Part shown: positions 1 through 64,000 of the stretch, piece after piece
Layout: every line of letters starts with the position of its first letter
How positions within the stretch are numbered: position 1 is the stretch's first letter
Origin: Flavobacteriaceae bacterium F08102
Lineage (GTDB): Bacteria > Bacteroidota > Bacteroidia > Flavobacteriales > Flavobacteriaceae
NCBI GenBank assembly: GCA_023015935.1
Contig: JALKAY010000004.1
Location: 124,001 to 188,000 of the forward strand
Reading direction: 5' to 3'
DNA length: 64,000 nucleotides
The notes under the pieces: generated by a model
What the model saw: the letters and a program-made list of their open reading frames with translations, nothing else
Told to the model about the DNA's origin: nothing
Databases searched by the model: none
Translations under genes and position numbers: made by a program

Positions 1-3000
1 ACCATCACAGATTTACGCTCAATGCAAGATTGGATTGTACAGCGTCAAATGGCTATGGTTGAAGGTGTAGTTGAAGTAAACGCCATAGGTGGTAAGATTA
101 AACAATACGAAGTAGCGGTTGACCCAAACGATTTAAACGCTATTGGTTTAACCATTACAGATGTGTTTAATGCGCTTGAAGCCAATAATCAAAACACAGG
201 TGGTGCGTATATCGAAAAAAACCATCAGGCTAATTTTATTCGCGGTGAAGGCTTGGTGCGAAGTTTAGAGGACATTAAAAAAATCACAGTCAAGAATATT
301 AATAATATTCCCGTAACTATAGGAGATATTGCTACAGTACAATTTGGTTCTGCAATACGCTATGGTGCATTAACTCAAGATGGAGAAGGAGAAGTTGTTG
401 GTGGTTTGGTAATGATGTTAAAAGGTGCTAATTCTAATGATGTTATCGCCAATGTAAAAGAGCGAATGGCTCAAATAGAAAAGTCATTACCAGAAGGTGT
501 CATTATAGAATCCTTGTTAGACCGAAGTAAATTAATTGGCGAAACAACTTCTACAGTAACAACTAATCTTATTGAAGGTGCATTAATCGTCATTTTTGTG
601 TTGGTCTTTTTATTAGGTAATTGGCGAGGAGGTTTAATAGTTGCCTCTACTATTCCATTATCCTTATTATTTGCTTTTATTTTAATGAATGTTTTTGATG
701 TTTGGGTAAACCTAATGAGTTTAGGAGCAATTGATTTCGGAATCATTGTAGATGGTGCTGTAATTATTGTTGAAAGCACTGTTTTTCTTATAGCATCACA
801 AGTTTTGAAAAAGAAACAACTTACATCTAAAGAAAGAGATAAAGTTGCTTCTAATGCTTCAAAAAAGATGATGAATGCTGCCTTCTTCGGTCAGTTGATT
901 ATCCTTATCGTTTTTCTACCCATTTTAGCCTTACAAGGTATTGAAGGAAAGATGTTTAAACCAATGGCTTTGACCTTTATTTTTGCTATGATTGGTGCAA
1001 TGGTACTTTGTTTAACCTATGTACCAATGATGTCAGCTTTAATATTAAGAGCACCTAAAAACGATAAAAAATCTTATGGAGATAGATTTGTGCATTGGGT
1101 TGAAGATAAATACCAACCTTTATTGGTTAGAGCCTTGCGAAAAGGGAAATGGGTAATTGGTATTGCAGTTGTGTTGTTCGGAATAACCGTTTTTATGTTT
1201 TCAAGAATGGGTGGCGAGTTCATTCCGCAACTCGATGAAGGTGATATTGCATTTCACGCTATTTTAAAACCAGGTAGTTCACTTACAGAAACTATTGAAA
1301 CTACTACCAAAATAGAACAAATAGTAAAAGCAAAATTTCCAGAAGTTGATAAAATTGTGAGTCGTATTGGTGTTGCCGAAATTCCAACCGACCCGATGCC
1401 TATGGATATTGCCGATGTTTTTGTAATTCTGAAACCTAAAAGTGAATGGACTACTATAGAATCAAAAGATGAATTGATTGAAGCAATGAAAGAAGCAGTT
1501 GAAATGGTTCCTGGTGTTAATTATGAGTTTACACAACCTATTGAAATGCGTTTTAACGAGTTATTAGAAGGTGTTCGTGAAGATATTGCTATAAAACTTT
1601 ATGGTGAAGACATTGATATTCTATCTCAAAAAGCCGAAGAAATATCTAAAATTATCGCAGGTACTGAAGGTATTGGTGATATGAAAGCGGAAGCCACAAC
1701 AGGTTTGCCACAAATGACAATCAATTACAACAGGAATAAATTGGCGCAATATGGTCTTCAAATAAATACGCTTAATCAAACCGTACAATCTGCATTTGCA
1801 GGTGGTACAGCAGGTGTAATTTTTGAAGGTGAAAAACGCTTCGATTTAGTAGTACGATTAAGCGATCAAAACCGTAAGGATATTTCAGATGTTCAAAACC
1901 TGTATATCAATTTACCTTCGGGTGCTCAAATTCCTTTACGTGAAATTGCAGATGTAAGCTATAAAGCAGGACCAATGCAAATCAGTAGAGATAACACCAA
2001 TAGAAGAACCTATGTAGGTGTTAATGTTAGAGGACGTGATGTAAAATCGTTAGTAACTGAAATTAAATCAAAATTAGATGCACAATTAGAATTACCATCA
2101 GGTTATTTTATTCGTTATGGTGGTGCATTTGAAAATTTAGAACGTGCCAGCAACCGATTACAAACCGTTGTGCCTATTGCATTGTTACTCATATTTATAC
2201 TAATATATTTTGCATTAAAATCTTTACCACAGACCTTAATGATTTACATAGCTATTCCAATGGCAACTATTGGTGGTGTTGTGGCGTTGTGGTTGCGTGA
2301 TATGCCATTTAGTATTTCGGCAGGTGTTGGTTTTATTGTGCTGTTTGGTGTTGCAGTTTTAAATGGTTTGGTAATGATAAGCGGACTCAACGAATTAAAA
2401 GAAGAAGGTGTAACCAATCTAAAGGATAGAATAGTTGAAGGTACTAAACGAAGAATCAGACCTATTATGCTAACTGCTTTTACAGATGTATTAGGCTTTC
2501 TACCAATGGCTATTTCATCATCAGCTGGTGCAGAAGTACAACGTCCATTGGCAACGGTTGTTATTGGTGGATTATTAACTTCAACTTTGCTTACCTTATT
2601 TGTTTTACCAATTTTATATCATTGGGTAGAAAACAAATCTTTTACGTTTAAGCCAAATAAAAAGTTAGTAACAGCAACAGCAGTTGTATTATTACTATTT
2701 GGCTTTTCACCACAAAGTAATGCACAAGAGTTGAATGATACAATTCCCGAAATTTCATTACAGGAAGCTGTTAAACTCGCAAAAAGTAATTATCCATTAT
2801 TGAAGCAAAAGCAGTTGGAAATTACAAAACAAGAACAATTAAAATCGACTGCCTATGATTTCGGAACGACTCAAATTTTTACAGGTGGAGAAGAAATTGA
2901 TAATGGAAATGGCATCTATACAACCATTGGTATTGGTCAATCAAATATCGATGTATTTGGCATTGGTTCTAAAAAGAAGCTACAAGAACAACGCATTCAA

Positions 3001-3870
3001 TTGGCACAAAAAGCCTTTCAACTTTCCGAGTTGGAATTAGAATTGGAAGTTAAAAAAGCTTGGTCTAATTGCTATCAAATGAAACAAAACTATGATTTGT
3101 ATAAGGAATTGGATTCCATTTATTCCAAATTCGAGCAAGCAGTAGCTTTAAATTATGAAGTCGAAGCTATTTCTAAATTAGAATATTCGGCAGCAAAAAA
3201 TCAAGCGTTTCAAATTCAGAATAAAAAAGCGCAAGCCTATAGTAATTATCTTATTGCCTTACAGCAATTCAATTTGTGGTTGGTATCAGAAGAAATTTTT
3301 ACAGTTTCAGATGAATTTGTGGTAGCGATAGATATTGATATGGAAACATTCAGTATTGAAAGTCATCCATTGTACAGTATGTCGCAGAACATTGTAGATG
3401 AAGCGGAAGCTAAATATAAAGCTGCAAAAGCAGATAATTTGCCAAAGTTCAATCTTCAAGGTGGTTTACAAAAAGTAAATGGCAATTCAGGATTTTACAC
3501 CTATCAAGCAGGAATTTCAATTCCGTTTTTATCAGGTTCTAGCAAAGCACAAGTTAGAAGTGCCAGAATTGATAAAGAAATAGCGGAAACCAATGTAGCG
3601 TTCAAAAAACAGGAAGTACAATCAAGGTTTGTTCAGGCTAAAGAAAATTATATGAAATGGAAAACATCTTGGGAGTTTTACAAAGACCAAGTTTTACCAT
3701 TAACAAAAGAGCAAAAAACAGGTGCATTACTGGCATATAGAGAAGGCGAAATTGATTATACTGCATTTACGCAGTTGATAAAAGAAGCAATTCAATCGGA
3801 ACTGGAAGCACAGACTGCATTAGTAAACTATTTAGAAAGCACATTTCAATTACAATATTTTAATAAATAA
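1..3870 (+). CDS. czcA: CzcA-type heavy-metal RND efflux pump fused to a TolC-like outer-membrane domain (5' partial)
   Basis: The reading frame is open to the left window edge, so the true start lies outside. The first ~880 visible residues are the C-terminal two thirds of an HME-family RND proton/metal antiporter. The TM4 motif DFGIIVDG (Asp245 and Asp251 in visible numbering) is the pattern of CzcA-type (Co/Zn/Cd) rather than Cu/Ag pumps. After the last TM helix comes a second signal-peptide-like segment (residues ~885-908, hydrophobic core then SNA|QE) and then ~380 residues of TolC-type coiled-coil outer-membrane factor. Inner-membrane pump and outer-membrane channel are thus one ORF. 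The gene lies 4 nt before its adaptor czcB. Metal specificity is inferred from motif and neighbours. Confidence 0.93.
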   Translation, partial: TITDLRSMQDWIVQRQMAMVEGVVEVNAIGGKIKQYEVAVDPNDLNAIGLTITDVFNALEANNQNTGGAYIEKNHQANFIRGEGLVRSLEDIKKITVKNINNIPVTIGDIATVQFGSAIRYGALTQDGEGEVVGGLVMMLKGANSNDVIANVKERMAQIEKSLPEGVIIESLLDRSKLIGETTSTVTTNLIEGALIVIFVLVFLLGNWRGGLIVASTIPLSLLFAFILMNVFDVWVNLMSLGAIDFGIIVDGAVIIVESTVFLIASQVLKKKQLTSKERDKVASNASKKMMNAAFFGQLIILIVFLPILALQGIEGKMFKPMALTFIFAMIGAMVLCLTYVPMMSALILRAPKNDKKSYGDRFVHWVEDKYQPLLVRALRKGKWVIGIAVVLFGITVFMFSRMGGEFIPQLDEGDIAFHAILKPGSSLTETIETTTKIEQIVKAKFPEVDKIVSRIGVAEIPTDPMPMDIADVFVILKPKSEWTTIESKDELIEAMKEAVEMVPGVNYEFTQPIEMRFNELLEGVREDIAIKLYGEDIDILSQKAEEISKIIAGTEGIGDMKAEATTGLPQMTINYNRNKLAQYGLQINTLNQTVQSAFAGGTAGVIFEGEKRFDLVVRLSDQNRKDISDVQNLYINLPSGAQIPLREIADVSYKAGPMQISRDNTNRRTYVGVNVRGRDVKSLVTEIKSKLDAQLELPSGYFIRYGGAFENLERASNRLQTVVPIALLLIFILIYFALKSLPQTLMIYIAIPMATIGGVVALWLRDMPFSISAGVGFIVLFGVAVLNGLVMISGLNELKEEGVTNLKDRIVEGTKRRIRPIMLTAFTDVLGFLPMAISSSAGAEVQRPLATVVIGGLLTSTLLTLFVLPILYHWVENKSFTFKPNKKLVTATAVVLLLFGFSPQSNAQELNDTIPEISLQEAVKLAKSNYPLLKQKQLEITKQEQLKSTAYDFGTTQIFTGGEEIDNGNGIYTTIGIGQSNIDVFGIGSKKKLQEQRIQLAQKAFQLSELELELEVKKAWSNCYQMKQNYDLYKELDSIYSKFEQAVALNYEVEAISKLEYSAAKNQAFQIQNKKAQAYSNYLIALQQFNLWLVSEEIFTVSDEFVVAIDIDMETFSIESHPLYSMSQNIVDEAEAKYKAAKADNLPKFNLQGGLQKVNGNSGFYTYQAGISIPFLSGSSKAQVRSARIDKEIAETNVAFKKQEVQSRFVQAKENYMKWKTSWEFYKDQVLPLTKEQKTGALLAYREGEIDYTAFTQLIKEAIQSELEAQTALVNYLESTFQLQYFNK

Positions 3871-3874
3871 GACA

Positions 3875-5080
3875 ATGAAAAACAAAATATATAAAATCCT
3901 TACCGTAATGGTGTTAGCCATATTTGTTTCAGCTTGCGGAAATAAAGAAAATCATAACGAGAATGATGGTCATTCCCACGATGAGGAAGAAAAAACAGAA
4001 GTTAACGAAGAGCATCACGATGAAGACGAAGTAATGCTTTCACAACAGCAATTCGATGCATTGAAAATGAAAATAGATACGTTAGCATTACGTAATATGA
4101 GCGGCTATGTAGAAGCAAACGGAACGTTAGAAGTACCACCACAAAACGAAGCAGCTATTACTACTGTTGTTGGTGCAAATGTCGTTTCAATTGAAGTGAT
4201 TGAAGGTGATAAGGTTAATAAAGGTCAAGTTGTGGCTTATCTATCGCACCCAAATATCATACAAGCGCAAACGGATTATTTAAACGCTTATAGCAATAGC
4301 GAGCTTGCAAAGAAAAATTATGAACGTCAACAAAAATTATACGATGCTGGTGTTGGTTCTGGTGCTAATTTCCAGAAAGCAGAAGCAGAATATCAAGCAT
4401 CAAAAGCAATGGTTAATGGTTTAGAAGCGCAATTAAGAATACTCAACGTTAACACTACATCAGTTCGCAATGGAACAATTGCACAGCGCATAGCATTGCG
4501 AAGTCCAATAGAAGGCTTTGTGCAAAAAGTTGAAGTAAAAACAGGTCAATATGTAGAGCCACAAACCGAATTATTTGAAATTGCAAATACGCATCACGTT
4601 CACGCCGATTTAATGGTTTTTGAAAAAGATGTTTATAAAGTACAGAAAGGTCAGAAAGTTAACTTTACGGTACAATCCATACCAGATGCAGAGCTTATCG
4701 CAGAAATCTATTCCGTAAGCAAAACCTTTGAGGACAACCCAAAAGCAGTCCACGTTCACGCAGAAATAGAAAACAAAAAAGGTAACTTAATTCCTGGTAT
4801 GTATATTCAAGGTAAAATTCAAGTAGATAATACCCAAACAAAAGCTTTACCAGAAAGTGCAATTATAAAAGAAGGCGAAAGATATTATGTGTTTTCAGTA
4901 GAAAAAGAAAATGACGATTGGAGCTTTAAACCTATCGAAGTTGTGTTAGGCACTAAAGATGGTGATTGGGTATCGGTTCAATTTACTGAAAACATAGAAA
5001 GTAATACAAAATTTGCTTATAACAATGCTTATTATCTTAACGCAGAAATGAAAAAAGGAGAAGCAGAACACGCACATTAA
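3875..5080 (+). CDS. czcB: CzcB-like RND periplasmic adaptor lipoprotein
   Basis: This is the membrane-fusion (adaptor) subunit linking the RND pump to the TolC domain. It has a lipoprotein signal peptide with lipobox VSAC (Cys ~21). A His/Asp/Glu-rich stretch at residues ~24-52 (repeated HNEND, HSHDEE, EEHHDEDE) is likely to bind metal in the periplasm. Next come the biotinyl-lipoyl-like barrel-sandwich halves flanking an alpha hairpin (residues ~95-215) and a beta-barrel. The 401-residue length is usual for the family. It sits 4 nt after the pump gene and 2 nt before the Fur-like gene, so one operon is likely. Confidence 0.93.
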   Translation: MKNKIYKILTVMVLAIFVSACGNKENHNENDGHSHDEEEKTEVNEEHHDEDEVMLSQQQFDALKMKIDTLALRNMSGYVEANGTLEVPPQNEAAITTVVGANVVSIEVIEGDKVNKGQVVAYLSHPNIIQAQTDYLNAYSNSELAKKNYERQQKLYDAGVGSGANFQKAEAEYQASKAMVNGLEAQLRILNVNTTSVRNGTIAQRIALRSPIEGFVQKVEVKTGQYVEPQTELFEIANTHHVHADLMVFEKDVYKVQKGQKVNFTVQSIPDAELIAEIYSVSKTFEDNPKAVHVHAEIENKKGNLIPGMYIQGKIQVDNTQTKALPESAIIKEGERYYVFSVEKENDDWSFKPIEVVLGTKDGDWVSVQFTENIESNTKFAYNNAYYLNAEMKKGEAEHAH

Positions 5081-5082
5081 TT

Positions 5083-5496
5083 ATGGAAACAATAGAACAA
5101 GTATTAGAGTCAAAAAATATTCGTGTTACAGCAATGCGTTTGCTTATATATAAGTTTCTTGCAGAAAAAGAGGTCGCTGTTACTTTAAGTGATATTGAAA
5201 ATGCTTTCTCAAAAGCAGACAGAACCACTTTATACAGAACTATTAAAACCTTTGAAGAAAAGGCTATTGTGCATCAAATAGACGATGGTACAGGGATTAC
5301 AAAATATGCATTATGTGAAAAGGGATGTAATTGTGAAATTGAAACCGATTTGCACTTACATTTCCATTGTAATAATTGCAATGAAACCATTTGCTTAACA
5401 GAACATAAAATACCGCAGATTAAAGTGCCAGATGGTTTTGTGTCAGAGAATGTAAATTTGGTGGTAAAAGGTATTTGCGATAAGTGTAGTGTCTAA
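5083..5496 (+). CDS. Fur-family transcriptional regulator
   Basis: A 137-residue Fur/Zur-family metalloregulator. Residues ~5-75 form the winged-helix DNA-binding domain, including the recognition segment ADRTTLYRTIKTFEE. Residues ~95-135 hold the dimerisation/metal domain with HLHFHCNNC and a C-terminal CDKC, the two CxxC pairs of the structural zinc site. The ATG lies 2 nt after the czcB stop. Its position inside the zinc-type efflux operon suggests it senses metal and represses this cluster. Whether it answers to Zn, Fe or another metal cannot be read from the sequence. Confidence 0.9.
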   Translation: METIEQVLESKNIRVTAMRLLIYKFLAEKEVAVTLSDIENAFSKADRTTLYRTIKTFEEKAIVHQIDDGTGITKYALCEKGCNCEIETDLHLHFHCNNCNETICLTEHKIPQIKVPDGFVSENVNLVVKGICDKCSV

Positions 5497-5552
5497 TTAT
5501 TGCACTTCCATTGCACTTATTATTAAAGTACATTTATCCAAAATTAGAGGAT

Positions 5553-5915
5553 ATGAAGTTTAATACTAAAATACCTAAACATCTAAAACAGGCGTATAAC
5601 CAAGAATTAAAACAATACAGTTTCTGTTTAGAAAATAAACAATTTGGTGATGCTTGGTATCATTTAGAACGTAGTCATATAATAGGACAATCTTATCCTA
5701 TAGAACATACCTATTCACATTGGCTTATGCTAAAGTTTGGATATAGACAAAAAGATACGAAAGAAGTAATAGGTCAAATAATTAGGTTGCTTGTGGGTGG
5801 CTGGAAATCATTTATTAATCACGTTCCACTTGGTAATACAGGTGGAGCAAACGTGCCACCATTAAAACGAATGCCTATTCCAAATGACATTGAAAAATTA
5901 TTAGATATTAAATGA
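5553..5915 (+). CDS. DUF3703 family protein
   Basis: A 120-residue protein from the ATG at 5553, which is preceded by an AGAGG-like ribosome-binding site. An in-frame start 14 codons upstream looks less likely because that leader is unlike the family. Recognisable features are WYHLERSHIIGQSYP followed by HSHW..LKFG and a C-terminal GNTGGANV motif, as in DUF3703 proteins often found beside metal-export genes. No biochemical role is known to me. It overlaps the following P-type ATPase by 4 nt, implying co-translation with metal export. Confidence 0.78.
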   Translation: MKFNTKIPKHLKQAYNQELKQYSFCLENKQFGDAWYHLERSHIIGQSYPIEHTYSHWLMLKFGYRQKDTKEVIGQIIRLLVGGWKSFINHVPLGNTGGANVPPLKRMPIPNDIEKLLDIK

Positions 5916-7861
5916 AAAAAAAGAAAGTCAATTTAAGAGATTTAAAACCAAATTCAGAAGTGCAACACACGCATAATGATGGTCATAATCACGGTAATGG
6001 AAGTGCATTCAAAACCTACGTGCCTGCAATAATAAGTTTTACAATGCTTATCATTGGTATAGGTTTAGATTATTTTGATGTTTCATTCTTTAAGGATTGG
6101 ATTCGTATTGCTTGGTATGGTATTGCATATCTTCCTGTAGGGTTTCCTGTTGTAAAAGAGGGTTGGATTAGTATTAAAAAAGGTGATGTTTTTACAGAGT
6201 TCTTTTTAATGTCTATAGCAACCATTGGTGCATTTGTTATTGGTGAATATCCCGAAGGTGTTGCAGTAATGCTATTTTATGCAGTAGGAGAATTATTTCA
6301 AAACGCAGCAGTCAACAGAGCAAAAGGAAATATTAAAGCATTATTGGATGTTAGACCAAAAGAAGCCAATGTATTTCGTGATGGTGATTATGTTAGTGTG
6401 TCGCCAGAAGCTGTAAATATTGGAGAGAAAATTCAAATTCGTGTAGGCGAAAAAATTCCATTGGATGGTATTTTATTATCCGAAAAAGCATCTTTAAATA
6501 CAGCAGCTTTGACAGGCGAGAGCAAACCAGATTCCATTCAGAAGGAAGCCAAGGTTTATGCAGGTAGTATTAATTTAGAAAGCGTTATTGAAGTTGAGGT
6601 AACCAATAAGTTTGAAGACAGTTCTATTGCGAGAATATTAGACTTGGTTCAAAATGCTACAGCTCGTAAATCGAAGACAGAATTATTTATTAGACAGTTT
6701 GCTCGTATCTACACACCAATTGTTGTGTTTTTGGCTATTGGCGTGACATTCATTCCTTACTTTTTTGTAGATGATTATGTATTTAGAGATTGGTTATACA
6801 GAGCATTAATATTCTTGGTAATATCTTGTCCTTGTGCGTTAGTGATTTCAATTCCATTAGGTTATTTCGGTGGTTTGGGAGCAGCTTCAAAAAATGGAAT
6901 ATTATTCAAAGGAGCTTCATTTTTAGATGCAATGACCAAGATAAATACTTTGGTAATGGACAAAACAGGAACCGTAACCAAAGGTGTTTTTAAAATCAAA
7001 GAAGTAAAAGCAATCGGTTGGAATGAAACCGAATTTATGCAATACTTAATGGCGATGGAAGAGCAATCTACACATCCAATTGCTAAAGCCATTTTAGAGT
7101 ACAAAGCTGAAGGAGAAGATTTTGAAGCACAAGACGTTTCTGAAATTGCTGGTAAAGGTTTAAAAGGCATTGTAAATGGTAAAACAGTTTTAGTAGGTAA
7201 TAAAGCCTTAATGACTACTAATAATATTGATGTACCATCTGAAACGGAATCAATTGTAGAATCGATAGTATTAGTTGCAATCGATAATCAATTTGCTGGT
7301 TATGTAGTCATAGCAGATGAATTAAAGGAAGATGCAAAAGAAACTATTACAGCATTACACAAAGTAGGCATTAAAAATATTATGATGCTTTCCGGTGATA
7401 AAGATTCCATTACGCAACAAGTCGCTAAAGAGTTGAACATCGAAAATGCAAAAGGTGGTTTACTTCCAGAAGATAAGTTAAACGAAGTTGAAATATTAAA
7501 AAAGAATCCTGAAAATAAAGTAGCATTTATAGGGGATGGTATAAACGATGCGCCTGTTTTAGCAGCAAGTAACGTTGGAATTGCAATGGGTGGTTTGGGT
7601 AGTGATGTAGCTATTGAAACAGCAGATGTTATCATTCAAACAGACCAACCTTCAAAAGTTGTAAGAGCCATTAAAATAAGTCGTTCCACACGAAAAATTG
7701 TTTGGCAAAATATAATTTTAGCTTTTGGTGTTAAAGTTATTGTTTTGATTTTAGGAGCAGGTGGTTTAGCCACAATGTGGGAAGCAGTTTTTGCAGATGT
7801 AGGTGTAGCATTGTTAGCAATATTGAATGCAGTTAGATTACAACGAATGAGTTGGGATTAA
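5912..7861 (+). CDS. zntA: Zn/Cd-type heavy-metal-translocating P-type ATPase
   Basis: A 649-residue P1B-type ATPase that pumps soft divalent cations out of the cytoplasm. Visible motifs are the ion-path CPC (306-308), the phosphorylated DKTGT (Asp350), the STHPIA histidine-proline motif of the P1B class, and the GDGINDAPVL hinge (~541-550). There is no N-terminal HMA domain. Instead a short His-rich tail (HTHNDGHNHGNG, residues ~19-30) may serve as metal sensor. The last TM region (ADVGVALLAILNAVRL) has the Asp typical of the Zn/Cd/Pb subgroup (P1B-2). This matches the CzcA-type pump and Fur regulator upstream. Confidence 0.93.
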   Translation: MKKKKVNLRDLKPNSEVQHTHNDGHNHGNGSAFKTYVPAIISFTMLIIGIGLDYFDVSFFKDWIRIAWYGIAYLPVGFPVVKEGWISIKKGDVFTEFFLMSIATIGAFVIGEYPEGVAVMLFYAVGELFQNAAVNRAKGNIKALLDVRPKEANVFRDGDYVSVSPEAVNIGEKIQIRVGEKIPLDGILLSEKASLNTAALTGESKPDSIQKEAKVYAGSINLESVIEVEVTNKFEDSSIARILDLVQNATARKSKTELFIRQFARIYTPIVVFLAIGVTFIPYFFVDDYVFRDWLYRALIFLVISCPCALVISIPLGYFGGLGAASKNGILFKGASFLDAMTKINTLVMDKTGTVTKGVFKIKEVKAIGWNETEFMQYLMAMEEQSTHPIAKAILEYKAEGEDFEAQDVSEIAGKGLKGIVNGKTVLVGNKALMTTNNIDVPSETESIVESIVLVAIDNQFAGYVVIADELKEDAKETITALHKVGIKNIMMLSGDKDSITQQVAKELNIENAKGGLLPEDKLNEVEILKKNPENKVAFIGDGINDAPVLAASNVGIAMGGLGSDVAIETADVIIQTDQPSKVVRAIKISRSTRKIVWQNIILAFGVKVIVLILGAGGLATMWEAVFADVGVALLAILNAVRLQRMSWD

Positions 7862-7916
7862 GCAGATTAGTCAATTAAACTTCTGTTAAACAAAATCAAT
7901 AGTTGTAAAATTTTTA

Positions 7917-7924
7917 TACATTTG
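7917..7924 (+). promoter_or_regulatory. Possible Bacteroidetes -7 element before the HYC_CC_PP gene
   Basis: TACATTTG fits the Bacteroidetes -7 consensus TAnnTTTG. No TTTG is seen at the expected ~19 nt upstream, and the start codon at 7934 follows after only 9 nt, so the transcript would be nearly leaderless. It may mark the start of a separate copper-type operon. Confidence 0.35.
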
Positions 7925-7933
7925 CAATTAGAT

Positions 7934-8347
7934 ATGAAGCAAATTTTCCATAAAATAATGTCTTTAGTAATGGCTTTTGTAGTGTTATTCTCTACAATGT
8001 CATTTACTGTGAATATGCATTATTGCGGAGATACTTTAGTAGAAACTGCTATTTTTCATAAGGCCAAAGGGTGCGGAATGGAAATGGAAAAGCCTTCAAC
8101 CGAAGGATGTTCTATTACCAAGAAAAATTGTTGTGATGATGAACAATTATCAATTGAAGGTCAAGACGAATTGCAATTGCAAGTTGACAAAATCACGTTT
8201 GAGCAACACCTATTTATAGCTTCATTTGTTTACACTTACATTAACCTTTTTGAAGGTTTAGAAAATAACGTTTCTACTTACGAAGAATATAAACCGCCAC
8301 TCGTCATAAGGCAACTCTACAAGATTGACGAAACATACTTAATTTGA
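7934..8347 (+). CDS. HYC_CC_PP family protein
   Basis: A small secreted or membrane-anchored protein of about 137 residues. It starts at the ATG at 7934; the TTG four codons upstream lies in the putative promoter. It has an N-terminal hydrophobic signal (IMSLVMAFVVLFSTMSF) and then the three motifs that name this Bacteroidetes family: MHYCGD, KNCCDD and YKPP near the C-terminus. The conserved Cys/His residues suggest metal or redox chemistry outside the cytoplasm, but the function is unknown. Such genes commonly precede RND metal pumps in Bacteroidetes, as here (CusA begins 109 nt downstream). Confidence 0.85.
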   Translation: MKQIFHKIMSLVMAFVVLFSTMSFTVNMHYCGDTLVETAIFHKAKGCGMEMEKPSTEGCSITKKNCCDDEQLSIEGQDELQLQVDKITFEQHLFIASFVYTYINLFEGLENNVSTYEEYKPPLVIRQLYKIDETYLI

Positions 8348-8456
8348 TTTTTAAACAATAGACTTTTTTATCCGATGACTGCAATGTCGTAAGGATAATT
8401 CGCTGTATTCGGTGTTTTTTTTACACCAATGTCTAACTGTTTAATAATCAAAGCCA

Positions 8457-11400
8457 ATGCTCAATAAAAGCATCAAATTTTTAATAGAAAATAAACTCGT
8501 TGCAGTACTACTTCTCGTCCTTTTCGTAGGATGGGGAACAGTAAATGCACCTTTTAATTGGGATACAGGATTTTTACCAAGTAATCCTGTGGCTGTTGAT
8601 GCCATTCCGGATATTGGAGAAAATCAACAAATTGTATTTACAAAGTGGGATGGTCGTTCGCCACAAGATATAGAAGACCAAATTACATATCCATTAACCA
8701 CATCCTTGTTAGGGATTCCTGGAGTAAAAACCATTCGTAGTTCGTCTATGTTCGGCTTTTCAAGTATCTATATCATTTTTGAAGAAGACATCGAATTTTA
8801 CTGGAGTAGAAGTCGTATTCTCGAAAAACTTAATTCCTTACCAAGTGGTTTATTACCCGAAGGTGTTAATCCTGCATTGGGTCCAGATGCCACAGGATTA
8901 GGACAAATATTTTGGTACACGCTTGAAGGTCGTGACGACAACGGAAATGTAACTGGTGGTTGGGATTTGCAAGAGTTACGCAGTATTCAGGATTACTATG
9001 TAAAGTATGCGCTGTCCTCTGCAAGTGGTGTATCTGAAGTTGCATCTATTGGTGGTTATGTACAAGAATACCAAGTAGATGTGAATCCAGAATTGATGCG
9101 TCAATACGACATTGGTTTAAACCAAGTTGTAAAGGCAGTTAAGGAAAGCAATAAAGACATTGGTGCACAAACATTGGAAATTAACCAAGCCGAATATTTA
9201 GTTCGTGGTTTGGGTTATGTGAAATCCATTTCAGACATTGAAAATGCAGTAGTCACTTCAGAAGGTTACACTTCTATTAAGATAAAGGATATTGGTAAAG
9301 TTTCATTAGGTCCTGCAACAAGACGTGGTTTATTAGATAAAGAAGGCGCAGAGGTTGTTGGTGCTGTTGTGGTAGCTCGTTATGGCGCAAACCCAATGGA
9401 AGTTATCAATAACGTAAAGGAAAAAATTAATGAATTAAGTGCTGGATTACCTTCAAAAGTATTAGCGGATGGTAGAACCTCACAAGTTACCATAGTGCCT
9501 TTTTATGACAGAACAGAACTGATACAAGAAACATTAGGAACACTTAATGAAGCCTTAACTCTTGAAATATTGATTACCATTTTAGTAATAATTATTATGG
9601 TGTTTAACCTTCGAGCTTCCGTACTAATTTCTGGACTATTACCTGTTGCAGTTTTAATGGTATTTATTGCAATGAAACTCTTTGGTGTAGATGCCAACAT
9701 TGTCGCTTTATCAGGTATTGCTATTGCTATTGGTACAATGGTCGATGTTGGTGTCATACTATCAGAAAATATTATTCGGCATTTAGATGAAGATGATGGA
9801 AATCAATCCATTAATACATTAGTTTATAACGCAACAGCTGAAGTGTCTGGCGCAATCGTAACCGCAGTTATGACAACTATTATCAGTTTCATTCCTGTAT
9901 TTACAATGATTGGAGCGGAAGGAAAACTATTCAGGCCATTAGCCTTCACAAAGACTTTTGCATTAACAGCTTCTATAATCGTAGCATTATTTTTAATTCC
10001 ACCGTTTGCTGCATTTTTATTCAGAAAGAAAAACATTAAAAGCACTTTTAAATATGTTTTAAATGGTGTTTTAATAGCATTGGGAATCGTAGCCATAGTC
10101 TATGGATATTGGATAGGATTAATTTTAATTGCGTTTGGGATTACAGCACTTCTCAATCTTCAAAGTAAGATAAAAGACAAGCAAGCTAACCTTATTAATA
10201 TTATCATTTCTGTATCAGCTATTGTGTTCTTGTTAGCCGAATATTGGAGACCGTTAGGCGTTGATAAAAGCATTTTTTGGAATCTCATTTTTGTGAGTGT
10301 TATCTGCTTTGGTTTATTAGGTGTTTTCTCATTATTTATCAAATATTACACACGTATTTTAAGGTGGTGTTTAGATAATAAGTTGCTCTTTTTGTCTGTT
10401 CCAACAGCAATTGTGATTGCAGGTTTTTTCATTATGAAAAACACAAGTAAAGAGTTTATGCCATCATTAAATGAAGGCTCATTTTTACTAATGCCAACCT
10501 CGATGCCACATTCTGGCGTAGAAGAAAACAAGCGTGTTTTACAGCAATTAGATATGGCTGTCGCCAGTATTCCAGAGATTGAAACCGTAGTTGGTAAAGC
10601 AGGTAGAACAGAATCAGCTTTAGACCCAGCACCTTTATCAATGTATGAAAATATCATTCAGTACAAACCAGAATATATGCTGAATGAAAACAGAGAGCGT
10701 CAACGCTATAAAGTCAATGATGATGGTGAATATGTGTTAAAAAACGGAATGTCATTGCGAGCGGAACAGAGTGAAGCGTGGCAATCTCTTAATGCAAAAG
10801 AACAACTCATTCCAGACGATGATGGCGAGTTCTACCGTAATTGGCGACCAGAAATACAATCACCAGACGATATTTGGAATGAAATCGTAAGAGTTACAAA
10901 GTTACCAGGTGTTACATCTGCACCAAAACTACAACCTATTGAAACCCGATTAGTGATGCTTCAAACAGGAATGCGAGCACCTATGGGAATTAAAGTAAAA
11001 GGTCAAGACTTAAAGCAGATTGAAGCGTTTGGTGTGCAATTAGAAAACATCATTAAGGAAGCTGAAGGTGTTAAAAAAGAAGCTGTTTTTGCAGACCGTA
11101 TTGTTGGTAAACCCTATTTGTTAATTGATATTGATAGAGAGAAAATTGCACGTTATGGCATTTCGATACAAGATGTTCAAGATGTATTAAAAGTAGCAGT
11201 TGGTGGTATGGTATTAACTCAAACGGTTGAGGGTCGAGAGCGATATGGTGTTCGAGTACGATACCCAAGAGAATTACGTGCAAACCCAACCGACTTACAA
11301 CAGATTTATGTGCCAGTTGAAAAAGGCAGTCCTGTGCCATTAAGCGAATTGGCAACTATAAGATACGAACAAGGTCCACAAGTAATTAAAAGTGAAGATA

Positions 11401-12158
11401 CCTTTTTAGTTGGCTATGTCTTATTTGATAAAATGGATGGTTTTGCAGAAGTAAGTGTTGTAGAAAATGCACAAGCCTTAATTCAAGAAAAGATAGATTC
11501 TGGAGAATTGATAGTTCCAAAAGGAATCAACTATACATTCACAGGAACGTATGAAAATCAGTTACGAGCAGAAAAAACTTTGTCGGTTGTTGTACCGTTA
11601 GCATTGGCCATCATTTTCTTAATTCTGTATTTCCAGTTCCGTTCTGTAGGGACATCACTAATGGTATTCACAGGTATTGCAGTAGCGTTTGCAGGTGGTT
11701 TTATAATGATTTGGCTCTATGGTCAAGGTTGGTTTTTAAACTTCAATTTCTTTGGTGAAAACCTACGCGATTTATTCCAAATGCACCCAATCAACTTAAG
11801 TGTAGCGGTTTGGGTTGGGTTTATTGCACTCTTCGGTATAGCAACCGATGATGGTGTAGTAATGGCAACTTATTTAACCCAAACATTCGATAGAAACACA
11901 CCAGAGAATAAAAAGGAAATTAGAGCATCCATAGTGGAAGCAGGTGAAAAACGAATCAGACCGTGTTTAATGACTACAGCTACAACCATTTTAGCATTAT
12001 TACCAGTATTAACCTCTACAGGTCGAGGAAGTGATATAATGATACCTATGGCAATACCAAGTTTTGGTGGAATGCTTATAGCCTTAATCACTTTGTTTGT
12101 TGTACCAGTATTATTTAGCTGGAAAGCCGAAATTCAACTTAAAAGAACTGTAAAATGA
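8457..12158 (+). CDS. cusA: CusA-type (Cu/Ag) heavy-metal RND efflux pump
   Basis: A complete 1233-residue inner-membrane RND transporter. The N-terminal signature PDIGENQQIVFTKWDGRSPQDIEDQ and TM4 motif GIAIAIGTMVDVGVI (Asp ~430) match the monovalent-metal CusA subgroup, unlike the DFGIIVDG motif of the first pump in this window. The protein is ~190 residues longer than E. coli CusA. Extra length is visible as a hydrophobic stretch after TM6 (~520-640) and an insertion near residues 735-800. It overlaps the TolC-family gene by 4 nt. Copper/silver export is inferred from motif and neighbours (HMA proteins, CusB with DUF3347). Confidence 0.93.
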   Translation: MLNKSIKFLIENKLVAVLLLVLFVGWGTVNAPFNWDTGFLPSNPVAVDAIPDIGENQQIVFTKWDGRSPQDIEDQITYPLTTSLLGIPGVKTIRSSSMFGFSSIYIIFEEDIEFYWSRSRILEKLNSLPSGLLPEGVNPALGPDATGLGQIFWYTLEGRDDNGNVTGGWDLQELRSIQDYYVKYALSSASGVSEVASIGGYVQEYQVDVNPELMRQYDIGLNQVVKAVKESNKDIGAQTLEINQAEYLVRGLGYVKSISDIENAVVTSEGYTSIKIKDIGKVSLGPATRRGLLDKEGAEVVGAVVVARYGANPMEVINNVKEKINELSAGLPSKVLADGRTSQVTIVPFYDRTELIQETLGTLNEALTLEILITILVIIIMVFNLRASVLISGLLPVAVLMVFIAMKLFGVDANIVALSGIAIAIGTMVDVGVILSENIIRHLDEDDGNQSINTLVYNATAEVSGAIVTAVMTTIISFIPVFTMIGAEGKLFRPLAFTKTFALTASIIVALFLIPPFAAFLFRKKNIKSTFKYVLNGVLIALGIVAIVYGYWIGLILIAFGITALLNLQSKIKDKQANLINIIISVSAIVFLLAEYWRPLGVDKSIFWNLIFVSVICFGLLGVFSLFIKYYTRILRWCLDNKLLFLSVPTAIVIAGFFIMKNTSKEFMPSLNEGSFLLMPTSMPHSGVEENKRVLQQLDMAVASIPEIETVVGKAGRTESALDPAPLSMYENIIQYKPEYMLNENRERQRYKVNDDGEYVLKNGMSLRAEQSEAWQSLNAKEQLIPDDDGEFYRNWRPEIQSPDDIWNEIVRVTKLPGVTSAPKLQPIETRLVMLQTGMRAPMGIKVKGQDLKQIEAFGVQLENIIKEAEGVKKEAVFADRIVGKPYLLIDIDREKIARYGISIQDVQDVLKVAVGGMVLTQTVEGRERYGVRVRYPRELRANPTDLQQIYVPVEKGSPVPLSELATIRYEQGPQVIKSEDTFLVGYVLFDKMDGFAEVSVVENAQALIQEKIDSGELIVPKGINYTFTGTYENQLRAEKTLSVVVPLALAIIFLILYFQFRSVGTSLMVFTGIAVAFAGGFIMIWLYGQGWFLNFNFFGENLRDLFQMHPINLSVAVWVGFIALFGIATDDGVVMATYLTQTFDRNTPENKKEIRASIVEAGEKRIRPCLMTTATTILALLPVLTSTGRGSDIMIPMAIPSFGGMLIALITLFVVPVLFSWKAEIQLKRTVK

Positions 12159-13390
12159 AACAGATAAAATCACATATAAAAACAGTCTTTATTCTTTGTT
12201 CGTTATTCTTTGTTCTCAAAGGAAATGCACAACAATTAGAAGTGCTCATAGATGAAGCCTTAACAAACAATCCAGAAATTCAAAAGTTCGAGTTACAGTA
12301 CAAGAGAGTTTCAGAAAAAGTAAACGAGGTCAACACCATTCCCAATACCGAATTTGGTGTTGGTTATTTTGTAAGTGAGCCGGAAACCAGAACAGGAGCA
12401 CAACGTTTTAAAGTATCTGCTAAACAAATGTTACCGTGGTTCGGTACCATTACATCGAGAGAAGACTATGTGAGTTCATTGGCAGATGCTAAATACGAGG
12501 ACATTGTTATCGCAAAGCGAAAACTAATGGCTTCGGTATCACAATCCTATTATAATCTATACGCCAACAAAGCAAAACAAAAGGTTTTAACTGAAAACAT
12601 CAAACTATTAGAAACTTATGAGACGTTGGCATTAACTTCTGTTGAGGTTGGTAAAGCATCCGCAGTAGATGTGTTGCGATTGCAAATGCGTCAAAACGAA
12701 ATGCAACAATTAAAAGATGTATTGCAACAACAATTTTTAGCAGAACAAACTAACTTCAATAATTTATTGAATAGAGATAATGATGTTACCGTGAATGTGG
12801 TAGATAGTTTAATGATACCTTCTGAAGACTTTGATATTACTTCTGAAAATTTAGCATTACATCCCGAATTACTAAAATATGATAAACTTTATAAATCCAT
12901 AGAGCAATCAGAATTATTAAATCAAAAAGAAAGCAGTCCAATGATTGGTTTTGGATTAGATTATATCAATGTTGCTGAAAGACCAAATATGGATTTCAGC
13001 GATAACGGAAAGGATATTGTAATGCCAATGGTTTCGGTATCTATCCCAATTTTCAATAAGAAATATAAATCACAGACCAAACAAAATGATTTGCAACAGC
13101 AGGAAATTACGGTCCAAAAACAGGAACGTTTAAATGCATTGGAAACGCTTTTAGACAAAGCAAATAATGAACGCATTTCTGCAAGAATAAGTTATGCTAC
13201 TCAAACAAAAAACCTACAGCAAGCTAAAGATGCAGAAGATATTTTAATCAAAAGCTATGAAACAGGAACGATTGATTTTAATGATGTTTTGGATATTCAA
13301 GAGTTGCAACTAAAGTTTCAAATCAATCAAATAGAGTCAATTAGAACTTATTATGTTCAATCAACGATTATTAATTATTTAACACAGTAA
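12155..13390 (+). CDS. cusC: TolC-family outer-membrane factor (CusC-like)
   Basis: A 411-residue outer-membrane channel partner of the CusA pump. It has an N-terminal signal peptide (FILCSLFFVLKGNAQQ, cleavage after NA). The body shows two repeats of long coiled-coil helices (~20-215 and ~225-405) typical of the OEP/TolC fold. The start codon overlaps the cusA stop (ATGA), so translation is probably coupled. In contrast to the first system here, pump and channel are separate polypeptides. The next gene begins 2 nt after its stop. Confidence 0.9.
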   Translation: MKQIKSHIKTVFILCSLFFVLKGNAQQLEVLIDEALTNNPEIQKFELQYKRVSEKVNEVNTIPNTEFGVGYFVSEPETRTGAQRFKVSAKQMLPWFGTITSREDYVSSLADAKYEDIVIAKRKLMASVSQSYYNLYANKAKQKVLTENIKLLETYETLALTSVEVGKASAVDVLRLQMRQNEMQQLKDVLQQQFLAEQTNFNNLLNRDNDVTVNVVDSLMIPSEDFDITSENLALHPELLKYDKLYKSIEQSELLNQKESSPMIGFGLDYINVAERPNMDFSDNGKDIVMPMVSVSIPIFNKKYKSQTKQNDLQQQEITVQKQERLNALETLLDKANNERISARISYATQTKNLQQAKDAEDILIKSYETGTIDFNDVLDIQELQLKFQINQIESIRTYYVQSTIINYLTQ

Positions 13391-13392
13391 TA

Positions 13393-14124
13393 ATGAAACA
13401 TACATATAAAATATCAGGAATGACCTGTAACAACTGTAAGGCTTCCGTCGAGAAATATTTAAGTGAAATAGACCACGTATCAGAGGTGTCTGTTAATCTT
13501 GAAAAAGGTGAGGCAGAAGTGAAAATGAATAAACATATTTCAACTGATATACTACAAAAAGCATTACCAGAAAAGTATACTTTATCTGAAAAGAATGAGA
13601 AGAATGTGTTTGCATCTTCAAGTATGTCGGCAATGCCAATGGAAGAAGAAAAAAGCAAGTTACAACAATTAAAACCACTCTTGCTTATCATCTTTTATAT
13701 CGCAACAGCAAGTATATTATTACATTATAAAGATTGGAGATGGAACGCGTTTATGCTTGACTTTATGGGGTTGTTTTACATCGTATTTAGCTTCTTTAAA
13801 ATGCTCGATTTAAAAGGTTTTCCAGAATCCTTTCGTATGTACGACCCTTTAGCTAAACGTGTTCCTTTTTATGGGAAAGTTTATCCATTTATTGAAACAG
13901 CTTTAGGTTTAATGTTCTTAATGCGATTTGAAGTGAACATTGCTTTAATAGTAACACTTGTGGTTTTAGGGCTAACTACAATAGGAGTCACAAAAACCCT
14001 TTTAGATAAAAAAGCTATCAGATGTGCCTGTTTAGGTACAGCCCTGAAGTTACCAATGACAGAAGCTACTTTTATCGAGAATGCCATAATGATAGTTATG
14101 GCAAGTTTAATGTTAATTTTTTAA
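13393..14124 (+). CDS. HMA-domain protein with MauE/DoxX-like membrane region
   Basis: The N-terminal ~65 residues form a heavy-metal-associated ferredoxin-like domain with the copper-binding loop GMTCNNC (residues ~9-15). The remainder holds about five hydrophobic helices resembling the MauE/DoxX redox-associated membrane family, plus a CACLG motif near residue 215. The domain order suggests a membrane protein that receives Cu(I) on its cytosolic HMA domain and may handle thiol or copper redox chemistry. This is inference. It is spaced 2 nt from cusC and 12 nt from the next gene. Confidence 0.82.
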   Translation: MKHTYKISGMTCNNCKASVEKYLSEIDHVSEVSVNLEKGEAEVKMNKHISTDILQKALPEKYTLSEKNEKNVFASSSMSAMPMEEEKSKLQQLKPLLLIIFYIATASILLHYKDWRWNAFMLDFMGLFYIVFSFFKMLDLKGFPESFRMYDPLAKRVPFYGKVYPFIETALGLMFLMRFEVNIALIVTLVVLGLTTIGVTKTLLDKKAIRCACLGTALKLPMTEATFIENAIMIVMASLMLIF

Positions 14125-14136
14125 AATCAATTAATT

Positions 14137-14619
14137 ATGAAAAATCCAAAAGAACACTCAAACAAAGGAAATTACAAAACCTTCTTTATAATGTTGGCTT
14201 GCTCATTTGTAGCAATGTACATAACGATGTATTTAAACACCTATTCCATAGACCACGTATGGTTTAGTTTAACACGATTCTATATGACGTGTTTAGGAAT
14301 TTCAACAATGGCAGTAATAATGTGGTTTTTTATGCGAAAAATGTATAATGATAAAAAGAAGAATATCGCAATACTCGCAGGTAGTTTTATTTTGTTTGTT
14401 GGTGCATTAGGGTTGGTAAGAACACAAGCACCAATTATTGGTGATGTCCTTTGGATGAAAGCAATGATACCACATCATTCTATTGCTATTTTAACAAGTG
14501 AAAGAGCAGATATTCAAGACCCAGAAGTTAAGAAATTAGCAGAAGACATTATAAAAGCACAACGTAAAGAAATAGAAGAAATGAAAGCAATGATAAAACG
14601 ATTAGAGAATGAAAAATAA
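14137..14619 (+). CDS. DUF305-like membrane protein
   Basis: A 160-residue protein with three predicted TM helices (~15-35, ~45-65, ~72-92) followed by a DUF305-type ferritin-like helical segment. That segment contains the MIPHHSIAILTSERA motif and a charged C-terminal helix ending KRLENEK. DUF305 proteins are frequent in copper-resistance clusters, and the paired His residues with nearby Met suggest metal contact. The last 11 nt overlap the start of cusB in another frame, indicating tight coupling. The exact role is unknown. Confidence 0.82.
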   Translation: MKNPKEHSNKGNYKTFFIMLACSFVAMYITMYLNTYSIDHVWFSLTRFYMTCLGISTMAVIMWFFMRKMYNDKKKNIAILAGSFILFVGALGLVRTQAPIIGDVLWMKAMIPHHSIAILTSERADIQDPEVKKLAEDIIKAQRKEIEEMKAMIKRLENEK

Positions 14620-16387
14620 TAAAATAGTCATATATATTGGCATACTCGTAGTAGGTGTGTTATTGGGTTGGTTGCTTTTTGGTGACACATCAAATAAAGA
14701 AACGGAGCATAATCACGATGCGGTTGCAGAAACTAATCAACTATGGACGTGTTCTATGCATCCACAAATTATGCAACCAGAACCAGGCGATTGTCCTATT
14801 TGTGGTATGGATTTAATTCCTGCGGAAAGCGGAAGTGATGGTTTGTTAGCAGACCAATTCAAATTGACTGAAAACGCATTGGCTTTAGCTAATATTCAAA
14901 CATCTATTGTTGGTAAAGGCAATGTTGAAGGCAATACTATCAAATTATCTGGTAAAATTGCTGAAAACGAAGAAGCTAATGCAGTACAAGTCAGTTACTT
15001 TTCAGGTAGAATTGAACGCTTGAATGTGAGTTTTACAGGTGAAGAAGTTCGTAAAGGTCAATTATTGGCAACCATTTATTCGCCAGAACTCTATGCAGCA
15101 CAACAAGAATTAATTACAGCAGCATCTTTAAAAGAATCACAACCTGCTTTATACAAAGCAGTCCGTAATAAATTGAAATTATGGAAGCTCTCTGAAAATC
15201 AAATCAATCAGATTGAAGAAACCCAAAAAGTAAAAGAAAACTTTCCTGTTTATGCAACCGTTTCGGGTACTGTTACAGAAAAGTTGGTAGAGCAAGGCGA
15301 TTACATTAAACAAGGACAACCCTTACTTAAAATTGCTAATCTAAACACGGTTTGGGGAAATTTTGATGTGTATGAAAATCAGATTGACCGCTTTAAAAAA
15401 GGACAGGAAGTGATGATAACAACCAATGCTTATCCTAATAAAGAGTTTAAAGGTAAAGTTGATTTCATTGACCCAGTTTTAAACACGAAAACAAGAACTG
15501 TAACCTTACGTGTTGTTTTAAGCAATAAGGACGATGTATTTAAACCAGGAATGTTTGTAACCGCAAATATTGAAGGCAGTACAGCTAAAAATGACGAAGT
15601 ATTAACAATTCCTGCATCTTCTGTGTTATGGACAGGTGAACGTTCGGTGGTGTATCTTAAAACAAATCCAGACCAACCTATTTTTGAAATGCGTGAAATT
15701 AAATTAGGCAATCAAATTGGTAACGAATATGAAGTTTTAGAAGGTTTATTTGTTGGAAATGAAATAGTGACTAATGGTACATTTACGGTTGATGCAGCAG
15801 CACAATTACAAGGAAAAAAGTCTATGATGAATAAAGATGGTGATAAAGTAATGACTGGACACGAAGGTCATTTAGGTATGGATAACAATGCATCTAACAA
15901 AGAAAGTGACCACACTAATATGAATGAGCGTTTGAAAGTATCAGCGAAATTTCAAGAGCAGTTAAAAGCTGTTTTCAATGAGTATATCAATTTAAAAGAT
16001 GCTTTAGTAAAAGAAGATTCAAAAAGTACTTCAGCAAACGCAACAACTTTATTAAATAAATTGAACAAAGTAGATATGAAATTGTTGTCAGATAATAAGG
16101 CGCATAACCATTGGATGTCATTAGAAGGCGACATAAAATCTTCTGCAACTTCAATTTCTGAAACGACCGATATAAAATCTCAAAGAGACCATTTTAAACA
16201 TTTATCATCACATCTAATCAATGCTGTACAGCTATTTGGTGTCAATGAAAAGGTCTATGTAGAATTTTGCCCAATGGCAGATAACAACAATGGTGCATAT
16301 TGGTTGAGTAAAGAAGAAAAAGTAATCAATCCATACTTTGGCGAAGCAATGCTAACCTGTGGTGAAATAAAACAAGTAATAGAATAA
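14609..16387 (+). CDS. cusB: CusB-like RND periplasmic adaptor with metal-binding and DUF3347 domains
   Basis: A 592-residue adaptor for the CusA/CusC system, anchored by an N-terminal TM/signal segment (~5-22). Residues ~46-72 carry the heavy-metal-binding zinc-ribbon-like motif CSMHP..PGDCPICGMDL. The barrel-sandwich, helical hairpin and beta-barrel parts run to ~405. A His/Met-rich linker (TGHEGHLGMDNN) leads to a C-terminal DUF3347 domain (~440-592) with CPMADNNNGAYW and a terminal Cys, a known Bacteroidetes addition that probably binds copper. It overlaps the DUF305 gene by 11 nt. Confidence 0.92.
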   Translation: MKNNKIVIYIGILVVGVLLGWLLFGDTSNKETEHNHDAVAETNQLWTCSMHPQIMQPEPGDCPICGMDLIPAESGSDGLLADQFKLTENALALANIQTSIVGKGNVEGNTIKLSGKIAENEEANAVQVSYFSGRIERLNVSFTGEEVRKGQLLATIYSPELYAAQQELITAASLKESQPALYKAVRNKLKLWKLSENQINQIEETQKVKENFPVYATVSGTVTEKLVEQGDYIKQGQPLLKIANLNTVWGNFDVYENQIDRFKKGQEVMITTNAYPNKEFKGKVDFIDPVLNTKTRTVTLRVVLSNKDDVFKPGMFVTANIEGSTAKNDEVLTIPASSVLWTGERSVVYLKTNPDQPIFEMREIKLGNQIGNEYEVLEGLFVGNEIVTNGTFTVDAAAQLQGKKSMMNKDGDKVMTGHEGHLGMDNNASNKESDHTNMNERLKVSAKFQEQLKAVFNEYINLKDALVKEDSKSTSANATTLLNKLNKVDMKLLSDNKAHNHWMSLEGDIKSSATSISETTDIKSQRDHFKHLSSHLINAVQLFGVNEKVYVEFCPMADNNNGAYWLSKEEKVINPYFGEAMLTCGEIKQVIE

Positions 16388-16419
16388 TAAATCAAGTAAT
16401 AACAATTAAATTTTAAACA

Positions 16420-16914
16420 ATGAATTTTTCAAAGAAAAATCACGAACACAAAAACAAAAATGTAATCGACGTGAGTAAAAAAGTAATTTTAAGTGTAGCT
16501 GTAATAGCAGCATTAGGTTTCACAAGTTGTAAAAACGAAACCAAAAAAGAAACAGAAACCACAACTGCTGAAATGTCAAAAGATATGGCAATGACAGACC
16601 TGTCTTTTGGTGTAAGAGGAAATTGCGGAATGTGTAAAAGCACCATCGAAAAAGCAGCTAACGGTGTTGAAGGTGTTGCAAGTGCTAATTGGGATGTCGA
16701 TAAAAAGAAGATTGATGTGTCTTTTGATGATACAAAAACCGATGCAATGGCAATCCATAAAGCAATCGCAGCTTCAGGATATGATACCGAAAAAATTGCA
16801 GGTGATGAAGAAGCATATGATGGTTTACCAGGTTGCTGTAAATACGACCACGAAATGATGATGAATCAATCTGGTGAAGAAAAAAGTGATGACCATTCAA
16901 ATCACGACCATTAA
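16420..16914 (+). CDS. Periplasmic HMA-domain copper-binding protein
   Basis: A 164-residue exported metal chaperone-like protein. After a basic His/Lys/Asn-rich start, a hydrophobic segment ends in FTSCK, compatible with a lipoprotein signal (Cys ~36). Residues ~63-130 form an HMA fold with the binding loop NCGMCKSTIE. The C-terminus adds GCCKYDHEMMM and a terminal HSNHDH, further soft-metal ligands. A shorter N-terminus starting inside the basic region is possible. It closes the copper cluster: a strong terminator follows 10 nt after the stop. Confidence 0.88.
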   Translation: MNFSKKNHEHKNKNVIDVSKKVILSVAVIAALGFTSCKNETKKETETTTAEMSKDMAMTDLSFGVRGNCGMCKSTIEKAANGVEGVASANWDVDKKKIDVSFDDTKTDAMAIHKAIAASGYDTEKIAGDEEAYDGLPGCCKYDHEMMMNQSGEEKSDDHSNHDH

Positions 16915-16923
16915 GCAATAATG

Positions 16924-16953
16924 AAAGAGTCTTTTTCGGAAGGCTCTTTTTTT
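16924..16953 (+). terminator. Rho-independent terminator of the copper operon
   Basis: GAGTCTT (16927-16933) pairs with AAGGCTC (16940-16946), with one G-T wobble and a TTTCGG loop, and runs into seven T. It begins 10 nt after the stop of the HMA gene. Confidence 0.88.
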
Positions 16954-17070
16954 ATTCCCCACAACCCAAAACCCAGTTTTTTCGTACCTCAAAATCCTCT
17001 GTCTTTTGTGTTGTTCCGCACGCCAATACATAATTGGTTTTATGTCATAATACTTGTAGCCAGCGCTATA

Positions 17071-17289
17071 ATAGCACATTTCTTTTTTTATTTAAAAGTA
17101 TCCATTTTAATAAATTGGTACAACAAAAAAGCAAAGAGCTGTTGCCAACGCGCACACCAAAAACTACCCCAAGCTATGTTTACATAATGGGTAGTTATAA
17201 TAGCAGCCGCTTCACCCACAGCATCACCAAAGCTGTAGTTATAACGCCATTATGTAAAATAGCCGCTTAGCCCACGCTCAATCCCGAAC
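17071..17289. repeat. Structured dyad unit 1 of a three-copy family
   Basis: This is a non-coding segment. ATAGCACATT plus a T-run (17071-17090) faces AAAAAAGCAAAGAGCT (17125-17140). GCCAACGCGCA follows at 17144-17154, then a perfect 12-nt inverted repeat TTTACATAATGG (17179-17190) / CCATTATGTAAA (17247-17258) and a tail CGCTTAGCCCACGCTC (17264-17279). The 10-mer ATAGCACATT and the tail recur in unit 2, and GCCAACGCGCA recurs in unit 3. Nothing else is seen in 16954-17672 apart from units 1 and 2. Confidence 0.6.
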
Positions 17290-17390
17290 ATTAAAAACAC
17301 ATTTTGAACAAATATTAAAATCCACTTTTCCCCACCACCCAAGTCAGCGGTTATAAAAAAATAGGTTTAAAAAAAGTTTAGTAATACGCC

Positions 17391-17564
17391 ATAGCACATT
17401 GCTTTTTCTCGCTCGCCCTGTCTCGAGCGCCAGTCGAGAGGTCAAAAAAGCAATAAGCTATTGGCTAAAAATCCTGTATAAGTAGCTTTTTAAATGCTGT
17501 TTTACCAAACAACTATTTAAAAAGCTACCCATACAATCGCTTCATCCAACGCTCAAATACGAAC
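17391..17564. repeat. Structured dyad unit 2 of a three-copy family
   Basis: ATAGCACATTGCTTTTT (17391-17407) pairs with the AAAAAAGCAA..GCTAT segment at 17444-17461. The loop holds a CTCGAG-centred palindrome (CGCTCG 17410-17415 / CGAGCG 17424-17429), a motif I associate with interspersed flavobacterial palindromes. A second stem is perfect over 14 nt: GTAGCTTTTTAAAT (17482-17495) / ATTTAAAAAGCTAC (17515-17528). The tail CGCTTCATCCAACGCTCAA (from 17538) resembles that of unit 1. Confidence 0.6.
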
Positions 17565-17672
17565 TAAAACCTATTTTTTTAAGTGATAATACCCCATTCG
17601 TGTATTATTTAAAAAATTGTATGTAGTTCCTGTTATACTTTTGAATCATATTAATATTAAAACCTAAAAAAA

Positions 17673-17777
17673 ATGAAAAGATTTAAAGATGATCCATCAC
17701 AAGCCGATTTAGACAATCACTCAAACCAATTGAATCCAAATAACGATGAATATTGGCATTCAAGAGAAGGAAATTAA
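17673..17777 (+). CDS. Small acidic hypothetical protein, 34 residues
   Basis: The ATG at 17673 opens a 34-codon frame starting MKRFKDDPSQADLDNHSNQL and ending EYWHSREGN. It has no signal or TM segment and is rich in Asn/Asp/Ser. It lies 19 nt before a second very small ORF and upstream of a shared terminator, so both may be one transcript. I have the impression that similar short peptides occur in other Bacteroidetes, but cannot verify it. Function unknown. Confidence 0.5.
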   Translation: MKRFKDDPSQADLDNHSNQLNPNNDEYWHSREGN

Positions 17778-17796
17778 TAATCTAAAATTAAATAAA

Positions 17797-17910
17797 ATGT
17801 GTAATTCTAAACCCAAAACAAGTAAGCCAAGTCCTAATTGGCCAAGTAAAAAAGAAGGTAATGCTTCAGGAGGAAAAAGGGATAATAACCCACCTAAAAA
17901 TAAAAAGTAG
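17797..17910 (+). CDS. Small basic hypothetical protein, 37 residues
   Basis: The ATG at 17797 opens a 37-codon frame beginning MCNSKPKTSKPSPNWPSKK and ending NPPKNKK. It is rich in Lys/Pro/Ser/Asn, with no hydrophobic stretch and a single Cys at position 2. Its strong positive charge complements the acidic 34-residue ORF 19 nt upstream. A terminator-like hairpin follows 55 nt later. Function unknown. Confidence 0.45.
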   Translation: MCNSKPKTSKPSPNWPSKKEGNASGGKRDNNPPKNKK

Positions 17911-17965
17911 TTTTTTGTGCTTTTATTAGGTGAGTTTAAAGTTTCAAATATGAATTTCCAAACTA

Positions 17966-18003
17966 AATAGCAATGTTTTAATAATGTTGCTATTTTTGTT
18001 TTT
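17966..18003 (+). terminator. Terminator-like hairpin overlapping a possible -7 element
   Basis: AATAGCAA (17966-17973) pairs with TTGCTATT (17987-17994) and is followed by a T-rich run ending at the ATG at 18004. It would end the two small ORFs. TATTTTTG at 17991-17998 also fits TAnnTTTG and could start a near-leaderless transcript of the next gene. Confidence 0.55.
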
Positions 18004-18885
18004 ATGAAATCTCCATTATCAAAAATCAATCAAAAATTAGGAGTAAGTGATACTGCTAAAAATATAGGGTTTATTGAGCGTTTTTATATTAAGAAATACG
18101 GTAGTCGTGAAAAAGCAGAGTTGGTTTTTAAACAGTTAGAAGAAGCTAGTGAAAATGAAGAAGCATTTCAATTAGCTTTACAAGAAAAGTTTAAAGCCGA
18201 TTTTCACTATAAAGAACTTAGGCTAATAACAAAACCTTTTAAAAAAGCCAAAAACCTTACAGGTTTAATGCGAAATCTTGTTGGTTTTAAAGTTTCTAAC
18301 AAATCTGTTGTGGTTAAAAATAATATTAATAAAATATCAGAAGATTATAATGATTTAATAAAGCCAGCATTTGAAGAGACCTATAATATTTCTGATAAAA
18401 CTAGAAAGGATATTATAAATGACATTAACCAAAATGTAACCTTTAATATAGCTAATACAAGAAAGGAATTAGGATATCCGCATCCAATAACTTTTAATTA
18501 TTGGCTTAAGTATTTTTTTGATTCAAAATTTGATAATAAACTAAATGAAAACAAATCTAAAAACTCTGGTAAACTCACATTGTTTGAATATATAGAAATT
18601 GTGTCTGCATTTATTCTTAGTTATGACGAAGAAAAATTAAAATTCTCTAAACCTAAAGAAATACTAAAACGACTTAAGCTTCAGCAGAAAACACAAAAAC
18701 AAGTTTTAAAAGAGCTTACAAATAATAATTATAGCTATTTAAAAGAAAAGCTAGAAGATTTACAATATTCAAAAACTTATAAAGCTAAATTTGGTGATAA
18801 ACCATATGATGTTACTAAAAGAAAAATTCCTTATAGTTTAGTTTCAATTATAAAAGAGCATATCAAGAATGGTTATTTAAAATAA
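18004..18885 (+). CDS. Hypothetical protein, 293 residues
   Basis: I do not recognise this family. The protein is Lys/Asn-rich and predicted mainly helical. No signal peptide, TM segment or enzyme motif is visible. A conserved-looking central stretch (ELGYPHPITFNYWLKYFF, ~160-177) and a basic C-terminal half (many KxLKxL and KRLKLQQ-type heptads, ~215-260) suggest protein or nucleic-acid binding. The ATG falls directly after a hairpin/T-run. The gene lies in the accessory region between structured units 2 and 3, which fits horizontally acquired DNA. It is open and intact, so probably expressed. Confidence 0.7.
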   Translation: MKSPLSKINQKLGVSDTAKNIGFIERFYIKKYGSREKAELVFKQLEEASENEEAFQLALQEKFKADFHYKELRLITKPFKKAKNLTGLMRNLVGFKVSNKSVVVKNNINKISEDYNDLIKPAFEETYNISDKTRKDIINDINQNVTFNIANTRKELGYPHPITFNYWLKYFFDSKFDNKLNENKSKNSGKLTLFEYIEIVSAFILSYDEEKLKFSKPKEILKRLKLQQKTQKQVLKELTNNNYSYLKEKLEDLQYSKTYKAKFGDKPYDVTKRKIPYSLVSIIKEHIKNGYLK

Positions 18886-18890
18886 AAAAA

Positions 18891-19070
18891 GGTAGCAAAT
18901 ATATGTGGCTACCACAGCCAACGCGCAAGGCTGTAAAGGTCAAGCCCTACGAGTTTTGAATAAAACTTTTTTCAAAAACCTTTTCCTTTTTTCATTAAAC
19001 ATTATAACTCAAAAAACTTTTATCCAAAAACCTTGACAGCCTTATCCACGCCACAATAATAGTGGCTATC
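18891..19070. repeat. Structured dyad unit 3 of a three-copy family
   Basis: Stem GGTAGC (18891-18896) / GCTACC (18908-18913) is followed by ACAGCC (18914-18919) / GGCTGT (18929-18934), whose loop is inside GCCAACGCGCA (18917-18927), the 11-mer shared with unit 1. Farther on, CCTTGACAGCC (19031-19041) faces the GGCTGTAAAGG segment from 18929, with one mismatch. GCCAC (19050-19054) / GTGGC (19062-19066) then runs into a T-rich stretch that could terminate the 293-residue gene. Confidence 0.5.
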
Positions 19071-19133
19071 TTTTTTCTTTTCAAAAAAAATAATGGTGCG
19101 AAGCGTAGCGAAGCAATTTTAAATTGGATAGCT

Positions 19134-19593
19134 ATGTCAACTTTTGAACTAAAAAACCACCAAATCGGAAGAACCTACTCAACCCCTCATTTTTTTATCC
19201 TAAACAAAGGTCTTAACAGCCGAAAACCCTTAACAAATCCCTGTCCTAACTGTTTTGTAGTAATCACAAAAACCGAATCAGAGAAAAACACACTTTTTCA
19301 CTTATCTATGATGTTGCAAATAGGCCGTTTTAAAAGGAAGTGTTATTCCATTTATCTCAATAGATGATTGCAGAAACATCTTAAAAAGCAGTTACACCTC
19401 ATTCTTAAATGATGAATTTCAATTGCAAAAGCATATTAATATTGTGTCAGCAATTTGTAAAAAAGAAGCCGAACTTCAAAAAGTCATTTCAAAAATGAAA
19501 AATTTAAAGGTGTCATATATTCAAAACCTATTTTCTAAAAAGCAAAATCACGCAACAAAGAGCAATAAAAACCAAATCAATCTATTAGCATAG
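19134..19593 (+). pseudogene. DUF6943-like protein, frameshifted
   Basis: The ATG at 19134 starts a frame opening MSTFELKNHQIGRTYSTPHF with the motif NPCPNCFVV. It breaks near 19330-19345 and stops at 19367. The +1 frame continues without interruption (SVIPFISIDDCRNILKSS ... NKNQINLLA) to the stop at 19593. The two halves together match the layout I remember for DUF6943, a small Bacteroidetes family without known function. One indel around the TTTTAAAAGG run explains it; sequencing error or real decay cannot be told apart. The leader contains the direct repeat GCGAAGC-GTA-GCGAAGC. Confidence 0.65.
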
Positions 19594-19681
19594 TATTTGC
19601 CATATATTACTTGTGTTGGTTAAAGACCGTATCAAGTCCGTACCAACTTCGAACAAGTATTAATTTTAAATTTTATATGTA

Positions 19682-20323
19682 ATGGGAGTTATTTCACAAG
19701 GAATCCTGGGCGGTGTATCAGGTAAAGTAGGAAATGTAGTCGGTGCATCTTGGAAAGGTATCGATTACTTAAGAATTAAACCTTCTCATGTGGCTAATCC
19801 ACGTACAGAAGGACAAGTTAACCAAAGAAACAAGTTTACTGTTGCTTTGGAGTACCTTCAACCGAATTTAGGTTTTATCAAGAAAGGATATAAATCTTAT
19901 GCGGTGAAAAAAACAGAGTTTAATGCAGCAATGTCTTATGTATTAAATAATGCAATTACAGGAGCTGCACCAAACTTTACTGTAGATTATTCTTTAGCTT
20001 TATTAAGTAGAGGAAATCTATCTGGAGTATTAAACCCTGCAACAGATTTGGCAACTGCAGGACAAGTAGAATTTACTTGGGATGATAACTCTGATGAAGC
20101 TAACGCGAATGCAACTGATAAAGCAATGGTTTTAGTTTACAACCCAAGTAAAAAGGAATCAACATATATTCTTGATGGTGCTGATAGAACTGCAGGATCT
20201 CAGATGGTGACAATTCCAAGTACCTATGCAGGGGATACAGTTGAGCTTTTTATGGCATTTATTACTGCTGATGGTAGTATCGTCTCAAACAGCGTTTATT
20301 TAGGCTCTGGAATAGCTAATTAA
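19682..20323 (+). CDS. DUF6266 family protein
   Basis: A 213-residue protein with the typical DUF6266 opening (GVISQGILGGVSGKVGNVVG, then WKGIDYLRIKP and NPRTEGQVNQR). It has a C-terminal beta-rich domain containing TWDDNS and LVYNPSKKE. There is no signal peptide. Members are abundant in Bacteroidetes; the function is unknown, and the beta-rich tail resembles a structural or binding module. The leader (19610-19680) contains inverted repeats ACTTGT/ACAAGT and GTTGGT/ACCAAC. A strong terminator follows, so the gene is monocistronic. Confidence 0.85.
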   Translation: MGVISQGILGGVSGKVGNVVGASWKGIDYLRIKPSHVANPRTEGQVNQRNKFTVALEYLQPNLGFIKKGYKSYAVKKTEFNAAMSYVLNNAITGAAPNFTVDYSLALLSRGNLSGVLNPATDLATAGQVEFTWDDNSDEANANATDKAMVLVYNPSKKESTYILDGADRTAGSQMVTIPSTYAGDTVELFMAFITADGSIVSNSVYLGSGIAN

Positions 20324-20344
20324 CGGTTGATGTTTTTATGTATG

Positions 20345-20371
20345 AAACCACTCTTTATGAGTGGTTTTTTT
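20345..20371 (+). terminator. Rho-independent terminator of the DUF6266 gene
   Basis: AAACCACTC (20345-20353) and GAGTGGTTT (20359-20367) form a perfect 9-bp stem with a 5-nt loop and a T-run to 20371. Confidence 0.9.
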
Positions 20372-20693
20372 ATGCTATATTCGTAATTGAATTTATTAAT
20401 AATTGCCCTTAATTTATCTTTTTTAGGTATTTTTTGTATCCTATTTGTTGCCCAAATGTTCTAACCTCAATAAATACAAGGAAAATTACATATTGTATTG
20501 GGAAGTAATTACACTTCCTTTAATTGGTTAAAACCTTCTTTTATTGGGGTTTACGAATATTTAACTATTCTTCTTTGTTGCTAATTTGCCCTATTTTACG
20601 TATCTCTCGTTTCTAGTTTGTTGTTATAGAAACAAATTTTGTTGCTAACAACAAGTTTGCTGTTACAGAAACAACTGCAATTTTTTTTGAGAT
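20372..20693. other. Intergenic region with two direct repeats before the recombinase remnant
   Basis: No gene is seen. A hairpin GGAAGT/ACTTCC lies at about 20500-20518. Two imperfect 21-nt direct repeats start at 20615 (AGTTTGTTGTTATAG...) and 20654 (AGTTTGCTGTTACAG...), 39 nt apart, differing at 2 positions and ending 19 nt before the ATG of the recombinase fragment. They could be recombinase arm sites or part of an attachment region; this is inference. Confidence 0.4.
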
Positions 20694-21530
20694 ATGAAGG
20701 TTACACTAAGAAAACACAATCAAGGTGGTAAGACCAGTTTATACTTGGACTACTACCACAAAGGGAAACGTAAAACAGAATACTTAAAACTCTATTTAAA
20801 ACCTAACCCAAAAAACAAAGATGAAAGGGATGTCAATAAGAAAACCCTACAATTAGCTGAGACCATTAGAGCACAGCAACAAATTGAAATCCAAAACGGT
20901 GTTTATGGCTTCCGTGACAATGAGAAACTAAAAGCCAGTTTTACCAACTACGTACAGCTTCTTACTGATAAGCGAAAAGACAGCACTAGTAACTATGGTA
21001 ATTGGGATAGTATGCTAAAGCATTTGAAAGCCTATATCCCTATGGATATTACTTTTGCAGAAGTTGAAAAAGTCATTCAAAACATTGAAGCAAATCATAT
21101 TGATATAACCCCCAACTACAACGATTGGAAAAATATCGGTTTCGCCTTTGCTGACGAATTTGGAGAGTCTGGAAGAAGCTTATTCCATAGAGTAAGCCAA
21201 TATTATTCAGGTTACAACACTAAAGAATGTGATAAGCAATTTGATAATTGCCTAAAGTCAAAAGGTCAAGGTGTTTCATTGAAAACCTTTTTCTTTCTTG
21301 CCAAACAAGCAGGCGTCTCTATTGTAACACACTCCATTGACCAGTATAAGACTAACAATAACAATTGTAAATTATCAAAGACTACACCAGTACAAGAACA
21401 CCAGGAAGAAGAACCGATTAAGGAAATGATGCCAACATTCCCTAAATCCTTATATCCCGAGCTTCCTCAATTCTTGCAACAAGTCGTTGCTGTAGCCTCA
21501 TCAGACGAAGAAAGAGATAATTACTCTTAG
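20694..21530 (+). pseudogene. Chimera: tyrosine recombinase N-terminus fused to primase-C-terminal-like (PriCT-2) domain
   Basis: Residues 1 to ~124 are the arm-binding and SAM-like core-binding N-terminus of a Bacteroidetes phage-integrase family recombinase (LRKHNQGGKTSLYLDYY, then FTNYVQLLTDKR). At about nt 21063 the sequence changes inside FAEV|EKVIQ to a primase/VirE-type protein (NYNDWKNIGFAFADEFGESG, SQYYSGYN). It then leads toward a DUF3987 domain. The recombinase catalytic domain (R-H-R-Y) is absent. The simplest reading is one internal deletion in a mobile element joining int to the downstream replication gene. The frame then stops at 21530 through a 1-base loss. Confidence 0.75.
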
Positions 21531-21535
21531 GGTCA

Positions 21536-22771
21536 TTGGCGGCTATTAGTGCGTGTTTCCCTAAGCTCTACGGTATTTATGACGGTAAGAAAGTATTCTC
21601 CAATCTATTTCTATTCATAACGGCACAAGCATCCGCAGGTAAAGGGCGTTTAGTGCATTGTCGCCAATTAGTAAACCCTATACACAAAGAATTACGTGAA
21701 GAAGCCAAATTGCATAAGCAACATTTTGAACTGGAAATGGCGGAATACAACGCTAATAAAGGCAAAGTTGATGGAATTGAAAAACCAGCAAAACCACCTG
21801 AAAAAATGCTCTTTATCCCTGCAAACAACAGTTCTACTGGTACATACCAATTATTGGGTGATAGTGATGGTAAAGGGCTAATTTTTGAAACCGAAGGAGA
21901 CACTTTAGCACACGCCTTTAAAAGCGATTACGGGAATTATAGTGATGGTTTCAGAAAAGCATTCCACCACGAAACTATTTCCTATTACCGCAGAACCGAC
22001 CGTGAGTTTGTAGATATAGAAAGTCCTTGTCTTTCGACAGTTCTTTCGGGTACGCCAAAACAAGTTTCGGCTTTAATACCAAGTGCAGAAAACGGCTTGT
22101 TCAGCCGCTTTATTTTCTACTTTATGAATGTAAAGCCTGTTTGGAAAAACGTATTTGCAAGCACTACCGATAACGGATTAGATGATTACTTTGAGAATTT
22201 AGGAAACCAGTTCTACGAACTGTATAAGTTGCTCAAAAGCAATGGCGATTTCCAATTTTACTTAACCGCAGACCAACAAGAGCAATTCAATCAGTTTTTT
22301 AGCGAGATACAAGTAAAATACCTCAATCTTCAAGGATTGGATTATATGGCTACCATTCGCAGATTAGGTTTAATTGCCTTCCGTTTCTGTATGCTCTTTT
22401 CTGCATTAAGGATATTGGAAACTGGAGATACTTCAAATAAACTCATTTGTGAGGAAAGAGATTTTCAAACTGCATTAGCTATGATTAAAGTTTTGGTAAA
22501 ACATTCCAGTAAAGTATTTGGTGAGCTTCCGCAAGAAGAAACCAAACCCACTCGAATGAACCGTAAAGAGAAATTCCTATACGCTTTACCAAGAAACTTT
22601 AACCGTCAGAAGTATTTAGAAGTAGCCAAAAAACTAAACATTCCTGCAAAAACAGCCGAAGGCTATATCACTGGTTTTATAAAGTCCAACCTTATTCACC
22701 GTGAGCAACAAGACACCTATACAAACCTATCTATTGAGGAAAATGAGGATGTTGAGGAAATCAAGGATTAA
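21536..22771 (+). pseudogene. DUF3987 (mobile-element replication protein), separated by a 1-nt frameshift
   Basis: This continues the preceding ORF. Reading GAT A[T]A TTA with one extra T near 21519 would give a continuous frame (ERD-ILLLGSLAAISACFP). The body is a DUF3987 ATPase-like protein with the P-loop-like TAQASAGKGR (~30-39), followed by GTYQLLGDSDGKG and SRFIFYF. The C-terminus has a winged-helix-like segment (FNRQKYLEVAKKLNIPAKTAEGYI). In Bacteroidetes integrative elements such proteins sit beside recombinase and mobilisation genes. A TTG start at 21536 is nominal; there is probably no independent product. Confidence 0.75.
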
Positions 22772-22901
22772 TCATCCTTAGTTTCCTCGGTTTCCTTAAA
22801 ATCCTTAATTCAATACACAGGTTGTAAGTAAGTTAAGATTGTTTGTTTTATTTTCCCTTTTTACGGTTTTCCTTATTCTTTTTTCACAAATTATTCTTAC
22901 A

Positions 22902-22949
22902 TTGGACAAAATTTGACAAGTCAAAATATAAAAAGCGTGAAATGTCCAA
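22902..22949. promoter_or_regulatory. Nested inverted repeats upstream of the XRE regulator
   Basis: TTTGAC-AA-GTCAAA (22912-22925) is a compact palindrome. It lies inside a wider inverted repeat TTGGACA (22902-22908) / TGTCCAA (22943-22949). Position 77-120 nt before the HTH gene fits an autoregulatory operator; this is inference. The remainder of 22772-23025 shows no gene. Confidence 0.4.
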
Positions 22950-23025
22950 CTGTTGTAGTAAAATCAATAGTTTTTAAGAAAAAGACATTCCATCTGACCA
23001 TTGAAAAATTAATAGACATCATCAG

Positions 23026-23316
23026 ATGAAATTAGGTAATCGTATTAAAGAGCTTAGGGAAAGTCAGGGATTACTCCAAAGACAACTCTCGGCACAGTTA
23101 GAAATTGACACCCCTATGTTTAGCAAGATTGAACGTGGTGAACGTAGAGCCAAACGAGAACAGGTGGTAAAATTAGCGAAGCTATTAAAGGCAGATGAAC
23201 AGGAATTATTAGCGTTGTGGTTAGCAGACCAAATTTTAGAAATAACCACAGATGAAGAACAGGCATTACAAGCCTTAAAAATGGCAACTAAGGATATTAA
23301 AAACAAGAAGGATTAA
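23026..23316 (+). CDS. XRE-family helix-turn-helix regulator
   Basis: A 96-residue protein. Residues ~4-60 form an HTH_3 domain (IKELRESQGLLQRQLSAQL, then MFSKIERGERRAKREQ). A short acidic and helical C-terminal tail (~70-96) follows. Such single-domain XRE proteins often stand at the head of type I restriction-modification loci in Bacteroidetes and act like controller proteins. The next gene starts 20 nt downstream, and a compact palindrome lies upstream. A role in timing restriction expression is inferred from position only. Confidence 0.88.
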   Translation: MKLGNRIKELRESQGLLQRQLSAQLEIDTPMFSKIERGERRAKREQVVKLAKLLKADEQELLALWLADQILEITTDEEQALQALKMATKDIKNKKD

Positions 23317-23336
23317 TGATGAATGTTTAACTGTAA

Positions 23337-23708
23337 ATGAGAGATAATATTGTTAAAAATAAAAGTTTTGAATTTGCTATTCGAGTAGTAAAGCTCTATC
23401 AGTTTTTGTGCGACCAACAAAAGGAATTTGTATTAAGTAAACAACTGTTGCGAAGTGGTACAAGCGTTGGTGCTATGGTTAGAGAAGCTGAACACGCAGA
23501 AACAAAAAAGGACTTTATCCATAAGATGGCAATAGCTCAAAAAGAAATAAACGAAACAATGTATTGGTTGGAGTTATTGCACCAAACCCAATACCTCAAT
23601 AACGAACAGTTTGAAAGCGTAAATAATGATGCATTAGAAATTATCAAACTAATCACAAGCATCATAAAAACAGCCAAAACAAATATCTTAAATAATGATA
23701 AATGTTAA
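23337..23708 (+). CDS. Four-helix bundle protein (S23/IVP family)
   Basis: A 123-residue protein of the four-helix-bundle family first known from 23S rRNA intervening sequences. It shows FAIRVVKLYQFL, then LLRSGTSVGAMVREAEHAE, KMAIAQKEINETMYWLELL and a C-terminal helix. Free-standing members are frequent in Bacteroidetes and commonly lie beside repeats or restriction genes; their function is not established. It is followed within 25 nt by the heptamer array. Its reading frame ends before the repeats, so repeat number does not affect it. Confidence 0.87.
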   Translation: MRDNIVKNKSFEFAIRVVKLYQFLCDQQKEFVLSKQLLRSGTSVGAMVREAEHAETKKDFIHKMAIAQKEINETMYWLELLHQTQYLNNEQFESVNNDALEIIKLITSIIKTAKTNILNNDKC

Positions 23709-23732
23709 ATGATTAATGTGTCTTAACACGCT

Positions 23733-24621
23733 AACCATTAACAATTAACAATTAACCATTAAAAATTAACCATTAACCATTGACAATTAACCATTAACAA
23801 TTAACCATTAACCATTGACAATTAACCATTAACCATTAACAATTAACAATTAACCATTGACAATTAACCATTAACCATTAACAATTAACCATTGACAATT
23901 AACCATTAACCATTAACAATTAACCATTAACCATTGACAATTAACCATTGACAATTAACCATTAACAATTAACCATTAAAAATTAACCATTAACAATTAA
24001 CCATTAACCATTGACAATTAACCATTAACCATTAACCATTGACAATTAACCATTGACAATTAACAATTAACCATTAACAATTAACCATTGACAATTAACC
24101 ATTAACCATTGACAATTAACCATTAACCATTAACCATTAACCATTAACAATTAACCATTAACAATTAACCATTGACAATTAACCATTAACCATTAACAAT
24201 TAACCATTGACAATTAACCATTAACCATTAACAATTAACCATTAACCATTGACAATTAACCATTAACAATTAACCATTAACCATTAACCATTAACAATTA
24301 ACCATTGACAATTAACCATTAACCATTAACAATTAACCATTGACAATTAACCATTAACCATTAACAATTAACCATTAACCATTGACAATTAACCATTGAC
24401 AATTAACCATTAACAATTAACCATTAAAAATTAACCATTAACCATTGACAATTAACCATTAACCATTGACAATTAACCATTAACAATTAACCATTAACAA
24501 TTAACCATTAACCATTAACCATTAACAATTAACCATTAACAATTAACCATTAACAATTAACCATTAACCATTAACAATTAACCATTAACAATTAACCATT
24601 GACAATTAACCATTAAAAATA
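23733..24621. repeat. Heptanucleotide tandem array, 126 uninterrupted units upstream of hsdM
   Basis: From 23733 to 24614 the sequence is 126 exact-length 7-mers in one phase. They are of four kinds: AACCATT (most common), AACAATT, GACAATT (about 20) and AAAAATT (few). A degenerate unit AAAAATA (24615-24621) ends 1 nt before the hsdM ATG. GACAATT following a T gives TTGACA-like motifs at irregular intervals. Every unit normally supplies TAA, so all frames are closed. Phase was checked at both ends: 868 nt, 124 x 7, separate the first unit from the one at 24601. Confidence 0.97.
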
Positions 24622-24622
24622 T

Positions 24623-26182
24623 ATGGCCAAGAAAAAAGTACTGAATACCAAATCTATCGAAGAAACTCTTTGGCAATCGTGCGATAAATTAAGGGGATCC
24701 GTTGAACCCTCAGAATACAAACACGTAGTACTCGGATTGATTTTCCTCAAATTTACCAGCGATAAGTTTGAACAGCGCAGAAAAGAACTCATTGCCGAAG
24801 GTAAAGAGAAATATGTGGAAATGAATGATTTCTACAATATGAAAAATGTATTCTTTTTAGAAGAGATTTCCCGTTGGTCCTACATCAGTAAAAATGCAAA
24901 GCAAGATGATATTGCCATTAAAATCGATACCGCCCTGCACACCATCGAAAAAAACAACCCTTCTTTAAAAGGGGCTTTGCCAGATAACTACTTTTCGCGC
25001 CTGGGACTGGACAAATCCAAATTGGCCTCCTTGCTCGATAAAATCAATGAAATTGACACCCTAAAAGACCAGGAGCAAGACATTGTAGGGCGTGTGTACG
25101 AATATTTCCTTTCCAAATTTGCCCTAAAAGAAGGAAAAGGTAAAGGCGAATTCTACACCCCAAAAAGTATTGTAAACCTTATTGCCGAAATGATAGAACC
25201 CTACAAAGGGATTATCTATGATCCAGCTTGTGGTTCGGGCGGAATGTTCGTGCAGTCCATTAAGTTTATAGAAAATCATCACGGTAATAAGAAAGAGGTA
25301 TCCATTTACGGGCAGGAATATACCAACACTACGTATAAATTAGCTAAGATGAATTTAGCCATACGTGGAATCGCTGCCAATTTAGGAGACAAAGCGGCCG
25401 ATACCTTTGCCCAAGACCAACACAAGGATTTAAAAGCCGATTACATTATGGCAAACCCACCCTTCAACCAAAAAGATTGGAGAGGGGCTGATGAGTTATT
25501 AGATGATCCACGCTGGAAAGGCTATGATGTGCCACCAAAGAGTAATGCCAACTATGGGTGGATTTTAAATATGGTGAGCAAGCTTTCCGAAAATGGTGTA
25601 GCAGGTTTTATTTTGGCAAATGGTGCTTTATCTGGCGGTGGTGAAGAATACAAAATCCGTAGAAAACTCATTGAAAATAACTTGGTGGAAGCTATAGTTA
25701 TTTTACCACAAAATATGTTCTATACCACCAATATTAGTGTAACCCTTTGGATTTTAAACAAAAACAAGGCCGAACGTACGGTTGAATTACCGGATACTAC
25801 ACGAAATTACCGCAATAGAGAGAATGAAATTTTGTTTATGGATTTACGTCAAATAGGGATTCCTTTTGAAAAGAAATTTATTCAATTTTCAGAAGAAAAT
25901 ATTCAAGACATTGCTAAAACCTACCACAATTGGCAACAAGCAGACACAGATTATAAGGATGTACCAGAATACTGTTACAGTGCCAGTTTAGAAGAAGTTG
26001 CAAAAAAAGACTTCTCGTTAGTGCCTAGTAAATACATTGAGTTTGTAAACCGTGACGAGAACATCAATTTTGATGAAAAGATGAAAACTTTGCAAACTGA
26101 AATGGCCGATTTGCTAAAACAAGAAGAAGCATCAAAAAAAGAACTATTAGAAGTGTTTAAAGAGTTAGGTTACGAACTATGA
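24623..26182 (+). CDS. hsdM: Type I restriction-modification methyltransferase subunit HsdM
   Basis: The 519-residue modification subunit of a type I R-M system, an N6-adenine methyltransferase. Residues ~10-150 form the HsdM N-terminal helical domain. Motif I (DPACGSGG, ~200-207) binds S-adenosylmethionine and motif IV NPPF (~278-281) is catalytic. The start codon touches the heptamer array, so promoter and ribosome-binding context are set by repeats (the nearest upstream bases are AAAAATAT). Its stop overlaps the KilA-N gene by 4 nt, so downstream genes are probably co-transcribed. Confidence 0.97.
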   Translation: MAKKKVLNTKSIEETLWQSCDKLRGSVEPSEYKHVVLGLIFLKFTSDKFEQRRKELIAEGKEKYVEMNDFYNMKNVFFLEEISRWSYISKNAKQDDIAIKIDTALHTIEKNNPSLKGALPDNYFSRLGLDKSKLASLLDKINEIDTLKDQEQDIVGRVYEYFLSKFALKEGKGKGEFYTPKSIVNLIAEMIEPYKGIIYDPACGSGGMFVQSIKFIENHHGNKKEVSIYGQEYTNTTYKLAKMNLAIRGIAANLGDKAADTFAQDQHKDLKADYIMANPPFNQKDWRGADELLDDPRWKGYDVPPKSNANYGWILNMVSKLSENGVAGFILANGALSGGGEEYKIRRKLIENNLVEAIVILPQNMFYTTNISVTLWILNKNKAERTVELPDTTRNYRNRENEILFMDLRQIGIPFEKKFIQFSEENIQDIAKTYHNWQQADTDYKDVPEYCYSASLEEVAKKDFSLVPSKYIEFVNRDENINFDEKMKTLQTEMADLLKQEEASKKELLEVFKELGYEL

Positions 26183-27018
26183 GCAAGAAAAATAAAACAA
26201 TAGAGGTAAATGGTACTGAAATAACTGTTTTTGTAAATAAAGAGCAAGACTTCATTTCTTTAACTGATATTGCCAAATCTAAAGAAAGTGAATCAAGAGC
26301 TGCCGATATTATAAAAAACTGGATTAGAAATAGAGGAACTATTGAATTTATTGGAACTTGGGAAAAGTTGTATAACCCAGATTTTAAAGTGGTCGAATTT
26401 GACCACTTTAAAATGAATGCTGGTTTACCAAGCTTTGTTTTAAGTCCTAGTAGTTGGATAGAAAAAACAAATGCCATTGGTATTGTTGTTAAAAAAGGGA
26501 AGTATGGCGGCACCTATGCACATAAAGATATTGCTTTTGAGTTTTGTTCTGCAATTAATGCTACATTCAAACTCTTTTTAATTAAAGAATTCCAACGCCT
26601 CAAAGAAGCCGAACAAAAACAACTAGGCTGGACAGCAAAAAGAGAATTGGCCAAAATAAACTACCGCATCCATACCGATGCTATAAAAGAAAATTTGATC
26701 CCAAAACATTTAAGCAAACAGCAAATTTCTTTTGTCTATGCCAACGAAGCCGATATTTTAAATATGGCATTATTTGGTAAAACAGCCAAACAATGGCGTG
26801 ACGAGAATCCAGACAAAAAGGGAAATATTAGAGACTATGCCAATATTTCTCAGTTGGTGTGCTTGGCAAATTTAGAAAATCTGAATGCGGTATTTATAAA
26901 TGATGGCATGACACAGGCTGAACGCTTAATAAAACTCAACCAAATTGCTATAAGCCAAATGCAAATTTTACTGCAAGAACCCGGCTCAAATTTGTTGTCA
27001 GAACCTAATTCAAATTAA
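26179..27018 (+). CDS. KilA-N domain protein within the hsd operon
   Basis: A 279-residue protein whose N-terminal ~110 residues form a KilA-N DNA-binding domain (FISLTDIAKSK, then RNRGTIEFIGTWE and YGGTYAHKDIAFEFCSAI). A helical C-terminal region (RLKEAEQKQLGWTAKRELAKINYRIHTDAI) follows. It is translated from an ATGA overlap with hsdM and ends 1 nt before hsdS, so it is a deliberate operon member. KilA-N proteins are best known from phages. In type I loci of Bacteroidetes they recur as accessories; their role (regulation or target recognition) is unproven. Confidence 0.9.
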   Translation: MSKKNKTIEVNGTEITVFVNKEQDFISLTDIAKSKESESRAADIIKNWIRNRGTIEFIGTWEKLYNPDFKVVEFDHFKMNAGLPSFVLSPSSWIEKTNAIGIVVKKGKYGGTYAHKDIAFEFCSAINATFKLFLIKEFQRLKEAEQKQLGWTAKRELAKINYRIHTDAIKENLIPKHLSKQQISFVYANEADILNMALFGKTAKQWRDENPDKKGNIRDYANISQLVCLANLENLNAVFINDGMTQAERLIKLNQIAISQMQILLQEPGSNLLSEPNSN

Positions 27019-27019
27019 T

Positions 27020-28669
27020 ATGACTAGAGCAAATTATAAAAGAATTGGTGATTACATAAGACAGGTAAAAAATAAAAATAAAGAAGGGAAATATTCGGAA
27101 CTCTTAGGAATTAATATTGATAAATTCTTTATGCCGTCAGTTGCAAATACAGTAGGTGTAAATCTAAAGAATTATAAAATTATTGAAAAAGGGCAATTTG
27201 CTTGTAATAGAATGCACGTAGGGAGGGATTATAGAATTCCAATAGCCCTTTCGGATAAAGAAATTCCTTTTTTGGTATCGCCTGCTTATGATGTATTTGA
27301 AATAGTAAAAAAGGATGTGCTTTTACCAGAATATTTAATGATGTGGTTTAGAAGAAAGGAATTTGACAGAAATGCCTGGTTTCATACCGATGCTGATGTT
27401 CGAGGAGGTTTAGCTTGGGATGCTTTTTGTGACCTTAAACTCCCCATCCCCTCCATAGAAAAACAACGTGAAATAGTAAAAGAATACAACACGGTTACTA
27501 ACCGCATTAAACTCAATGAACAACTCAACCAAAAACTAGAAGAAACCGCACAAGCTCTGTATAAGCATTGGTTTGTGGATTTTGAATTTCCCTGCCTTCC
27601 TTCGGACTATCGTCCTCACGGGCAGGTAAACCTCAAAATTAGTGATGAGGAATTAAGATCTAAAATTGCTCAAGTATCTACCTATAGAAGAGTTGGGGGG
27701 CTACCTGTTCCTGATGGAAAAAGCTGGTTTGTTTATATTATTGAATGTGTAGATGGAACTTTCTATAAAGGAATGACTAATGATTTATACCGTAGATTTT
27801 ATGAACACTTCACTGGTATTGGTGCAGAATGGACTAAAACACATAAACCTTTAAGAATTATTCATTGGGAAGCTTTTGACAATCAAGATAAGACAGCAAA
27901 AAGAGAAAAAGAACTTAAAACTGGATATGGACGTACTTGGTTGAAACGTCAATACAATAAATTGAAAACCGGTTCACCTGCCCCGAAAATGGCATTGAGG
28001 ACGGCAGGGGAAATGATTTATAATGCAGAATTGGATAAGGAGATTCCGAAGGGGTGGGAAGTTGGTGTAGTTGGAGAGCTTCTTGATACAATAAACGGAT
28101 ATGCCTTTAAAAGCAATGATTTTACTAATACAGGAGCTTATCCAATAATCAAAATTAAGAATGTTGTGCCTCCATTTGTTCAATTATCAGATTGTCAATT
28201 TTTTGAAGGAAATCTTACGCGCAAATTGGAACGAGTACTTGTAAAGAAAAATGATATTCTAATTTCAATGACGGGGTCAGGTGCTAATCAAATGGCATCC
28301 GCTGTAGGACAGGTTGGTAAGTATTACAACTCAAAGGCATCACTACTGAATCAACGAGTTTGCAAGCTAGAGCCGAAGAAAGAGACACTTCGAGAATATA
28401 TTTATCAATTTATTTCTAATGAAGAAACACATTTAGAGTTATTAAATGGGGCAACGGGAAGTGCAAATCAAGCAAATATTTCTCCAGACCAAATAAAGGG
28501 ATTGGTTGTAATAATGCCAGAAAATAAAGTGATGGAAAAATTTCAGCAGATAGGAAAAACTTTGGATGAGTCTAAACGATTCAACTCAAATATAAAATTA
28601 TTAAAGTTGAAAGAATTTATTCTTTCAAAAATGACCAAGGTTGAACAGGAAAAAGAGGTCGTGATATGA
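27020..28669 (+). CDS. hsdS: Type I specificity subunit HsdS with an in-frame GIY-YIG nuclease domain
   Basis: A 549-residue DNA-recognition subunit. Target-recognition domain 1 spans ~1-150, and the helical spacer (EKQREIVKEYNTVTNRIKLNEQLNQKLEETAQALYKHWF) ends near 190. Domain 2 starts at GWEVGVVGELL (~345) and is followed by a second helix. Between them, residues ~191-330 are foreign to HsdS: a palindrome-encoded CLPSDYRPHGQ, then LPVP, and a GIY-YIG fold (VYII...FYKG, LYRRF, KREKELK, ~236-316), closed by another palindrome. The insert has no nearby in-frame Met, so it is made only as part of HsdS. It may alter the spacing of the bipartite site. Confidence 0.92.
   Translation: MTRANYKRIGDYIRQVKNKNKEGKYSELLGINIDKFFMPSVANTVGVNLKNYKIIEKGQFACNRMHVGRDYRIPIALSDKEIPFLVSPAYDVFEIVKKDVLLPEYLMMWFRRKEFDRNAWFHTDADVRGGLAWDAFCDLKLPIPSIEKQREIVKEYNTVTNRIKLNEQLNQKLEETAQALYKHWFVDFEFPCLPSDYRPHGQVNLKISDEELRSKIAQVSTYRRVGGLPVPDGKSWFVYIIECVDGTFYKGMTNDLYRRFYEHFTGIGAEWTKTHKPLRIIHWEAFDNQDKTAKREKELKTGYGRTWLKRQYNKLKTGSPAPKMALRTAGEMIYNAELDKEIPKGWEVGVVGELLDTINGYAFKSNDFTNTGAYPIIKIKNVVPPFVQLSDCQFFEGNLTRKLERVLVKKNDILISMTGSGANQMASAVGQVGKYYNSKASLLNQRVCKLEPKKETLREYIYQFISNEETHLELLNGATGSANQANISPDQIKGLVVIMPENKVMEKFQQIGKTLDESKRFNSNIKLLKLKEFILSKMTKVEQEKEVVI
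27591..28008 (+). mobile_element. Palindrome-bracketed GIY-YIG insertion in hsdS
   Basis: Palindrome P1 (27591-27626, 36 nt) has CCTGCC and GGCAGG ends with an inner GGAC/GTCC hairpin. The LPVP codons (about 27701-27712) resemble the left end of the hsdR insertion. The GIY-YIG region spans ~27724-27970. P2 runs from CCTGCC (27977-27982) to GGCAGG (28003-28008), with ACGGCAG as in the hsdR copy. Boundaries are approximate because the uninterrupted hsdS is not available. There are no intein splicing residues. Confidence 0.65.
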
Positions 28670-30942
28670 TAACGTCTTTAAACATAAAAAATATTGCCAC
28701 TTATGATGCTATTAATGGTGTCCCTATAAATGACTTAAAAAGGGTCAATTTCTTTTTTGGTTTTAATGGTTCAGGAAAGTCAACAATAGGAAAATATCTT
28801 CACAATCTAAGTTTAGAAGCAAATAATCAAAATCCTGATTTCAATCAATGTTCACAGGTTGGATATGATGAAACGCTACATCAAATTTTAACCTTTAACG
28901 AAGATTTTATCGAGCGAAATTTTGTCAATAATAGTGACCTGAAAGGCGTATTTTCTTTAAATCAATCGAATGCCATCATAGACCAACAAATTAAAGCAGA
29001 AGAAGATAATCTGGAAGGTTTTAAAAAGCAGATTGATAAGTATAAAGCTAAGATAGAAGCTATTAATGCAGATAAGGGTACAAAGCAAACCAATTTAGTA
29101 AATCACTGTTGGAATCAACGAAAAACGTTTGACAGTTTTACAAAAGTTAGATTAGTTCATTCTGGTAGTAGATCCAACCATTTAACTGAAGTCAAACGGT
29201 TATTACAAAATCCTTTAGGAACAATTTCTACGATTAACGACCTTACGGAACGCTACCAAAGATTATATGAAAAGGATCTTAAAGAAATTCAAACAAGTGT
29301 TGATGCCAAGGTATATTGGGAATTACGCAAATTAGAAGAAAAGATTAATAACCTATTACAAGAAGTGATAGTTGGAAATGAAGACGTTAATATTTCCGGA
29401 TTAATACAAACACTTAATTCTAGAAATTGGGTTGAGCAAGGGTTAGATTATATTGAATCTTCAGGTAGTACCTGTCCCTTCTGTCAGCAAGAGACCATCA
29501 ATGTAGAATTAAAGGAACAGTTTTCTAAGTTTTTTGATGAAACTTATAAAGAAAAGATAGCGGAATTGGAAAGACTGAAAGCTTTATACAGAGAAAAAGC
29601 TAATGTTTTTATTTCCAATATCTCTAAAATCCAAAATGAGTTCAATCCTCAAAATAAAGTTTCTAACCTTGTAATAGCCTTAACAGCTTTATTTGACGAT
29701 AATGTTGATGTAATAAGCTATAAAATAGAACACTCTAACGAAAAGAAATTAATTATCAGTTTGAACACCCAAAAAGCTGCTTTGTCTGAAATTATAAAAC
29801 TGATAAAAGATAACAATCAACTATTCTCTGATTTAGATGCCAATAAAGAAACTTTACTTAGTGATATATGGAAGTATATGGCTAATAATTGTCAAGACGA
29901 AATTGATGATTTTGCGGATAGAGAAGCCAAATATAATAGAATTAAACAGTTAGCTGGTCAATTGATAGGGTATTATGATGATAAAATTACAAAAGCAAAG
30001 CGAAATATTGAATCTCTGAGAAATCAAACAGCAGATACAAAAGAAGCCGTTGATTACATCAATGATATACTGAAAAATGCGGGTTTTGAAAGTTTTGAAA
30101 TTGCTGAAAAAGATAAGGTAAATAATATTTCCAGATACTACTTAAAGCGTCCTCACTCTCAAGACAATGAGCCAATATTCAAAACTCTTAGTGAAGGTGA
30201 AAAGAATTTTATTTCATTTCTATATTTTTATAGGCTGTGTTTGGGAACTGATGACCTGCAAAGCAATGGTAATAAAAAGAAAATAATAGTCATTGATGAT
30301 CCTGTTTCTAGTTTAGACAGTCAAGCTCTTTTTATTATCACTACTTTAATCAGAGAGCTAATCCAAAGAAAAGGCAATAATAAACCTGATAAAAAGACCT
30401 TTTTGAATCAAAATATTAGCCAGGTTTTCATCTTAACTCATAATTTCTACTTTCATAAAGAAGTGTCTATTGAAAACAGAATTTGTACTGATTTTTTTCA
30501 TTTCAATCTTCAAAAAAGTAATAACGTTACTTCTATTTCAGGACAATATAATCGTAGAATAAAAGATGATTATTCCTTATTGTGGTCTACGCTGAAAGAA
30601 ATTAAAGAAAATAATCTTCAAAAAAACAACGCTAATAATATATTCATTTCAAATACAATGAGGAGGATAATTGAGAGTTATGTAAATTTTATTGGTTTAG
30701 GCACAGATTCTTGGTCGGCACTTTTAAATGAGGATAAAGATTCCCCAAACTACTATATTAAATGTGCTTTTATGTCTACTATAAACGATGAAAGCCATAA
30801 AGTCTCTGTTCTTGATGGTCTATATTACCAAAAAATAATAAATGAGCAGCCTCAAGTTTTATTTGATGTTTTTCGCTCCGTATTTGAAACAATTGGTATA
30901 GAGCATTATAAAATGATGATGGATGAACAAATAGAAGCGTAA
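28666..30942 (+). CDS. RloC-like zinc-hook AAA/ABC ATPase, possible anticodon nuclease
   Basis: A 758-residue AAA_13-type SMC-like ATPase. It has Walker A GFNGSGKST (~32-40), then coiled coil with a central zinc hook CPFC (~269-272) and a second coiled coil. The ABC signature LSEGEKNF (~505) and Walker B IIVIDDPVSSLD (~542) follow. The C-terminal region has MRRIIESY (~664) and NDESHK (~706). This gives an Arg-x3-Glu plus His arrangement like the catalytic triad described for PrrC/RloC anticodon nucleases, although the Glu-His gap (41) is longer than in PrrC. It overlaps hsdS by 4 nt. PrrC is likewise encoded within a type I locus. Nuclease activity is inference. Confidence 0.82.
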   Translation: MITSLNIKNIATYDAINGVPINDLKRVNFFFGFNGSGKSTIGKYLHNLSLEANNQNPDFNQCSQVGYDETLHQILTFNEDFIERNFVNNSDLKGVFSLNQSNAIIDQQIKAEEDNLEGFKKQIDKYKAKIEAINADKGTKQTNLVNHCWNQRKTFDSFTKVRLVHSGSRSNHLTEVKRLLQNPLGTISTINDLTERYQRLYEKDLKEIQTSVDAKVYWELRKLEEKINNLLQEVIVGNEDVNISGLIQTLNSRNWVEQGLDYIESSGSTCPFCQQETINVELKEQFSKFFDETYKEKIAELERLKALYREKANVFISNISKIQNEFNPQNKVSNLVIALTALFDDNVDVISYKIEHSNEKKLIISLNTQKAALSEIIKLIKDNNQLFSDLDANKETLLSDIWKYMANNCQDEIDDFADREAKYNRIKQLAGQLIGYYDDKITKAKRNIESLRNQTADTKEAVDYINDILKNAGFESFEIAEKDKVNNISRYYLKRPHSQDNEPIFKTLSEGEKNFISFLYFYRLCLGTDDLQSNGNKKKIIVIDDPVSSLDSQALFIITTLIRELIQRKGNNKPDKKTFLNQNISQVFILTHNFYFHKEVSIENRICTDFFHFNLQKSNNVTSISGQYNRRIKDDYSLLWSTLKEIKENNLQKNNANNIFISNTMRRIIESYVNFIGLGTDSWSALLNEDKDSPNYYIKCAFMSTINDESHKVSVLDGLYYQKIINEQPQVLFDVFRSVFETIGIEHYKMMMDEQIEA

Positions 30943-30963
30943 TCATAAACTAAAAGAATATTT

Positions 30964-31140
30964 ATGCCCGAAACCAACCGCATAGCATACAAAGCACAAC
31001 TCACCAAAGAGGTAGATTTAGCCTTATACAATCTTTCGATAGGTTTAAAATGTCAAGTTTTTGGAGTGAAAAACTTGACATCCACAAGAGTGAGCTTGTC
31101 ACAAATATTCACTAAATTTGTGACAATTAAATATGTATAA
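30964..31140 (+). pseudogene. Possible remnant of an AlbA_2-type ATP-binding protein gene
   Basis: A 58-codon frame opens MPETNRIAYKAQLTKEVDL, resembling the start of Schlafen AlbA_2-domain proteins. It then loses similarity and runs through the AbiE operator region to a stop at 31140. It is probably a fragment left after replacement by the AbiE module. Expression is doubtful. Confidence 0.35.
31051..31126 (+). promoter_or_regulatory. Two perfect inverted repeats: putative AbiEi operators and promoter
   Basis: Repeat 1 is TGTCAAGTTTTT (31051-31062) / AAAAACTTGACA (31069-31080), 12 bp with a 6-nt centre. Repeat 2 is TTGTCACAAAT (31096-31106) / ATTTGTGACAA (31116-31126), 11 bp with a 9-nt centre. 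TAAATTTG (31113-31120) inside repeat 2 fits TAnnTTTG, so a bound repressor would cover the -7 element. AbiEi antitoxins are known to bind inverted repeats at their own promoter. No T-run follows either hairpin, so termination is unlikely. Confidence 0.7.
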
Positions 31141-31151
31141 ATACAATTTAA

Positions 31152-31754
31152 ATGCCTAAAAATGAGATAGAAAATAAAGTGGTTAAATCTTCAAGAGGAG
31201 TTATTTTCTTCGCTGAAGATTTTGCTAGTTACGCCTCAGCAGATAACATCCGCCAGAGCTTGTCTCGTTTGGAAAAAGAAAGGACTTTGCTTCGCTTGGC
31301 ACATGGCATTTACTTAAAACCGAAAATAGATGATGTTTTGGGCATTATCTACCCAACAATTGAAGAGATTGCCCAACAAATAGCCAAAAGAGATAAAGCA
31401 CGTATAGCACCAACCGGAGCTTTTGCCTTGTATAGTTTGGGACTTACAACTCAAATTCCATTAAAAGTAAGCTACCTAACCGATGGTTCTCAACGCGAAG
31501 TAAAAATTGGGAATAGTATCATTAAATTCAAGAAAACCGTGCCCAAAACCTTTGCCATCAAAGATGAATTATTGCAGCTCATCGTTCAGGCATTTAAAGC
31601 AACAGGACAAAAAAATATAACAGAAGATTTTTTGAGTGCTATTCAGCCAAAAGTTAGGCGGTTAAAACCAGATATTTTGCGCAAACAACTAAAATACGCC
31701 CCGGTATGGATTCAGAAAACCATAAAAGAACTGAGCGATAAGGATGTGGATTGA
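31152..31754 (+). CDS. abiEi: AbiEi-family antitoxin/repressor (DUF6088-like)
   Basis: A 200-residue type IV antitoxin. The N-terminal winged-helix part (FFAEDFASYASADNIRQSLSRLEKERTLLRLAHGIY, ~19-53) is the AbiEi DNA-binding domain. The rest matches the DUF6088 branch (RIAPTGAFALYSLGL, SYLTDGSQREVKIG). AbiEi proteins counteract the AbiEii toxin and repress their own promoter; two perfect inverted repeats lie just upstream. The stop overlaps the toxin start by 11 nt. Located inside the R-M operon, it may also control hsdR downstream. Confidence 0.88.
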   Translation: MPKNEIENKVVKSSRGVIFFAEDFASYASADNIRQSLSRLEKERTLLRLAHGIYLKPKIDDVLGIIYPTIEEIAQQIAKRDKARIAPTGAFALYSLGLTTQIPLKVSYLTDGSQREVKIGNSIIKFKKTVPKTFAIKDELLQLIVQAFKATGQKNITEDFLSAIQPKVRRLKPDILRKQLKYAPVWIQKTIKELSDKDVD

Positions 31755-32733
31755 TTTAAACATAGAACAACAACGCCAGATTTTGCAACAGGTAAGTGTT
31801 ATAACAGGTTTGCCAACCTACGCAGTAGAAAAAGATTGGTGGGTTTGTACTGCGCTACGTGCAGTGTTTCAATCGCAATACGCTCAATCTATCATCTTTA
31901 AAGGAGGCACCTCCTTGAGCAAGGCCTATGGTTTAATCCATCGGTTTTCTGAAGATATTGATTTAATTATCGATAGGCATTTATTGGGATTTGATGAATT
32001 AAAATCCAAATCCCAAATTAAAAAACTACGAAAAGCTTCAGGTGGGTTTATTATCAATGATTTCAGGGAAGAATTGACAAAACAGTTGGAGGTTCTGGGG
32101 ATAGATAAATCATGGTACGAAATCAAATACAAGGTAGATGATACCAGTGATCCCAATACATTAGAAATTTATTACAGATCAAAAACAACTACCACTAACG
32201 AATATATTCAGCCTCGGATTTTGTTGGAAATGGGCGCTCGTTCGCTAACGGAACCAAGTGAAGAAAGAAATATCATTTCTTTTATAGATCACCAATATAA
32301 AGCCCTTGAATTTTCTCAAGAACCATTTCCTGTAAAAGTAGTGTTACCAACAAGAACATTTATAGAAAAAACATTATTGCTGCACGAAGAATTTTCAAAG
32401 CCCATAGAAAAAATAAGAACAGATCGCTTAACAAGACATTTGTATGATCTGGATAGGTTAAAAAACACACCTTATGGCGAATCTGCATTAAACGACAGTG
32501 ATTTGTTTAATACAATTGTAGAATACAGAAAAACGATAACGCCTTTGCGTGGAATGGATTATAGCAAGCATAAAAAAGGAGAATTAAAGATTCTTCCTCC
32601 CAAAGAAGTTGAAAAGGCTTGGGAACAGGACTATAAAACTATGCAGGAAAATATGATTGTTGGGGAAAGTTTGCCTTGGCATGAATTATTAAAAAGTGTT
32701 AAGCTCATAGAGGATAAATTCAATAAAAAGTGA
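31744..32733 (+). CDS. abiEii: AbiEii nucleotidyltransferase toxin
   Basis: A 329-residue AbiEii/AbiGii-type nucleotidyltransferase. The catalytic core motif GGTSLSKAYGLI followed by RFSEDIDLII (~56-78) carries the paired acidic metal ligands. Further family positions are the C-terminal TFIEKTLLLHEEF (~202-214) and RLTRHLYDLDRL. AbiEii toxins arrest growth by transferring nucleotides to RNA targets, with AbiEi as antitoxin. Translation is coupled to AbiEi (11-nt overlap) and to hsdR (GTGA overlap). A role in abortive infection or in stabilising the locus is inferred. Confidence 0.9.
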   Translation: MWIDLNIEQQRQILQQVSVITGLPTYAVEKDWWVCTALRAVFQSQYAQSIIFKGGTSLSKAYGLIHRFSEDIDLIIDRHLLGFDELKSKSQIKKLRKASGGFIINDFREELTKQLEVLGIDKSWYEIKYKVDDTSDPNTLEIYYRSKTTTTNEYIQPRILLEMGARSLTEPSEERNIISFIDHQYKALEFSQEPFPVKVVLPTRTFIEKTLLLHEEFSKPIEKIRTDRLTRHLYDLDRLKNTPYGESALNDSDLFNTIVEYRKTITPLRGMDYSKHKKGELKILPPKEVEKAWEQDYKTMQENMIVGESLPWHELLKSVKLIEDKFNKK

Positions 32734-35700
32734 AATTTACAGAAGCAAAATTAGAACAAGCATTTATAGAATTATTGGGTAATGAAGGTTATCCACATTT
32801 CTTAGGCAATACCCTTAAGCGTTTGCCCGAAGACGTATTGATTGAAGACGATATAATCGAGTTTCTATTAACACAATACAAAAAAGAAGGACTAACCCTT
32901 ACCGAGGCTAAATCCATTGTATTACAGCTAAAAAACTTACCTGCTTCTGATTTATATGAAACCAATAAGAAAATCATACGGTGGTTGTCGGATGGTTTTA
33001 TTCTAAAACGAGAAGACCGCAACCAAAAGGATATTTGGGTATCTTTAATTGACTATGCAGGCTTAGAGCGTCAAATTCAAGGAAAAAACTTAGACACGCT
33101 ATCTGTAGCCGAACCCCAAGAAAATTATGGAGACAATAACATCTACAAATTTGTCAACCAACTTGAAATAGTAGGTACAGAAAAACGCATTCCTGATGGT
33201 ATTATTTATATCAATGGAATACCTGTGGTAGTGTTTGAGTTCAAAACCGCTATTCAAGAAAATTGCACCATCCATAACGCTTATGTACAGTTAACAACAC
33301 GTTATAAAAGAGATATTCCAGAGCTTTTTAAATACAATGCATTCTGCGTTATTAGTGATGGGGTAAACAACAAAGCAGGGTCGTTTTTTGCTCCCTATGA
33401 GTTTTACTATGCCTGGCGTAGAATATCAGGCTTAGCTAAAGATGTAGATGGTATTGATAGTATGTTTACCCTTGTTCAGGGAATGCTGCACCAAAACAGA
33501 TTAAGGGATATTATTCAAAACTTCATTTACATACCTGATACTTCTAAGAAGGATGAAAAAATAGTATGCCGTTATCCCCAGTATTACGCAGCAAGAGCCT
33601 TGTACGACAATATTAAAAAAGCTCAAAAACCAGAAGGAGACGGAAAAGGTGGAACATACTTTGGAGCGACTGGTAGCGGTAAGAGTTATACCATGCTCTA
33701 TCTCACAAGGTTATTAATGAAAAGTGAATATTTTGAAAACCCTACAATCGTTCTCATAACAGACCGTACCGATCTGGACGACCAACTTTCAGCACAATTT
33801 ACTAATGCAAAAACCTTTATCGGTGATAATACCATCCAAAGTGTAGAAAGCAGAGCTGAATTAAGAGAACTTTTACAAGGTCGTGCCAGTGGTGGTGTAT
33901 TCTTAACCACCATTCACAAGTTTACAGAAGATATTGAATTATTAACTGAGCGTACTAATGTGATTTGTATTTCTGATGAAGCACATAGAAGTCAAACCAA
34001 CTTAGACCAAAAGGTTAGAGTTACAGAAAAGGGCGTAAAAAAATCTTTTGGCTTTGCCAAATATTTACACGACTCTTTACCCAATGCAACCTATGTAGGT
34101 TTTACAGGAACACCAGTGGATGCGACTTTAGATGTATTTGGTAAGGTAGTAGATGCCTACACAATGACCGAATCGGTTAAAGATGAAATTACAGTCCGTA
34201 TTGTGTATGAAGGTAGGGCAGCAAAAATAGCCTTACAGAATAGCGAATTAGAAAAGATTGAGAAATATTACGAAGAAGCTGCGGAAGCTGGAGCTAATGA
34301 ATACCAGGTAGAAGAAAGTAAAAAACAATCGGCCAATATGAACGCTATTCTTGGCGACCCGGACAGACTAAAAGAATTGGCAGCCGATTTTGTACAGCAT
34401 TATGAAAATCGCGTAAACGAGGGGGCTACGGTTAAAGGGAAAGCCATGTTTGTATGTAGTTCTCGCAGTATTGCTTATGAATTTTATAAGAATGTTTTAG
34501 AATTAAGACCTGAATGGAACGAAGTAAAGGTTGCAGAACCTGCCTGTGCCGGCCTGTCTGCTGTCGCACAGGCAGGCACGGCAGACAGGGAAGGTGCAGT
34601 GCTTTCAGATAAAGAAAAGCGGGAAATCAAACCTATGGACCTGCCTGTGCCGAAAGAAAATGAATTTTACACTTATGCAATTCTTTGTAATAATGATAGT
34701 ATCTACATTGGGCAAACTAATAACTTACAAAAAAGATGGGAATTACATTTAAGAGGAAAAGCTGCTGAATGGACTAAAAAGTATCACCCTGTTGAATTAT
34801 TTTTTTACGAAACGTTCAACTCAAGAGAAGAGTCTGTAAAACGAGAAAAAGAATTAAAACTAACATCAGGTAGAAGATTCCTGAGAAGAAAATTAAATTC
34901 AGATTCTGCACGGCAGACAGGACGTATCAAAATGATTATGACCCGTGGAAAGGACGACCCCAAAGAATTATATGATTTATTAGGTACTAAAGAATACCGT
35001 AAAGAGTTAGATAGGCAATTCAAAAACGAAAAATCAAATTTCAAAATAGCCATTGTCGTTGATATGTGGTTAACAGGTTTTGATGTTCCTTTTCTTGATA
35101 CGATCTATATCGACAAACCCATTCAGCAACATAACCTAATACAGACCATCTCTCGTGTAAATCGAAAATTCAAAGGCAAAAATAAAGGTCTGGTAGTGGA
35201 TTATATCGGTATCAAAAAACAAATGAATTTAGCGCTTAAAAAGTATTCGGAAGGAGATAAGGACAATTTTGAGGATATCGACCAATCCATGGTTGTTGTG
35301 CGTAATCATCTGGATTTGTTAGCCAAACTTTTCCATAAATTCGATAGCTCAAAATATTTTAGTGGTACTGCATTGGAGCAATTGAACACGCTAAATATGG
35401 CTGCCGAATATGTACAGCTCACCAAAGAAATGGAAACTCGATTTATGGGCTTAGTGAAAAGATTAAAAGCAGCCTATGATATTTGTGCCGGTAGTGAAGA
35501 ATTGACTCAACAGGAAAGAGATTACACCCATTTCTACTTAGCAGTTCGCTCTATTGTTTTCAAACTCACCAAAGGGAATGCACCAGACACAGCTCAAATG
35601 AATGCCAAAGTAAGGGAGATGATTAAAAATGCCTTACAAAGTGATGGTGTAGATGAAATCTTTAAAATGGGGGAAGAAACTGAAAAAGAGCAAGACATTT

Positions 35701-36275
35701 TTGATGAAGACTATTTAGCCAAAATCGATAAAATCAAACTGCCAAATACAAAGATTAAGTTGTTACAGCAACTATTGGCAAGGGCTATTGGTGAAATGAA
35801 GAAAGTCAATAAAGTAAAAGGTGTTGACTTTTCTAAGAAAATGGAATCCTTAGTTCAGAAATACAATCAACGTGATGAAAATGATATTCTACGTAGTGAG
35901 GTGTATGAGGAAATGGCGGAACAGTTAACCAACCTAATTTGGGATGTTTATAAAGAATTTAAGGCAGGTGATGATTTAGGGATTGATTTTGAAGAAAAAG
36001 CATTTTATGATATTCTAAAAGAACTATGTGTTAAATACGATTTCACCTATCCTGAAGACAAATTAATTGAGTTGGCACAAGCAGTAAAAGACTTGGTTGA
36101 TGGGCAGGCTAAATTTCCAGACTGGAACAAAAGGGATGATATTAAATCTGCTTTAAAAGTAGGTCTAATACTTCTTTTAGACGAACACGGCTATCCACCA
36201 GTAGAACGTGATGAAGTGTACAAAGAAATCTTTGAACAAGCAGAAAATTTTAAGAAATACAGTCAAGCAAAATAA
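32730..36275 (+). CDS. hsdR: Type I restriction subunit HsdR with two in-frame insertions, one a GIY-YIG domain
   Basis: The 1181-residue restriction and translocation subunit starts at a GTG that overlaps the AbiEii stop. The N-terminal PD-(D/E)xK nuclease shows RIPDGII...VVVFEFKTA (~153-175). The motor has Walker A GATGSGKSY (~311-319), SDEAHRSQ (~414-421) and GFTGTPVDAT. Between EVKVAEP and the helicase segment RIKMIMTRGKDD two foreign pieces interrupt the second RecA-like domain. Residues 604-620 are a palindrome-encoded peptide, and residues ~637-730 are a GIY-YIG domain (TYAILC...IYIG, NLQKRW, KREKELK). Both preserve the frame, so a full-length product is possible. Whether it still translocates and cuts is unknown. 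Confidence 0.94.
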   Translation: MKFTEAKLEQAFIELLGNEGYPHFLGNTLKRLPEDVLIEDDIIEFLLTQYKKEGLTLTEAKSIVLQLKNLPASDLYETNKKIIRWLSDGFILKREDRNQKDIWVSLIDYAGLERQIQGKNLDTLSVAEPQENYGDNNIYKFVNQLEIVGTEKRIPDGIIYINGIPVVVFEFKTAIQENCTIHNAYVQLTTRYKRDIPELFKYNAFCVISDGVNNKAGSFFAPYEFYYAWRRISGLAKDVDGIDSMFTLVQGMLHQNRLRDIIQNFIYIPDTSKKDEKIVCRYPQYYAARALYDNIKKAQKPEGDGKGGTYFGATGSGKSYTMLYLTRLLMKSEYFENPTIVLITDRTDLDDQLSAQFTNAKTFIGDNTIQSVESRAELRELLQGRASGGVFLTTIHKFTEDIELLTERTNVICISDEAHRSQTNLDQKVRVTEKGVKKSFGFAKYLHDSLPNATYVGFTGTPVDATLDVFGKVVDAYTMTESVKDEITVRIVYEGRAAKIALQNSELEKIEKYYEEAAEAGANEYQVEESKKQSANMNAILGDPDRLKELAADFVQHYENRVNEGATVKGKAMFVCSSRSIAYEFYKNVLELRPEWNEVKVAEPACAGLSAVAQAGTADREGAVLSDKEKREIKPMDLPVPKENEFYTYAILCNNDSIYIGQTNNLQKRWELHLRGKAAEWTKKYHPVELFFYETFNSREESVKREKELKLTSGRRFLRRKLNSDSARQTGRIKMIMTRGKDDPKELYDLLGTKEYRKELDRQFKNEKSNFKIAIVVDMWLTGFDVPFLDTIYIDKPIQQHNLIQTISRVNRKFKGKNKGLVVDYIGIKKQMNLALKKYSEGDKDNFEDIDQSMVVVRNHLDLLAKLFHKFDSSKYFSGTALEQLNTLNMAAEYVQLTKEMETRFMGLVKRLKAAYDICAGSEELTQQERDYTHFYLAVRSIVFKLTKGNAPDTAQMNAKVREMIKNALQSDGVDEIFKMGEETEKEQDIFDEDYLAKIDKIKLPNTKIKLLQQLLARAIGEMKKVNKVKGVDFSKKMESLVQKYNQRDENDILRSEVYEEMAEQLTNLIWDVYKEFKAGDDLGIDFEEKAFYDILKELCVKYDFTYPEDKLIELAQAVKDLVDGQAKFPDWNKRDDIKSALKVGLILLLDEHGYPPVERDEVYKEIFEQAENFKKYSQAK
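34539..34589 (+). repeat. Solo palindromic insertion in hsdR, 51 nt
   Basis: Two interleaved inverted repeats make an A-B-A'-B' order. A is CCTGCCTGTGC (34539-34549) and A' GCACAGGCAGG (34566-34576); B is CCTGTCTGC (34553-34561) and B' GCAGACAGG (34581-34589). The ends CCTGCCTGTGCCG and CACGGCAGACAGG equal those of the nuclease-bearing insertion 50 nt downstream. Length is 17 codons, and it is far more GC-rich than its surroundings. Confidence 0.85.
34640..34921 (+). mobile_element. GIY-YIG insertion in hsdR with the same 13-nt ends as the solo palindrome
   Basis: It begins CCTGCCTGTGCCG (34640-34652) and ends CACGGCAGACAGG (34909-34921), 282 nt or 94 codons. Between them is a GIY-YIG domain related to the hsdS copy (shared LPVP, AEWTK, KREKELK and GR..L+R patterns). 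Its terminus is read in a different codon phase from the solo copy, yet both stay open. Confidence 0.8.
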
Positions 36276-36461
36276 GGCATAATGAAAAATTCAAATTTAA
36301 ACCGCTTCTACTACCTTCTGAACAAAGCCTAAAAATTTCACCCGCTCTCCTACCTACTTCAAGCGTCCTTTTCCGTAAAGGAAATAAAAAATTGGGGAAT
36401 TTAAATTTTTCCACAAGCGCTTTCAGCTTTCGTAACAATAATAATCATGCTTTATGAACCA
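36276..36461. other. Non-coding tail after hsdR
   Basis: No gene is seen. The stretch is AT-rich and contains an imperfect palindrome around GGGGAATTTAAATTTTTCC (36395-36413). It precedes the terminator shared with the convergent OmpA-family gene and marks the border between the defence operon and core genes. Confidence 0.4.
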
Positions 36462-36490
36462 ACAAAAGCACCAAATTTTGGTGCTTTTGT
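36462..36490. terminator. Bidirectional terminator between hsdR and the OmpA-family gene
   Basis: ACAAAAGCACCAAA (36462-36475) and TTTGGTGCTTTTGT (36477-36490) form a perfect 14-nt inverted repeat. A/T runs on both sides allow termination in either direction between convergent genes. Confidence 0.85.
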
Positions 36491-36548
36491 CATTCATCCT
36501 CTTTACTTTTTAGGTCATTTTAACACATATAAAGATGCGTTTACGGCC

Positions 36549-38318
36549 TTAAAAACAAATTACTTTAAATTCTGTCCTCCGGTTAATTCTGTGTTCTTCA
36601 TCTGTACACGGTACATGGTCTACACATTTCTTATTTTTAAGCTCGCTCTCACCAGCTCCTCGTCCTTTTAAACGATCTCTAGAAATCCCTTGTCTAACGA
36701 TATAATTAACAGTCGCGTCTGCACGGCGTTGTGATAGCTTTCTATTGTACTCATCAGTTCCTTGACTATCTGTATGCGAAGTCATCTCTACATGAATTGT
36801 TGGATTATCGCGCATAAGTTTTATAACACGTTGTAAATCTGGAATAGAAGCCGGTAAGATATCCGCTTTATTAAAATCGAAATGAATATTTTCTAGGTTT
36901 ATAGCTTTTCCGCAAGGATCTACACACATTTCAAAATCAATAAATAAGGTTTTATTACGGTCATACGATCCAGCATCTATTTCAACTTCACTGGCATAAT
37001 ACCCATCTTTTCTTCCATTTAATGCATATGTAGAGAACTGTTTTAACCGAAACATAAAATCCCCTTTCACATCAGAAATACTATTTTTTTCACCGAAATT
37101 CACCTTATCTCTAATTTTTATATCGACCCCTTCAATTCCCTTATCTAAATTACATTCAATCACATTTCCTTTTAAAATGAAATTTTCATCGGCATATAAA
37201 ACTATTTTTTCAATTCCTAATCGACTGTTTTTCTGACATTTCTCAAATTCACTTTTAGAAATACTTTCAGTGCGTAAATCCACATCAAGTAGCTTTCCTT
37301 TTATCACATAATCTGCAGCCTTAATATCACTAAAGGTAGCCACACCTAGCTGATTTGTGGAATCACTTTTCACGAGGTTACCTTCGAGATCTTCTAATAC
37401 AATTTTGGCATTTGGTAATAATTCACCTGTAAATTTATCTTTTGCGGTAATTCTAACCACACAAGTTTCTGAACAATGTGGAAAATGATCTTCACCACAT
37501 ACAGGACAATTATTTGCTTTCTTAAAAGGATTAAGCTGAAAGGTCACACCTACAAACCCTCCAAAAGAAGAAATGTCAGATTGCCTTGAATTTGTTCTTA
37601 TCACAGGCTCATCTGCTAGTATATTCATAGGTTCACGATTGCTTCCTGTGGCAGAAAATAAGGGTTGATACAAGGCTGAACGTCCAGATTCACTTAGTTC
37701 TTCTACGTCTAAATGCCGCATATAATACCCGCCAACATGAATCCCAATTTTTTTAGAAATCATATAGGTAAACCGCAACTGTCCTTTAAAACTAAGTACA
37801 TTTGACTCCTTATAACCTGCATGAAAATTCAACGGATAAACCATTCTTCCTGAAGAACCCTCTAAATAGGTGCGTCCACCTTCAATAGTTGCCAATCCCG
37901 CACGAGTATTGAGTTCTGCAATAAATTTCCCTGTACGTGTTCTATATTGGAAATTTGGACCAAATCCATAAAACATCCGCGTTATCCCATCTTCACTTAA
38001 ACTAAATGATTTAATGGGTGTTACCCGGTCTGACTCAAAAATAGCTGTGGTTGGATAAGTGCTCTTAGGTTTATTCATGATATAATCAAAATCAATTCCC
38101 AAACCAAACCAATTCCAATAGTAATCCAAAGAAACTCCTAAATCTACCCCTCCCTCATAATCTATATACGGGGTATTATTGTTATACGTCGGGAAGTCAT
38201 AACCGAATCGGGGACTTAGTTGAAAATAATTCCGATCTAATGGCTTTTCCTGCGCTGTTCCGGTGAATGTAGTTGCAAAGATTGTGAGTAATACAACCAA
38301 TCGTAATAAATCTTTCAT
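36549..38318 (-). CDS. OmpA-family outer-membrane protein
   Basis: A 589-residue envelope protein with a signal peptide (cleavage after FTGTAQ or nearby). Residues ~25-265 form an N-terminal beta-barrel-like region. A Cys-containing linker (NNCPVCGEDHFPHC) leads to one or more carboxypeptidase-regulatory-like beta domains (~285-450). The C-terminal OmpA peptidoglycan-binding domain (~470-585) has NLENIHFDFNKADI, HTDSQGTDEYN and LSQRRADATVNYI, followed by the NRRTEFKV ending. It probably links the outer membrane to the cell wall. It is convergent with hsdR. Confidence 0.9.
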   Translation of the reverse strand: MKDLLRLVVLLTIFATTFTGTAQEKPLDRNYFQLSPRFGYDFPTYNNNTPYIDYEGGVDLGVSLDYYWNWFGLGIDFDYIMNKPKSTYPTTAIFESDRVTPIKSFSLSEDGITRMFYGFGPNFQYRTRTGKFIAELNTRAGLATIEGGRTYLEGSSGRMVYPLNFHAGYKESNVLSFKGQLRFTYMISKKIGIHVGGYYMRHLDVEELSESGRSALYQPLFSATGSNREPMNILADEPVIRTNSRQSDISSFGGFVGVTFQLNPFKKANNCPVCGEDHFPHCSETCVVRITAKDKFTGELLPNAKIVLEDLEGNLVKSDSTNQLGVATFSDIKAADYVIKGKLLDVDLRTESISKSEFEKCQKNSRLGIEKIVLYADENFILKGNVIECNLDKGIEGVDIKIRDKVNFGEKNSISDVKGDFMFRLKQFSTYALNGRKDGYYASEVEIDAGSYDRNKTLFIDFEMCVDPCGKAINLENIHFDFNKADILPASIPDLQRVIKLMRDNPTIHVEMTSHTDSQGTDEYNRKLSQRRADATVNYIVRQGISRDRLKGRGAGESELKNKKCVDHVPCTDEEHRINRRTEFKVICF

Positions 38319-38668
38319 AGCAAAAAGTTTAAAGGGTTCATAATTTTCTAAAACATAAAAAAAGCCCTAAAATCAGGAGCTTCTTTATAAATTACATTAA
38401 CGTAACTTTAACAAATAACGTACCACCTTTTTTATTTTTAGGGAGTTCCTATAGGCTGGGAGCTTGGATAGATACGGTAAAGTTCAAATTATCCCAACGA
38501 CACAATCAAGCTAAGTAACTGAAGTTCACTTGATAAATCCCCCATATATTTAGAAAATAAATCGATTTGATTTTTATTATTTTTTTAAAAAAAAATTTAA
38601 TTCAGCGAGGAATTTAAAGCCATTCATTCATAAAATAGCTATGGTTACAAGCAAGGTAGCGATCGTTT
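38319..38668. other. Intergenic region between OmpA-family and antiporter genes
   Basis: No gene is seen. On the minus strand at about 38357-38385 an AAGC(T)CC...GGGCTT stem runs into a T7 tract and could terminate the antiporter transcript, although it lies ~280 nt past that stop. The rest is AT-rich, with an A/T homopolymer block near 38570-38600. Confidence 0.45.
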
Positions 38669-40147
38669 TTAAATCTTTTCAACAAGAACACGCTTCAAGT
38701 GTGTATCTACTTCATCAAATACACTGGGTCGATCAGCCAGGACTATTAAAGTATCTTCAGCTTCAATTTTTGTAGAGCCATTGGGGATAATATAACTATC
38801 ATCACGTTTAATCATCGCAATAATGGCATTTTTAGGAAAGCCTAATTCAACAATTTTCTTATCTACAGCAAAACAATTAGACGTAATACGCATTTCTCGC
38901 ATTTCTGCCTTAGGGTTTTCTGCCATGATTAAATCAGAGGGACTTAACTTCTTTGCTTCTTCAGGCACCGCAACCTTTAACCATTTTGCTACCGTTGACA
39001 AGGTGGTCCCTTGAATTAAAACGGAGGTTACAGAAATAAAGAAAACTATATTAAAAATCATATTTGCTTTATCTATCCCAGCTAAGAGCGGGTAGGTTGA
39101 AAAAACAATGGGTACAGCCCCTCGCAATCCTACCCAAGAAATATAAAACCGGCGTCTTAATTTCATTTTAAAAAAAATAAGACTGAGAAACACCCCTATG
39201 GGTCGAGCAACCATAATCAAGAATACAGATATAAGTAGGCCAATTCCCATATATGGAATTATTTCAGAAGGAAAAACCAGCAGTCCCAAGGTTAGGAACA
39301 ATACAATTTGCATAAGCCATGCCAATCCATCAAACATTTTAAGGATGGTTTTCTTATGAATTAGGTCTTGATTTCCTAAGTACACAGCACAGATATAAAT
39401 AGAAAGAAAGCCATTTCCACCTATAAAATCGGTCGCAGAAAAGGTTATAAACATTAAGGCAATCACCAAAACCGGATAAAGTCCTTCAAAATCAAGTTTT
39501 ATCTTATTAATGATATATTTACTCATCATTCCAAAGCCAAAGCCTGCAATTCCGCCAAAAATCATTTGTTGTAGAAACATGGGTATGACTGAAAAAATGG
39601 ACTGATCTTGATGAATGACTAGGGTTAAAAAAGCAATGGTCAATACATAGGCCATTGGATCATTACTTCCACTTTCCAACTCTAAGGTAGGTCTTAGATT
39701 CGTTTTTAGCGCTAAACTTTTGGAACGCAAAATGGAAAATACAGCAGCTGCATCCGTAGAGGACACAATTGATCCCAACAACATACTTTCATAAATGGTA
39801 AAGTCAGTGATAAACCAAACGAATGTACCCAACGAAACTGCCGTAAACAACACTCCTAAAGTGGATAGTGCAATCCCTTCTCCAAGAATGGGTTTAACCG
39901 CTTTCCAGTTCGTATCTAACCCTCCAGAAAACAAGATAAAATTTAAAGAAACTATCCCAATAAATTGCGCCAGTTTAGGATCGTCAAAACGAATTCCACC
40001 AACTCCGTCAGAACCCGCGAGCATCCCAATGACTAAAAAGAGTAATAAGGTCGGAACGCCAAATTTATAGGATGTTTTCCCTACTAAAACACTGACAAGT
40101 AATAATAAAGATCCTACTAAGAGTATATTTTCAATGGTTAAATTCAT
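38669..40147 (-). CDS. K+/H+ antiporter, NhaP2/CvrA type, with TrkA_C domain
   Basis: A 492-residue CPA1-type cation/proton antiporter. It has ~12 hydrophobic helices, including the GLDTNWKAVKPIL and GSIVSSTDAAAVFSIL regions; the SSTDAAAV aspartate matches the ion-binding site of this family. Residues ~405-490 form a cytosolic TrkA_C domain (RITSNCFAVDKKIVELGFP, then IEAEDTLIVLADR), which separates the NhaP2-like K+/H+ branch from plain NhaP. It is a single gene on the minus strand and probably serves potassium and pH homeostasis. Confidence 0.9.
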   Translation of the reverse strand: MNLTIENILLVGSLLLLVSVLVGKTSYKFGVPTLLLFLVIGMLAGSDGVGGIRFDDPKLAQFIGIVSLNFILFSGGLDTNWKAVKPILGEGIALSTLGVLFTAVSLGTFVWFITDFTIYESMLLGSIVSSTDAAAVFSILRSKSLALKTNLRPTLELESGSNDPMAYVLTIAFLTLVIHQDQSIFSVIPMFLQQMIFGGIAGFGFGMMSKYIINKIKLDFEGLYPVLVIALMFITFSATDFIGGNGFLSIYICAVYLGNQDLIHKKTILKMFDGLAWLMQIVLFLTLGLLVFPSEIIPYMGIGLLISVFLIMVARPIGVFLSLIFFKMKLRRRFYISWVGLRGAVPIVFSTYPLLAGIDKANMIFNIVFFISVTSVLIQGTTLSTVAKWLKVAVPEEAKKLSPSDLIMAENPKAEMREMRITSNCFAVDKKIVELGFPKNAIIAMIKRDDSYIIPNGSTKIEAEDTLIVLADRPSVFDEVDTHLKRVLVEKI

Positions 40148-40550
40148 GCTTTTCCTTACTTTTTACTCATTGAGTACGTACCGTTTTAGAAGGAAATGAT
40201 ATTTCCATTGAATTTCACTTCTCTATAACAATCTAGGTACTCAGTGTATTCATCGTTTTATTTAAATATCGCAAAGATACTTTTTTCAAAAAGAAATTTT
40301 AACCATAAACCCAAGTGATATTAATCAAATTAATTTTTTTTATGCCCTACATAAAGAAGGTTACTGCAACCACCTTTAACATAAATACATGTAAATCCAA
40401 AAGCGACTTCCCTCCTTATTATCATTTCTTTTATTCATTGGCTGTAATGAGTTTTCATCGCATACGACCAACAACTCATCACGTTAGGGCTATAACCAGC
40501 CATAATAGGCTACTTTTTACCCAATTGAACCCCATTTAATCACAGATTAT
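40148..40550. other. Divergent intergenic region
   Basis: This is the promoter region between the divergent antiporter and DUF2911 genes. An open frame at 40315-40539 has no family resemblance or credible start, so it is not called. No clear TAnnTTTG element or strong dyad was found. Confidence 0.4.
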
Positions 40551-41138
40551 ATGAAATATTTTTTCTTAACATTTAGTATTAGCATCCATATTATCGCTTG
40601 TAAACCCAGTCCTAACCTACAAAATTATGAGGCTCAAAAATCTCAAACACCAACGGTAAAAAAGACTACCAAGAAGGTCGTGTTAAGTCCACCGCGTACA
40701 AAGACTACCACCTTTGCGAACCATTCCATTACCCTTGATTATTCTTCTCCTAGTGTTCGTGGTCGAATCATTTTTGGCGGAACTATACCATTCAATGAAC
40801 TATGGCAAGCAGGTGCTGGAAATGCTACATGGATTCATACTCCGGTACCTTTAAATTTTGAACAAGGTGTTTTACCTGCAGGGAAATATGCGATTTTTAT
40901 GATTCCTTCAACTACCGATTGGATTGTTATTTTTAATTCGCATTGGGAACAACATGGAAAAGATGAATACCATCCTAAAAATGACGTACTCAAACTGCAC
41001 CTAAAACCTTTAATAACACATGAACTTACTGAACAATTAACCTATAACGTCATAAAAATTAACGATACCACTGGTCGTATTCATTTTGCCTGGGAATCTG
41101 CCATTGTAGATCTTGATTTCAAGCTTATTACACCATAA
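40551..41138 (+). CDS. DUF2911 family lipoprotein
   Basis: A 195-residue protein with a short lipoprotein signal (IHIIACK, Cys ~17) and a Lys/Thr/Pro-rich linker to ~60. A DUF2911 domain follows, with LDYSSPSVRGRIIFGG, LWQAGAGNATWI, LPAGKYAIFMIP and WTVIFN-like WIVIFN. DUF2911 proteins are common secreted or surface proteins in Bacteroidetes with no assigned function. It stands alone with 340 nt of non-coding sequence downstream. Confidence 0.87.
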   Translation: MKYFFLTFSISIHIIACKPSPNLQNYEAQKSQTPTVKKTTKKVVLSPPRTKTTTFANHSITLDYSSPSVRGRIIFGGTIPFNELWQAGAGNATWIHTPVPLNFEQGVLPAGKYAIFMIPSTTDWIVIFNSHWEQHGKDEYHPKNDVLKLHLKPLITHELTEQLTYNVIKINDTTGRIHFAWESAIVDLDFKLITP

Positions 41139-41480
41139 GCTTATCCATATTCCTTATAAAACGCTCCTTGATACATAAACTTTTCACTTTTTAGTAAATG
41201 CCGTGTACATCTTAGTAAAGCTAAAGAATACCCATATTTAATTCTCAATAAAATAGTACCTTTATACAATGAATTACCAACTTTAGACTATCGCAAACAC
41301 AGAAACTTACCTTTTTTGTACGTAAAGGCTAATTCATTTCGGAAATGAAATCGGCCGAGGATAAGAGTACAAACCTTATCAACACAAAAAAAAGAAACTA
41401 GTGAATTCAATTTACTAAGGACTGGAGAAATTTATACGTACCTCTATTTCCGTTCTAACGTTGGATTAAAATATCGAAAT
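41139..41480. other. Intergenic region before the GNAT-pirin cluster
   Basis: No gene or strong dyad is seen in these 342 nt. They presumably hold the promoter of the GNAT-pirin-pirin operon, but no convincing -33/-7 pair was recognised. Confidence 0.35.
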
Positions 41481-41774
41481 ATGAAATACGAATTAATTGA
41501 TAACCCAGCTAAAAGCCGATTTGAAATTCACTTAAATGATCATGTTGCGTTTATAGAATACGAACGAAAAGACAAGGTCATTGCTTATACACACACCGAA
41601 GTTCCTAAGGCACTTGGCGGTAAAGGCATAGGCTCTTATTTGGCGAAATCAGCCTTAGAATATGCTGCAAGTAATAATTTAAATGTAATACCTTATTGCC
41701 CTTTTATTAAGGTATTTATAGATAAACACCCCTCCTATCAAGCAAATTCCTTATTACATCCAAAAGACGCCTAA
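41481..41774 (+). CDS. Small GNAT-family N-acetyltransferase (YjdJ/Gcn5-like)
   Basis: A 97-residue single-domain acyltransferase-like protein of the short GNAT branch. It shows an N-terminal beta hairpin (FEIHLNDHVAFIEYERKD), THTEVPKALGGKGIGSYL carrying the acetyl-CoA-binding G/KGIG loop, and a C-terminal IPYCPFIKVFIDKHPSY. Small GNATs of this kind have unknown acceptors. The gene is 2 nt upstream of the first pirin gene, so they probably form one operon. Confidence 0.9.
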   Translation: MKYELIDNPAKSRFEIHLNDHVAFIEYERKDKVIAYTHTEVPKALGGKGIGSYLAKSALEYAASNNLNVIPYCPFIKVFIDKHPSYQANSLLHPKDA

Positions 41775-41776
41775 TC

Positions 41777-42653
41777 ATGCATACGAAGAGCGTAGAACGC
41801 GTGATTACACCGAAACCCAGTCATTTTGTAGGGGACGGATTTATCGTACACAATTTTATTCCTAATGTCGCTCAATTAAGTATGATACGTATGAGTCCAT
41901 TTATCCTATTAGATTACAATGCGCCACATTATTTCCCACCAACCGATACGCCTCGTGGTGTTGGGGTACATCCACATCACGGATTTGAAATGGTAACTAT
42001 AGTGTATAAAGGTAACATAGCCCATCACGAAAGTGCTGGAAATAGCGACGTTATTAATGAAGGAGACGTACCATGGATGACAGCTGCATCTGGTATCTTA
42101 CACAAAAAATATCACGAACAAGCGTTTAGCAAACAAGGAGGTGATTTTCAAATGGTTCTGCTTTGGGTTAATTTACCTGCGAAATATAAAATGTCACCGC
42201 ACAAGTACCAAGGCATAACAAAAGACCTCTTTTCAAAAGTCACCTTGAATCAGGCGGGGGATACTGCTAAAGTCATTGCTAGAAATTATCACGGAACCAT
42301 AGGGGCTGCGAAAACTTTTACCCCCATACACCTATTGAATGCCAAGGTACCCCCTGGAGGAAGGGCGAACTTTTCATTTCCCACACCCTACAATACCACA
42401 CTATTGGCCATTCAAGGAAGGATTACGATCAACCAAAAAGAACAGGTGGATGCTGAATTTTGTACTTTTTAAAAATAAAAGTACACATGTTAATTTAAAG
42501 CGTAAACAAGGAGCTACGGTTTTATTGCATATTGGAGCATCCATTCAAGAACCTATCGCCGCACAAGGACCTTTTGTTATGCATACCCAATCTGAAATAA
42601 ATAAAGCCATTCAAGATTATAACATGGGGAAATTTGGCTTTATAAATGAATAA
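41777..42653 (+). pseudogene. Pirin family protein with a 1-nt frameshift
   Basis: Cupin-type pirin: N-terminal metal-binding residues occur in HPHHGFEMVTIVYKG with the later HH of IAHHESAG, and the C-terminal cupin follows. The frame stops at 42472 after DAEFCTF. Removing one T from the four-T run at 42458-42461 gives DAEFVLFKNKSTHVN and an open frame to 42653 ending GPFVMHTQSEINKAIQDYNMGKFG, the normal pirin C-terminus. So it is either a true mutation or a homopolymer sequencing error. Pirins are Fe-binding quercetinase-like or regulatory proteins. The second pirin overlaps the reconstructed stop by 8 nt. Confidence 0.85.
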
Positions 42654-43389
42654 ATTAAGTACAATGATCATTAAAAGCTATCCCGCTAATTCTCGCGGAA
42701 AAACAGATTTTGGTTGGTTAACATCCTTCCACACCTTTAGTTTCGCCAATTACTACGACCCAGATCGATTGAATTTTGGCGTACTACGTGTACTCAATGA
42801 TGATACCGTTAGTGGAGGAAAAGGATTTGAATCACATCCTCATAAGGAAATGGAAATCATTTCGATCCCCTTAGAAGGTGATTTAGTACACCGTGATAAT
42901 TTGGGGAATGAAAAAATCATCAAAGAAGGCGATATCCAAGTAATGAGTGCAGGTACCGGGGTGGTTCATAGCGAGTACAATAGAAACCCAGACAAACCTG
43001 TGAAATTTTTACAAATATGGATAATCCCTAAAACGGCGAAAGTAACGCCACGCTATGATCAACTAGCGTTAAAAGACCTGCTAAAACCCAATCAACTATC
43101 ACCAATTTTATCACCAGAACCTACGAGCAAGGGTGTTTGGATTCATCAAGACGCTTGGTTTTATATGGGAACATTTGATCAACAAGCTGAAGTTCACTAT
43201 ACCTTAAATAAAGCGGGGAATGGAATTTTCCTTTTCGTCATTTCAGGAAGTCTTATTATAGATGGTATCCAATTAGAAAATCGCGATGCACTAGGCATTA
43301 CTGAAATAAACCACTTGATTTTTTCAGTATTTAAAAATAGTACCCTACTACTAATGGAGGTTCCTATGAAACTCCCCACCCCAGCTTAA
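42646..43389 (+). CDS. Pirin family protein
   Basis: A 247-residue pirin of the YhhW-like branch. The N-terminal motif SRGKTDFGWLTSFHTFSFANYYDP and cupin motif ESHPHKEMEIISIPLEGDLVHRD (His metal ligands) are clear, and AGTGVVHSEYN follows. The ATG at 42646 overlaps the upstream pirin; the Met at 42664 is an equally plausible start because family similarity begins at IIKSYPANSRG. It is expressed with the frameshifted paralogue and a GNAT gene. Enzyme activity (quercetin 2,3-dioxygenase-like) is not provable here. Confidence 0.92.
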   Translation: MNKLSTMIIKSYPANSRGKTDFGWLTSFHTFSFANYYDPDRLNFGVLRVLNDDTVSGGKGFESHPHKEMEIISIPLEGDLVHRDNLGNEKIIKEGDIQVMSAGTGVVHSEYNRNPDKPVKFLQIWIIPKTAKVTPRYDQLALKDLLKPNQLSPILSPEPTSKGVWIHQDAWFYMGTFDQQAEVHYTLNKAGNGIFLFVISGSLIIDGIQLENRDALGITEINHLIFSVFKNSTLLLMEVPMKLPTPA

Positions 43390-43547
43390 ATACCAATTAT
43401 TCTGTCAGATTCCACCACACTCATTGTCGTAAAAACACATAAAACTGATAAAGAGATAGATGTGATGTTGACACAAAAACACAAAATAAAAATATTATAG
43501 AAAACTGAAATTAAGCGTATTAACATGGTTTACTTAAAGAGAAAATA

Positions 43548-44396
43548 TTATTCGAAAGTATATTGCCTACGAACCACTTCTGACAATCTAAAATACCCAT
43601 ACGCAGGTTTGTCTGGATTGCTCGTATTTATGCAGTTCCCTTTAAGTCCAACAGGTGTAACCCCAAAAGGTCCACCACCATTCCAATACTGATCTATTAA
43701 AATGCTAATATAGTCGTAGTAACTTTTTGATATTCCATAGAGTTCAATTTCAATGATATCTCCTGGGGCAAATGCCTCTCTCTTGTCTGTTTCGGCATCC
43801 TCTTGTTTTTCATACCACCAACTTATATCATTTCCATTAACGTAATCGTCATTAAAGTAGGCTAATTCTGGTAAAAGATCTCCTTGTCTATAAAATTTAA
43901 ACAGATAAGAATTCCCTTCTTCCAACGGATCCGTAAAGAATATATTCACCTCTAATTCGTCCTTGTCAAACCCATTTTCTATCGATTGATTTACTGCATC
44001 AATATCAGCAACTGCGGTCATGGTTTCGGTAGCGACATACAAGGCTCCTTCATAACGCACTTCTAGGGTATACGATTGATTCATTTCCGGCACAAAGACA
44101 TCCGTTGTGTACAAGCCATCCCCTTGGTCAACAAAGTTAAATGTTGTTCCATCATCATTCTTGATTATTTTCACGTCAGCACCAGTTACCACAGAAGTTC
44201 TGTTTGTTTCAAAATACGGTGTTGACATACTCAATTTTATTGTCTGTTCATTACCCCTTGTATTCTTTTCCCAATTGATAGAGCCCTCAATTACCAAACG
44301 TGCAGGTTCTGTAGGTACCGTAAGGTCAATAACATCCTGACAAGCAGCTAACATCAGTACATGACAAATCAAGAGGTATTTTATGACTATTTTCAT
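43548..44396 (-). CDS. DUF4249 family lipoprotein
   Basis: A 282-residue surface lipoprotein. It has an N-terminal signal with lipobox LAAC (Cys ~19) and the family opening VIDLTVPTEPARLVIEGSINWE. Beta-rich domains follow, with a C-terminal NPDKPAYGYF motif. DUF4249 proteins are typically encoded right after a TonB-dependent receptor and are thought to be its surface partner in nutrient capture, in the manner of SusD-like proteins. Here it follows the receptor by 4 nt on the minus strand. Confidence 0.9.
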   Translation of the reverse strand: MKIVIKYLLICHVLMLAACQDVIDLTVPTEPARLVIEGSINWEKNTRGNEQTIKLSMSTPYFETNRTSVVTGADVKIIKNDDGTTFNFVDQGDGLYTTDVFVPEMNQSYTLEVRYEGALYVATETMTAVADIDAVNQSIENGFDKDELEVNIFFTDPLEEGNSYLFKFYRQGDLLPELAYFNDDYVNGNDISWWYEKQEDAETDKREAFAPGDIIEIELYGISKSYYDYISILIDQYWNGGGPFGVTPVGLKGNCINTSNPDKPAYGYFRLSEVVRRQYTFE

Positions 44397-44400
44397 CTGT

Positions 44401-46812
44401 TTAAAATTTAAAATTATATGAAAAAGAAGGTACTATTCCGAAAATGGATGTCCGTGTCGCTTCATTTTCCCCAGTATCTAAATTTTGGCCAAAAGAAATA
44501 GACGCTGCGTTTTTCCGACCATAGAGATTGTAGATTCCAAAAACCCATTCACCTTTCCATCGTTTCGTTGGTTTTCTGTTAGGCTTCCAAGTTGCAGAAA
44601 TATCAAAGCGATGATATGCTGGTAGGCGATTTGCATTTCGATCATCGTAATTTGCAATCGCTAAACCTTCATAACTAAACTGTCCATTAGGATAAGTAAC
44701 GGGTCTCCCTGTTTGAAAGGCAAAACTCGCACCTAATGACCATTTTTCACTTAATTGATAAGCACCAGTCAGTGAAATATCATGTGTTCGGTCATAGGGT
44801 GTATTATACCAATTACCATCATTTATTCCAGGACCTCCCGCCTTGCCACCTGGCGTTTGTTGTTCTGCTTTTGAAATCGTATATGCCAACCATCCTGTAA
44901 ATTTCCCCTCATTTTTTCTCAACAAGAATTCCAGTCCATAGGCACGTGTTTTTCCATTGAGGATTTCTGTTTCAATCGTGTTTTGCCCAATGAGATTCGC
45001 CCCATCAATATAATCAATACGATTCGCAACACGCTTATAATATCCTTCAATTTCTAAGGAGAAAATTTGATCTTTAAAATTCTTAAAATAGCCAAGAGAA
45101 TATTGATTTGACAATTGCGGTTTTATATATTTACCACTAGGCGTCCAAACATCGAGTGGGGTCACCGAAGCTGTACTAGACAACAAATGCACATATTGTG
45201 CCGCCCTTGAAAATCCCATTTTCACAGAGGACGTTTCACTAAATTGATATGCAAGGGCCAATCTTGGTTCAACATTACCAAAGCTAGCAATGGTTTCATC
45301 CTTATCATAAGGGGTCTCCCCTAATTCCTCACCACGCTCGTAAATACCCAACGTACTATTATAAACTACCGGTTGATCATTAGCATACGTCATCATTGGC
45401 TGTCCTCCAAAGCGATTAAACCCACTATATCTTAAGCCATATTGAACCGTCAGTGCATCAGACAAGGTATGTTCTGCATTCACATAAAGTGCACTTTCAA
45501 ACCCTTTCTTTTGATCTAGGGTCATGGCATTAACTTCAGAGGTTTCAGAGGTCGGTACAATCCGTCCAGGATCAAAATCATAATAAATACCACTTAATCC
45601 AAAATCCAATTTTATTTTATCATTGAGATAGTATTTTAAATCGTATTTTACATGGTAATTATTGATGGATGATTGCCAGTTAAACTGCTCTAGAGCAAAC
45701 CCTAATTCATAGTCGTATTTACTATAGATCATCGATAGATTTGAAAAAAGTTTATCACTAAAAAGGTGATTCCATCGCAAATTTCCTGACATATTTCCAT
45801 ATCCAATTTTAAAACTTCCATCAAAATTGAATAAATCCCTCCCAAAATATCCAGAAACATAAAGCCTATTCTTATCGTTGAGTTGATAATTTGATTTTAG
45901 ATTGAGGTCATAAAAACTGATACTATTTTTTTCGCCACTTGCTTTGAGTAATAAATGTGCATAGGAGGTACGTCCCGCAACTAAAAAAGATCCATTTTCG
46001 TTAAACATAGGACCTTCAACCGCAAGTCTACTCGAAATAATTCCGACACCTCCCGTGAGTCCAAAATCTTTATTATTTCCATCTTTTTGTCGTACGTCAA
46101 GCACTGAAGACACCCTTCCGCCGAACCTTGCTGGAATCCCCCCTTTATACAATTTAATATCCTTAATTGCATCCGCATTAAATACCGAAAAAAATCCGAG
46201 CATATGAGAAGTATTGTATATAATAGCCTCATCAAGTAAAACTAAATTTTGATCAGCAGCTCCACCTCGCACGTGAAACCCACTACTCCCTTCTCCATTA
46301 CTGGTTACACCTGGAAGTAATTGAAGCGATTTTATAATATCAACTTCCCCTAAAACCACCGGCATTTGCTTTACCGTTTTGATGTTGAGTTTTGCCACAC
46401 TCATCTCTGGCTTTTTCAATAAAGCTCGTTCGGGCTCACCCGCTTCAATAAGAACTTCATCAAGTTGATTGGAAAGTTCTTTTAGTTCAAAATTCAGCTG
46501 CTTCGGTGCATTCAAGTCGATTTCTCGTGATTCTTCTTCATATCCAATATATGAAATTATTAATGTATACTTCCCTGCTGGAGCGGTCAGCGAATAAAAC
46601 CCATATTCATTCGTAATCACACCAAGATTGGTTCCTTTTAAATACACTGAAGCACCAAACAATGTCTCTCCATTCAAACGGTCTGTAACCTTCCCACTTA
46701 AGGTATATCGTTCTTGTGCTATCCCTACAGTTCCTATCAAACCTAAGATTAGCAAAAAAAATACGCCTTTAACAAAACTTGTTCCTGTACGCGACTGTTG
46801 GTTTTTTGTCAT
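44401..46812 (-). CDS. TonB-dependent receptor with carboxypeptidase-regulatory-like N-terminal domain
   Basis: An 803-residue outer-membrane receptor. After a signal peptide (GLIGTVGIAQ) comes the CarboxypepD_reg-like domain (~32-115: SGKVTDRLNGETLFGASVYL). A plug follows with MPVVLGEVDIIKSLQLLPGV and VRGGAADQNLVLLDEA, then a beta-barrel ending in an aromatic-terminal SFSYNFKF. The substrate is unknown; TonB receptors with DUF4249 partners are widespread in Flavobacteriaceae. It forms a two-gene operon with the lipoprotein downstream. Confidence 0.93.
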   Translation of the reverse strand: MTKNQQSRTGTSFVKGVFFLLILGLIGTVGIAQERYTLSGKVTDRLNGETLFGASVYLKGTNLGVITNEYGFYSLTAPAGKYTLIISYIGYEEESREIDLNAPKQLNFELKELSNQLDEVLIEAGEPERALLKKPEMSVAKLNIKTVKQMPVVLGEVDIIKSLQLLPGVTSNGEGSSGFHVRGGAADQNLVLLDEAIIYNTSHMLGFFSVFNADAIKDIKLYKGGIPARFGGRVSSVLDVRQKDGNNKDFGLTGGVGIISSRLAVEGPMFNENGSFLVAGRTSYAHLLLKASGEKNSISFYDLNLKSNYQLNDKNRLYVSGYFGRDLFNFDGSFKIGYGNMSGNLRWNHLFSDKLFSNLSMIYSKYDYELGFALEQFNWQSSINNYHVKYDLKYYLNDKIKLDFGLSGIYYDFDPGRIVPTSETSEVNAMTLDQKKGFESALYVNAEHTLSDALTVQYGLRYSGFNRFGGQPMMTYANDQPVVYNSTLGIYERGEELGETPYDKDETIASFGNVEPRLALAYQFSETSSVKMGFSRAAQYVHLLSSTASVTPLDVWTPSGKYIKPQLSNQYSLGYFKNFKDQIFSLEIEGYYKRVANRIDYIDGANLIGQNTIETEILNGKTRAYGLEFLLRKNEGKFTGWLAYTISKAEQQTPGGKAGGPGINDGNWYNTPYDRTHDISLTGAYQLSEKWSLGASFAFQTGRPVTYPNGQFSYEGLAIANYDDRNANRLPAYHRFDISATWKPNRKPTKRWKGEWVFGIYNLYGRKNAASISFGQNLDTGENEATRTSIFGIVPSFSYNFKF

Positions 46813-47184
46813 TTGAATTATTTTAGCTCGTCATTTTCTCAATACCTCAATACCTACGTAAAACGGAAGGGGTTGCATCAGAAGTAATCAATTAACACAC
46901 ATTCTTAAAGGCAATGATACTGCCTTTATTTTACTTTTAAAAAATGGGTATGTCAAAATTCCGTTAAATAAAGAAAGAGAAACACATTCTTTCGCGCGAA
47001 GGGTGATATTTCTTTTACAAAAAGTGCACATCAACACAGCCTTTTACAATGCATCTAGGTTTTAATATACCCAAAGAACACCTAAAGTCCAACATCGCTA
47101 TCAGCAGTCGGTTTTTACTATTAAAACCTGGCCTTTTTTAGCAGAAAGATTAATATGTTTCTTTTTTGAGAAACTTCATCACCG
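46813..47184. other. Intergenic region before the TonB receptor
   Basis: No gene is seen. A 7-bp hairpin AAAGGCA (46907-46913) / TGCCTTT (46921-46927) is present, but its T-rich side faces the + strand where no gene ends, so a terminator role is unclear. The receptor promoter should lie here on the minus strand. Confidence 0.35.
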
Positions 47185-48003
47185 CTATCCTTCATTGGTT
47201 AATTTAGCTTCCAATTCTTCTTTCTTTTTATTTAAAGCGGGAGAATTGGGATTTCCTGTTAACAGTTCATTAAGTGCCGCTAGTGCTTTTTTGTTTTCGC
47301 CCATTTCTTCCAGTGAAATTACCGAACTAAATTTCAGGCTATTATTATTGAGTTTCGAACCAAAATAATCAGCAATCATAAACGCCTCTTCGTGAAGATT
47401 CTCATTCATTAACATATCCCATAAATTAGTAAATTGACGATCATTTATGAAGTAGTTGGTTGAATCTTGTGTACTTGTAATGCTTTTATACTTAACAATT
47501 GCAGCTTCAACACCGTTTTCTTTGGTAATTTCATAGAGCGTATCAGCTATAAAAAACTTGGGCTCGGTTACTTTTTTGACCTTCCATTGATTGTAAACGA
47601 TGGTGCTATTTGGCGGTATAAGAGCTCCCGCCCCTTTTTCTCCATAAGCAATATCAGGAGGCATAATAGCCACAACTTCATCACCTTCTCTTAGTAACAA
47701 GCCCATCTCTTCAAAACCCTTAATAACTTGCCCACTTCCTGCTAAGTAAGTAAATAGAGAATCGGGCTGTTGATCCGTATTCCATATTACGCGATCGCCC
47801 ACCATCAAACTTAAATACGATGATACAGAAGCGCCTCGTTCTACCTTTCTACCATCTCCTTTTTTAAGATAATAATACATCAACCCACTTTCTGTTTTAA
47901 TGGTGTCTCTTGCTTGTCCATCATTTGCACTATCTCCCTTTGGCGTTTTTTGGCAAGCACCTAAAACAATTGCCACCCCGAGTACTATCCCTAATTTTTT
48001 CAT
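47185..48003 (-). CDS. FKBP-type peptidyl-prolyl isomerase lipoprotein
   Basis: A 272-residue exported folding catalyst. It has a lipoprotein signal with lipobox LGAC (Cys ~16). Residues ~55-150 form an FKBP domain (GSGQVIKGFEEMGLLLREGDE, then MPPDIAYGEKGAG and IPPNSTIVYNQWKV). Residues ~200-270 carry a short TPR-like helical region (NENLHEEAFMIADYFG, KKALAALNELLTGNPN). It lies downstream of lepB on the same strand, fitting a role in the maturation of secreted proteins. It resembles gliding-associated FKBPs, but I do not assign it as GldI. Confidence 0.88.
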   Translation of the reverse strand: MKKLGIVLGVAIVLGACQKTPKGDSANDGQARDTIKTESGLMYYYLKKGDGRKVERGASVSSYLSLMVGDRVIWNTDQQPDSLFTYLAGSGQVIKGFEEMGLLLREGDEVVAIMPPDIAYGEKGAGALIPPNSTIVYNQWKVKKVTEPKFFIADTLYEITKENGVEAAIVKYKSITSTQDSTNYFINDRQFTNLWDMLMNENLHEEAFMIADYFGSKLNNNSLKFSSVISLEEMGENKKALAALNELLTGNPNSPALNKKKEELEAKLTNEG

Positions 48004-48038
48004 ATCCTATTTTATTTTAACTGTATTTAGCGTTTTGT

Positions 48039-49616
48039 TTACGCTTGTTTCTTCTTACGGTAATAGACAAATCCCCTCCATATGAGCATCGCACCAATAA
48101 ACCATGGTAGGTAGGACACGGGCTCTCCATCACCTCCAACGGTAGTAAACAATCGATTCCATCTGATTTTATTCATGATCCCTGTTGCATTAGCATCCCA
48201 ACTAAACCAAATAAACACTGGCTTTCCAACAACATGATCAAAAGGCACAAATCCCCAAAATCGAGAATCTTCAGAATTGTGTCTATTATCACCCATCATC
48301 CAGTAATAGTTCTGTTTAAAAGTATAACTATTCGCTTCCTTTCCATTAATTAAAATCTCATCGCCATTCACAATCAGGCTATTGTTTTCATATTCAGTAA
48401 TAATACGCTTGTAAAAAGGTAATGTCTCTTTCGTGAGTTCAACCGTTTTCCCTTGTTCAGGAATGTAAATTGGCCCCATATTATCTCGATTCCAGCCCAA
48501 TGAATTTACCTGTGGAAAAATCGAAGGGTCTAAACTTCCTTTCTCCATCGTTTGTTTAACAATACTTTTAACCATTGGGTTTTTAGCGAGCATCGCTGCT
48601 TCTTTATCTGTCATAAACATTTCATAGCCATCCCCAAATCTTCCAAATTCTCTGATGTTGTAACGTTTCGTCAAAATGGTTGGACTCAGACTTTGTCCAT
48701 CCGTATTCACGGTAAAACGATACTGAGGTTTAGCGCGATCTGGTAAAACGGTCTGTTTGCCATTGATATAAATATACCCATCAATTATTGACAAGCTATC
48801 CCCTGGAATCCCCACACAACGCTTTACATAATTCGATTTTTTATCAATAGGCTTTTTGATGAGTCTATTAGGCGTCTGATAAAAACGTTCAACCGTATCT
48901 ACAGGCCATGAAAATACGACGATATCATTCCGTTTTATCTTTTGAAATCCAGGTATTCTCAAATAAGGTAATTGTGTTTTATTTTTCCAAGAAGAATTGT
49001 ATTTGGTAGCGTCATCTTCGGCTAAATAGGATTTCGATTTTATAAATGGAATCGTATCGTGAACCATTGGCAGAGCTACGGTAGTCATGGGGATTCTAGC
49101 ACCGTAATGGAATTTACTTACAAATAGAAAATCTCCTACCAGTAAGGTTTTCTCTAAAGAGGAGGTTGGAATGGTATACGGTTGCATCACATAGGTATGC
49201 ACGATGGTTGCAGCAATAATAGCAAAGACAATGGAACTCACCCATTCTCCTGCAGCTGTTTGAGGCTGAAGATCCCTTTCTGCACGATAAGTTACATCTA
49301 AGGCGTAATTAATGTAAAAAATATACAATCCTAACGTCAAAATAACTAAGAAAGAATCAAGTGTTGAGGTTCTTCCAAAACTTCGGATGGTTTCGACCCA
49401 AACAATTGGAAACATCATTAAATTGACAATTGGAATAAATAATAAAATTACCCACCACCAAGGTCGATTAATAATTTTCATTAAAATAACCGCATTATAT
49501 ATGGGAATTAACGCCTCCCATGCTTGGCGGCCAGCCTTAACATATAATTTCCAAGTCCCTAAAAAGTGAACTACTTGGATAACTAAAAAAAATATAAACC
49601 AACCTGTTATTGTCAT
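48039..49616 (-). CDS. lepB: Signal peptidase I (Bacteroidetes long form)
   Basis: A 525-residue inner-membrane leader peptidase that cleaves Sec signal peptides. The N-terminal ~115 residues contain three to four TM helices (a DUF5684-like region). The S26 catalytic domain then begins with the serine motif IPTSSLEKTLLVGDFLFVSK (~155-175) and the lysine motif VKRCVGIPGDS (~265-275). A long insertion and the box YWMMGDNRHNSEDSRFWGFV (~440-460) follow. The doubled length relative to E. coli LepB is usual in this phylum. It lies 19 nt downstream of dapB. Confidence 0.95.
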   Translation of the reverse strand: MTITGWFIFFLVIQVVHFLGTWKLYVKAGRQAWEALIPIYNAVILMKIINRPWWWVILLFIPIVNLMMFPIVWVETIRSFGRTSTLDSFLVILTLGLYIFYINYALDVTYRAERDLQPQTAAGEWVSSIVFAIIAATIVHTYVMQPYTIPTSSLEKTLLVGDFLFVSKFHYGARIPMTTVALPMVHDTIPFIKSKSYLAEDDATKYNSSWKNKTQLPYLRIPGFQKIKRNDIVVFSWPVDTVERFYQTPNRLIKKPIDKKSNYVKRCVGIPGDSLSIIDGYIYINGKQTVLPDRAKPQYRFTVNTDGQSLSPTILTKRYNIREFGRFGDGYEMFMTDKEAAMLAKNPMVKSIVKQTMEKGSLDPSIFPQVNSLGWNRDNMGPIYIPEQGKTVELTKETLPFYKRIITEYENNSLIVNGDEILINGKEANSYTFKQNYYWMMGDNRHNSEDSRFWGFVPFDHVVGKPVFIWFSWDANATGIMNKIRWNRLFTTVGGDGEPVSYLPWFIGAMLIWRGFVYYRKKKQA

Positions 49617-49635
49617 AATTTAAAATTTAATATGA

Positions 49636-50337
49636 TTATATGCCTAACACATCTTTCATGGTAAACACTCCTTTTTTATTTAGAATCCACTCAGCAGCAA
49701 TTACCGCCCCAAAAGCAAAACCCGAGCGATTATTTGCTTGATGTTTAATTTCGATTTCATCGACATCCGATTGGTACGTTACCGTATGCGTTCCCGGAAC
49801 ATCCCCAATACGTTTTGATGTAATCGGTAATTTTTTAGGATCATTAGTCTCATCTAAAGTCCAACTCTCTTTTGACGACACATTAATTATATCATTTGCT
49901 AAACTAATGGCTGTACCACTAGGCGCATCTAATTTTTTGGTGTGATGAATTTCTTCAAGTGAAACCGAATAATCGGGAAAAGCACTCATCATTTCGGCCA
50001 ATTTTGTATTCAGAGCGAAAAATAAATTCACACCTAAGCTAAAATTTGAAGCATAAATAAATGCCCCTTGTTTTTCTTTACACAGTTCAACCACTTCGTC
50101 AAATTGCGTCAACCAACCTGTAGTACCAGAAATAACCGGTACACCTTGATTTAAACAGGTTGTAATATTCGCATAAGCCACATTTGGCATACTAAAATCA
50201 ATTGCCACATCGACGTTACTCAGGTTGTATTCGTCTTGAGATTTGTCAAAGATGGCTACGATACTGTGCTTTCTTGAGATGGCTATCTTTTCAATAGCTT
50301 GTCCCATTCTTCCATATCCAAATAATGCAATGTTCAT
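49636..50337 (-). CDS. dapB: 4-hydroxy-tetrahydrodipicolinate reductase
   Basis: A 233-residue enzyme of lysine/diaminopimelate synthesis that reduces hydroxy-tetrahydrodipicolinate with NAD(P)H. The N-terminal Rossmann start is ALFGYGRMGQAIE, the conserved ISGTTGW loop is present, and the catalytic/substrate box EEIHHTKKLDAPSGTA holds the His-His-Lys-Lys set. It is slightly shorter than the E. coli enzyme, as in other Bacteroidetes. It directly abuts the DUF5683 gene in the parAB-DUF5683-dapB-lepB run. Confidence 0.96.
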   Translation of the reverse strand: MNIALFGYGRMGQAIEKIAISRKHSIVAIFDKSQDEYNLSNVDVAIDFSMPNVAYANITTCLNQGVPVISGTTGWLTQFDEVVELCKEKQGAFIYASNFSLGVNLFFALNTKLAEMMSAFPDYSVSLEEIHHTKKLDAPSGTAISLANDIINVSSKESWTLDETNDPKKLPITSKRIGDVPGTHTVTYQSDVDEIEIKHQANNRSGFAFGAVIAAEWILNKKGVFTMKDVLGI

Positions 50338-50901
50338 TTAAAATTTAAATTTAAGTGATGCTCCGTAACTAACGGCCTGAGTTACTGGATCTACAAAGAG
50401 TTCAGGAGCAAAGGTAATATTGGTATTTAACGCATTGTCTGGTAAATGTGCGTCTACATTTGCTTCTACAATATTGAGTATATAAATTCCAATAGTCACA
50501 AATAACGATAAATCTCGATTCTTTCTATATACTTTTTGTGCCCGTTCAAGGGCTGCTTCACTTAAAAAGGAAGCGCCACCCGTTCCGTCAAACGCATCTG
50601 GGCGACCTGCAATTCGATACTTATAGGCAGTTCTATACTGATGATAAAGATGATCATTATTAATGTAAAAATACAAACTTGTTCCTAAAGCTGCCCATAC
50701 GATAGGTGTTTTCCAATACTTCTTATTATAAATCTGCCCTAAACCTGGTAAAACTGCCGAATAAAAAGCAGCTTTTGACGGAGCTAAAATATTGATTTCA
50801 TCCGCAATAACATCGACCGTGTCTATTTTGCTCATTTTTAAATTTTGAGCATAAAATGACCAGGAAAAAAACAAACAAAGAATCAATGAGCACCTTGGCA
50901 T
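50338..50901 (-). CDS. DUF5683 family protein
   Basis: A 187-residue protein with a signal peptide (LCLFFSWSFYAQN). Its core is the DUF5683 motif PSKAAFYSAVLPGLGQIYNKKYWKTPIVW, followed by hydrophobic segments (AALGTSLYFYI, LFVTIGIYILNIVEANVDAH). It probably resides in the envelope. The function is unknown, but the position between parB and dapB is widely kept in Flavobacteriaceae. It immediately adjoins both neighbours. Confidence 0.9.
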   Translation of the reverse strand: MPRCSLILCLFFSWSFYAQNLKMSKIDTVDVIADEINILAPSKAAFYSAVLPGLGQIYNKKYWKTPIVWAALGTSLYFYINNDHLYHQYRTAYKYRIAGRPDAFDGTGGASFLSEAALERAQKVYRKNRDLSLFVTIGIYILNIVEANVDAHLPDNALNTNITFAPELFVDPVTQAVSYGASLKFKF

Positions 50902-51789
50902 CTATTCAAAATGTTTAATAATTGCATTAAACTCTTCTTCAGTAGCAAAGGGGATGGTAATTTTTCCTTTGGAGTTTTTCGATACCTGTACACTAACTTT
51001 TCGGTTAATTTTATCGGATATGACTGCAGCACCTTCTACCGCAAACTCAGGTAAGGTTGGTGGTGTTTTAGGTTTTGATTGCGGATGCTTATTTCTCTTA
51101 ACAAGCGCTTCCGTTTGTCTTACAGACAGTTTTTGTCGAATAATTTTTTCGTAGAGTTCGAGTTGTTCTGCATGATTTTCAATACTAATCAATGCTTTAC
51201 CGTGTCCCATGCTCACAAAACCATCGCGAATACCTGTTTGAATAATAGGGTCCAATTTAAGGAGTCGCAAAAAATTGGTTACTGTAGAGCGATTTTTCCC
51301 AACGCGTTTACTCAATTCTTCTTGCGTAAGTTTGATTTCTTCAATTAAACGTTGATAAGACAAAGCAACTTCAATTGGATCGAGATCTTTCCGTTGAATA
51401 TTCTCTACCAATGCCATTTCTAACATTTCTTGATCATTCGCTAACCTTATATAGGCCGGAATCGTCTTCAATCCTGCTATAGACGAAGCTCTAAATCTTC
51501 TTTCACCAGAAACCAACTGAAATTTATTTCCTTCAAGTTTACGAACGGTAATAGGTTGAATCACTCCTAATTCCTTGATAGATCCAGCTAATTCATTTAA
51601 TCCTTCTTGATTAAAATACGTTCGCGGTTGAAAAGGATTTACCTCAATATTTGCTAAGGCAATTTCTACGATATTCCCTACTACCTTATCTGCATTTCGA
51701 TCTTGTACAGAGCGAATATCATCACTTGGATTATTCAATAAAGCCGATAATCCTCTTCCTAATGCTTGCTTCTTTACTGCTTTAGCCAT
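50902..51789 (-). CDS. parB: Chromosome-partitioning protein ParB
   Basis: A 295-residue ParB/Spo0J-type CTPase and parS-binding clamp. It begins with a basic KKQALGRGLSALL segment, the ParA-interacting N-terminus. The CTP-binding domain shows NPFQPRTYFNQEGLNELAGSI and box II GERRFRAS. The HTH follows (LTQEELSKRVGKNRSTVTNFLRLL), and the C-terminal dimer domain ends EEFNAIIKHFE. It overlaps parA by 8 nt. No parS-like palindrome was spotted nearby by eye, though the whole window was not searched exhaustively. Confidence 0.96.
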   Translation of the reverse strand: MAKAVKKQALGRGLSALLNNPSDDIRSVQDRNADKVVGNIVEIALANIEVNPFQPRTYFNQEGLNELAGSIKELGVIQPITVRKLEGNKFQLVSGERRFRASSIAGLKTIPAYIRLANDQEMLEMALVENIQRKDLDPIEVALSYQRLIEEIKLTQEELSKRVGKNRSTVTNFLRLLKLDPIIQTGIRDGFVSMGHGKALISIENHAEQLELYEKIIRQKLSVRQTEALVKRNKHPQSKPKTPPTLPEFAVEGAAVISDKINRKVSVQVSKNSKGKITIPFATEEEFNAIIKHFE

Positions 51790-52552
51790 TTTTATTCTTT
51801 TTTAATATTTCGTGCGCTAAGTTAATATAATTTATGGCACCTTTACTCGTAGCATCATATGCGATAATACTTTCTCCATAGCTAGGAGCTTCTCCAAGTC
51901 GAATATTGCGTTGAATAATTGTTTTAAACACCATATTTTGAAAGTGTTTTTTCACTTCTGCTACCACTTGATTTGACAATCTTAACCGTGAGTCATACAT
52001 GGTTAATAACAACCCTTCAATATCCAATTCGGCATTATGTACCTTTTGAACACTTTTAATGGTATTTAATAATTTACCTAAACCTTCTAAGGCATAATAT
52101 TCACATTGAATTGGAATTATCACTGAATCGGCCGCTGTTAAGGCATTTAAGGTAATTAACCCCAATGAAGGAGCACAATCTATTAAAATATAGTCATACT
52201 CATCCCTCACTTTCTCAAGACCTACTTTCAACATTGACTCTCGCTGTTGCTTATCTACTAATTCAATTTCGATGGCTACTAAATCAATATGCGCGGGAAT
52301 AATATCTACGTTTGGAGAGTTCGTTTTCAGAATTGCCTCCCGTGCTTCAATTGTATGTTCTAATAATTGATAGGTTCCAAATTCAACACCTTCCACATCA
52401 ATTCCCAAACCGGATGTTGCATTGGCTTGAGGATCTGCATCAATTAATAGAACCTTTTTCTCTAGTACCCCTAAGGCTGCTGCTAAATTTACAGTGGTAG
52501 TGGTCTTACCGACACCTCCCTTTTGATTGGCAACTGCTATAATTTTCCCCAT
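51782..52552 (-). CDS. parA: Chromosome-partitioning ATPase ParA
   Basis: A 256-residue deviant-Walker ParA/Soj ATPase that works with ParB in origin segregation. It shows the deviant Walker A KGGVGKTTTTVNLAAAL (~11-27), the LLIDADPQANATSGL Walker A' region and IDCAPSLGLITLNAL Walker B. It heads the minus-strand run parA-parB-DUF5683-dapB-lepB-FKBP. The start codon faces rpmH across 334 nt. No unusual residues were noticed. Confidence 0.97.
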   Translation of the reverse strand: MGKIIAVANQKGGVGKTTTTVNLAAALGVLEKKVLLIDADPQANATSGLGIDVEGVEFGTYQLLEHTIEAREAILKTNSPNVDIIPAHIDLVAIEIELVDKQQRESMLKVGLEKVRDEYDYILIDCAPSLGLITLNALTAADSVIIPIQCEYYALEGLGKLLNTIKSVQKVHNAELDIEGLLLTMYDSRLRLSNQVVAEVKKHFQNMVFKTIIQRNIRLGEAPSYGESIIAYDATSKGAINYINLAHEILKKNKNG

Positions 52553-52886
52553 TAATGTAGTTCGTTTTTATCGGCTATAAAAATACAACTATTTATGATT
52601 AATCGAAATGAAGTTGTAAACAAAGCATAAACAATTCACACTAAAAAAAGCCATTTATACAACCTACTCAAATTCAGTACTTACACACTGATACCCCCAA
52701 ACTTAATCCATTAAACCAGTCCTTTTTATATTGCCTATTTGTTAATATGATAAAAACATTTTCATTTCTTTAAAAAACTATTTGCCAAACCCAAAAGGAT
52801 TTGTATATTTGCGCTCGATTTAAGCGAGGCGTGATGCCTTGTGTTTTTCCAACAGAACAAAAGATTTTTTTTAAAGATACATTAAC
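52553..52886. other. Divergent promoter region of parA and rpmH
   Basis: It contains the rpmH promoter given separately. The parA promoter should lie near 52560-52640 on the minus strand, but no exact consensus was recognised. No further gene is seen. Confidence 0.5.
52781..52811 (+). promoter_or_regulatory. Bacteroidetes-type promoter of rpmH
   Basis: TTTG (52781-52784) and TATATTTG (52804-52811) are separated by exactly 19 nt, matching TTTG-N19-TAnnTTTG recognised by the Bacteroidetes primary sigma factor. A start about 6 nt downstream would give a ~70-nt leader before the rpmH ATG at 52887. Confidence 0.88.
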
Positions 52887-53045
52887 ATGAAAAGAACGTT
52901 CCAACCTTCGAAGAGAAAGAGAAGAAATAAGCATGGCTTTATGGAAAGAATGGCTAGTGCCAATGGCCGTAAAGTTTTAGCAAGAAGAAGAGCTAAAGGG
53001 AGAAAGAAACTAAGTGTTTCTTCGGAAGCAAGACCGAAGAAATAA
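52887..53045 (+). CDS. rpmH: 50S ribosomal protein L34
   Basis: A 52-residue, very basic protein with the L34 signature [19 protein letters not shown] followed by [17 protein letters not shown]. It is part of the large ribosomal subunit. The C-terminal extension ([10 protein letters not shown]) is typical of Bacteroidetes. It has its own consensus promoter and a perfect terminator, so it is monocistronic; the usual rnpA neighbour is not next to it. Confidence 0.98.
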
Positions 53046-53071
53046 TGTTCTTTTCAGGTTAAAAATATGCG

Positions 53072-53103
53072 AGGTGTTACTTATAAAAGTAACACCTTTT
53101 TTT
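53072..53103 (+). terminator. Rho-independent terminator of rpmH
   Basis: AGGTGTTACTT (53072-53082) and AAGTAACACCT (53087-53097) form a perfect 11-bp stem with an ATAA loop, followed by a T-run to 53103. Confidence 0.95.
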
Positions 53104-53189
53104 TGGATTTTTTTAATAAATTTTCATAATTTTTAAAAGCCCCAAAAATAAAATTTCAAATATTTGCACATCTATAAATTCATCAATAA

Positions 53190-56039
53190 ATGCCCAAAAA
53201 CACCGACATAAAATCAGTTTTAATTATTGGATCAGGACCTATCATTATAGGCCAAGCATGTGAATTTGACTATTCTGGTAGTCAAGCCATTCGATCGCTA
53301 AAGGAAGAAGGAATTGAAGTTACCTTAATCAATTCAAATCCGGCAACCATCATGACCGATCCTTCGTTAGCTCATAACGTATACTTAAAACCTCTTACAA
53401 CCAAATCAATTATTGAAATTTTAAATGAGCATCCACAAATTGACGCTGTACTGCCAACCATGGGTGGACAAACAGCTTTAAACTTATGTATTGAAGCAGA
53501 AGAAAAAGGCATTTGGAAAGATCATAATGTTGCCTTAATCGGTGTTGATATCGATGCAATTAATATTACAGAAGACCGTGAGCTCTTTAGAAAGTTAATG
53601 CTTAAAATTGGCGTAGGGCAAGCCCCTTCAACCACCGCTACTTCTTTTCTAAAAGGAAAAGAAATTGCACAAGAATACGGCTTCCCTTTAGTAATTAGAC
53701 CTTCATTTACCTTAGGTGGCTTTGGAGCATCGATTGTTTACGATTCAAAAGATTTTGATGAATTATTGAGACGGGGATTAGAAGCATCTCCTATTCACGA
53801 AGTAATAATTGATAAAGCCCTCTTAGGATGGAAAGAATATGAATTAGAGTTACTACGTGACAAAAATGACAATGTTGTCATTATTTGTACCATTGAGAAT
53901 ATGGATCCAATGGGAATTCACACAGGTGATTCAATTACCGTAGCTCCTGCCATGACCTTAAGCGATCGCACTTTTCAAAAAATGCGTGACATGGCGATTC
54001 ACATGATGCGATCTATAGGGGACTTTGCCGGAGGCTGTAACGTACAATTTGCGGTTAGTCCAGATGACCAAGAAGACATCATTGCTATTGAAATTAACCC
54101 TCGCGTATCTAGATCTTCCGCATTAGCTTCAAAAGCTACTGGGTATCCCATCGCCAAAATAGCCACGAAGCTCGCTATAGGCTATAATTTAGATGAACTA
54201 AAAAATCAAATTACAAAAACCACTTCTGCCCTATTTGAACCCACCTTAGATTATGTCATCGTTAAAATACCACGATGGAATTTTGATAAATTCGAAGGTT
54301 CTGACCGCACCCTTGGCCTCCAAATGAAATCGGTTGGGGAAGTGATGGGAATTGGCCGATCCTTTCAAGAAGCACTACACAAAGCAACACAATCCTTAGA
54401 AATTAAACGTAATGGAATTGGCGCTGACGGAAAAGGATACAACGATTACGATCAAATCATCGAGAAACTTAAATTCCCAAGTTGGGATCGCGTTTTTGTA
54501 CTGTATGACGCTATTCAAATGGGAATCCCTCTTCGTAGAATCCACGAAATCACCAAAATTGATATGTGGTTCTTAAAACAATATGAAGAATTATACGCTA
54601 TTGAAAAAGAGATTTCAAAATATACGGTCGCTAATTTACCCGCTGAATTACTTTTAGAAGCTAAACAAAAAGGATATGGAGATCGACAAATAGCACATAT
54701 GGTAGATTGTTTAGAAAGCGAAGTATACAACAAACGCCGTGAGCTCAATATTAATCGCGTTTACAAACTCGTTGACACTTGTGCTGCAGAATTTGAAGCA
54801 CTCACCCCTTATTATTACTCAACCTTTGAAAATGTAAGTCATCAAAACGGTGTAGTTGCTGCAGCTAACGAATCTATCGTTACTGATAAAAAGAAAATAA
54901 TTGTATTGGGTTCTGGACCTAACAGAATTGGTCAAGGAATAGAATTTGACTATTGCTGTGTGCATGGCGTATTAGCTGCTAAAGAAGAAGGTTTTGAAAC
55001 GATTATGATTAATTGTAATCCTGAAACCGTATCCACCGATTTTGACACGGCAGATAAATTGTATTTTGAACCTGTTTTTTGGGAACACATATACGATATT
55101 ATCCAATTGGAAAAACCAGAAGGTGTTATTGTTCAATTAGGTGGACAAACCGCTCTTAAACTCGCTGAAAAATTGGATAAATACGGCATTAAAATTATTG
55201 GGACTTCTTATGAAGCCTTAGATTTAGCCGAAGACAGAGGTCGTTTTTCTAATCTACTAAAAGACCTAGATATCCCATTTCCTAAATTCGGAACAGCAAC
55301 CACTGCCGATGAAGCCCTTGCTGTAGCTGATGAATTAGATTTTCCGATTTTAGTCCGCCCATCCTATGTACTCGGTGGCCAAGGCATGAAAATTGTAATC
55401 AATCGAGAAGAATTAGAAGAACACGTGGTGGATTTACTACGTAAAATCCCCAACAATATGCTCTTACTCGATCATTACCTAGACGGGGCCATTGAAGCTG
55501 AAACCGACTCAATATGTGATGGTGAGGATGTACAAATCATTGGAATAATGGAGCATATTGAACCCTGTGGTGTACACTCAGGAGATTCTAACGCCACCTT
55601 ACCTCCATTTAATTTAGGTGAATTTGTATTACAACAAATTAAAGATCATACGGTTAAAATAGCAAAAGCGCTAAAAACGGTTGGACTAATCAATATTCAG
55701 TTTGCTGTTAAAGATGATATCGTTTATGTCATTGAAGCAAACCCACGTGCATCCAGAACTGTTCCTTTTATCGCTAAGGCCTACAAACAACCTTATGTCA
55801 ATTATGCAACGAAAGTGATGCTAGGAACACATAAGGTGAAAGATTTTATATTTGATCCTCAATTAGAAGGTTACGCTATTAAACAACCCGTTTTTTCATT
55901 CAATAAGTTCCCTAATGTTGATAAAAAATTAGGCCCTGAAATGAAATCTACCGGCGAGAGTATTTTGTTTATAGAAAACTTAAAAGACGATCAGTTTTAC
56001 GAATTGTATTCGAGACGTAAAATGTATTTAAACAAATAA
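53190..56039 (+). CDS. carB: Carbamoyl-phosphate synthase large subunit
   Basis: A complete 949-residue enzyme making carbamoyl phosphate for arginine and pyrimidine synthesis. The two homologous ATP-grasp halves are visible. The first starts at SVLIIGSGPIIIGQACEFDYSG with LRPSFTLGGFGASI (written VIRPSFTLGG). The second starts at KIIVLGSGPNRIGQGIEFDYCC with VRPSYVLGGQGM. The oligomerisation region (~400-550) separates them. The C-terminal allosteric domain is short, making the protein ~120 residues shorter than E. coli CarB, as I recall for Bacteroidetes. carA is not adjacent. Two hairpins follow. Confidence 0.97.
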   Translation: MPKNTDIKSVLIIGSGPIIIGQACEFDYSGSQAIRSLKEEGIEVTLINSNPATIMTDPSLAHNVYLKPLTTKSIIEILNEHPQIDAVLPTMGGQTALNLCIEAEEKGIWKDHNVALIGVDIDAINITEDRELFRKLMLKIGVGQAPSTTATSFLKGKEIAQEYGFPLVIRPSFTLGGFGASIVYDSKDFDELLRRGLEASPIHEVIIDKALLGWKEYELELLRDKNDNVVIICTIENMDPMGIHTGDSITVAPAMTLSDRTFQKMRDMAIHMMRSIGDFAGGCNVQFAVSPDDQEDIIAIEINPRVSRSSALASKATGYPIAKIATKLAIGYNLDELKNQITKTTSALFEPTLDYVIVKIPRWNFDKFEGSDRTLGLQMKSVGEVMGIGRSFQEALHKATQSLEIKRNGIGADGKGYNDYDQIIEKLKFPSWDRVFVLYDAIQMGIPLRRIHEITKIDMWFLKQYEELYAIEKEISKYTVANLPAELLLEAKQKGYGDRQIAHMVDCLESEVYNKRRELNINRVYKLVDTCAAEFEALTPYYYSTFENVSHQNGVVAAANESIVTDKKKIIVLGSGPNRIGQGIEFDYCCVHGVLAAKEEGFETIMINCNPETVSTDFDTADKLYFEPVFWEHIYDIIQLEKPEGVIVQLGGQTALKLAEKLDKYGIKIIGTSYEALDLAEDRGRFSNLLKDLDIPFPKFGTATTADEALAVADELDFPILVRPSYVLGGQGMKIVINREELEEHVVDLLRKIPNNMLLLDHYLDGAIEAETDSICDGEDVQIIGIMEHIEPCGVHSGDSNATLPPFNLGEFVLQQIKDHTVKIAKALKTVGLINIQFAVKDDIVYVIEANPRASRTVPFIAKAYKQPYVNYATKVMLGTHKVKDFIFDPQLEGYAIKQPVFSFNKFPNVDKKLGPEMKSTGESILFIENLKDDQFYELYSRRKMYLNK

Positions 56040-56047
56040 AATATATT

Positions 56048-56131
56048 TCTGTTAGCGATAAATCGCCAACAGATACGCACATGTTATTCAAGAGAAACCC
56101 TTCGCAGTTTTACTACGGAGGGTTTCTTTTT
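56048..56131 (+). terminator. Tandem hairpins after carB; the second is a terminator
   Basis: Hairpin 1 is TCTGTTAGCGAT (56048-56059) with ATCGCCAACAGA (56062-56073), one mismatch and no T-run. Hairpin 2 is AGAAACCCT (56093-56101) with AGGGTTTCT (56119-56127) followed by T5, a normal terminator. The remaining sequence to 56380 shows no gene. Confidence 0.8.
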
Positions 56132-56380
56132 ATGGTGATGTTGCCTAGAATGTAATTTTTAAATTTATCTGGCAGCGAACAACAAACCAGCGTGAAAAAA
56201 GGTCCTAAACGAAATTTTCACTATTCAAAACTCCAAGCAAAACAGGCAATGTATAAAAACAAAAATTTCCAATACAACGAAAAACAAAGGACATACAGCT
56301 GTTTCAATATTTTTCGGTAGGGATTCACTTAAATCGCATTTTTTAATATATATAAAGTATTTTAGCAAAAACTTGTAACC

Positions 56381-58048
56381 ATGCAGCAAGAAAAAGCCTT
56401 AGCAATTTTAAAATCTGGCGCAAATGTCTTCCTTACAGGCTCAGCAGGAACAGGTAAAACCTACGTTCTCAATGAATACATAGACTACCTTAAAGCACGT
56501 AAAATACCTGTCGCTGTTACTGCCTCAACGGGAATTGCTGCCACACACATGAACGGAATGACAATTCATTCATGGGCCGGCATTGGGGTTAAAGAGCATT
56601 TAACCAGCGCCCAATTGGCCGGAATGAAAGCTAAGAAGTATCTCAAAAAACACCTTGAAAACACCAAAATCTTAATTATTGATGAGATTTCTATGCTGCA
56701 TAAAAATCAATTCTGTCTGGTCAATACCGTCTTGCAATATTTTAAAGAGAACAACGCGCCCTTCGGTGGAATACAAGTCATCGTCTGTGGTGACTTCTTT
56801 CAACTCCCCCCAATTGGTCATCGCGGCGAATTAAGTAAAGATAAATTTGCCTTTATGGCAGATGAATGGGTTGCCGCTGATTTTAAAATATGCTACCTAA
56901 CTAAGCAGTATAGACAAAGTGAAAATTCACTAAATAAAATATTAAATCAAATACGATCAAAAGACATACATTCAAGCAGTTATGAAATTTTGAAAAATGC
57001 GCAGAAACCCATTTCTTCACAACAAAATATTACCAAGCTTTTCACACATAATATTGATGTGGATCGAATTAATGCAGCACATTTACAGCAACTTTCAGGG
57101 CGAACTAAAACTTTCAAAGCTTCCACCAAGGGCAATAAAAAACTTATAGATACTTTAAAAAATTCAGTCTTAGCTAATGAAAAATTAGTCTTAAAGAAAG
57201 AAGCTAAAGTTATGTTTGTCCGCAATAACGTAGAAAAAGGATATGTCAATGGCACCTTGGGTGAAGTAGTCAATTTTTCCAGTGAAGGTTTTCCCATGGT
57301 CAAAATTAGCAATGGACGAATCATAACGGTAGAACAAGAAAATTGGTCTATTCAAGATGACCACGGTAAATCACTAGCGAGCTTTACACAGTTCCCTTTA
57401 CGACTTGCCTGGGCTATCACGGTACACAAATGCCAAGGAATGACCTTAGAAGCAGCTGAAATAGACTTACAGAAAACATTTGAGAAGGGCCAAGGATATG
57501 TCGCCCTATCTCGTTTAAAAAATATAGAAAATTTACATCTTGTAGGCTTTAATGAACGCGCTTTAGAAGTAGATAATTTAGCATACAAAGCCGATTTACG
57601 ATTTAAAGAACTCTCTGCCAAAGCAGATAAAGAACTCAAATTAGTCGAATTAGAACGCAGCGCTAAACGTTTTGTCACCTATTGTGGTGGACTCACTTCA
57701 ACAGACGAAATAACCAAGCAGGCAAAGAAAAAAAAAGAAAAGAAATCGAAAATTTCTACATACGACATAACACTTACCTATTTACGAGCACAAAAATCAT
57801 TAGAAGAAATTGCTGAAATACGCGGATTAAACGTTGGAACCATTGCTGGCCATTTAATTAAAATAATCAAAGACCACCCCAAGGAAGATTTAGATTTTTA
57901 CAAACCAGATGATGAAATTGTAGAAAAAGTCAGTGCCGCTTATGCAAAACAAAAAGACGGAAATACCGTGAGCTTAACAAAAATTCACCGCGCCTTAAAT
58001 GGCAAAGTTAGTTATGACGACATTAAACTGGCGATAGCTTTTATCTAA
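56381..58048 (+). CDS. Pif1-like SF1B helicase with C-terminal helix-turn-helix domain
   Basis: A 555-residue DNA helicase. It has Walker A GSAGTGKTYVL (~20-30), motif Ia TASTGIAATHMNGMTIHSWAG, Walker B ILIIDEISML (~101-110) and GDFFQLPPI. The C-terminal motif VI region is WAITVHKCQGMTLEAAEI with ALSRLKN. These are Pif1/RecD-family features. A basic KKKKEKKSK linker (~448) leads to an HTH_40-type domain (TYLRAQKSLEEIAEIRGLNVGTIAGHLIKII). Such proteins are chromosomally conserved in Flavobacteriia; a role in replication or repair is inferred. It is followed 10 nt later by the esterase gene. Confidence 0.92.
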   Translation: MQQEKALAILKSGANVFLTGSAGTGKTYVLNEYIDYLKARKIPVAVTASTGIAATHMNGMTIHSWAGIGVKEHLTSAQLAGMKAKKYLKKHLENTKILIIDEISMLHKNQFCLVNTVLQYFKENNAPFGGIQVIVCGDFFQLPPIGHRGELSKDKFAFMADEWVAADFKICYLTKQYRQSENSLNKILNQIRSKDIHSSSYEILKNAQKPISSQQNITKLFTHNIDVDRINAAHLQQLSGRTKTFKASTKGNKKLIDTLKNSVLANEKLVLKKEAKVMFVRNNVEKGYVNGTLGEVVNFSSEGFPMVKISNGRIITVEQENWSIQDDHGKSLASFTQFPLRLAWAITVHKCQGMTLEAAEIDLQKTFEKGQGYVALSRLKNIENLHLVGFNERALEVDNLAYKADLRFKELSAKADKELKLVELERSAKRFVTYCGGLTSTDEITKQAKKKKEKKSKISTYDITLTYLRAQKSLEEIAEIRGLNVGTIAGHLIKIIKDHPKEDLDFYKPDDEIVEKVSAAYAKQKDGNTVSLTKIHRALNGKVSYDDIKLAIAFI

Positions 58049-58058
58049 AACACGCTTT

Positions 58059-58988
58059 ATGAAACCTACATATACAGTATTTTTAATACTAATTTTCACA
58101 CTTTCTTTTTTTGACACCCTACAAGGACAATCAAAACCACCTCCCGTACACACCAACTATTTAAAAGGAACCATAACCGTGAATGGCGTACCGCGCACCT
58201 ACCTTCTTTACATTCCTAAAACCTATTCAAGCACTACGAAATCGCCCTTGGTGATTAACTTTCACGGCTACGGAAGCAATGCACAAGAACAAATGGCTTA
58301 CGGAGACTTTAGACCCGAAGCAGAAGCACACAATTTTCTAATTATACACCCTCAAGGAGAATTATTAAACGGCAAAACCCATTGGAATGTAGGTGGTTGG
58401 ACGCTTAACAGCACCACCGATGATGTCAAATTCACAGTCGCACTGATCGATAGCCTATCGGCAAAATACACTATTGATTCAAAAAAAATCTATGCCACCG
58501 GAATGTCCAATGGTGGCTATATGAGCTTTAAGCTTGCCTATGAATTAAGCACCAAAATAGCTGCAATTGCTTCGGTTACGGGTTCTATGACCCCACAAAC
58601 TTTTTCGGCTTGTCAACCCCAACGCGCTATTCCAATTTTACAGATACACGGGGTATCTGACCCAACAGTACCTTATTTAGGTGCTAACTGGTCAACCCCT
58701 ATCTCAAAAGTCCTCTCTTTTTGGGTAAATCATAATAAAACATCAACAACACCTCTTAAAAACACTATTCCTAATACAAATGTCGATGATCAAAGTACCG
58801 CTGAACGCTGGGAATACGAAAACAACATCAATCACATCAAGGTAATTCATTATAAAATTACTGGTGGAAAGCATACTTGGCCAGGTGCCCTATTTAAATC
58901 CCCTGGTACAAATCAAGATTTTAATGCATCAAAAGTTATTTGGAACTTCTTTTCCTCCTATGATCTAGATGGATATATTCAAAAATAG
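58059..58988 (+). CDS. Secreted alpha/beta-hydrolase esterase (PHB depolymerase/LpqC-like)
   Basis: A 309-residue exported esterase with a signal peptide (VFLILIFTLSFFDTLQGQ). The fold elements are LVINFHGYGSNAQEQ (oxyanion region), nucleophile elbow ATGMSNGGYMSF (Ser ~151), acid HGVSDPTVPY (Asp ~206) and catalytic His in TGGKHTWPG (~277). It belongs to the esterase group that includes polyhydroxybutyrate depolymerases and feruloyl esterases. The natural substrate is unknown. It probably shares a transcript with the helicase 10 nt upstream. Confidence 0.88.
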   Translation: MKPTYTVFLILIFTLSFFDTLQGQSKPPPVHTNYLKGTITVNGVPRTYLLYIPKTYSSTTKSPLVINFHGYGSNAQEQMAYGDFRPEAEAHNFLIIHPQGELLNGKTHWNVGGWTLNSTTDDVKFTVALIDSLSAKYTIDSKKIYATGMSNGGYMSFKLAYELSTKIAAIASVTGSMTPQTFSACQPQRAIPILQIHGVSDPTVPYLGANWSTPISKVLSFWVNHNKTSTTPLKNTIPNTNVDDQSTAERWEYENNINHIKVIHYKITGGKHTWPGALFKSPGTNQDFNASKVIWNFFSSYDLDGYIQK

Positions 58989-59088
58989 TATAGAGACGCT
59001 CTTTTAGACCGTTTGCGAAAATGAAAAATAGATTGAATTTGTTTAAGGAGTCTTCACATAATTTTAAGAACTATATGGCATTTTTTGT

Positions 59089-59096
59089 TAGCTTTG
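59089..59096 (+). promoter_or_regulatory. Possible -7 element of the OstA-like gene
   Basis: TAGCTTTG fits TAnnTTTG and lies 16 nt before the GTG start at 59113. No good TTTG is seen at the -33 position, so the call is tentative. Confidence 0.4.
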
Positions 59097-59112
59097 CCAC
59101 AAAGAATAGACT

Positions 59113-60687
59113 GTGAAAAAAGCACTTTTTTGCTTCTGGATACTACTTCCTTTACTTGCCTTTTCTCAAGTTAAACGGATTAATATCCTGCATGCAGATA
59201 ACGTTAATTTAGACGACCAAAAATATCCCGATGCTACGGTACTATTAGGGAATGTAGTCGTTGAACACGAAGGGGTAACAATGCGCAGTAAAAAAGCCAT
59301 ATTCTACAAAAACAAAAATTTTATTCGCGCCTTTGGGGATGTTTATTTCAATCAAGGAGATACCATAACACAAACAAGCACCTACGTAGAGTACAATGGT
59401 AATTCGAAAAAAGCGAAATCATGGGGTGAGGTTGTTTTAAAAGACCCGACAATGACGTTAACCACAGATACCCTGTATCTAAATCGCGTTCAACAATTAC
59501 TCAATTATAGAAACGGAGCTACCATCAGAGACACTACAAACACTTTAGTGAGCAAGGTGGGAAATTATTATTTACGAACAAGTAAGTTCGAAGCCCTTTC
59601 GTCCGTTGTGCTGACAAACCCAGACTATGTTTTAGAGTCTGATCATCTTGTTTATTACACACATAATGGCAAAACGATTTTAAACGGTCCTTCCACCATC
59701 ACCGGTGAAGAAACCTTTATTTATACAGAAAATGGGTTTTATGATACCAAAAAGAATATTTCGCATTTTCTAAAACCTTCAAAAATCGTTTACAAGGGAC
59801 GAGAAATTACAGCAGACAGCCTGTATTACGATAGAAATTTAGGGTTTGCTTCGGCTGTAATGAACATAAAACTTACAGACACTGCTAATAATTCACTTAT
59901 TCGAGGCAACTACGCAGAAGTTTATCAAAAATTAGACTCGGCGTTTGTCGTTGATCGAGCGGTCGCTATTTCTGAAATCGAAAAAGATTCGCTGTATATC
60001 CATGGAGACACCCTACTAATCACCGGGAAGCCTGAAAAACGCGTTATTAGAGCTTTTCATCACGTTAAATTTTTCAAATCTGACTTAAGTGGTAAATGTG
60101 ATTCCATTTATTCAGATCAAAAGACTGGTCTCACTAAAATGTTTAACAAACCCATATTATGGTCGAATGAAAATCAAGTTTACGGCGATACAATTCACCT
60201 TGTCAGCAATATTGAAACGGAAAAATTAGACAGTATAAAAGTGCTCAACAATGCCTTTATTATGCAAAAAGATTCTGTAGGAAATTTAAACCAAATAAAA
60301 GGTCGAAATATTTTAGGACGGTTTATTGACAACGACCTCGATAATGTTTTAGTCGTTGGAAATGCAGAAGTAATCTTTTTTATTCGAGATGAAGCAAAGG
60401 ATGAACTCATTGGGATTAACAAACGAAGTTCCAGTAGTATACGATTCTTTTTTGAAGAAGGAAAAATAAAAAAAGCAGCCTTTTACGTCAGCCCAGAAGG
60501 CACCACCTACCCCCCTTCTGAATTACCAGAAGAAGAGCGATTATTTCAAGGTGCTGTTTGGCGAATTGATGAAAAACCATTAAAAATGGAAGATATTTTT
60601 AACTGGAACACTACCTCAGAATCAACACAATCATCCGATCAAAAAGACACGGCTAACAACACGTTTCAAAAAGACAATGAACTATAA
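59113..60687 (+). CDS. OstA-like (LptA/LptD N-domain family) envelope protein
   Basis: A 524-residue protein with a GTG start directly before the signal peptide KKALFCFWILLPLLAFSQ. It contains repeated OstA/LptA beta-jellyroll segments (NVVVEHEGVTMRSKKAIFY, GDVYFNQGDTITQTSTYVEYNG, and later QVYGDTIHLVSN), the fold that shields lipid A in the LPS-transport bridge. It lacks a barrel and is longer than E. coli LptA. Function in LPS export is inferred from fold. A class III aminotransferase gene follows 3 nt later. Confidence 0.88.
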   Translation: MKKALFCFWILLPLLAFSQVKRINILHADNVNLDDQKYPDATVLLGNVVVEHEGVTMRSKKAIFYKNKNFIRAFGDVYFNQGDTITQTSTYVEYNGNSKKAKSWGEVVLKDPTMTLTTDTLYLNRVQQLLNYRNGATIRDTTNTLVSKVGNYYLRTSKFEALSSVVLTNPDYVLESDHLVYYTHNGKTILNGPSTITGEETFIYTENGFYDTKKNISHFLKPSKIVYKGREITADSLYYDRNLGFASAVMNIKLTDTANNSLIRGNYAEVYQKLDSAFVVDRAVAISEIEKDSLYIHGDTLLITGKPEKRVIRAFHHVKFFKSDLSGKCDSIYSDQKTGLTKMFNKPILWSNENQVYGDTIHLVSNIETEKLDSIKVLNNAFIMQKDSVGNLNQIKGRNILGRFIDNDLDNVLVVGNAEVIFFIRDEAKDELIGINKRSSSSIRFFFEEGKIKKAAFYVSPEGTTYPPSELPEEERLFQGAVWRIDEKPLKMEDIFNWNTTSESTQSSDQKDTANNTFQKDNEL

Positions 60688-60690
60688 ACC

Positions 60691-61869
60691 ATGAGAGCTA
60701 AATTTTTCAGTCATCAAGCACAAACCTCAGAACACCCTTTAGCCATTGAAGTTGATTGGGCAAAAGGGAGTTACTTATTTGACAAAAAAGGAAAAAAGTA
60801 CCTGGATTTTATCGCAGGGGTATCGGCAAACACATTAGGTCATAATCACCCAGCCATAAACGATGCCATCATCGCTCAATTAACCAAGTACAGCCACGTC
60901 ATGGTGTATGGTGAATTCATTCAAGAGGCTCCCGTAGAATTAGCCACCTTATTAGCTGCACAAACGCCTTCTAACCTAAATTCGGTTTACCTGACAAATT
61001 CGGGGACTGAAGCTACTGAAGCCGCTATAAAACTTGCCAAACGGGTTACTGGTCGAAGTGAAATTATTGCCGCAAAAAATGCGTATCACGGAAATACACA
61101 AGGAGCCATGAGTGTATGTGGGAATGAGCAAAAAAAAGGAGCCTACCGCCCTTTAATTCCCGGCACAACCTTTATCCAATACAATGACCTTCAGGATTTA
61201 GCTAAGATTACCGAACACACCGCTGCCGTTATTCTAGAAACCATCCAAGGAGGTGCGGGATTTATTGCTCCGGAGGACTTATACTTAAAAAAGGTAAAAG
61301 CACGCTGCGAAGCAACGGGTACCCTTTTAATTCTTGATGAAATTCAAACGGGAATTGGACGAACAGGCACTTTTTTTGGTTTTGAAAATTACCAAGTTGT
61401 TCCCGATATGATTATTACTGGAAAAGGATTGGGAGGCGGAATGCCCATTGGAGCCCTAATCGCCAAACAAGCGGATATGGCTGCATTTCAAACCGATCCT
61501 CCCTTAGGCCACATCACAACCTTTGGAGGACATCCTGTGATTGCCGCAGCGGGATTAGCCACCCTTAAAACCTTACTTAACGGAGATTTAATGGCAAAAA
61601 CCCTCGTTAAAGAACAACTTATAAGAACCCAATTACAACATCCAAGTATTCTAGAAATTAGAGGCAAGGGCCTCTTATTGGCCCTGATTTTTAAAGATGC
61701 CAACACCGCCAGCCAAGTAATTTTAAAATGCTTAGAAAAAGGACTTCTGCTCTTTTGGCTCTTATTTGAAGGTCGAGCAGTTAGAATTACACCTCCCTTA
61801 ACCATTAATGAATCAGAAATTAAAGAAGGTTGTCGTATAATTCTTGAAGTACTTGATGAATTAGCGTGA
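60691..61869 (+). CDS. Class III PLP-dependent aminotransferase (acetylornithine/ornithine type)
   Basis: A 392-residue fold-type I aminotransferase. It shows AGVSANTLGHNHPAI, LTNSGTEATEAAIKLAKR (phosphate cup), AYHGNTQGAMS, and LILDEIQTGIGRTG with the PLP Asp. TGKGLGGGMPIGAL contains the Schiff-base Lys, and GHITTFGGHPV follows. Substrate cannot be fixed from sequence; acetylornithine, ornithine or gamma-aminobutyrate types are possible. It is tightly linked to the OstA-like gene (3-nt gap), an arrangement I recall from other Flavobacteriaceae. The downstream neighbour is convergent. Confidence 0.9.
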   Translation: MRAKFFSHQAQTSEHPLAIEVDWAKGSYLFDKKGKKYLDFIAGVSANTLGHNHPAINDAIIAQLTKYSHVMVYGEFIQEAPVELATLLAAQTPSNLNSVYLTNSGTEATEAAIKLAKRVTGRSEIIAAKNAYHGNTQGAMSVCGNEQKKGAYRPLIPGTTFIQYNDLQDLAKITEHTAAVILETIQGGAGFIAPEDLYLKKVKARCEATGTLLILDEIQTGIGRTGTFFGFENYQVVPDMIITGKGLGGGMPIGALIAKQADMAAFQTDPPLGHITTFGGHPVIAAAGLATLKTLLNGDLMAKTLVKEQLIRTQLQHPSILEIRGKGLLLALIFKDANTASQVILKCLEKGLLLFWLLFEGRAVRITPPLTINESEIKEGCRIILEVLDELA

Positions 61870-61982
61870 TTACAAATACCTCCACTACCAATACAAATAG
61901 AATACTAGATCAGCTCCGCAACCTAAGATACAGAATGAGGTTCTATAATAAGCACGACGGTTTCTTTACCTCCACTTCTTTA

Positions 61983-63341
61983 CTACTCTTGTGCTTGCGG
62001 ATACCCATTACCTTGGTCTTTTTTATTTGAAGTAGCTGTATCTTCAGAAGGCACACCCTCCACTTTTTCAACGTGAACTTGGGTAGATTCATTTAATAAA
62101 TCCTCTGCCTCATTGCGCTGCAATACTTCCGAGTCAATTTCTTCTAATAGCGTTCCTATAGTCTTTTTATCCTTAATCATCGCCCATGTCATGAATAAAC
62201 TCGTAGCAATAATAACGAATAATAAAATTCCAGATTCAAAGGTGTCTACTTGACCTTCTACCGGAATAGCGTAAAAAAGCAGAATGGTAATAAGACCTCT
62301 TGGAGCAATAAACAATTGAGGAAAAATATCTTTGCCAATAAAAATTCTCAATAGCAGAAAACGAATGGCATAAATTGACGCAATGATAAGCAAACTTATC
62401 CCCACCACACTTACACTCACCAAAGAAGCTAATACAATAGTTAATCCAAAAATTACAAAAAAGAAGGTTCGAACAACAAAAGCTGTTTCCAGTGTAATAA
62501 TATGCAGTTCGTGATATATTTGATCAATTTTATCCCTATCTAAATACTTAGCTAATTTCCCAGGAAAGAATAGTTTAACATTCGCAATCACCATTCCAAA
62601 AATTAAAATAATTATCAAGGAAGACAAATGAAACTTCTTACCAATCGCATAAAGCAATAAAAGCACTGCTATCAATAAAAACAACTTTGCTTGACTTTTG
62701 ATTTTCTGAAAAATTAAGATAATGGCATAACTAGAAATTAAAGCAATGACAAGGGTTAATAAGGTTGATCCTGCAAAACCAGCCACCCCAATCGCCTGTT
62801 CTTGATTGAGCTGTCCCGTCATAAAATAAAACATCATAATCCCCATAATATCAGAAAAAGTACTTTCATAAATATGAAATTCTTTTTTCAACTCACTCAA
62901 CCCACTCACACTAGGAATAATGATTGCACTTGACAAAATAGAAAGGGGAATTGCATACAGCCAAGCAGAAATCATAGACATGTGCTCAACGGTATGGTAT
63001 AAAATTAAAGCAGCTACCCAAGCCGAGCACACCAACCCAACTAAAGCAATTGCCATAGACTTTAAAATGGGAATTAATTTTTCTCGTTTCAACTCTAACT
63101 CTAACGCAGCCTCTAACACAATCATTATCAACCCAACTGTTCCTAATATTTCTAGTGATGGTTTAAAATCAATTTCATCTCCAACAAAATAATCCAAAAC
63201 GTATTTTAGAATAATTCCTAAAACAATAAGCATCAAAACGGAAGGAATATTTGTTTTTTTTGAAATTCCGGTAAACCAAAATGAGAGAATAATTATAATA
63301 GAAGCCCCAATAATTATATTGTAAGATGATAATATTTCCAT
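61983..63341 (-). CDS. CPA1-type cation/proton antiporter
   Basis: A 452-residue membrane antiporter with ~12 TM helices. It shows LMLIVLGIILKYVLDYF, IMIVLEAALELELKREKLIPIL and ILSSAIIIPSVSGLSELKKEF, then FVVRTFFFVIFGLTIVLASL and FIAPRGLITILLFYAIP (conserved Arg). The SSAIIIPS site lacks the usual TDP-type Asp of Na+/H+ antiporters, so its ion is uncertain. It has a ~60-residue hydrophilic acidic tail (EIDSEVLQRNEAEDLLNE) and no TrkA_C domain, unlike the other antiporter here. It is transcribed toward the aminotransferase. Confidence 0.85.
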   Translation of the reverse strand: MEILSSYNIIIGASIIIILSFWFTGISKKTNIPSVLMLIVLGIILKYVLDYFVGDEIDFKPSLEILGTVGLIMIVLEAALELELKREKLIPILKSMAIALVGLVCSAWVAALILYHTVEHMSMISAWLYAIPLSILSSAIIIPSVSGLSELKKEFHIYESTFSDIMGIMMFYFMTGQLNQEQAIGVAGFAGSTLLTLVIALISSYAIILIFQKIKSQAKLFLLIAVLLLLYAIGKKFHLSSLIIILIFGMVIANVKLFFPGKLAKYLDRDKIDQIYHELHIITLETAFVVRTFFFVIFGLTIVLASLVSVSVVGISLLIIASIYAIRFLLLRIFIGKDIFPQLFIAPRGLITILLFYAIPVEGQVDTFESGILLFVIIATSLFMTWAMIKDKKTIGTLLEEIDSEVLQRNEAEDLLNESTQVHVEKVEGVPSEDTATSNKKDQGNGYPQAQE

Positions 63342-63522
63342 AGGATTAAGTACGTATTAAAGTACATATTAAAAGTACTATTTAATCCCCGAACGAATTC
63401 AGAAATCCCATATTAAAAGAAATAAAACTTTTTTGAAATTGCAAATATAAAACGAGTTAATCATCTTATTTAGAGAGGGTTAAAATTTATTATATAATGC
63501 AAATGTTTAAAGTATAAAACCA

Positions 63523-64000
63523 TTAACTCTTTATCAAATCATCCAATAAAGTCTTCACTTTTTGCGTATCCCAATCGGCAGAACCAACTTTAGAAACTAC
63601 CAATTGTCCATTTTTATCAATAATATACGTTGCTGGTATCGCATTAGAGCGGATTTTTACTGGCGGTTGACTAAGGCTTTTATACGTAGGCAAATCATAT
63701 CCTTGCTTGGTGTAATACTTTTCAATAGCTTCATTGCTTTCATTGCTAATGAATAAAAAATCGACCTTTTCTTTATACTGGTTATAGAGGTTTACCAAAG
63801 AAGGCTTCTCGGCCAGACAACTAGGACACCATGTTGCCCAAAAATTTACCAAGACTACTTTTCCTTTATATTCGTTAAAATCAACTTTTTTTCCGTCTAA
63901 ACGTACCAAATTCCAATTATAATCAGCTAAGGTTTGACGTTCATCTACACGGGTTATTGATGGGGAAAAAGATACTACACGGATAAACCAAGAGCGTGTT
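63523..64000 (-). CDS. TlpA-like thioredoxin-fold protein (5' partial)
   Basis: The reverse frame is open to the right edge (visible start TRSWFIRVVSFSPSITRVDE), so the true N-terminus lies outside; the TTG at 63909 is not the start. It is a TlpA/ResA-type redox domain with GKVVLVNFWATWCPSCLAEKPSL carrying the CPSC active site. IPATYIIDKNGQLVV follows with the cis-Pro. Such proteins reduce periplasmic disulfides, for example in cytochrome c maturation. The upstream part probably holds a signal or membrane anchor. Confidence 0.9.
   Translation of the reverse strand, partial: TRSWFIRVVSFSPSITRVDERQTLADYNWNLVRLDGKKVDFNEYKGKVVLVNFWATWCPSCLAEKPSLVNLYNQYKEKVDFLFISNESNEAIEKYYTKQGYDLPTYKSLSQPPVKIRSNAIPATYIIDKNGQLVVSKVGSADWDTQKVKTLLDDLIKS

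What the first reader, a model, noticed from the sequence alone, without database searches (positions are those of the whole stretch)
34539..34921. Solo and nuclease-bearing versions of one palindromic element, both in frame inside hsdR
Seen: a 51-nt palindrome (34539-34589) and a 282-nt GIY-YIG insertion (34640-34921) begin with the same CCTGCCTGTGCCG and end with the same CACGGCAGACAGG. Both lengths are multiples of three (17 and 94 codons). Their ends are read in different codon phases yet stay open. The solo copy has interleaved inverted repeats (A-B-A'-B'). Known: GIY-YIG domains drive homing in other systems, and in-frame palindromes are known in Rickettsia genes. Inference: this is a non-autonomous/autonomous pair of an intragenic element that spreads without breaking host reading frames, with the nuclease made only as part of the host protein.
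Basis: partly seen in the sequence, partly recalled or inferred. Interest (0 to 1): 0.82.

Follow-up and report, generated by a model that had tools for sequence, protein, structure and literature searches.

The report
Nuclease-bearing mobile palindromes inside genes
Two DNA pieces with the same ends, one a bare hairpin and one carrying a small DNA-cutting enzyme, sit cleanly in frame inside one bacterial gene, and relatives sit the same way in genes of several bacterial phyla, which points to a little-known kind of mobile DNA that its host translates as part of its own proteins.

Summary
A homologous hsdR (84-92% DNA identity) is a clean empty site for both pieces: 51 nt and 282 nt, no target duplication. 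All 15 other hsdR homologues found in 149 genomes of the family lack both. The 51-mer is best read as a 24-nt inverted solo nested in a 27-nt solo.

A GTDB-wide scan (best 80 loci kept) found related GIY-YIG modules in Bacteroidota, Spirochaetota, Planctomycetota, Nitrospirota, Patescibacteria-type lineages and others, mostly in HsdR, HsdM and HsdS, also in AlaRS, MsrB and a RibD-type protein. The 16 distinct copies with both ends recognised all have 3n length, one codon phase and GA before the insert. Their ends stay alike as DNA (84%) while the protein body falls to 52% identity. Solos with the same or similar ends sit in frame in ATP synthase beta, ArgS and apparently DnaE and EF-Ts. Embedded nucleases form one side of a branch (97/98), under purifying selection.

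Best explanation: an in-frame, palindrome-ended mobile element with its own GIY-YIG nuclease, plus non-autonomous solos. Movement and catalysis are inferred. Prior art found: one GIY-YIG insertion in one HsdR (2006).

The parts
32730..36275 (+). Host gene: type I restriction subunit hsdR (1181 aa), open through both inserts
   Evidence: HSDR_N, SWI2_SNF2, T1R_D3-like, T1RH-like_C, GIY-YIG
34539..34589 (+). Solo palindromic insert, 51 nt = 17 codons, starts at codon position 1
   Evidence: exactly absent in homologue L013, whose flanks are contiguous; DNA fold z -3.88
34553..34576 (-). Inner 24-nt solo (8 codons), inverted copy nested in an outer 27-nt solo made of 34539-34552 and 34577-34589 (inference)
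   Evidence: reverse complement starts CCTGCCTGTGC and ends GCAGACAGG; outer copy matches 26 of 27 bases of a 27-mer in G544 and G423
34590..34639 (+). 50 nt of host hsdR between the two inserts, conserved in homologues
   Evidence: 94% identical in L013; aligned with 15 homologues
34640..34921 (+). Nuclease-bearing insert, 282 nt = 94 codons, starts at codon position 3 after GA
   Evidence: exactly absent in L013, no target duplication
34640..34652 (+). Left end CCTGCCTGTGCCG (with the preceding GA reads D-L-P-V-P)
34653..34904 (+). GIY-YIG nuclease domain, Slx1/UPF0213-like
   Evidence: Pfam; model pLDDT 90.6; Foldseek best UPF0213 BH0048 E 5e-4, then EF2693 E 0.011 and Slx1 E 0.03-0.09
34909..34921 (+). 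Right end CACGGCAGACAGG (read as ...A-R-Q-T-G)
27020..28669 (+). hsdS of the same RM locus, also with an in-frame GIY-YIG domain (27725-27934)
   Evidence: groups with HsdS copies of other Bacteroidota
27591..27626 (.). Imperfect hairpin CCTGCC...GGCAGG left of the hsdS GIY-YIG domain (perhaps a diverged end)
27977..28008 (.). Imperfect hairpin CCTGCC...GGCAGG right of the hsdS GIY-YIG domain (perhaps a diverged end)

Best explanation
This is a family of intragenic mobile elements with palindromic ends. The full form is mostly 282-309 nt: a left end typically CCTGCCTG(T/C)GCCG, an 80-codon GIY-YIG nuclease (Slx1/UPF0213 type) and a right end typically C(A/G)CGGCAG(A/G)CAGG. It lies in frame after GA in a host codon and stays in the host protein; nothing found suggests splicing. 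Short solos (18-51 nt) with the same or similar ends and no nuclease are the non-autonomous form. Likely mechanism (inferred): the ends extrude as a hairpin or cruciform, the host-fused or separately made nuclease nicks the branched DNA at the ends or at a GA target, and repair or strand transfer copies the element into a new site without target duplication; in genes, mainly insertions of 3n length in tolerant loops survive. Shown here: precise empty sites, no target duplication in the window case, fixed phase and flank, ends conserved as DNA, co-occurring solos, one nuclease lineage, purifying selection, scatter over phyla and genes. Not shown: movement itself, cleavage, or which step the nuclease performs.
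For: Exact empty site for both inserts. 16 of 16 distinct copies with both ends recognised: length 3n, same phase, GA before (two left ends placed by hand). Homologues in hand span the joined host flanks for 10 of 16, in 7 of them without a gap near the join: HsdR, HsdM, HsdS; AlaRS and MsrB with a 1-residue gap, L078 HsdS with 5. MsrB is also bracketed in the alignment to solved structures. Ends 84% identical pairwise as DNA; body 52% aa identity, 39% at third positions. Solos in G544, 12 of 13 of 3n length, in frame in AtpD (10-residue insertion), ArgS (identity), apparently DnaE and EF-Ts. Tree split 41 vs 37, support 97/98. dN/dS 0.09-0.25 in the 6 measurable pairs of 13. Slx1/UPF0213 fold.
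Against: No polymorphic insertion or excision within a species was seen. Copies are rare: long-frame copies in 4 of 395 class genomes among listed matches. The specific solo pattern was in 9 of 390 genomes, mostly outside long frames, and only 2 of the 9 had a listed long-frame nuclease copy. In-frame non-RM copies were not found again in 332 genomes of the phylum of L076. Same-site copies cluster, so part of the spread is inheritance with the RM gene. L093 looks like an insertion with a duplication. No plasmid match; only weak phage and viral matches. SLX1 is reported inactive without SLX4 (start of abstract PMC8287910). The GA and 3n rules may partly reflect survival. Cleavage by this nuclease is untested.
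Confidence: 0.75

Rival explanations
1. Passenger model: palindromes and GIY-YIG segments spread only by homologous recombination and transfer of type I RM operons; the nuclease plays no part in mobility.
For: Most hosts are RM genes; same-site copies cluster across genomes; 27 of 60 genome-wide palindromes lie in the fetched RM locus against 0.18 expected; the L089 and L102 GIY segments are nearly identical in two genera.
Against: Many different sites and genes, including AlaRS, MsrB, RibD-type, AtpD, ArgS; ends conserved as DNA beyond coding need; purifying selection on the nuclease.
Confidence: 0.15
2. Homing endonuclease model: the GIY-YIG segment is an ordinary homing gene that cuts the empty allele of its own site and is copied by break repair; the palindromes are remnants.
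For: GIY-YIG nucleases drive homing elsewhere (PMC1564403, passages); some sites recur in different phyla, such as the HsdM PHxPD site in Bacteroidota and Spirochaetota.
Against: The insert itself shows no further domain in Pfam scans, though host HsdS proteins bind DNA; unrelated sites share only GA; solos without nuclease have the same or similar ends; no Hint domain in the Pfam scans and no Rfam match in 34000-35500.
Confidence: 0.25
3. Functional domain model: GIY-YIG is a useful extra nuclease or regulator of type I restriction enzymes, fused by ordinary domain insertion.
For: Most hosts are HsdR, HsdM or HsdS; the nuclease is conserved.
Against: 15 of 15 homologues lack it; positions differ within HsdR, HsdM and HsdS; non-RM hosts; conserved DNA ends; solos without nuclease.
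Confidence: 0.08
4. Chance or assembly artefact.
For: Most loci come from metagenome-assembled genomes.
Against: Named isolates carry related copies (Polaribacter sp. Z022 L099, Marinilabilia salmonicolor L113); 0.16 and 0.34 chance matches expected in the window; 36 palindrome hits in 80 loci, overlapping and duplicate loci counted, against 0 for the reversed pattern.
Confidence: 0.01

Closest known systems
Single GIY-YIG insertion in HsdR of Methylococcus capsulatus MCA0838 (Dunin-Horkawicz et al. 2006, PMC1564403; passages read)
   Same: GIY-YIG of the Slx1 group inserted inside a type I HsdR (about aa 800), absent from an 80% identical homologue; the authors ask whether other GIY-YIG members may function as molecular parasites
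   Different: Described as a unique insertion; the passages seen mention no palindromic ends, solos, frame or phase rule, or further host genes of this kind
Rickettsia, Wolbachia and Methanocaldococcus protein-coding palindromic elements (as described in PMC2996958 and PMC3733652; passages)
   Same: Palindromes inserted in frame in housekeeping genes and kept in the protein
   Different: The passages seen report no dedicated transposase for the CGTC class, which includes the Rickettsia elements, and no nuclease-bearing form; other sequences and hosts
REP sequences with RAYT transposases (REPtrons; PMC3733652, passages)
   Same: Short palindromes as proposed non-autonomous partners of a larger form that carries an enzyme
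   Different: RAYTs are HUH tyrosine transposases with GTAG-tagged REPs; here a GIY-YIG nuclease, CCTGCCTG ends, in frame in genes
Homing endonuclease genes, introns and inteins
   Same: Selfish nuclease inside a host gene
   Different: No splicing element seen; the insert stays in the reading frame; palindromic ends and solos
HO endonuclease and its unorthodox homing element family in yeasts (PMC7282813; listing and start of abstract)
   Same: Unorthodox selfish endonuclease family
   Different: Further details recalled only; no palindrome-ended, in-frame solo form known to me

Membership tests
Protein-coding palindromic elements (RPE/WPE kind) | Palindrome of 3n length inserted in frame in protein genes, kept in the protein | tested here: met
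   Window 51 and 282 nt; G544 12 of 13 solos 3n, 7 of 13 well inside long frames; AtpD, ArgS hosts. Presence in the mature protein was not tested
Protein-coding palindromic elements (RPE/WPE kind) | Sequence relationship to Rickettsia or Wolbachia families | not tested
   No RPE sequence set was compared; ends here are CCTGCCTG, not the CGTC tag named
REP/RAYT (REPtron) | HUH tyrosine transposase carried with the palindromes | tested here: not met
   The carried enzyme is GIY-YIG in every Pfam-scanned fused host; genomes were not scanned for RAYTs elsewhere
Intein | Self-splicing Hint domain | tested here: not met
   No Hint domain in the Pfam scans of hosts; the insert is 94 codons of ends plus GIY-YIG
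Group I or II intron homing element | Self-splicing intron around the nuclease gene | tested here: not met
   No Rfam match at gathering score in 34000-35500; frame open throughout
Homing endonuclease | Site-specific cleavage of the empty allele followed by copying | not testable with these tools
   Needs biochemistry and crosses
GIY-YIG superfamily, Slx1/UPF0213 group | GIY-YIG fold and conserved catalytic positions | tested here: met
   Pfam E 2.2e-14; Y13, Y23, G25, R33, H37 invariant and E58 at least 90% in 32 rows (catalytic roles recalled); Foldseek UPF0213, then Slx1 with weaker E
Insertion sequence with target duplication | Target site duplication at the insertion | tested here: not met
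   Flanks join without duplication in L013; the odd L093 copy may be an exception

The most novel reading that the evidence does not exclude
Bacteria harbour a general class of protein-embedded mobile elements: palindrome-ended DNA that carries its own small nuclease, inserts in frame into genes including essential ones, is translated as part of the host protein and spawns nuclease-free hairpin copies. At least two unrelated nucleases have founded such families: GIY-YIG with CCTGCCTG ends (HsdR, HsdM, HsdS, AlaRS, MsrB) and DUF559 with C-run/G-run hairpins (HsdR, MetH, LeuRS, an IleRS-type enzyme, SpoIIE proteins). The nuclease-bearing forms would be the missing drivers of in-frame protein-coding palindromes.
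Probability: 0.5. Interest if true: 0.93.

Novelty: categorically new. Interest (0 to 1): 0.86.

Why it matters
In-frame palindromes in protein genes have been described for Rickettsia, Wolbachia and a methanogen, and the passages I saw say that the class with the Rickettsia elements seems to lack a dedicated transposase. A form with the same ends that carries a nuclease gives a concrete candidate driver for such elements and makes that question testable. It would also be a mobile element that survives as tolerated protein, not by splicing out, and a source of new insertions in restriction enzymes and housekeeping enzymes. The parallel DUF559 case suggests that the design arose more than once.

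Tried and rejected
Ancestral domain: rejected, 15 of 15 other homologues lack both inserts. Intron or intein: rejected. Carriage by plasmids or phages: no plasmid match, 2 weak phage matches, 6 weak viral contigs. A search of 332 genomes of the phylum of L076 with its AlaRS-borne element found 12 genomes with a match; only the query copy is in a long frame, the other 11 are short. Papers: searches showed no description of palindrome-ended intragenic GIY-YIG elements; the listings were cut, and most subscription journals are missing from that library, so this is not proof of absence in print.

Corrections and limits of my own work: the automatic end finder misplaced the left ends of L085 and L105, which I reset by hand. 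The first tree had the window row out of frame and was redone without L104, L136 and L125 (its bootstrap had not fully settled, few columns). Alignment A2 held an empty row from a one-base reference and was replaced by A3. The labels in the tree are mine, from frame, Pfam and context; L075, L088, L091, L093 and L108 were not Pfam-checked (L091 repeats L090). Of the 42 element-linked loci among the 80, 26 did not pass the two-end test (diverged, other or missing ends) and are not in the 16 of 16 count. That excised hosts have no stops (16 of 16) follows from the 3n length and is weak evidence. The reversed-pattern control was above zero in 7 of 40 genomes (25 and 5 hits in two of them). The RM clustering is partly by construction, since loci were chosen for the element.

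Full report
Observation. The window holds a type I RM locus. hsdR (32730-36275, 1181 aa) carries HSDR_N, SWI2_SNF2, T1R_D3-like and T1RH-like_C domains and, at aa 646-715, a GIY-YIG domain. The solo is 51 nt, starts at codon position 1 and folds better than its shuffles (DNA z -3.88, 0 of 200). The GIY copy is 282 nt and starts at codon position 3. hsdS of the same locus (27020-28669) also has an in-frame GIY-YIG domain, between imperfect CCTGCC...GGCAGG hairpins. In this 3.32-Mb genome the pattern CCTGCC-N4-30-GGCAGG occurs at 6 places, 3 of them in this RM locus.

Empty site. Of 149 genomes of the family searched with HsdR, 16 had a match at E <= 1e-100, the own genome included. All 15 others lack both inserts. 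In G041 (L013; 84% DNA identity before and 92% after) the flanks of the 51-mer and of the 282-mer are directly joined, with no target duplication and no missing host base. So both are clean insertions of 3n length.

What the solo is. CCTGCCTGTGCCGG/CACGGCAGACAGG (27 nt) is split by CCTGTCTGCTGTCGCACAGGCAGG (24 nt), whose reverse complement begins CCTGCCTGTGC and ends GCAGACAGG. A 27-mer with 26 of 27 bases the same as the outer copy is found in G544 and in G423. The interleaved A-B-A'-B' pattern is therefore best read as one solo nested in another in the opposite orientation, both of 3n length. This is an inference from sequence.

Relatives. A search of 395 genomes of the class with the GIY segment put copies in long frames at the top: two HsdR (L043, L044), the own hsdS and one HsdM (L045). 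L044 also has an in-frame solo of 9 codons that L043 lacks, by eye. A GTDB-wide scan with five such segments gave 215 relatives, of which the best 80 are loci. By frame, Pfam and context, 42 of the 80 are element-like: in or directly behind RM or DNA-methylase genes for 39, and in alanyl-tRNA synthetase (L076), MsrB (L082) and a RibD_C protein (L085) for 3 (L075, L088, L091, L093 and L108 assigned without Pfam). The other 38 are taken as free-standing genes of the wider family; three of them lie in frames of 175 to 508 aa and lack the ends.

Rules. In 17 loci (16 distinct, window included) both ends could be recognised. After resetting by hand the left ends of L085 and L105, all 16 have length 3n (282 in eight; 285, 297, 300 or 309 in the other eight), begin at the same codon phase and follow GA. 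The ends read D-L-P-(A/V)-P...R-Q-(A/T)-G in 14 of 16; L111 and L112 have another residue for the last P. Pairwise identity of the 13-nt ends is 84% on each side, while the body has 52% amino-acid identity and 39% at third codon positions (46% where the amino acid is the same); the third positions of the left end reach 68%. So the ends look constrained as DNA. Among the sequences in hand, homologues span the joined host flanks for 10 of 16 (L112 had only uninformative hits, five had none); 7 of the 10 have one without a gap near the join, among them HsdM LLEDD|GIPF, HsdR KD|VDGID and HsdS DPSD|EPAS, while AlaRS and MsrB show a 1-residue gap and L078 one of 5.

Solos elsewhere. In the 80 loci (697,632 nt) CCTGYCTG-N0-45-CAGRCAGG gives 36 hits (overlaps and the duplicate locus L091 included), against 0 for the reversed pattern. 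Many lie in frame in RM genes, as in DLSAGQAG. L077 has a 36-nt solo with the ends of the typical GIY form; its own GIY copy keeps the right end, while its left end is shortened. Over 40 genomes, 28 have the N0-30 pattern; the reversed control is above zero in 7, with 25 and 5 hits in two. In G544, which has the MsrB insertion, 12 of 13 palindromes are 3n long and 7 of 13 lie well inside long frames: ATP synthase beta (a 10-residue insertion in the alignment shown to a solved F1 beta chain), arginyl-tRNA synthetase (identity, whose alignment does not span the insert), and by eye DnaE and, in the shorter of two frames, EF-Ts. The perfect 20-mer CCTGCCTGCCGGCAGGCAGG is mostly outside long frames. 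Over 63 sites fetched from 9 genomes that I chose, 10 of 23 of 3n length and 5 of 40 others lie well inside long frames (p 0.012). In 21 RM-hosted genomes 27 of 60 palindromes lie within the fetched RM locus, 0.18 expected; around free-standing GIY genes of 16 genomes 0 of 48, 0.25 expected. Part of that enrichment is by construction.

Against. The specific solo pattern occurs in only 9 of 390 class genomes (reversed control in 1), mostly outside long frames, and only 2 of the 9 have a listed long-frame nuclease copy (the list is capped). Same-site copies cluster in the tree, so inheritance or transfer with the host gene explains part of the spread. Non-RM hosts are rare: none further in 332 genomes of the phylum of L076. 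No plasmid match and only weak phage and viral ones. No polymorphic insertion within a species was seen.

The nuclease. 41 gene-embedded or RM-linked GIY domains and 37 free-standing ones fall on two sides of one branch (97/98; shuffled labels need 26 changes on average; few columns, bootstrap not fully settled; L104, L136 and L125 left out). Of 13 pairs, 6 give dN/dS 0.09-0.25, 6 have saturated dS with pN/pS 0.16-0.25, and 1 has no synonymous change. Y13, Y23, G25, R33 and H37 are invariant and E58 is at least 90% in 32 rows. The model (pLDDT 90.6) is closest to the UPF0213 protein BH0048 (E 5e-4, the only match under 0.001), then EF2693 and Slx1. GIY-YIG nucleases such as ANKLE1 and SLX1-SLX4 cut branched DNA (starts of abstracts PMC10287932 and PMC8287910; the latter says that SLX1 alone is inactive). 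That fits a nuclease acting on an extruded palindrome, but no test of this protein exists here.

A second family. HsdR of L096 and L104 also contains DUF559 (PF04480) in frame, next to a different hairpin family (CCCTCTCC...GGAGAGGG type), and the related HsdR of L080 lacks it. In 295 class genomes, 19 have a match, and the 28 listed matches include 10 in frames of 359 to 1426 aa. Nine of the ten were scanned by Pfam: three methionine synthases, two leucyl-tRNA synthetases, one class I synthetase of apparent IleRS type, two SpoIIE-domain proteins and one HsdR; by eye most have C-run/G-run hairpins on both sides. Empty sites were not mapped for these.

Verdict. The closest print found is one GIY-YIG insertion in one HsdR (PMC1564403, passages) and, separately, protein-coding palindromes for which the passages seen name no nuclease (PMC2996958, PMC3733652). 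The combination, its rules and its range are new as far as my searches go.

Noticed in passing
L096 HsdR aa 466-571; L104; L255, L266, L268, L269, L270, L272, L275, L276, L278, L280: A second nuclease, DUF559, sits in frame inside HsdR, methionine synthase, leucyl- and isoleucyl-type tRNA synthetases and SpoIIE proteins, mostly next to C-run/G-run hairpins: a parallel element family (L280 not Pfam-scanned).
   Followed up: partly
L002, L047, L049, L054: Free-standing GIY-YIG genes of Bacteroidota lie beside tRNA-like sequence or within duplicated tRNA-tail-like repeats; the own genome has one. Judged by eye, no tRNA scan run.
   Followed up: no
G569 (genome of L129), loci L184-L201: A genome with 30 CCTGCCTG palindromes, many of them the perfect 20-mer and mostly outside long frames: possibly an intergenic branch of the same repeat.
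   Followed up: partly
L087, L092, L095, L100, L101, L084: The 3' end of hsdM reads into the palindrome (EIDLPAGRQ... or similar), with a GIY-YIG gene directly behind it or fused, in Bacillota, Pseudomonadota and Bacteroidota.
   Followed up: partly
L093 3947-4600: A GIY-YIG copy lies after a duplicated, diverged hsdS start, suggesting a duplication at this insertion.
   Followed up: no
window 31152-32733: Two ORFs between the RM genes resemble an AbiEi/AbiEii abortive infection pair (recalled, not scanned).
   Followed up: no
window 27500-28100; L089, L102, L109, L113, L114: HsdS GIY-YIG copies at one shared site in Bacteroidota, with eroded ends: perhaps an old, fixed insertion.
   Followed up: partly
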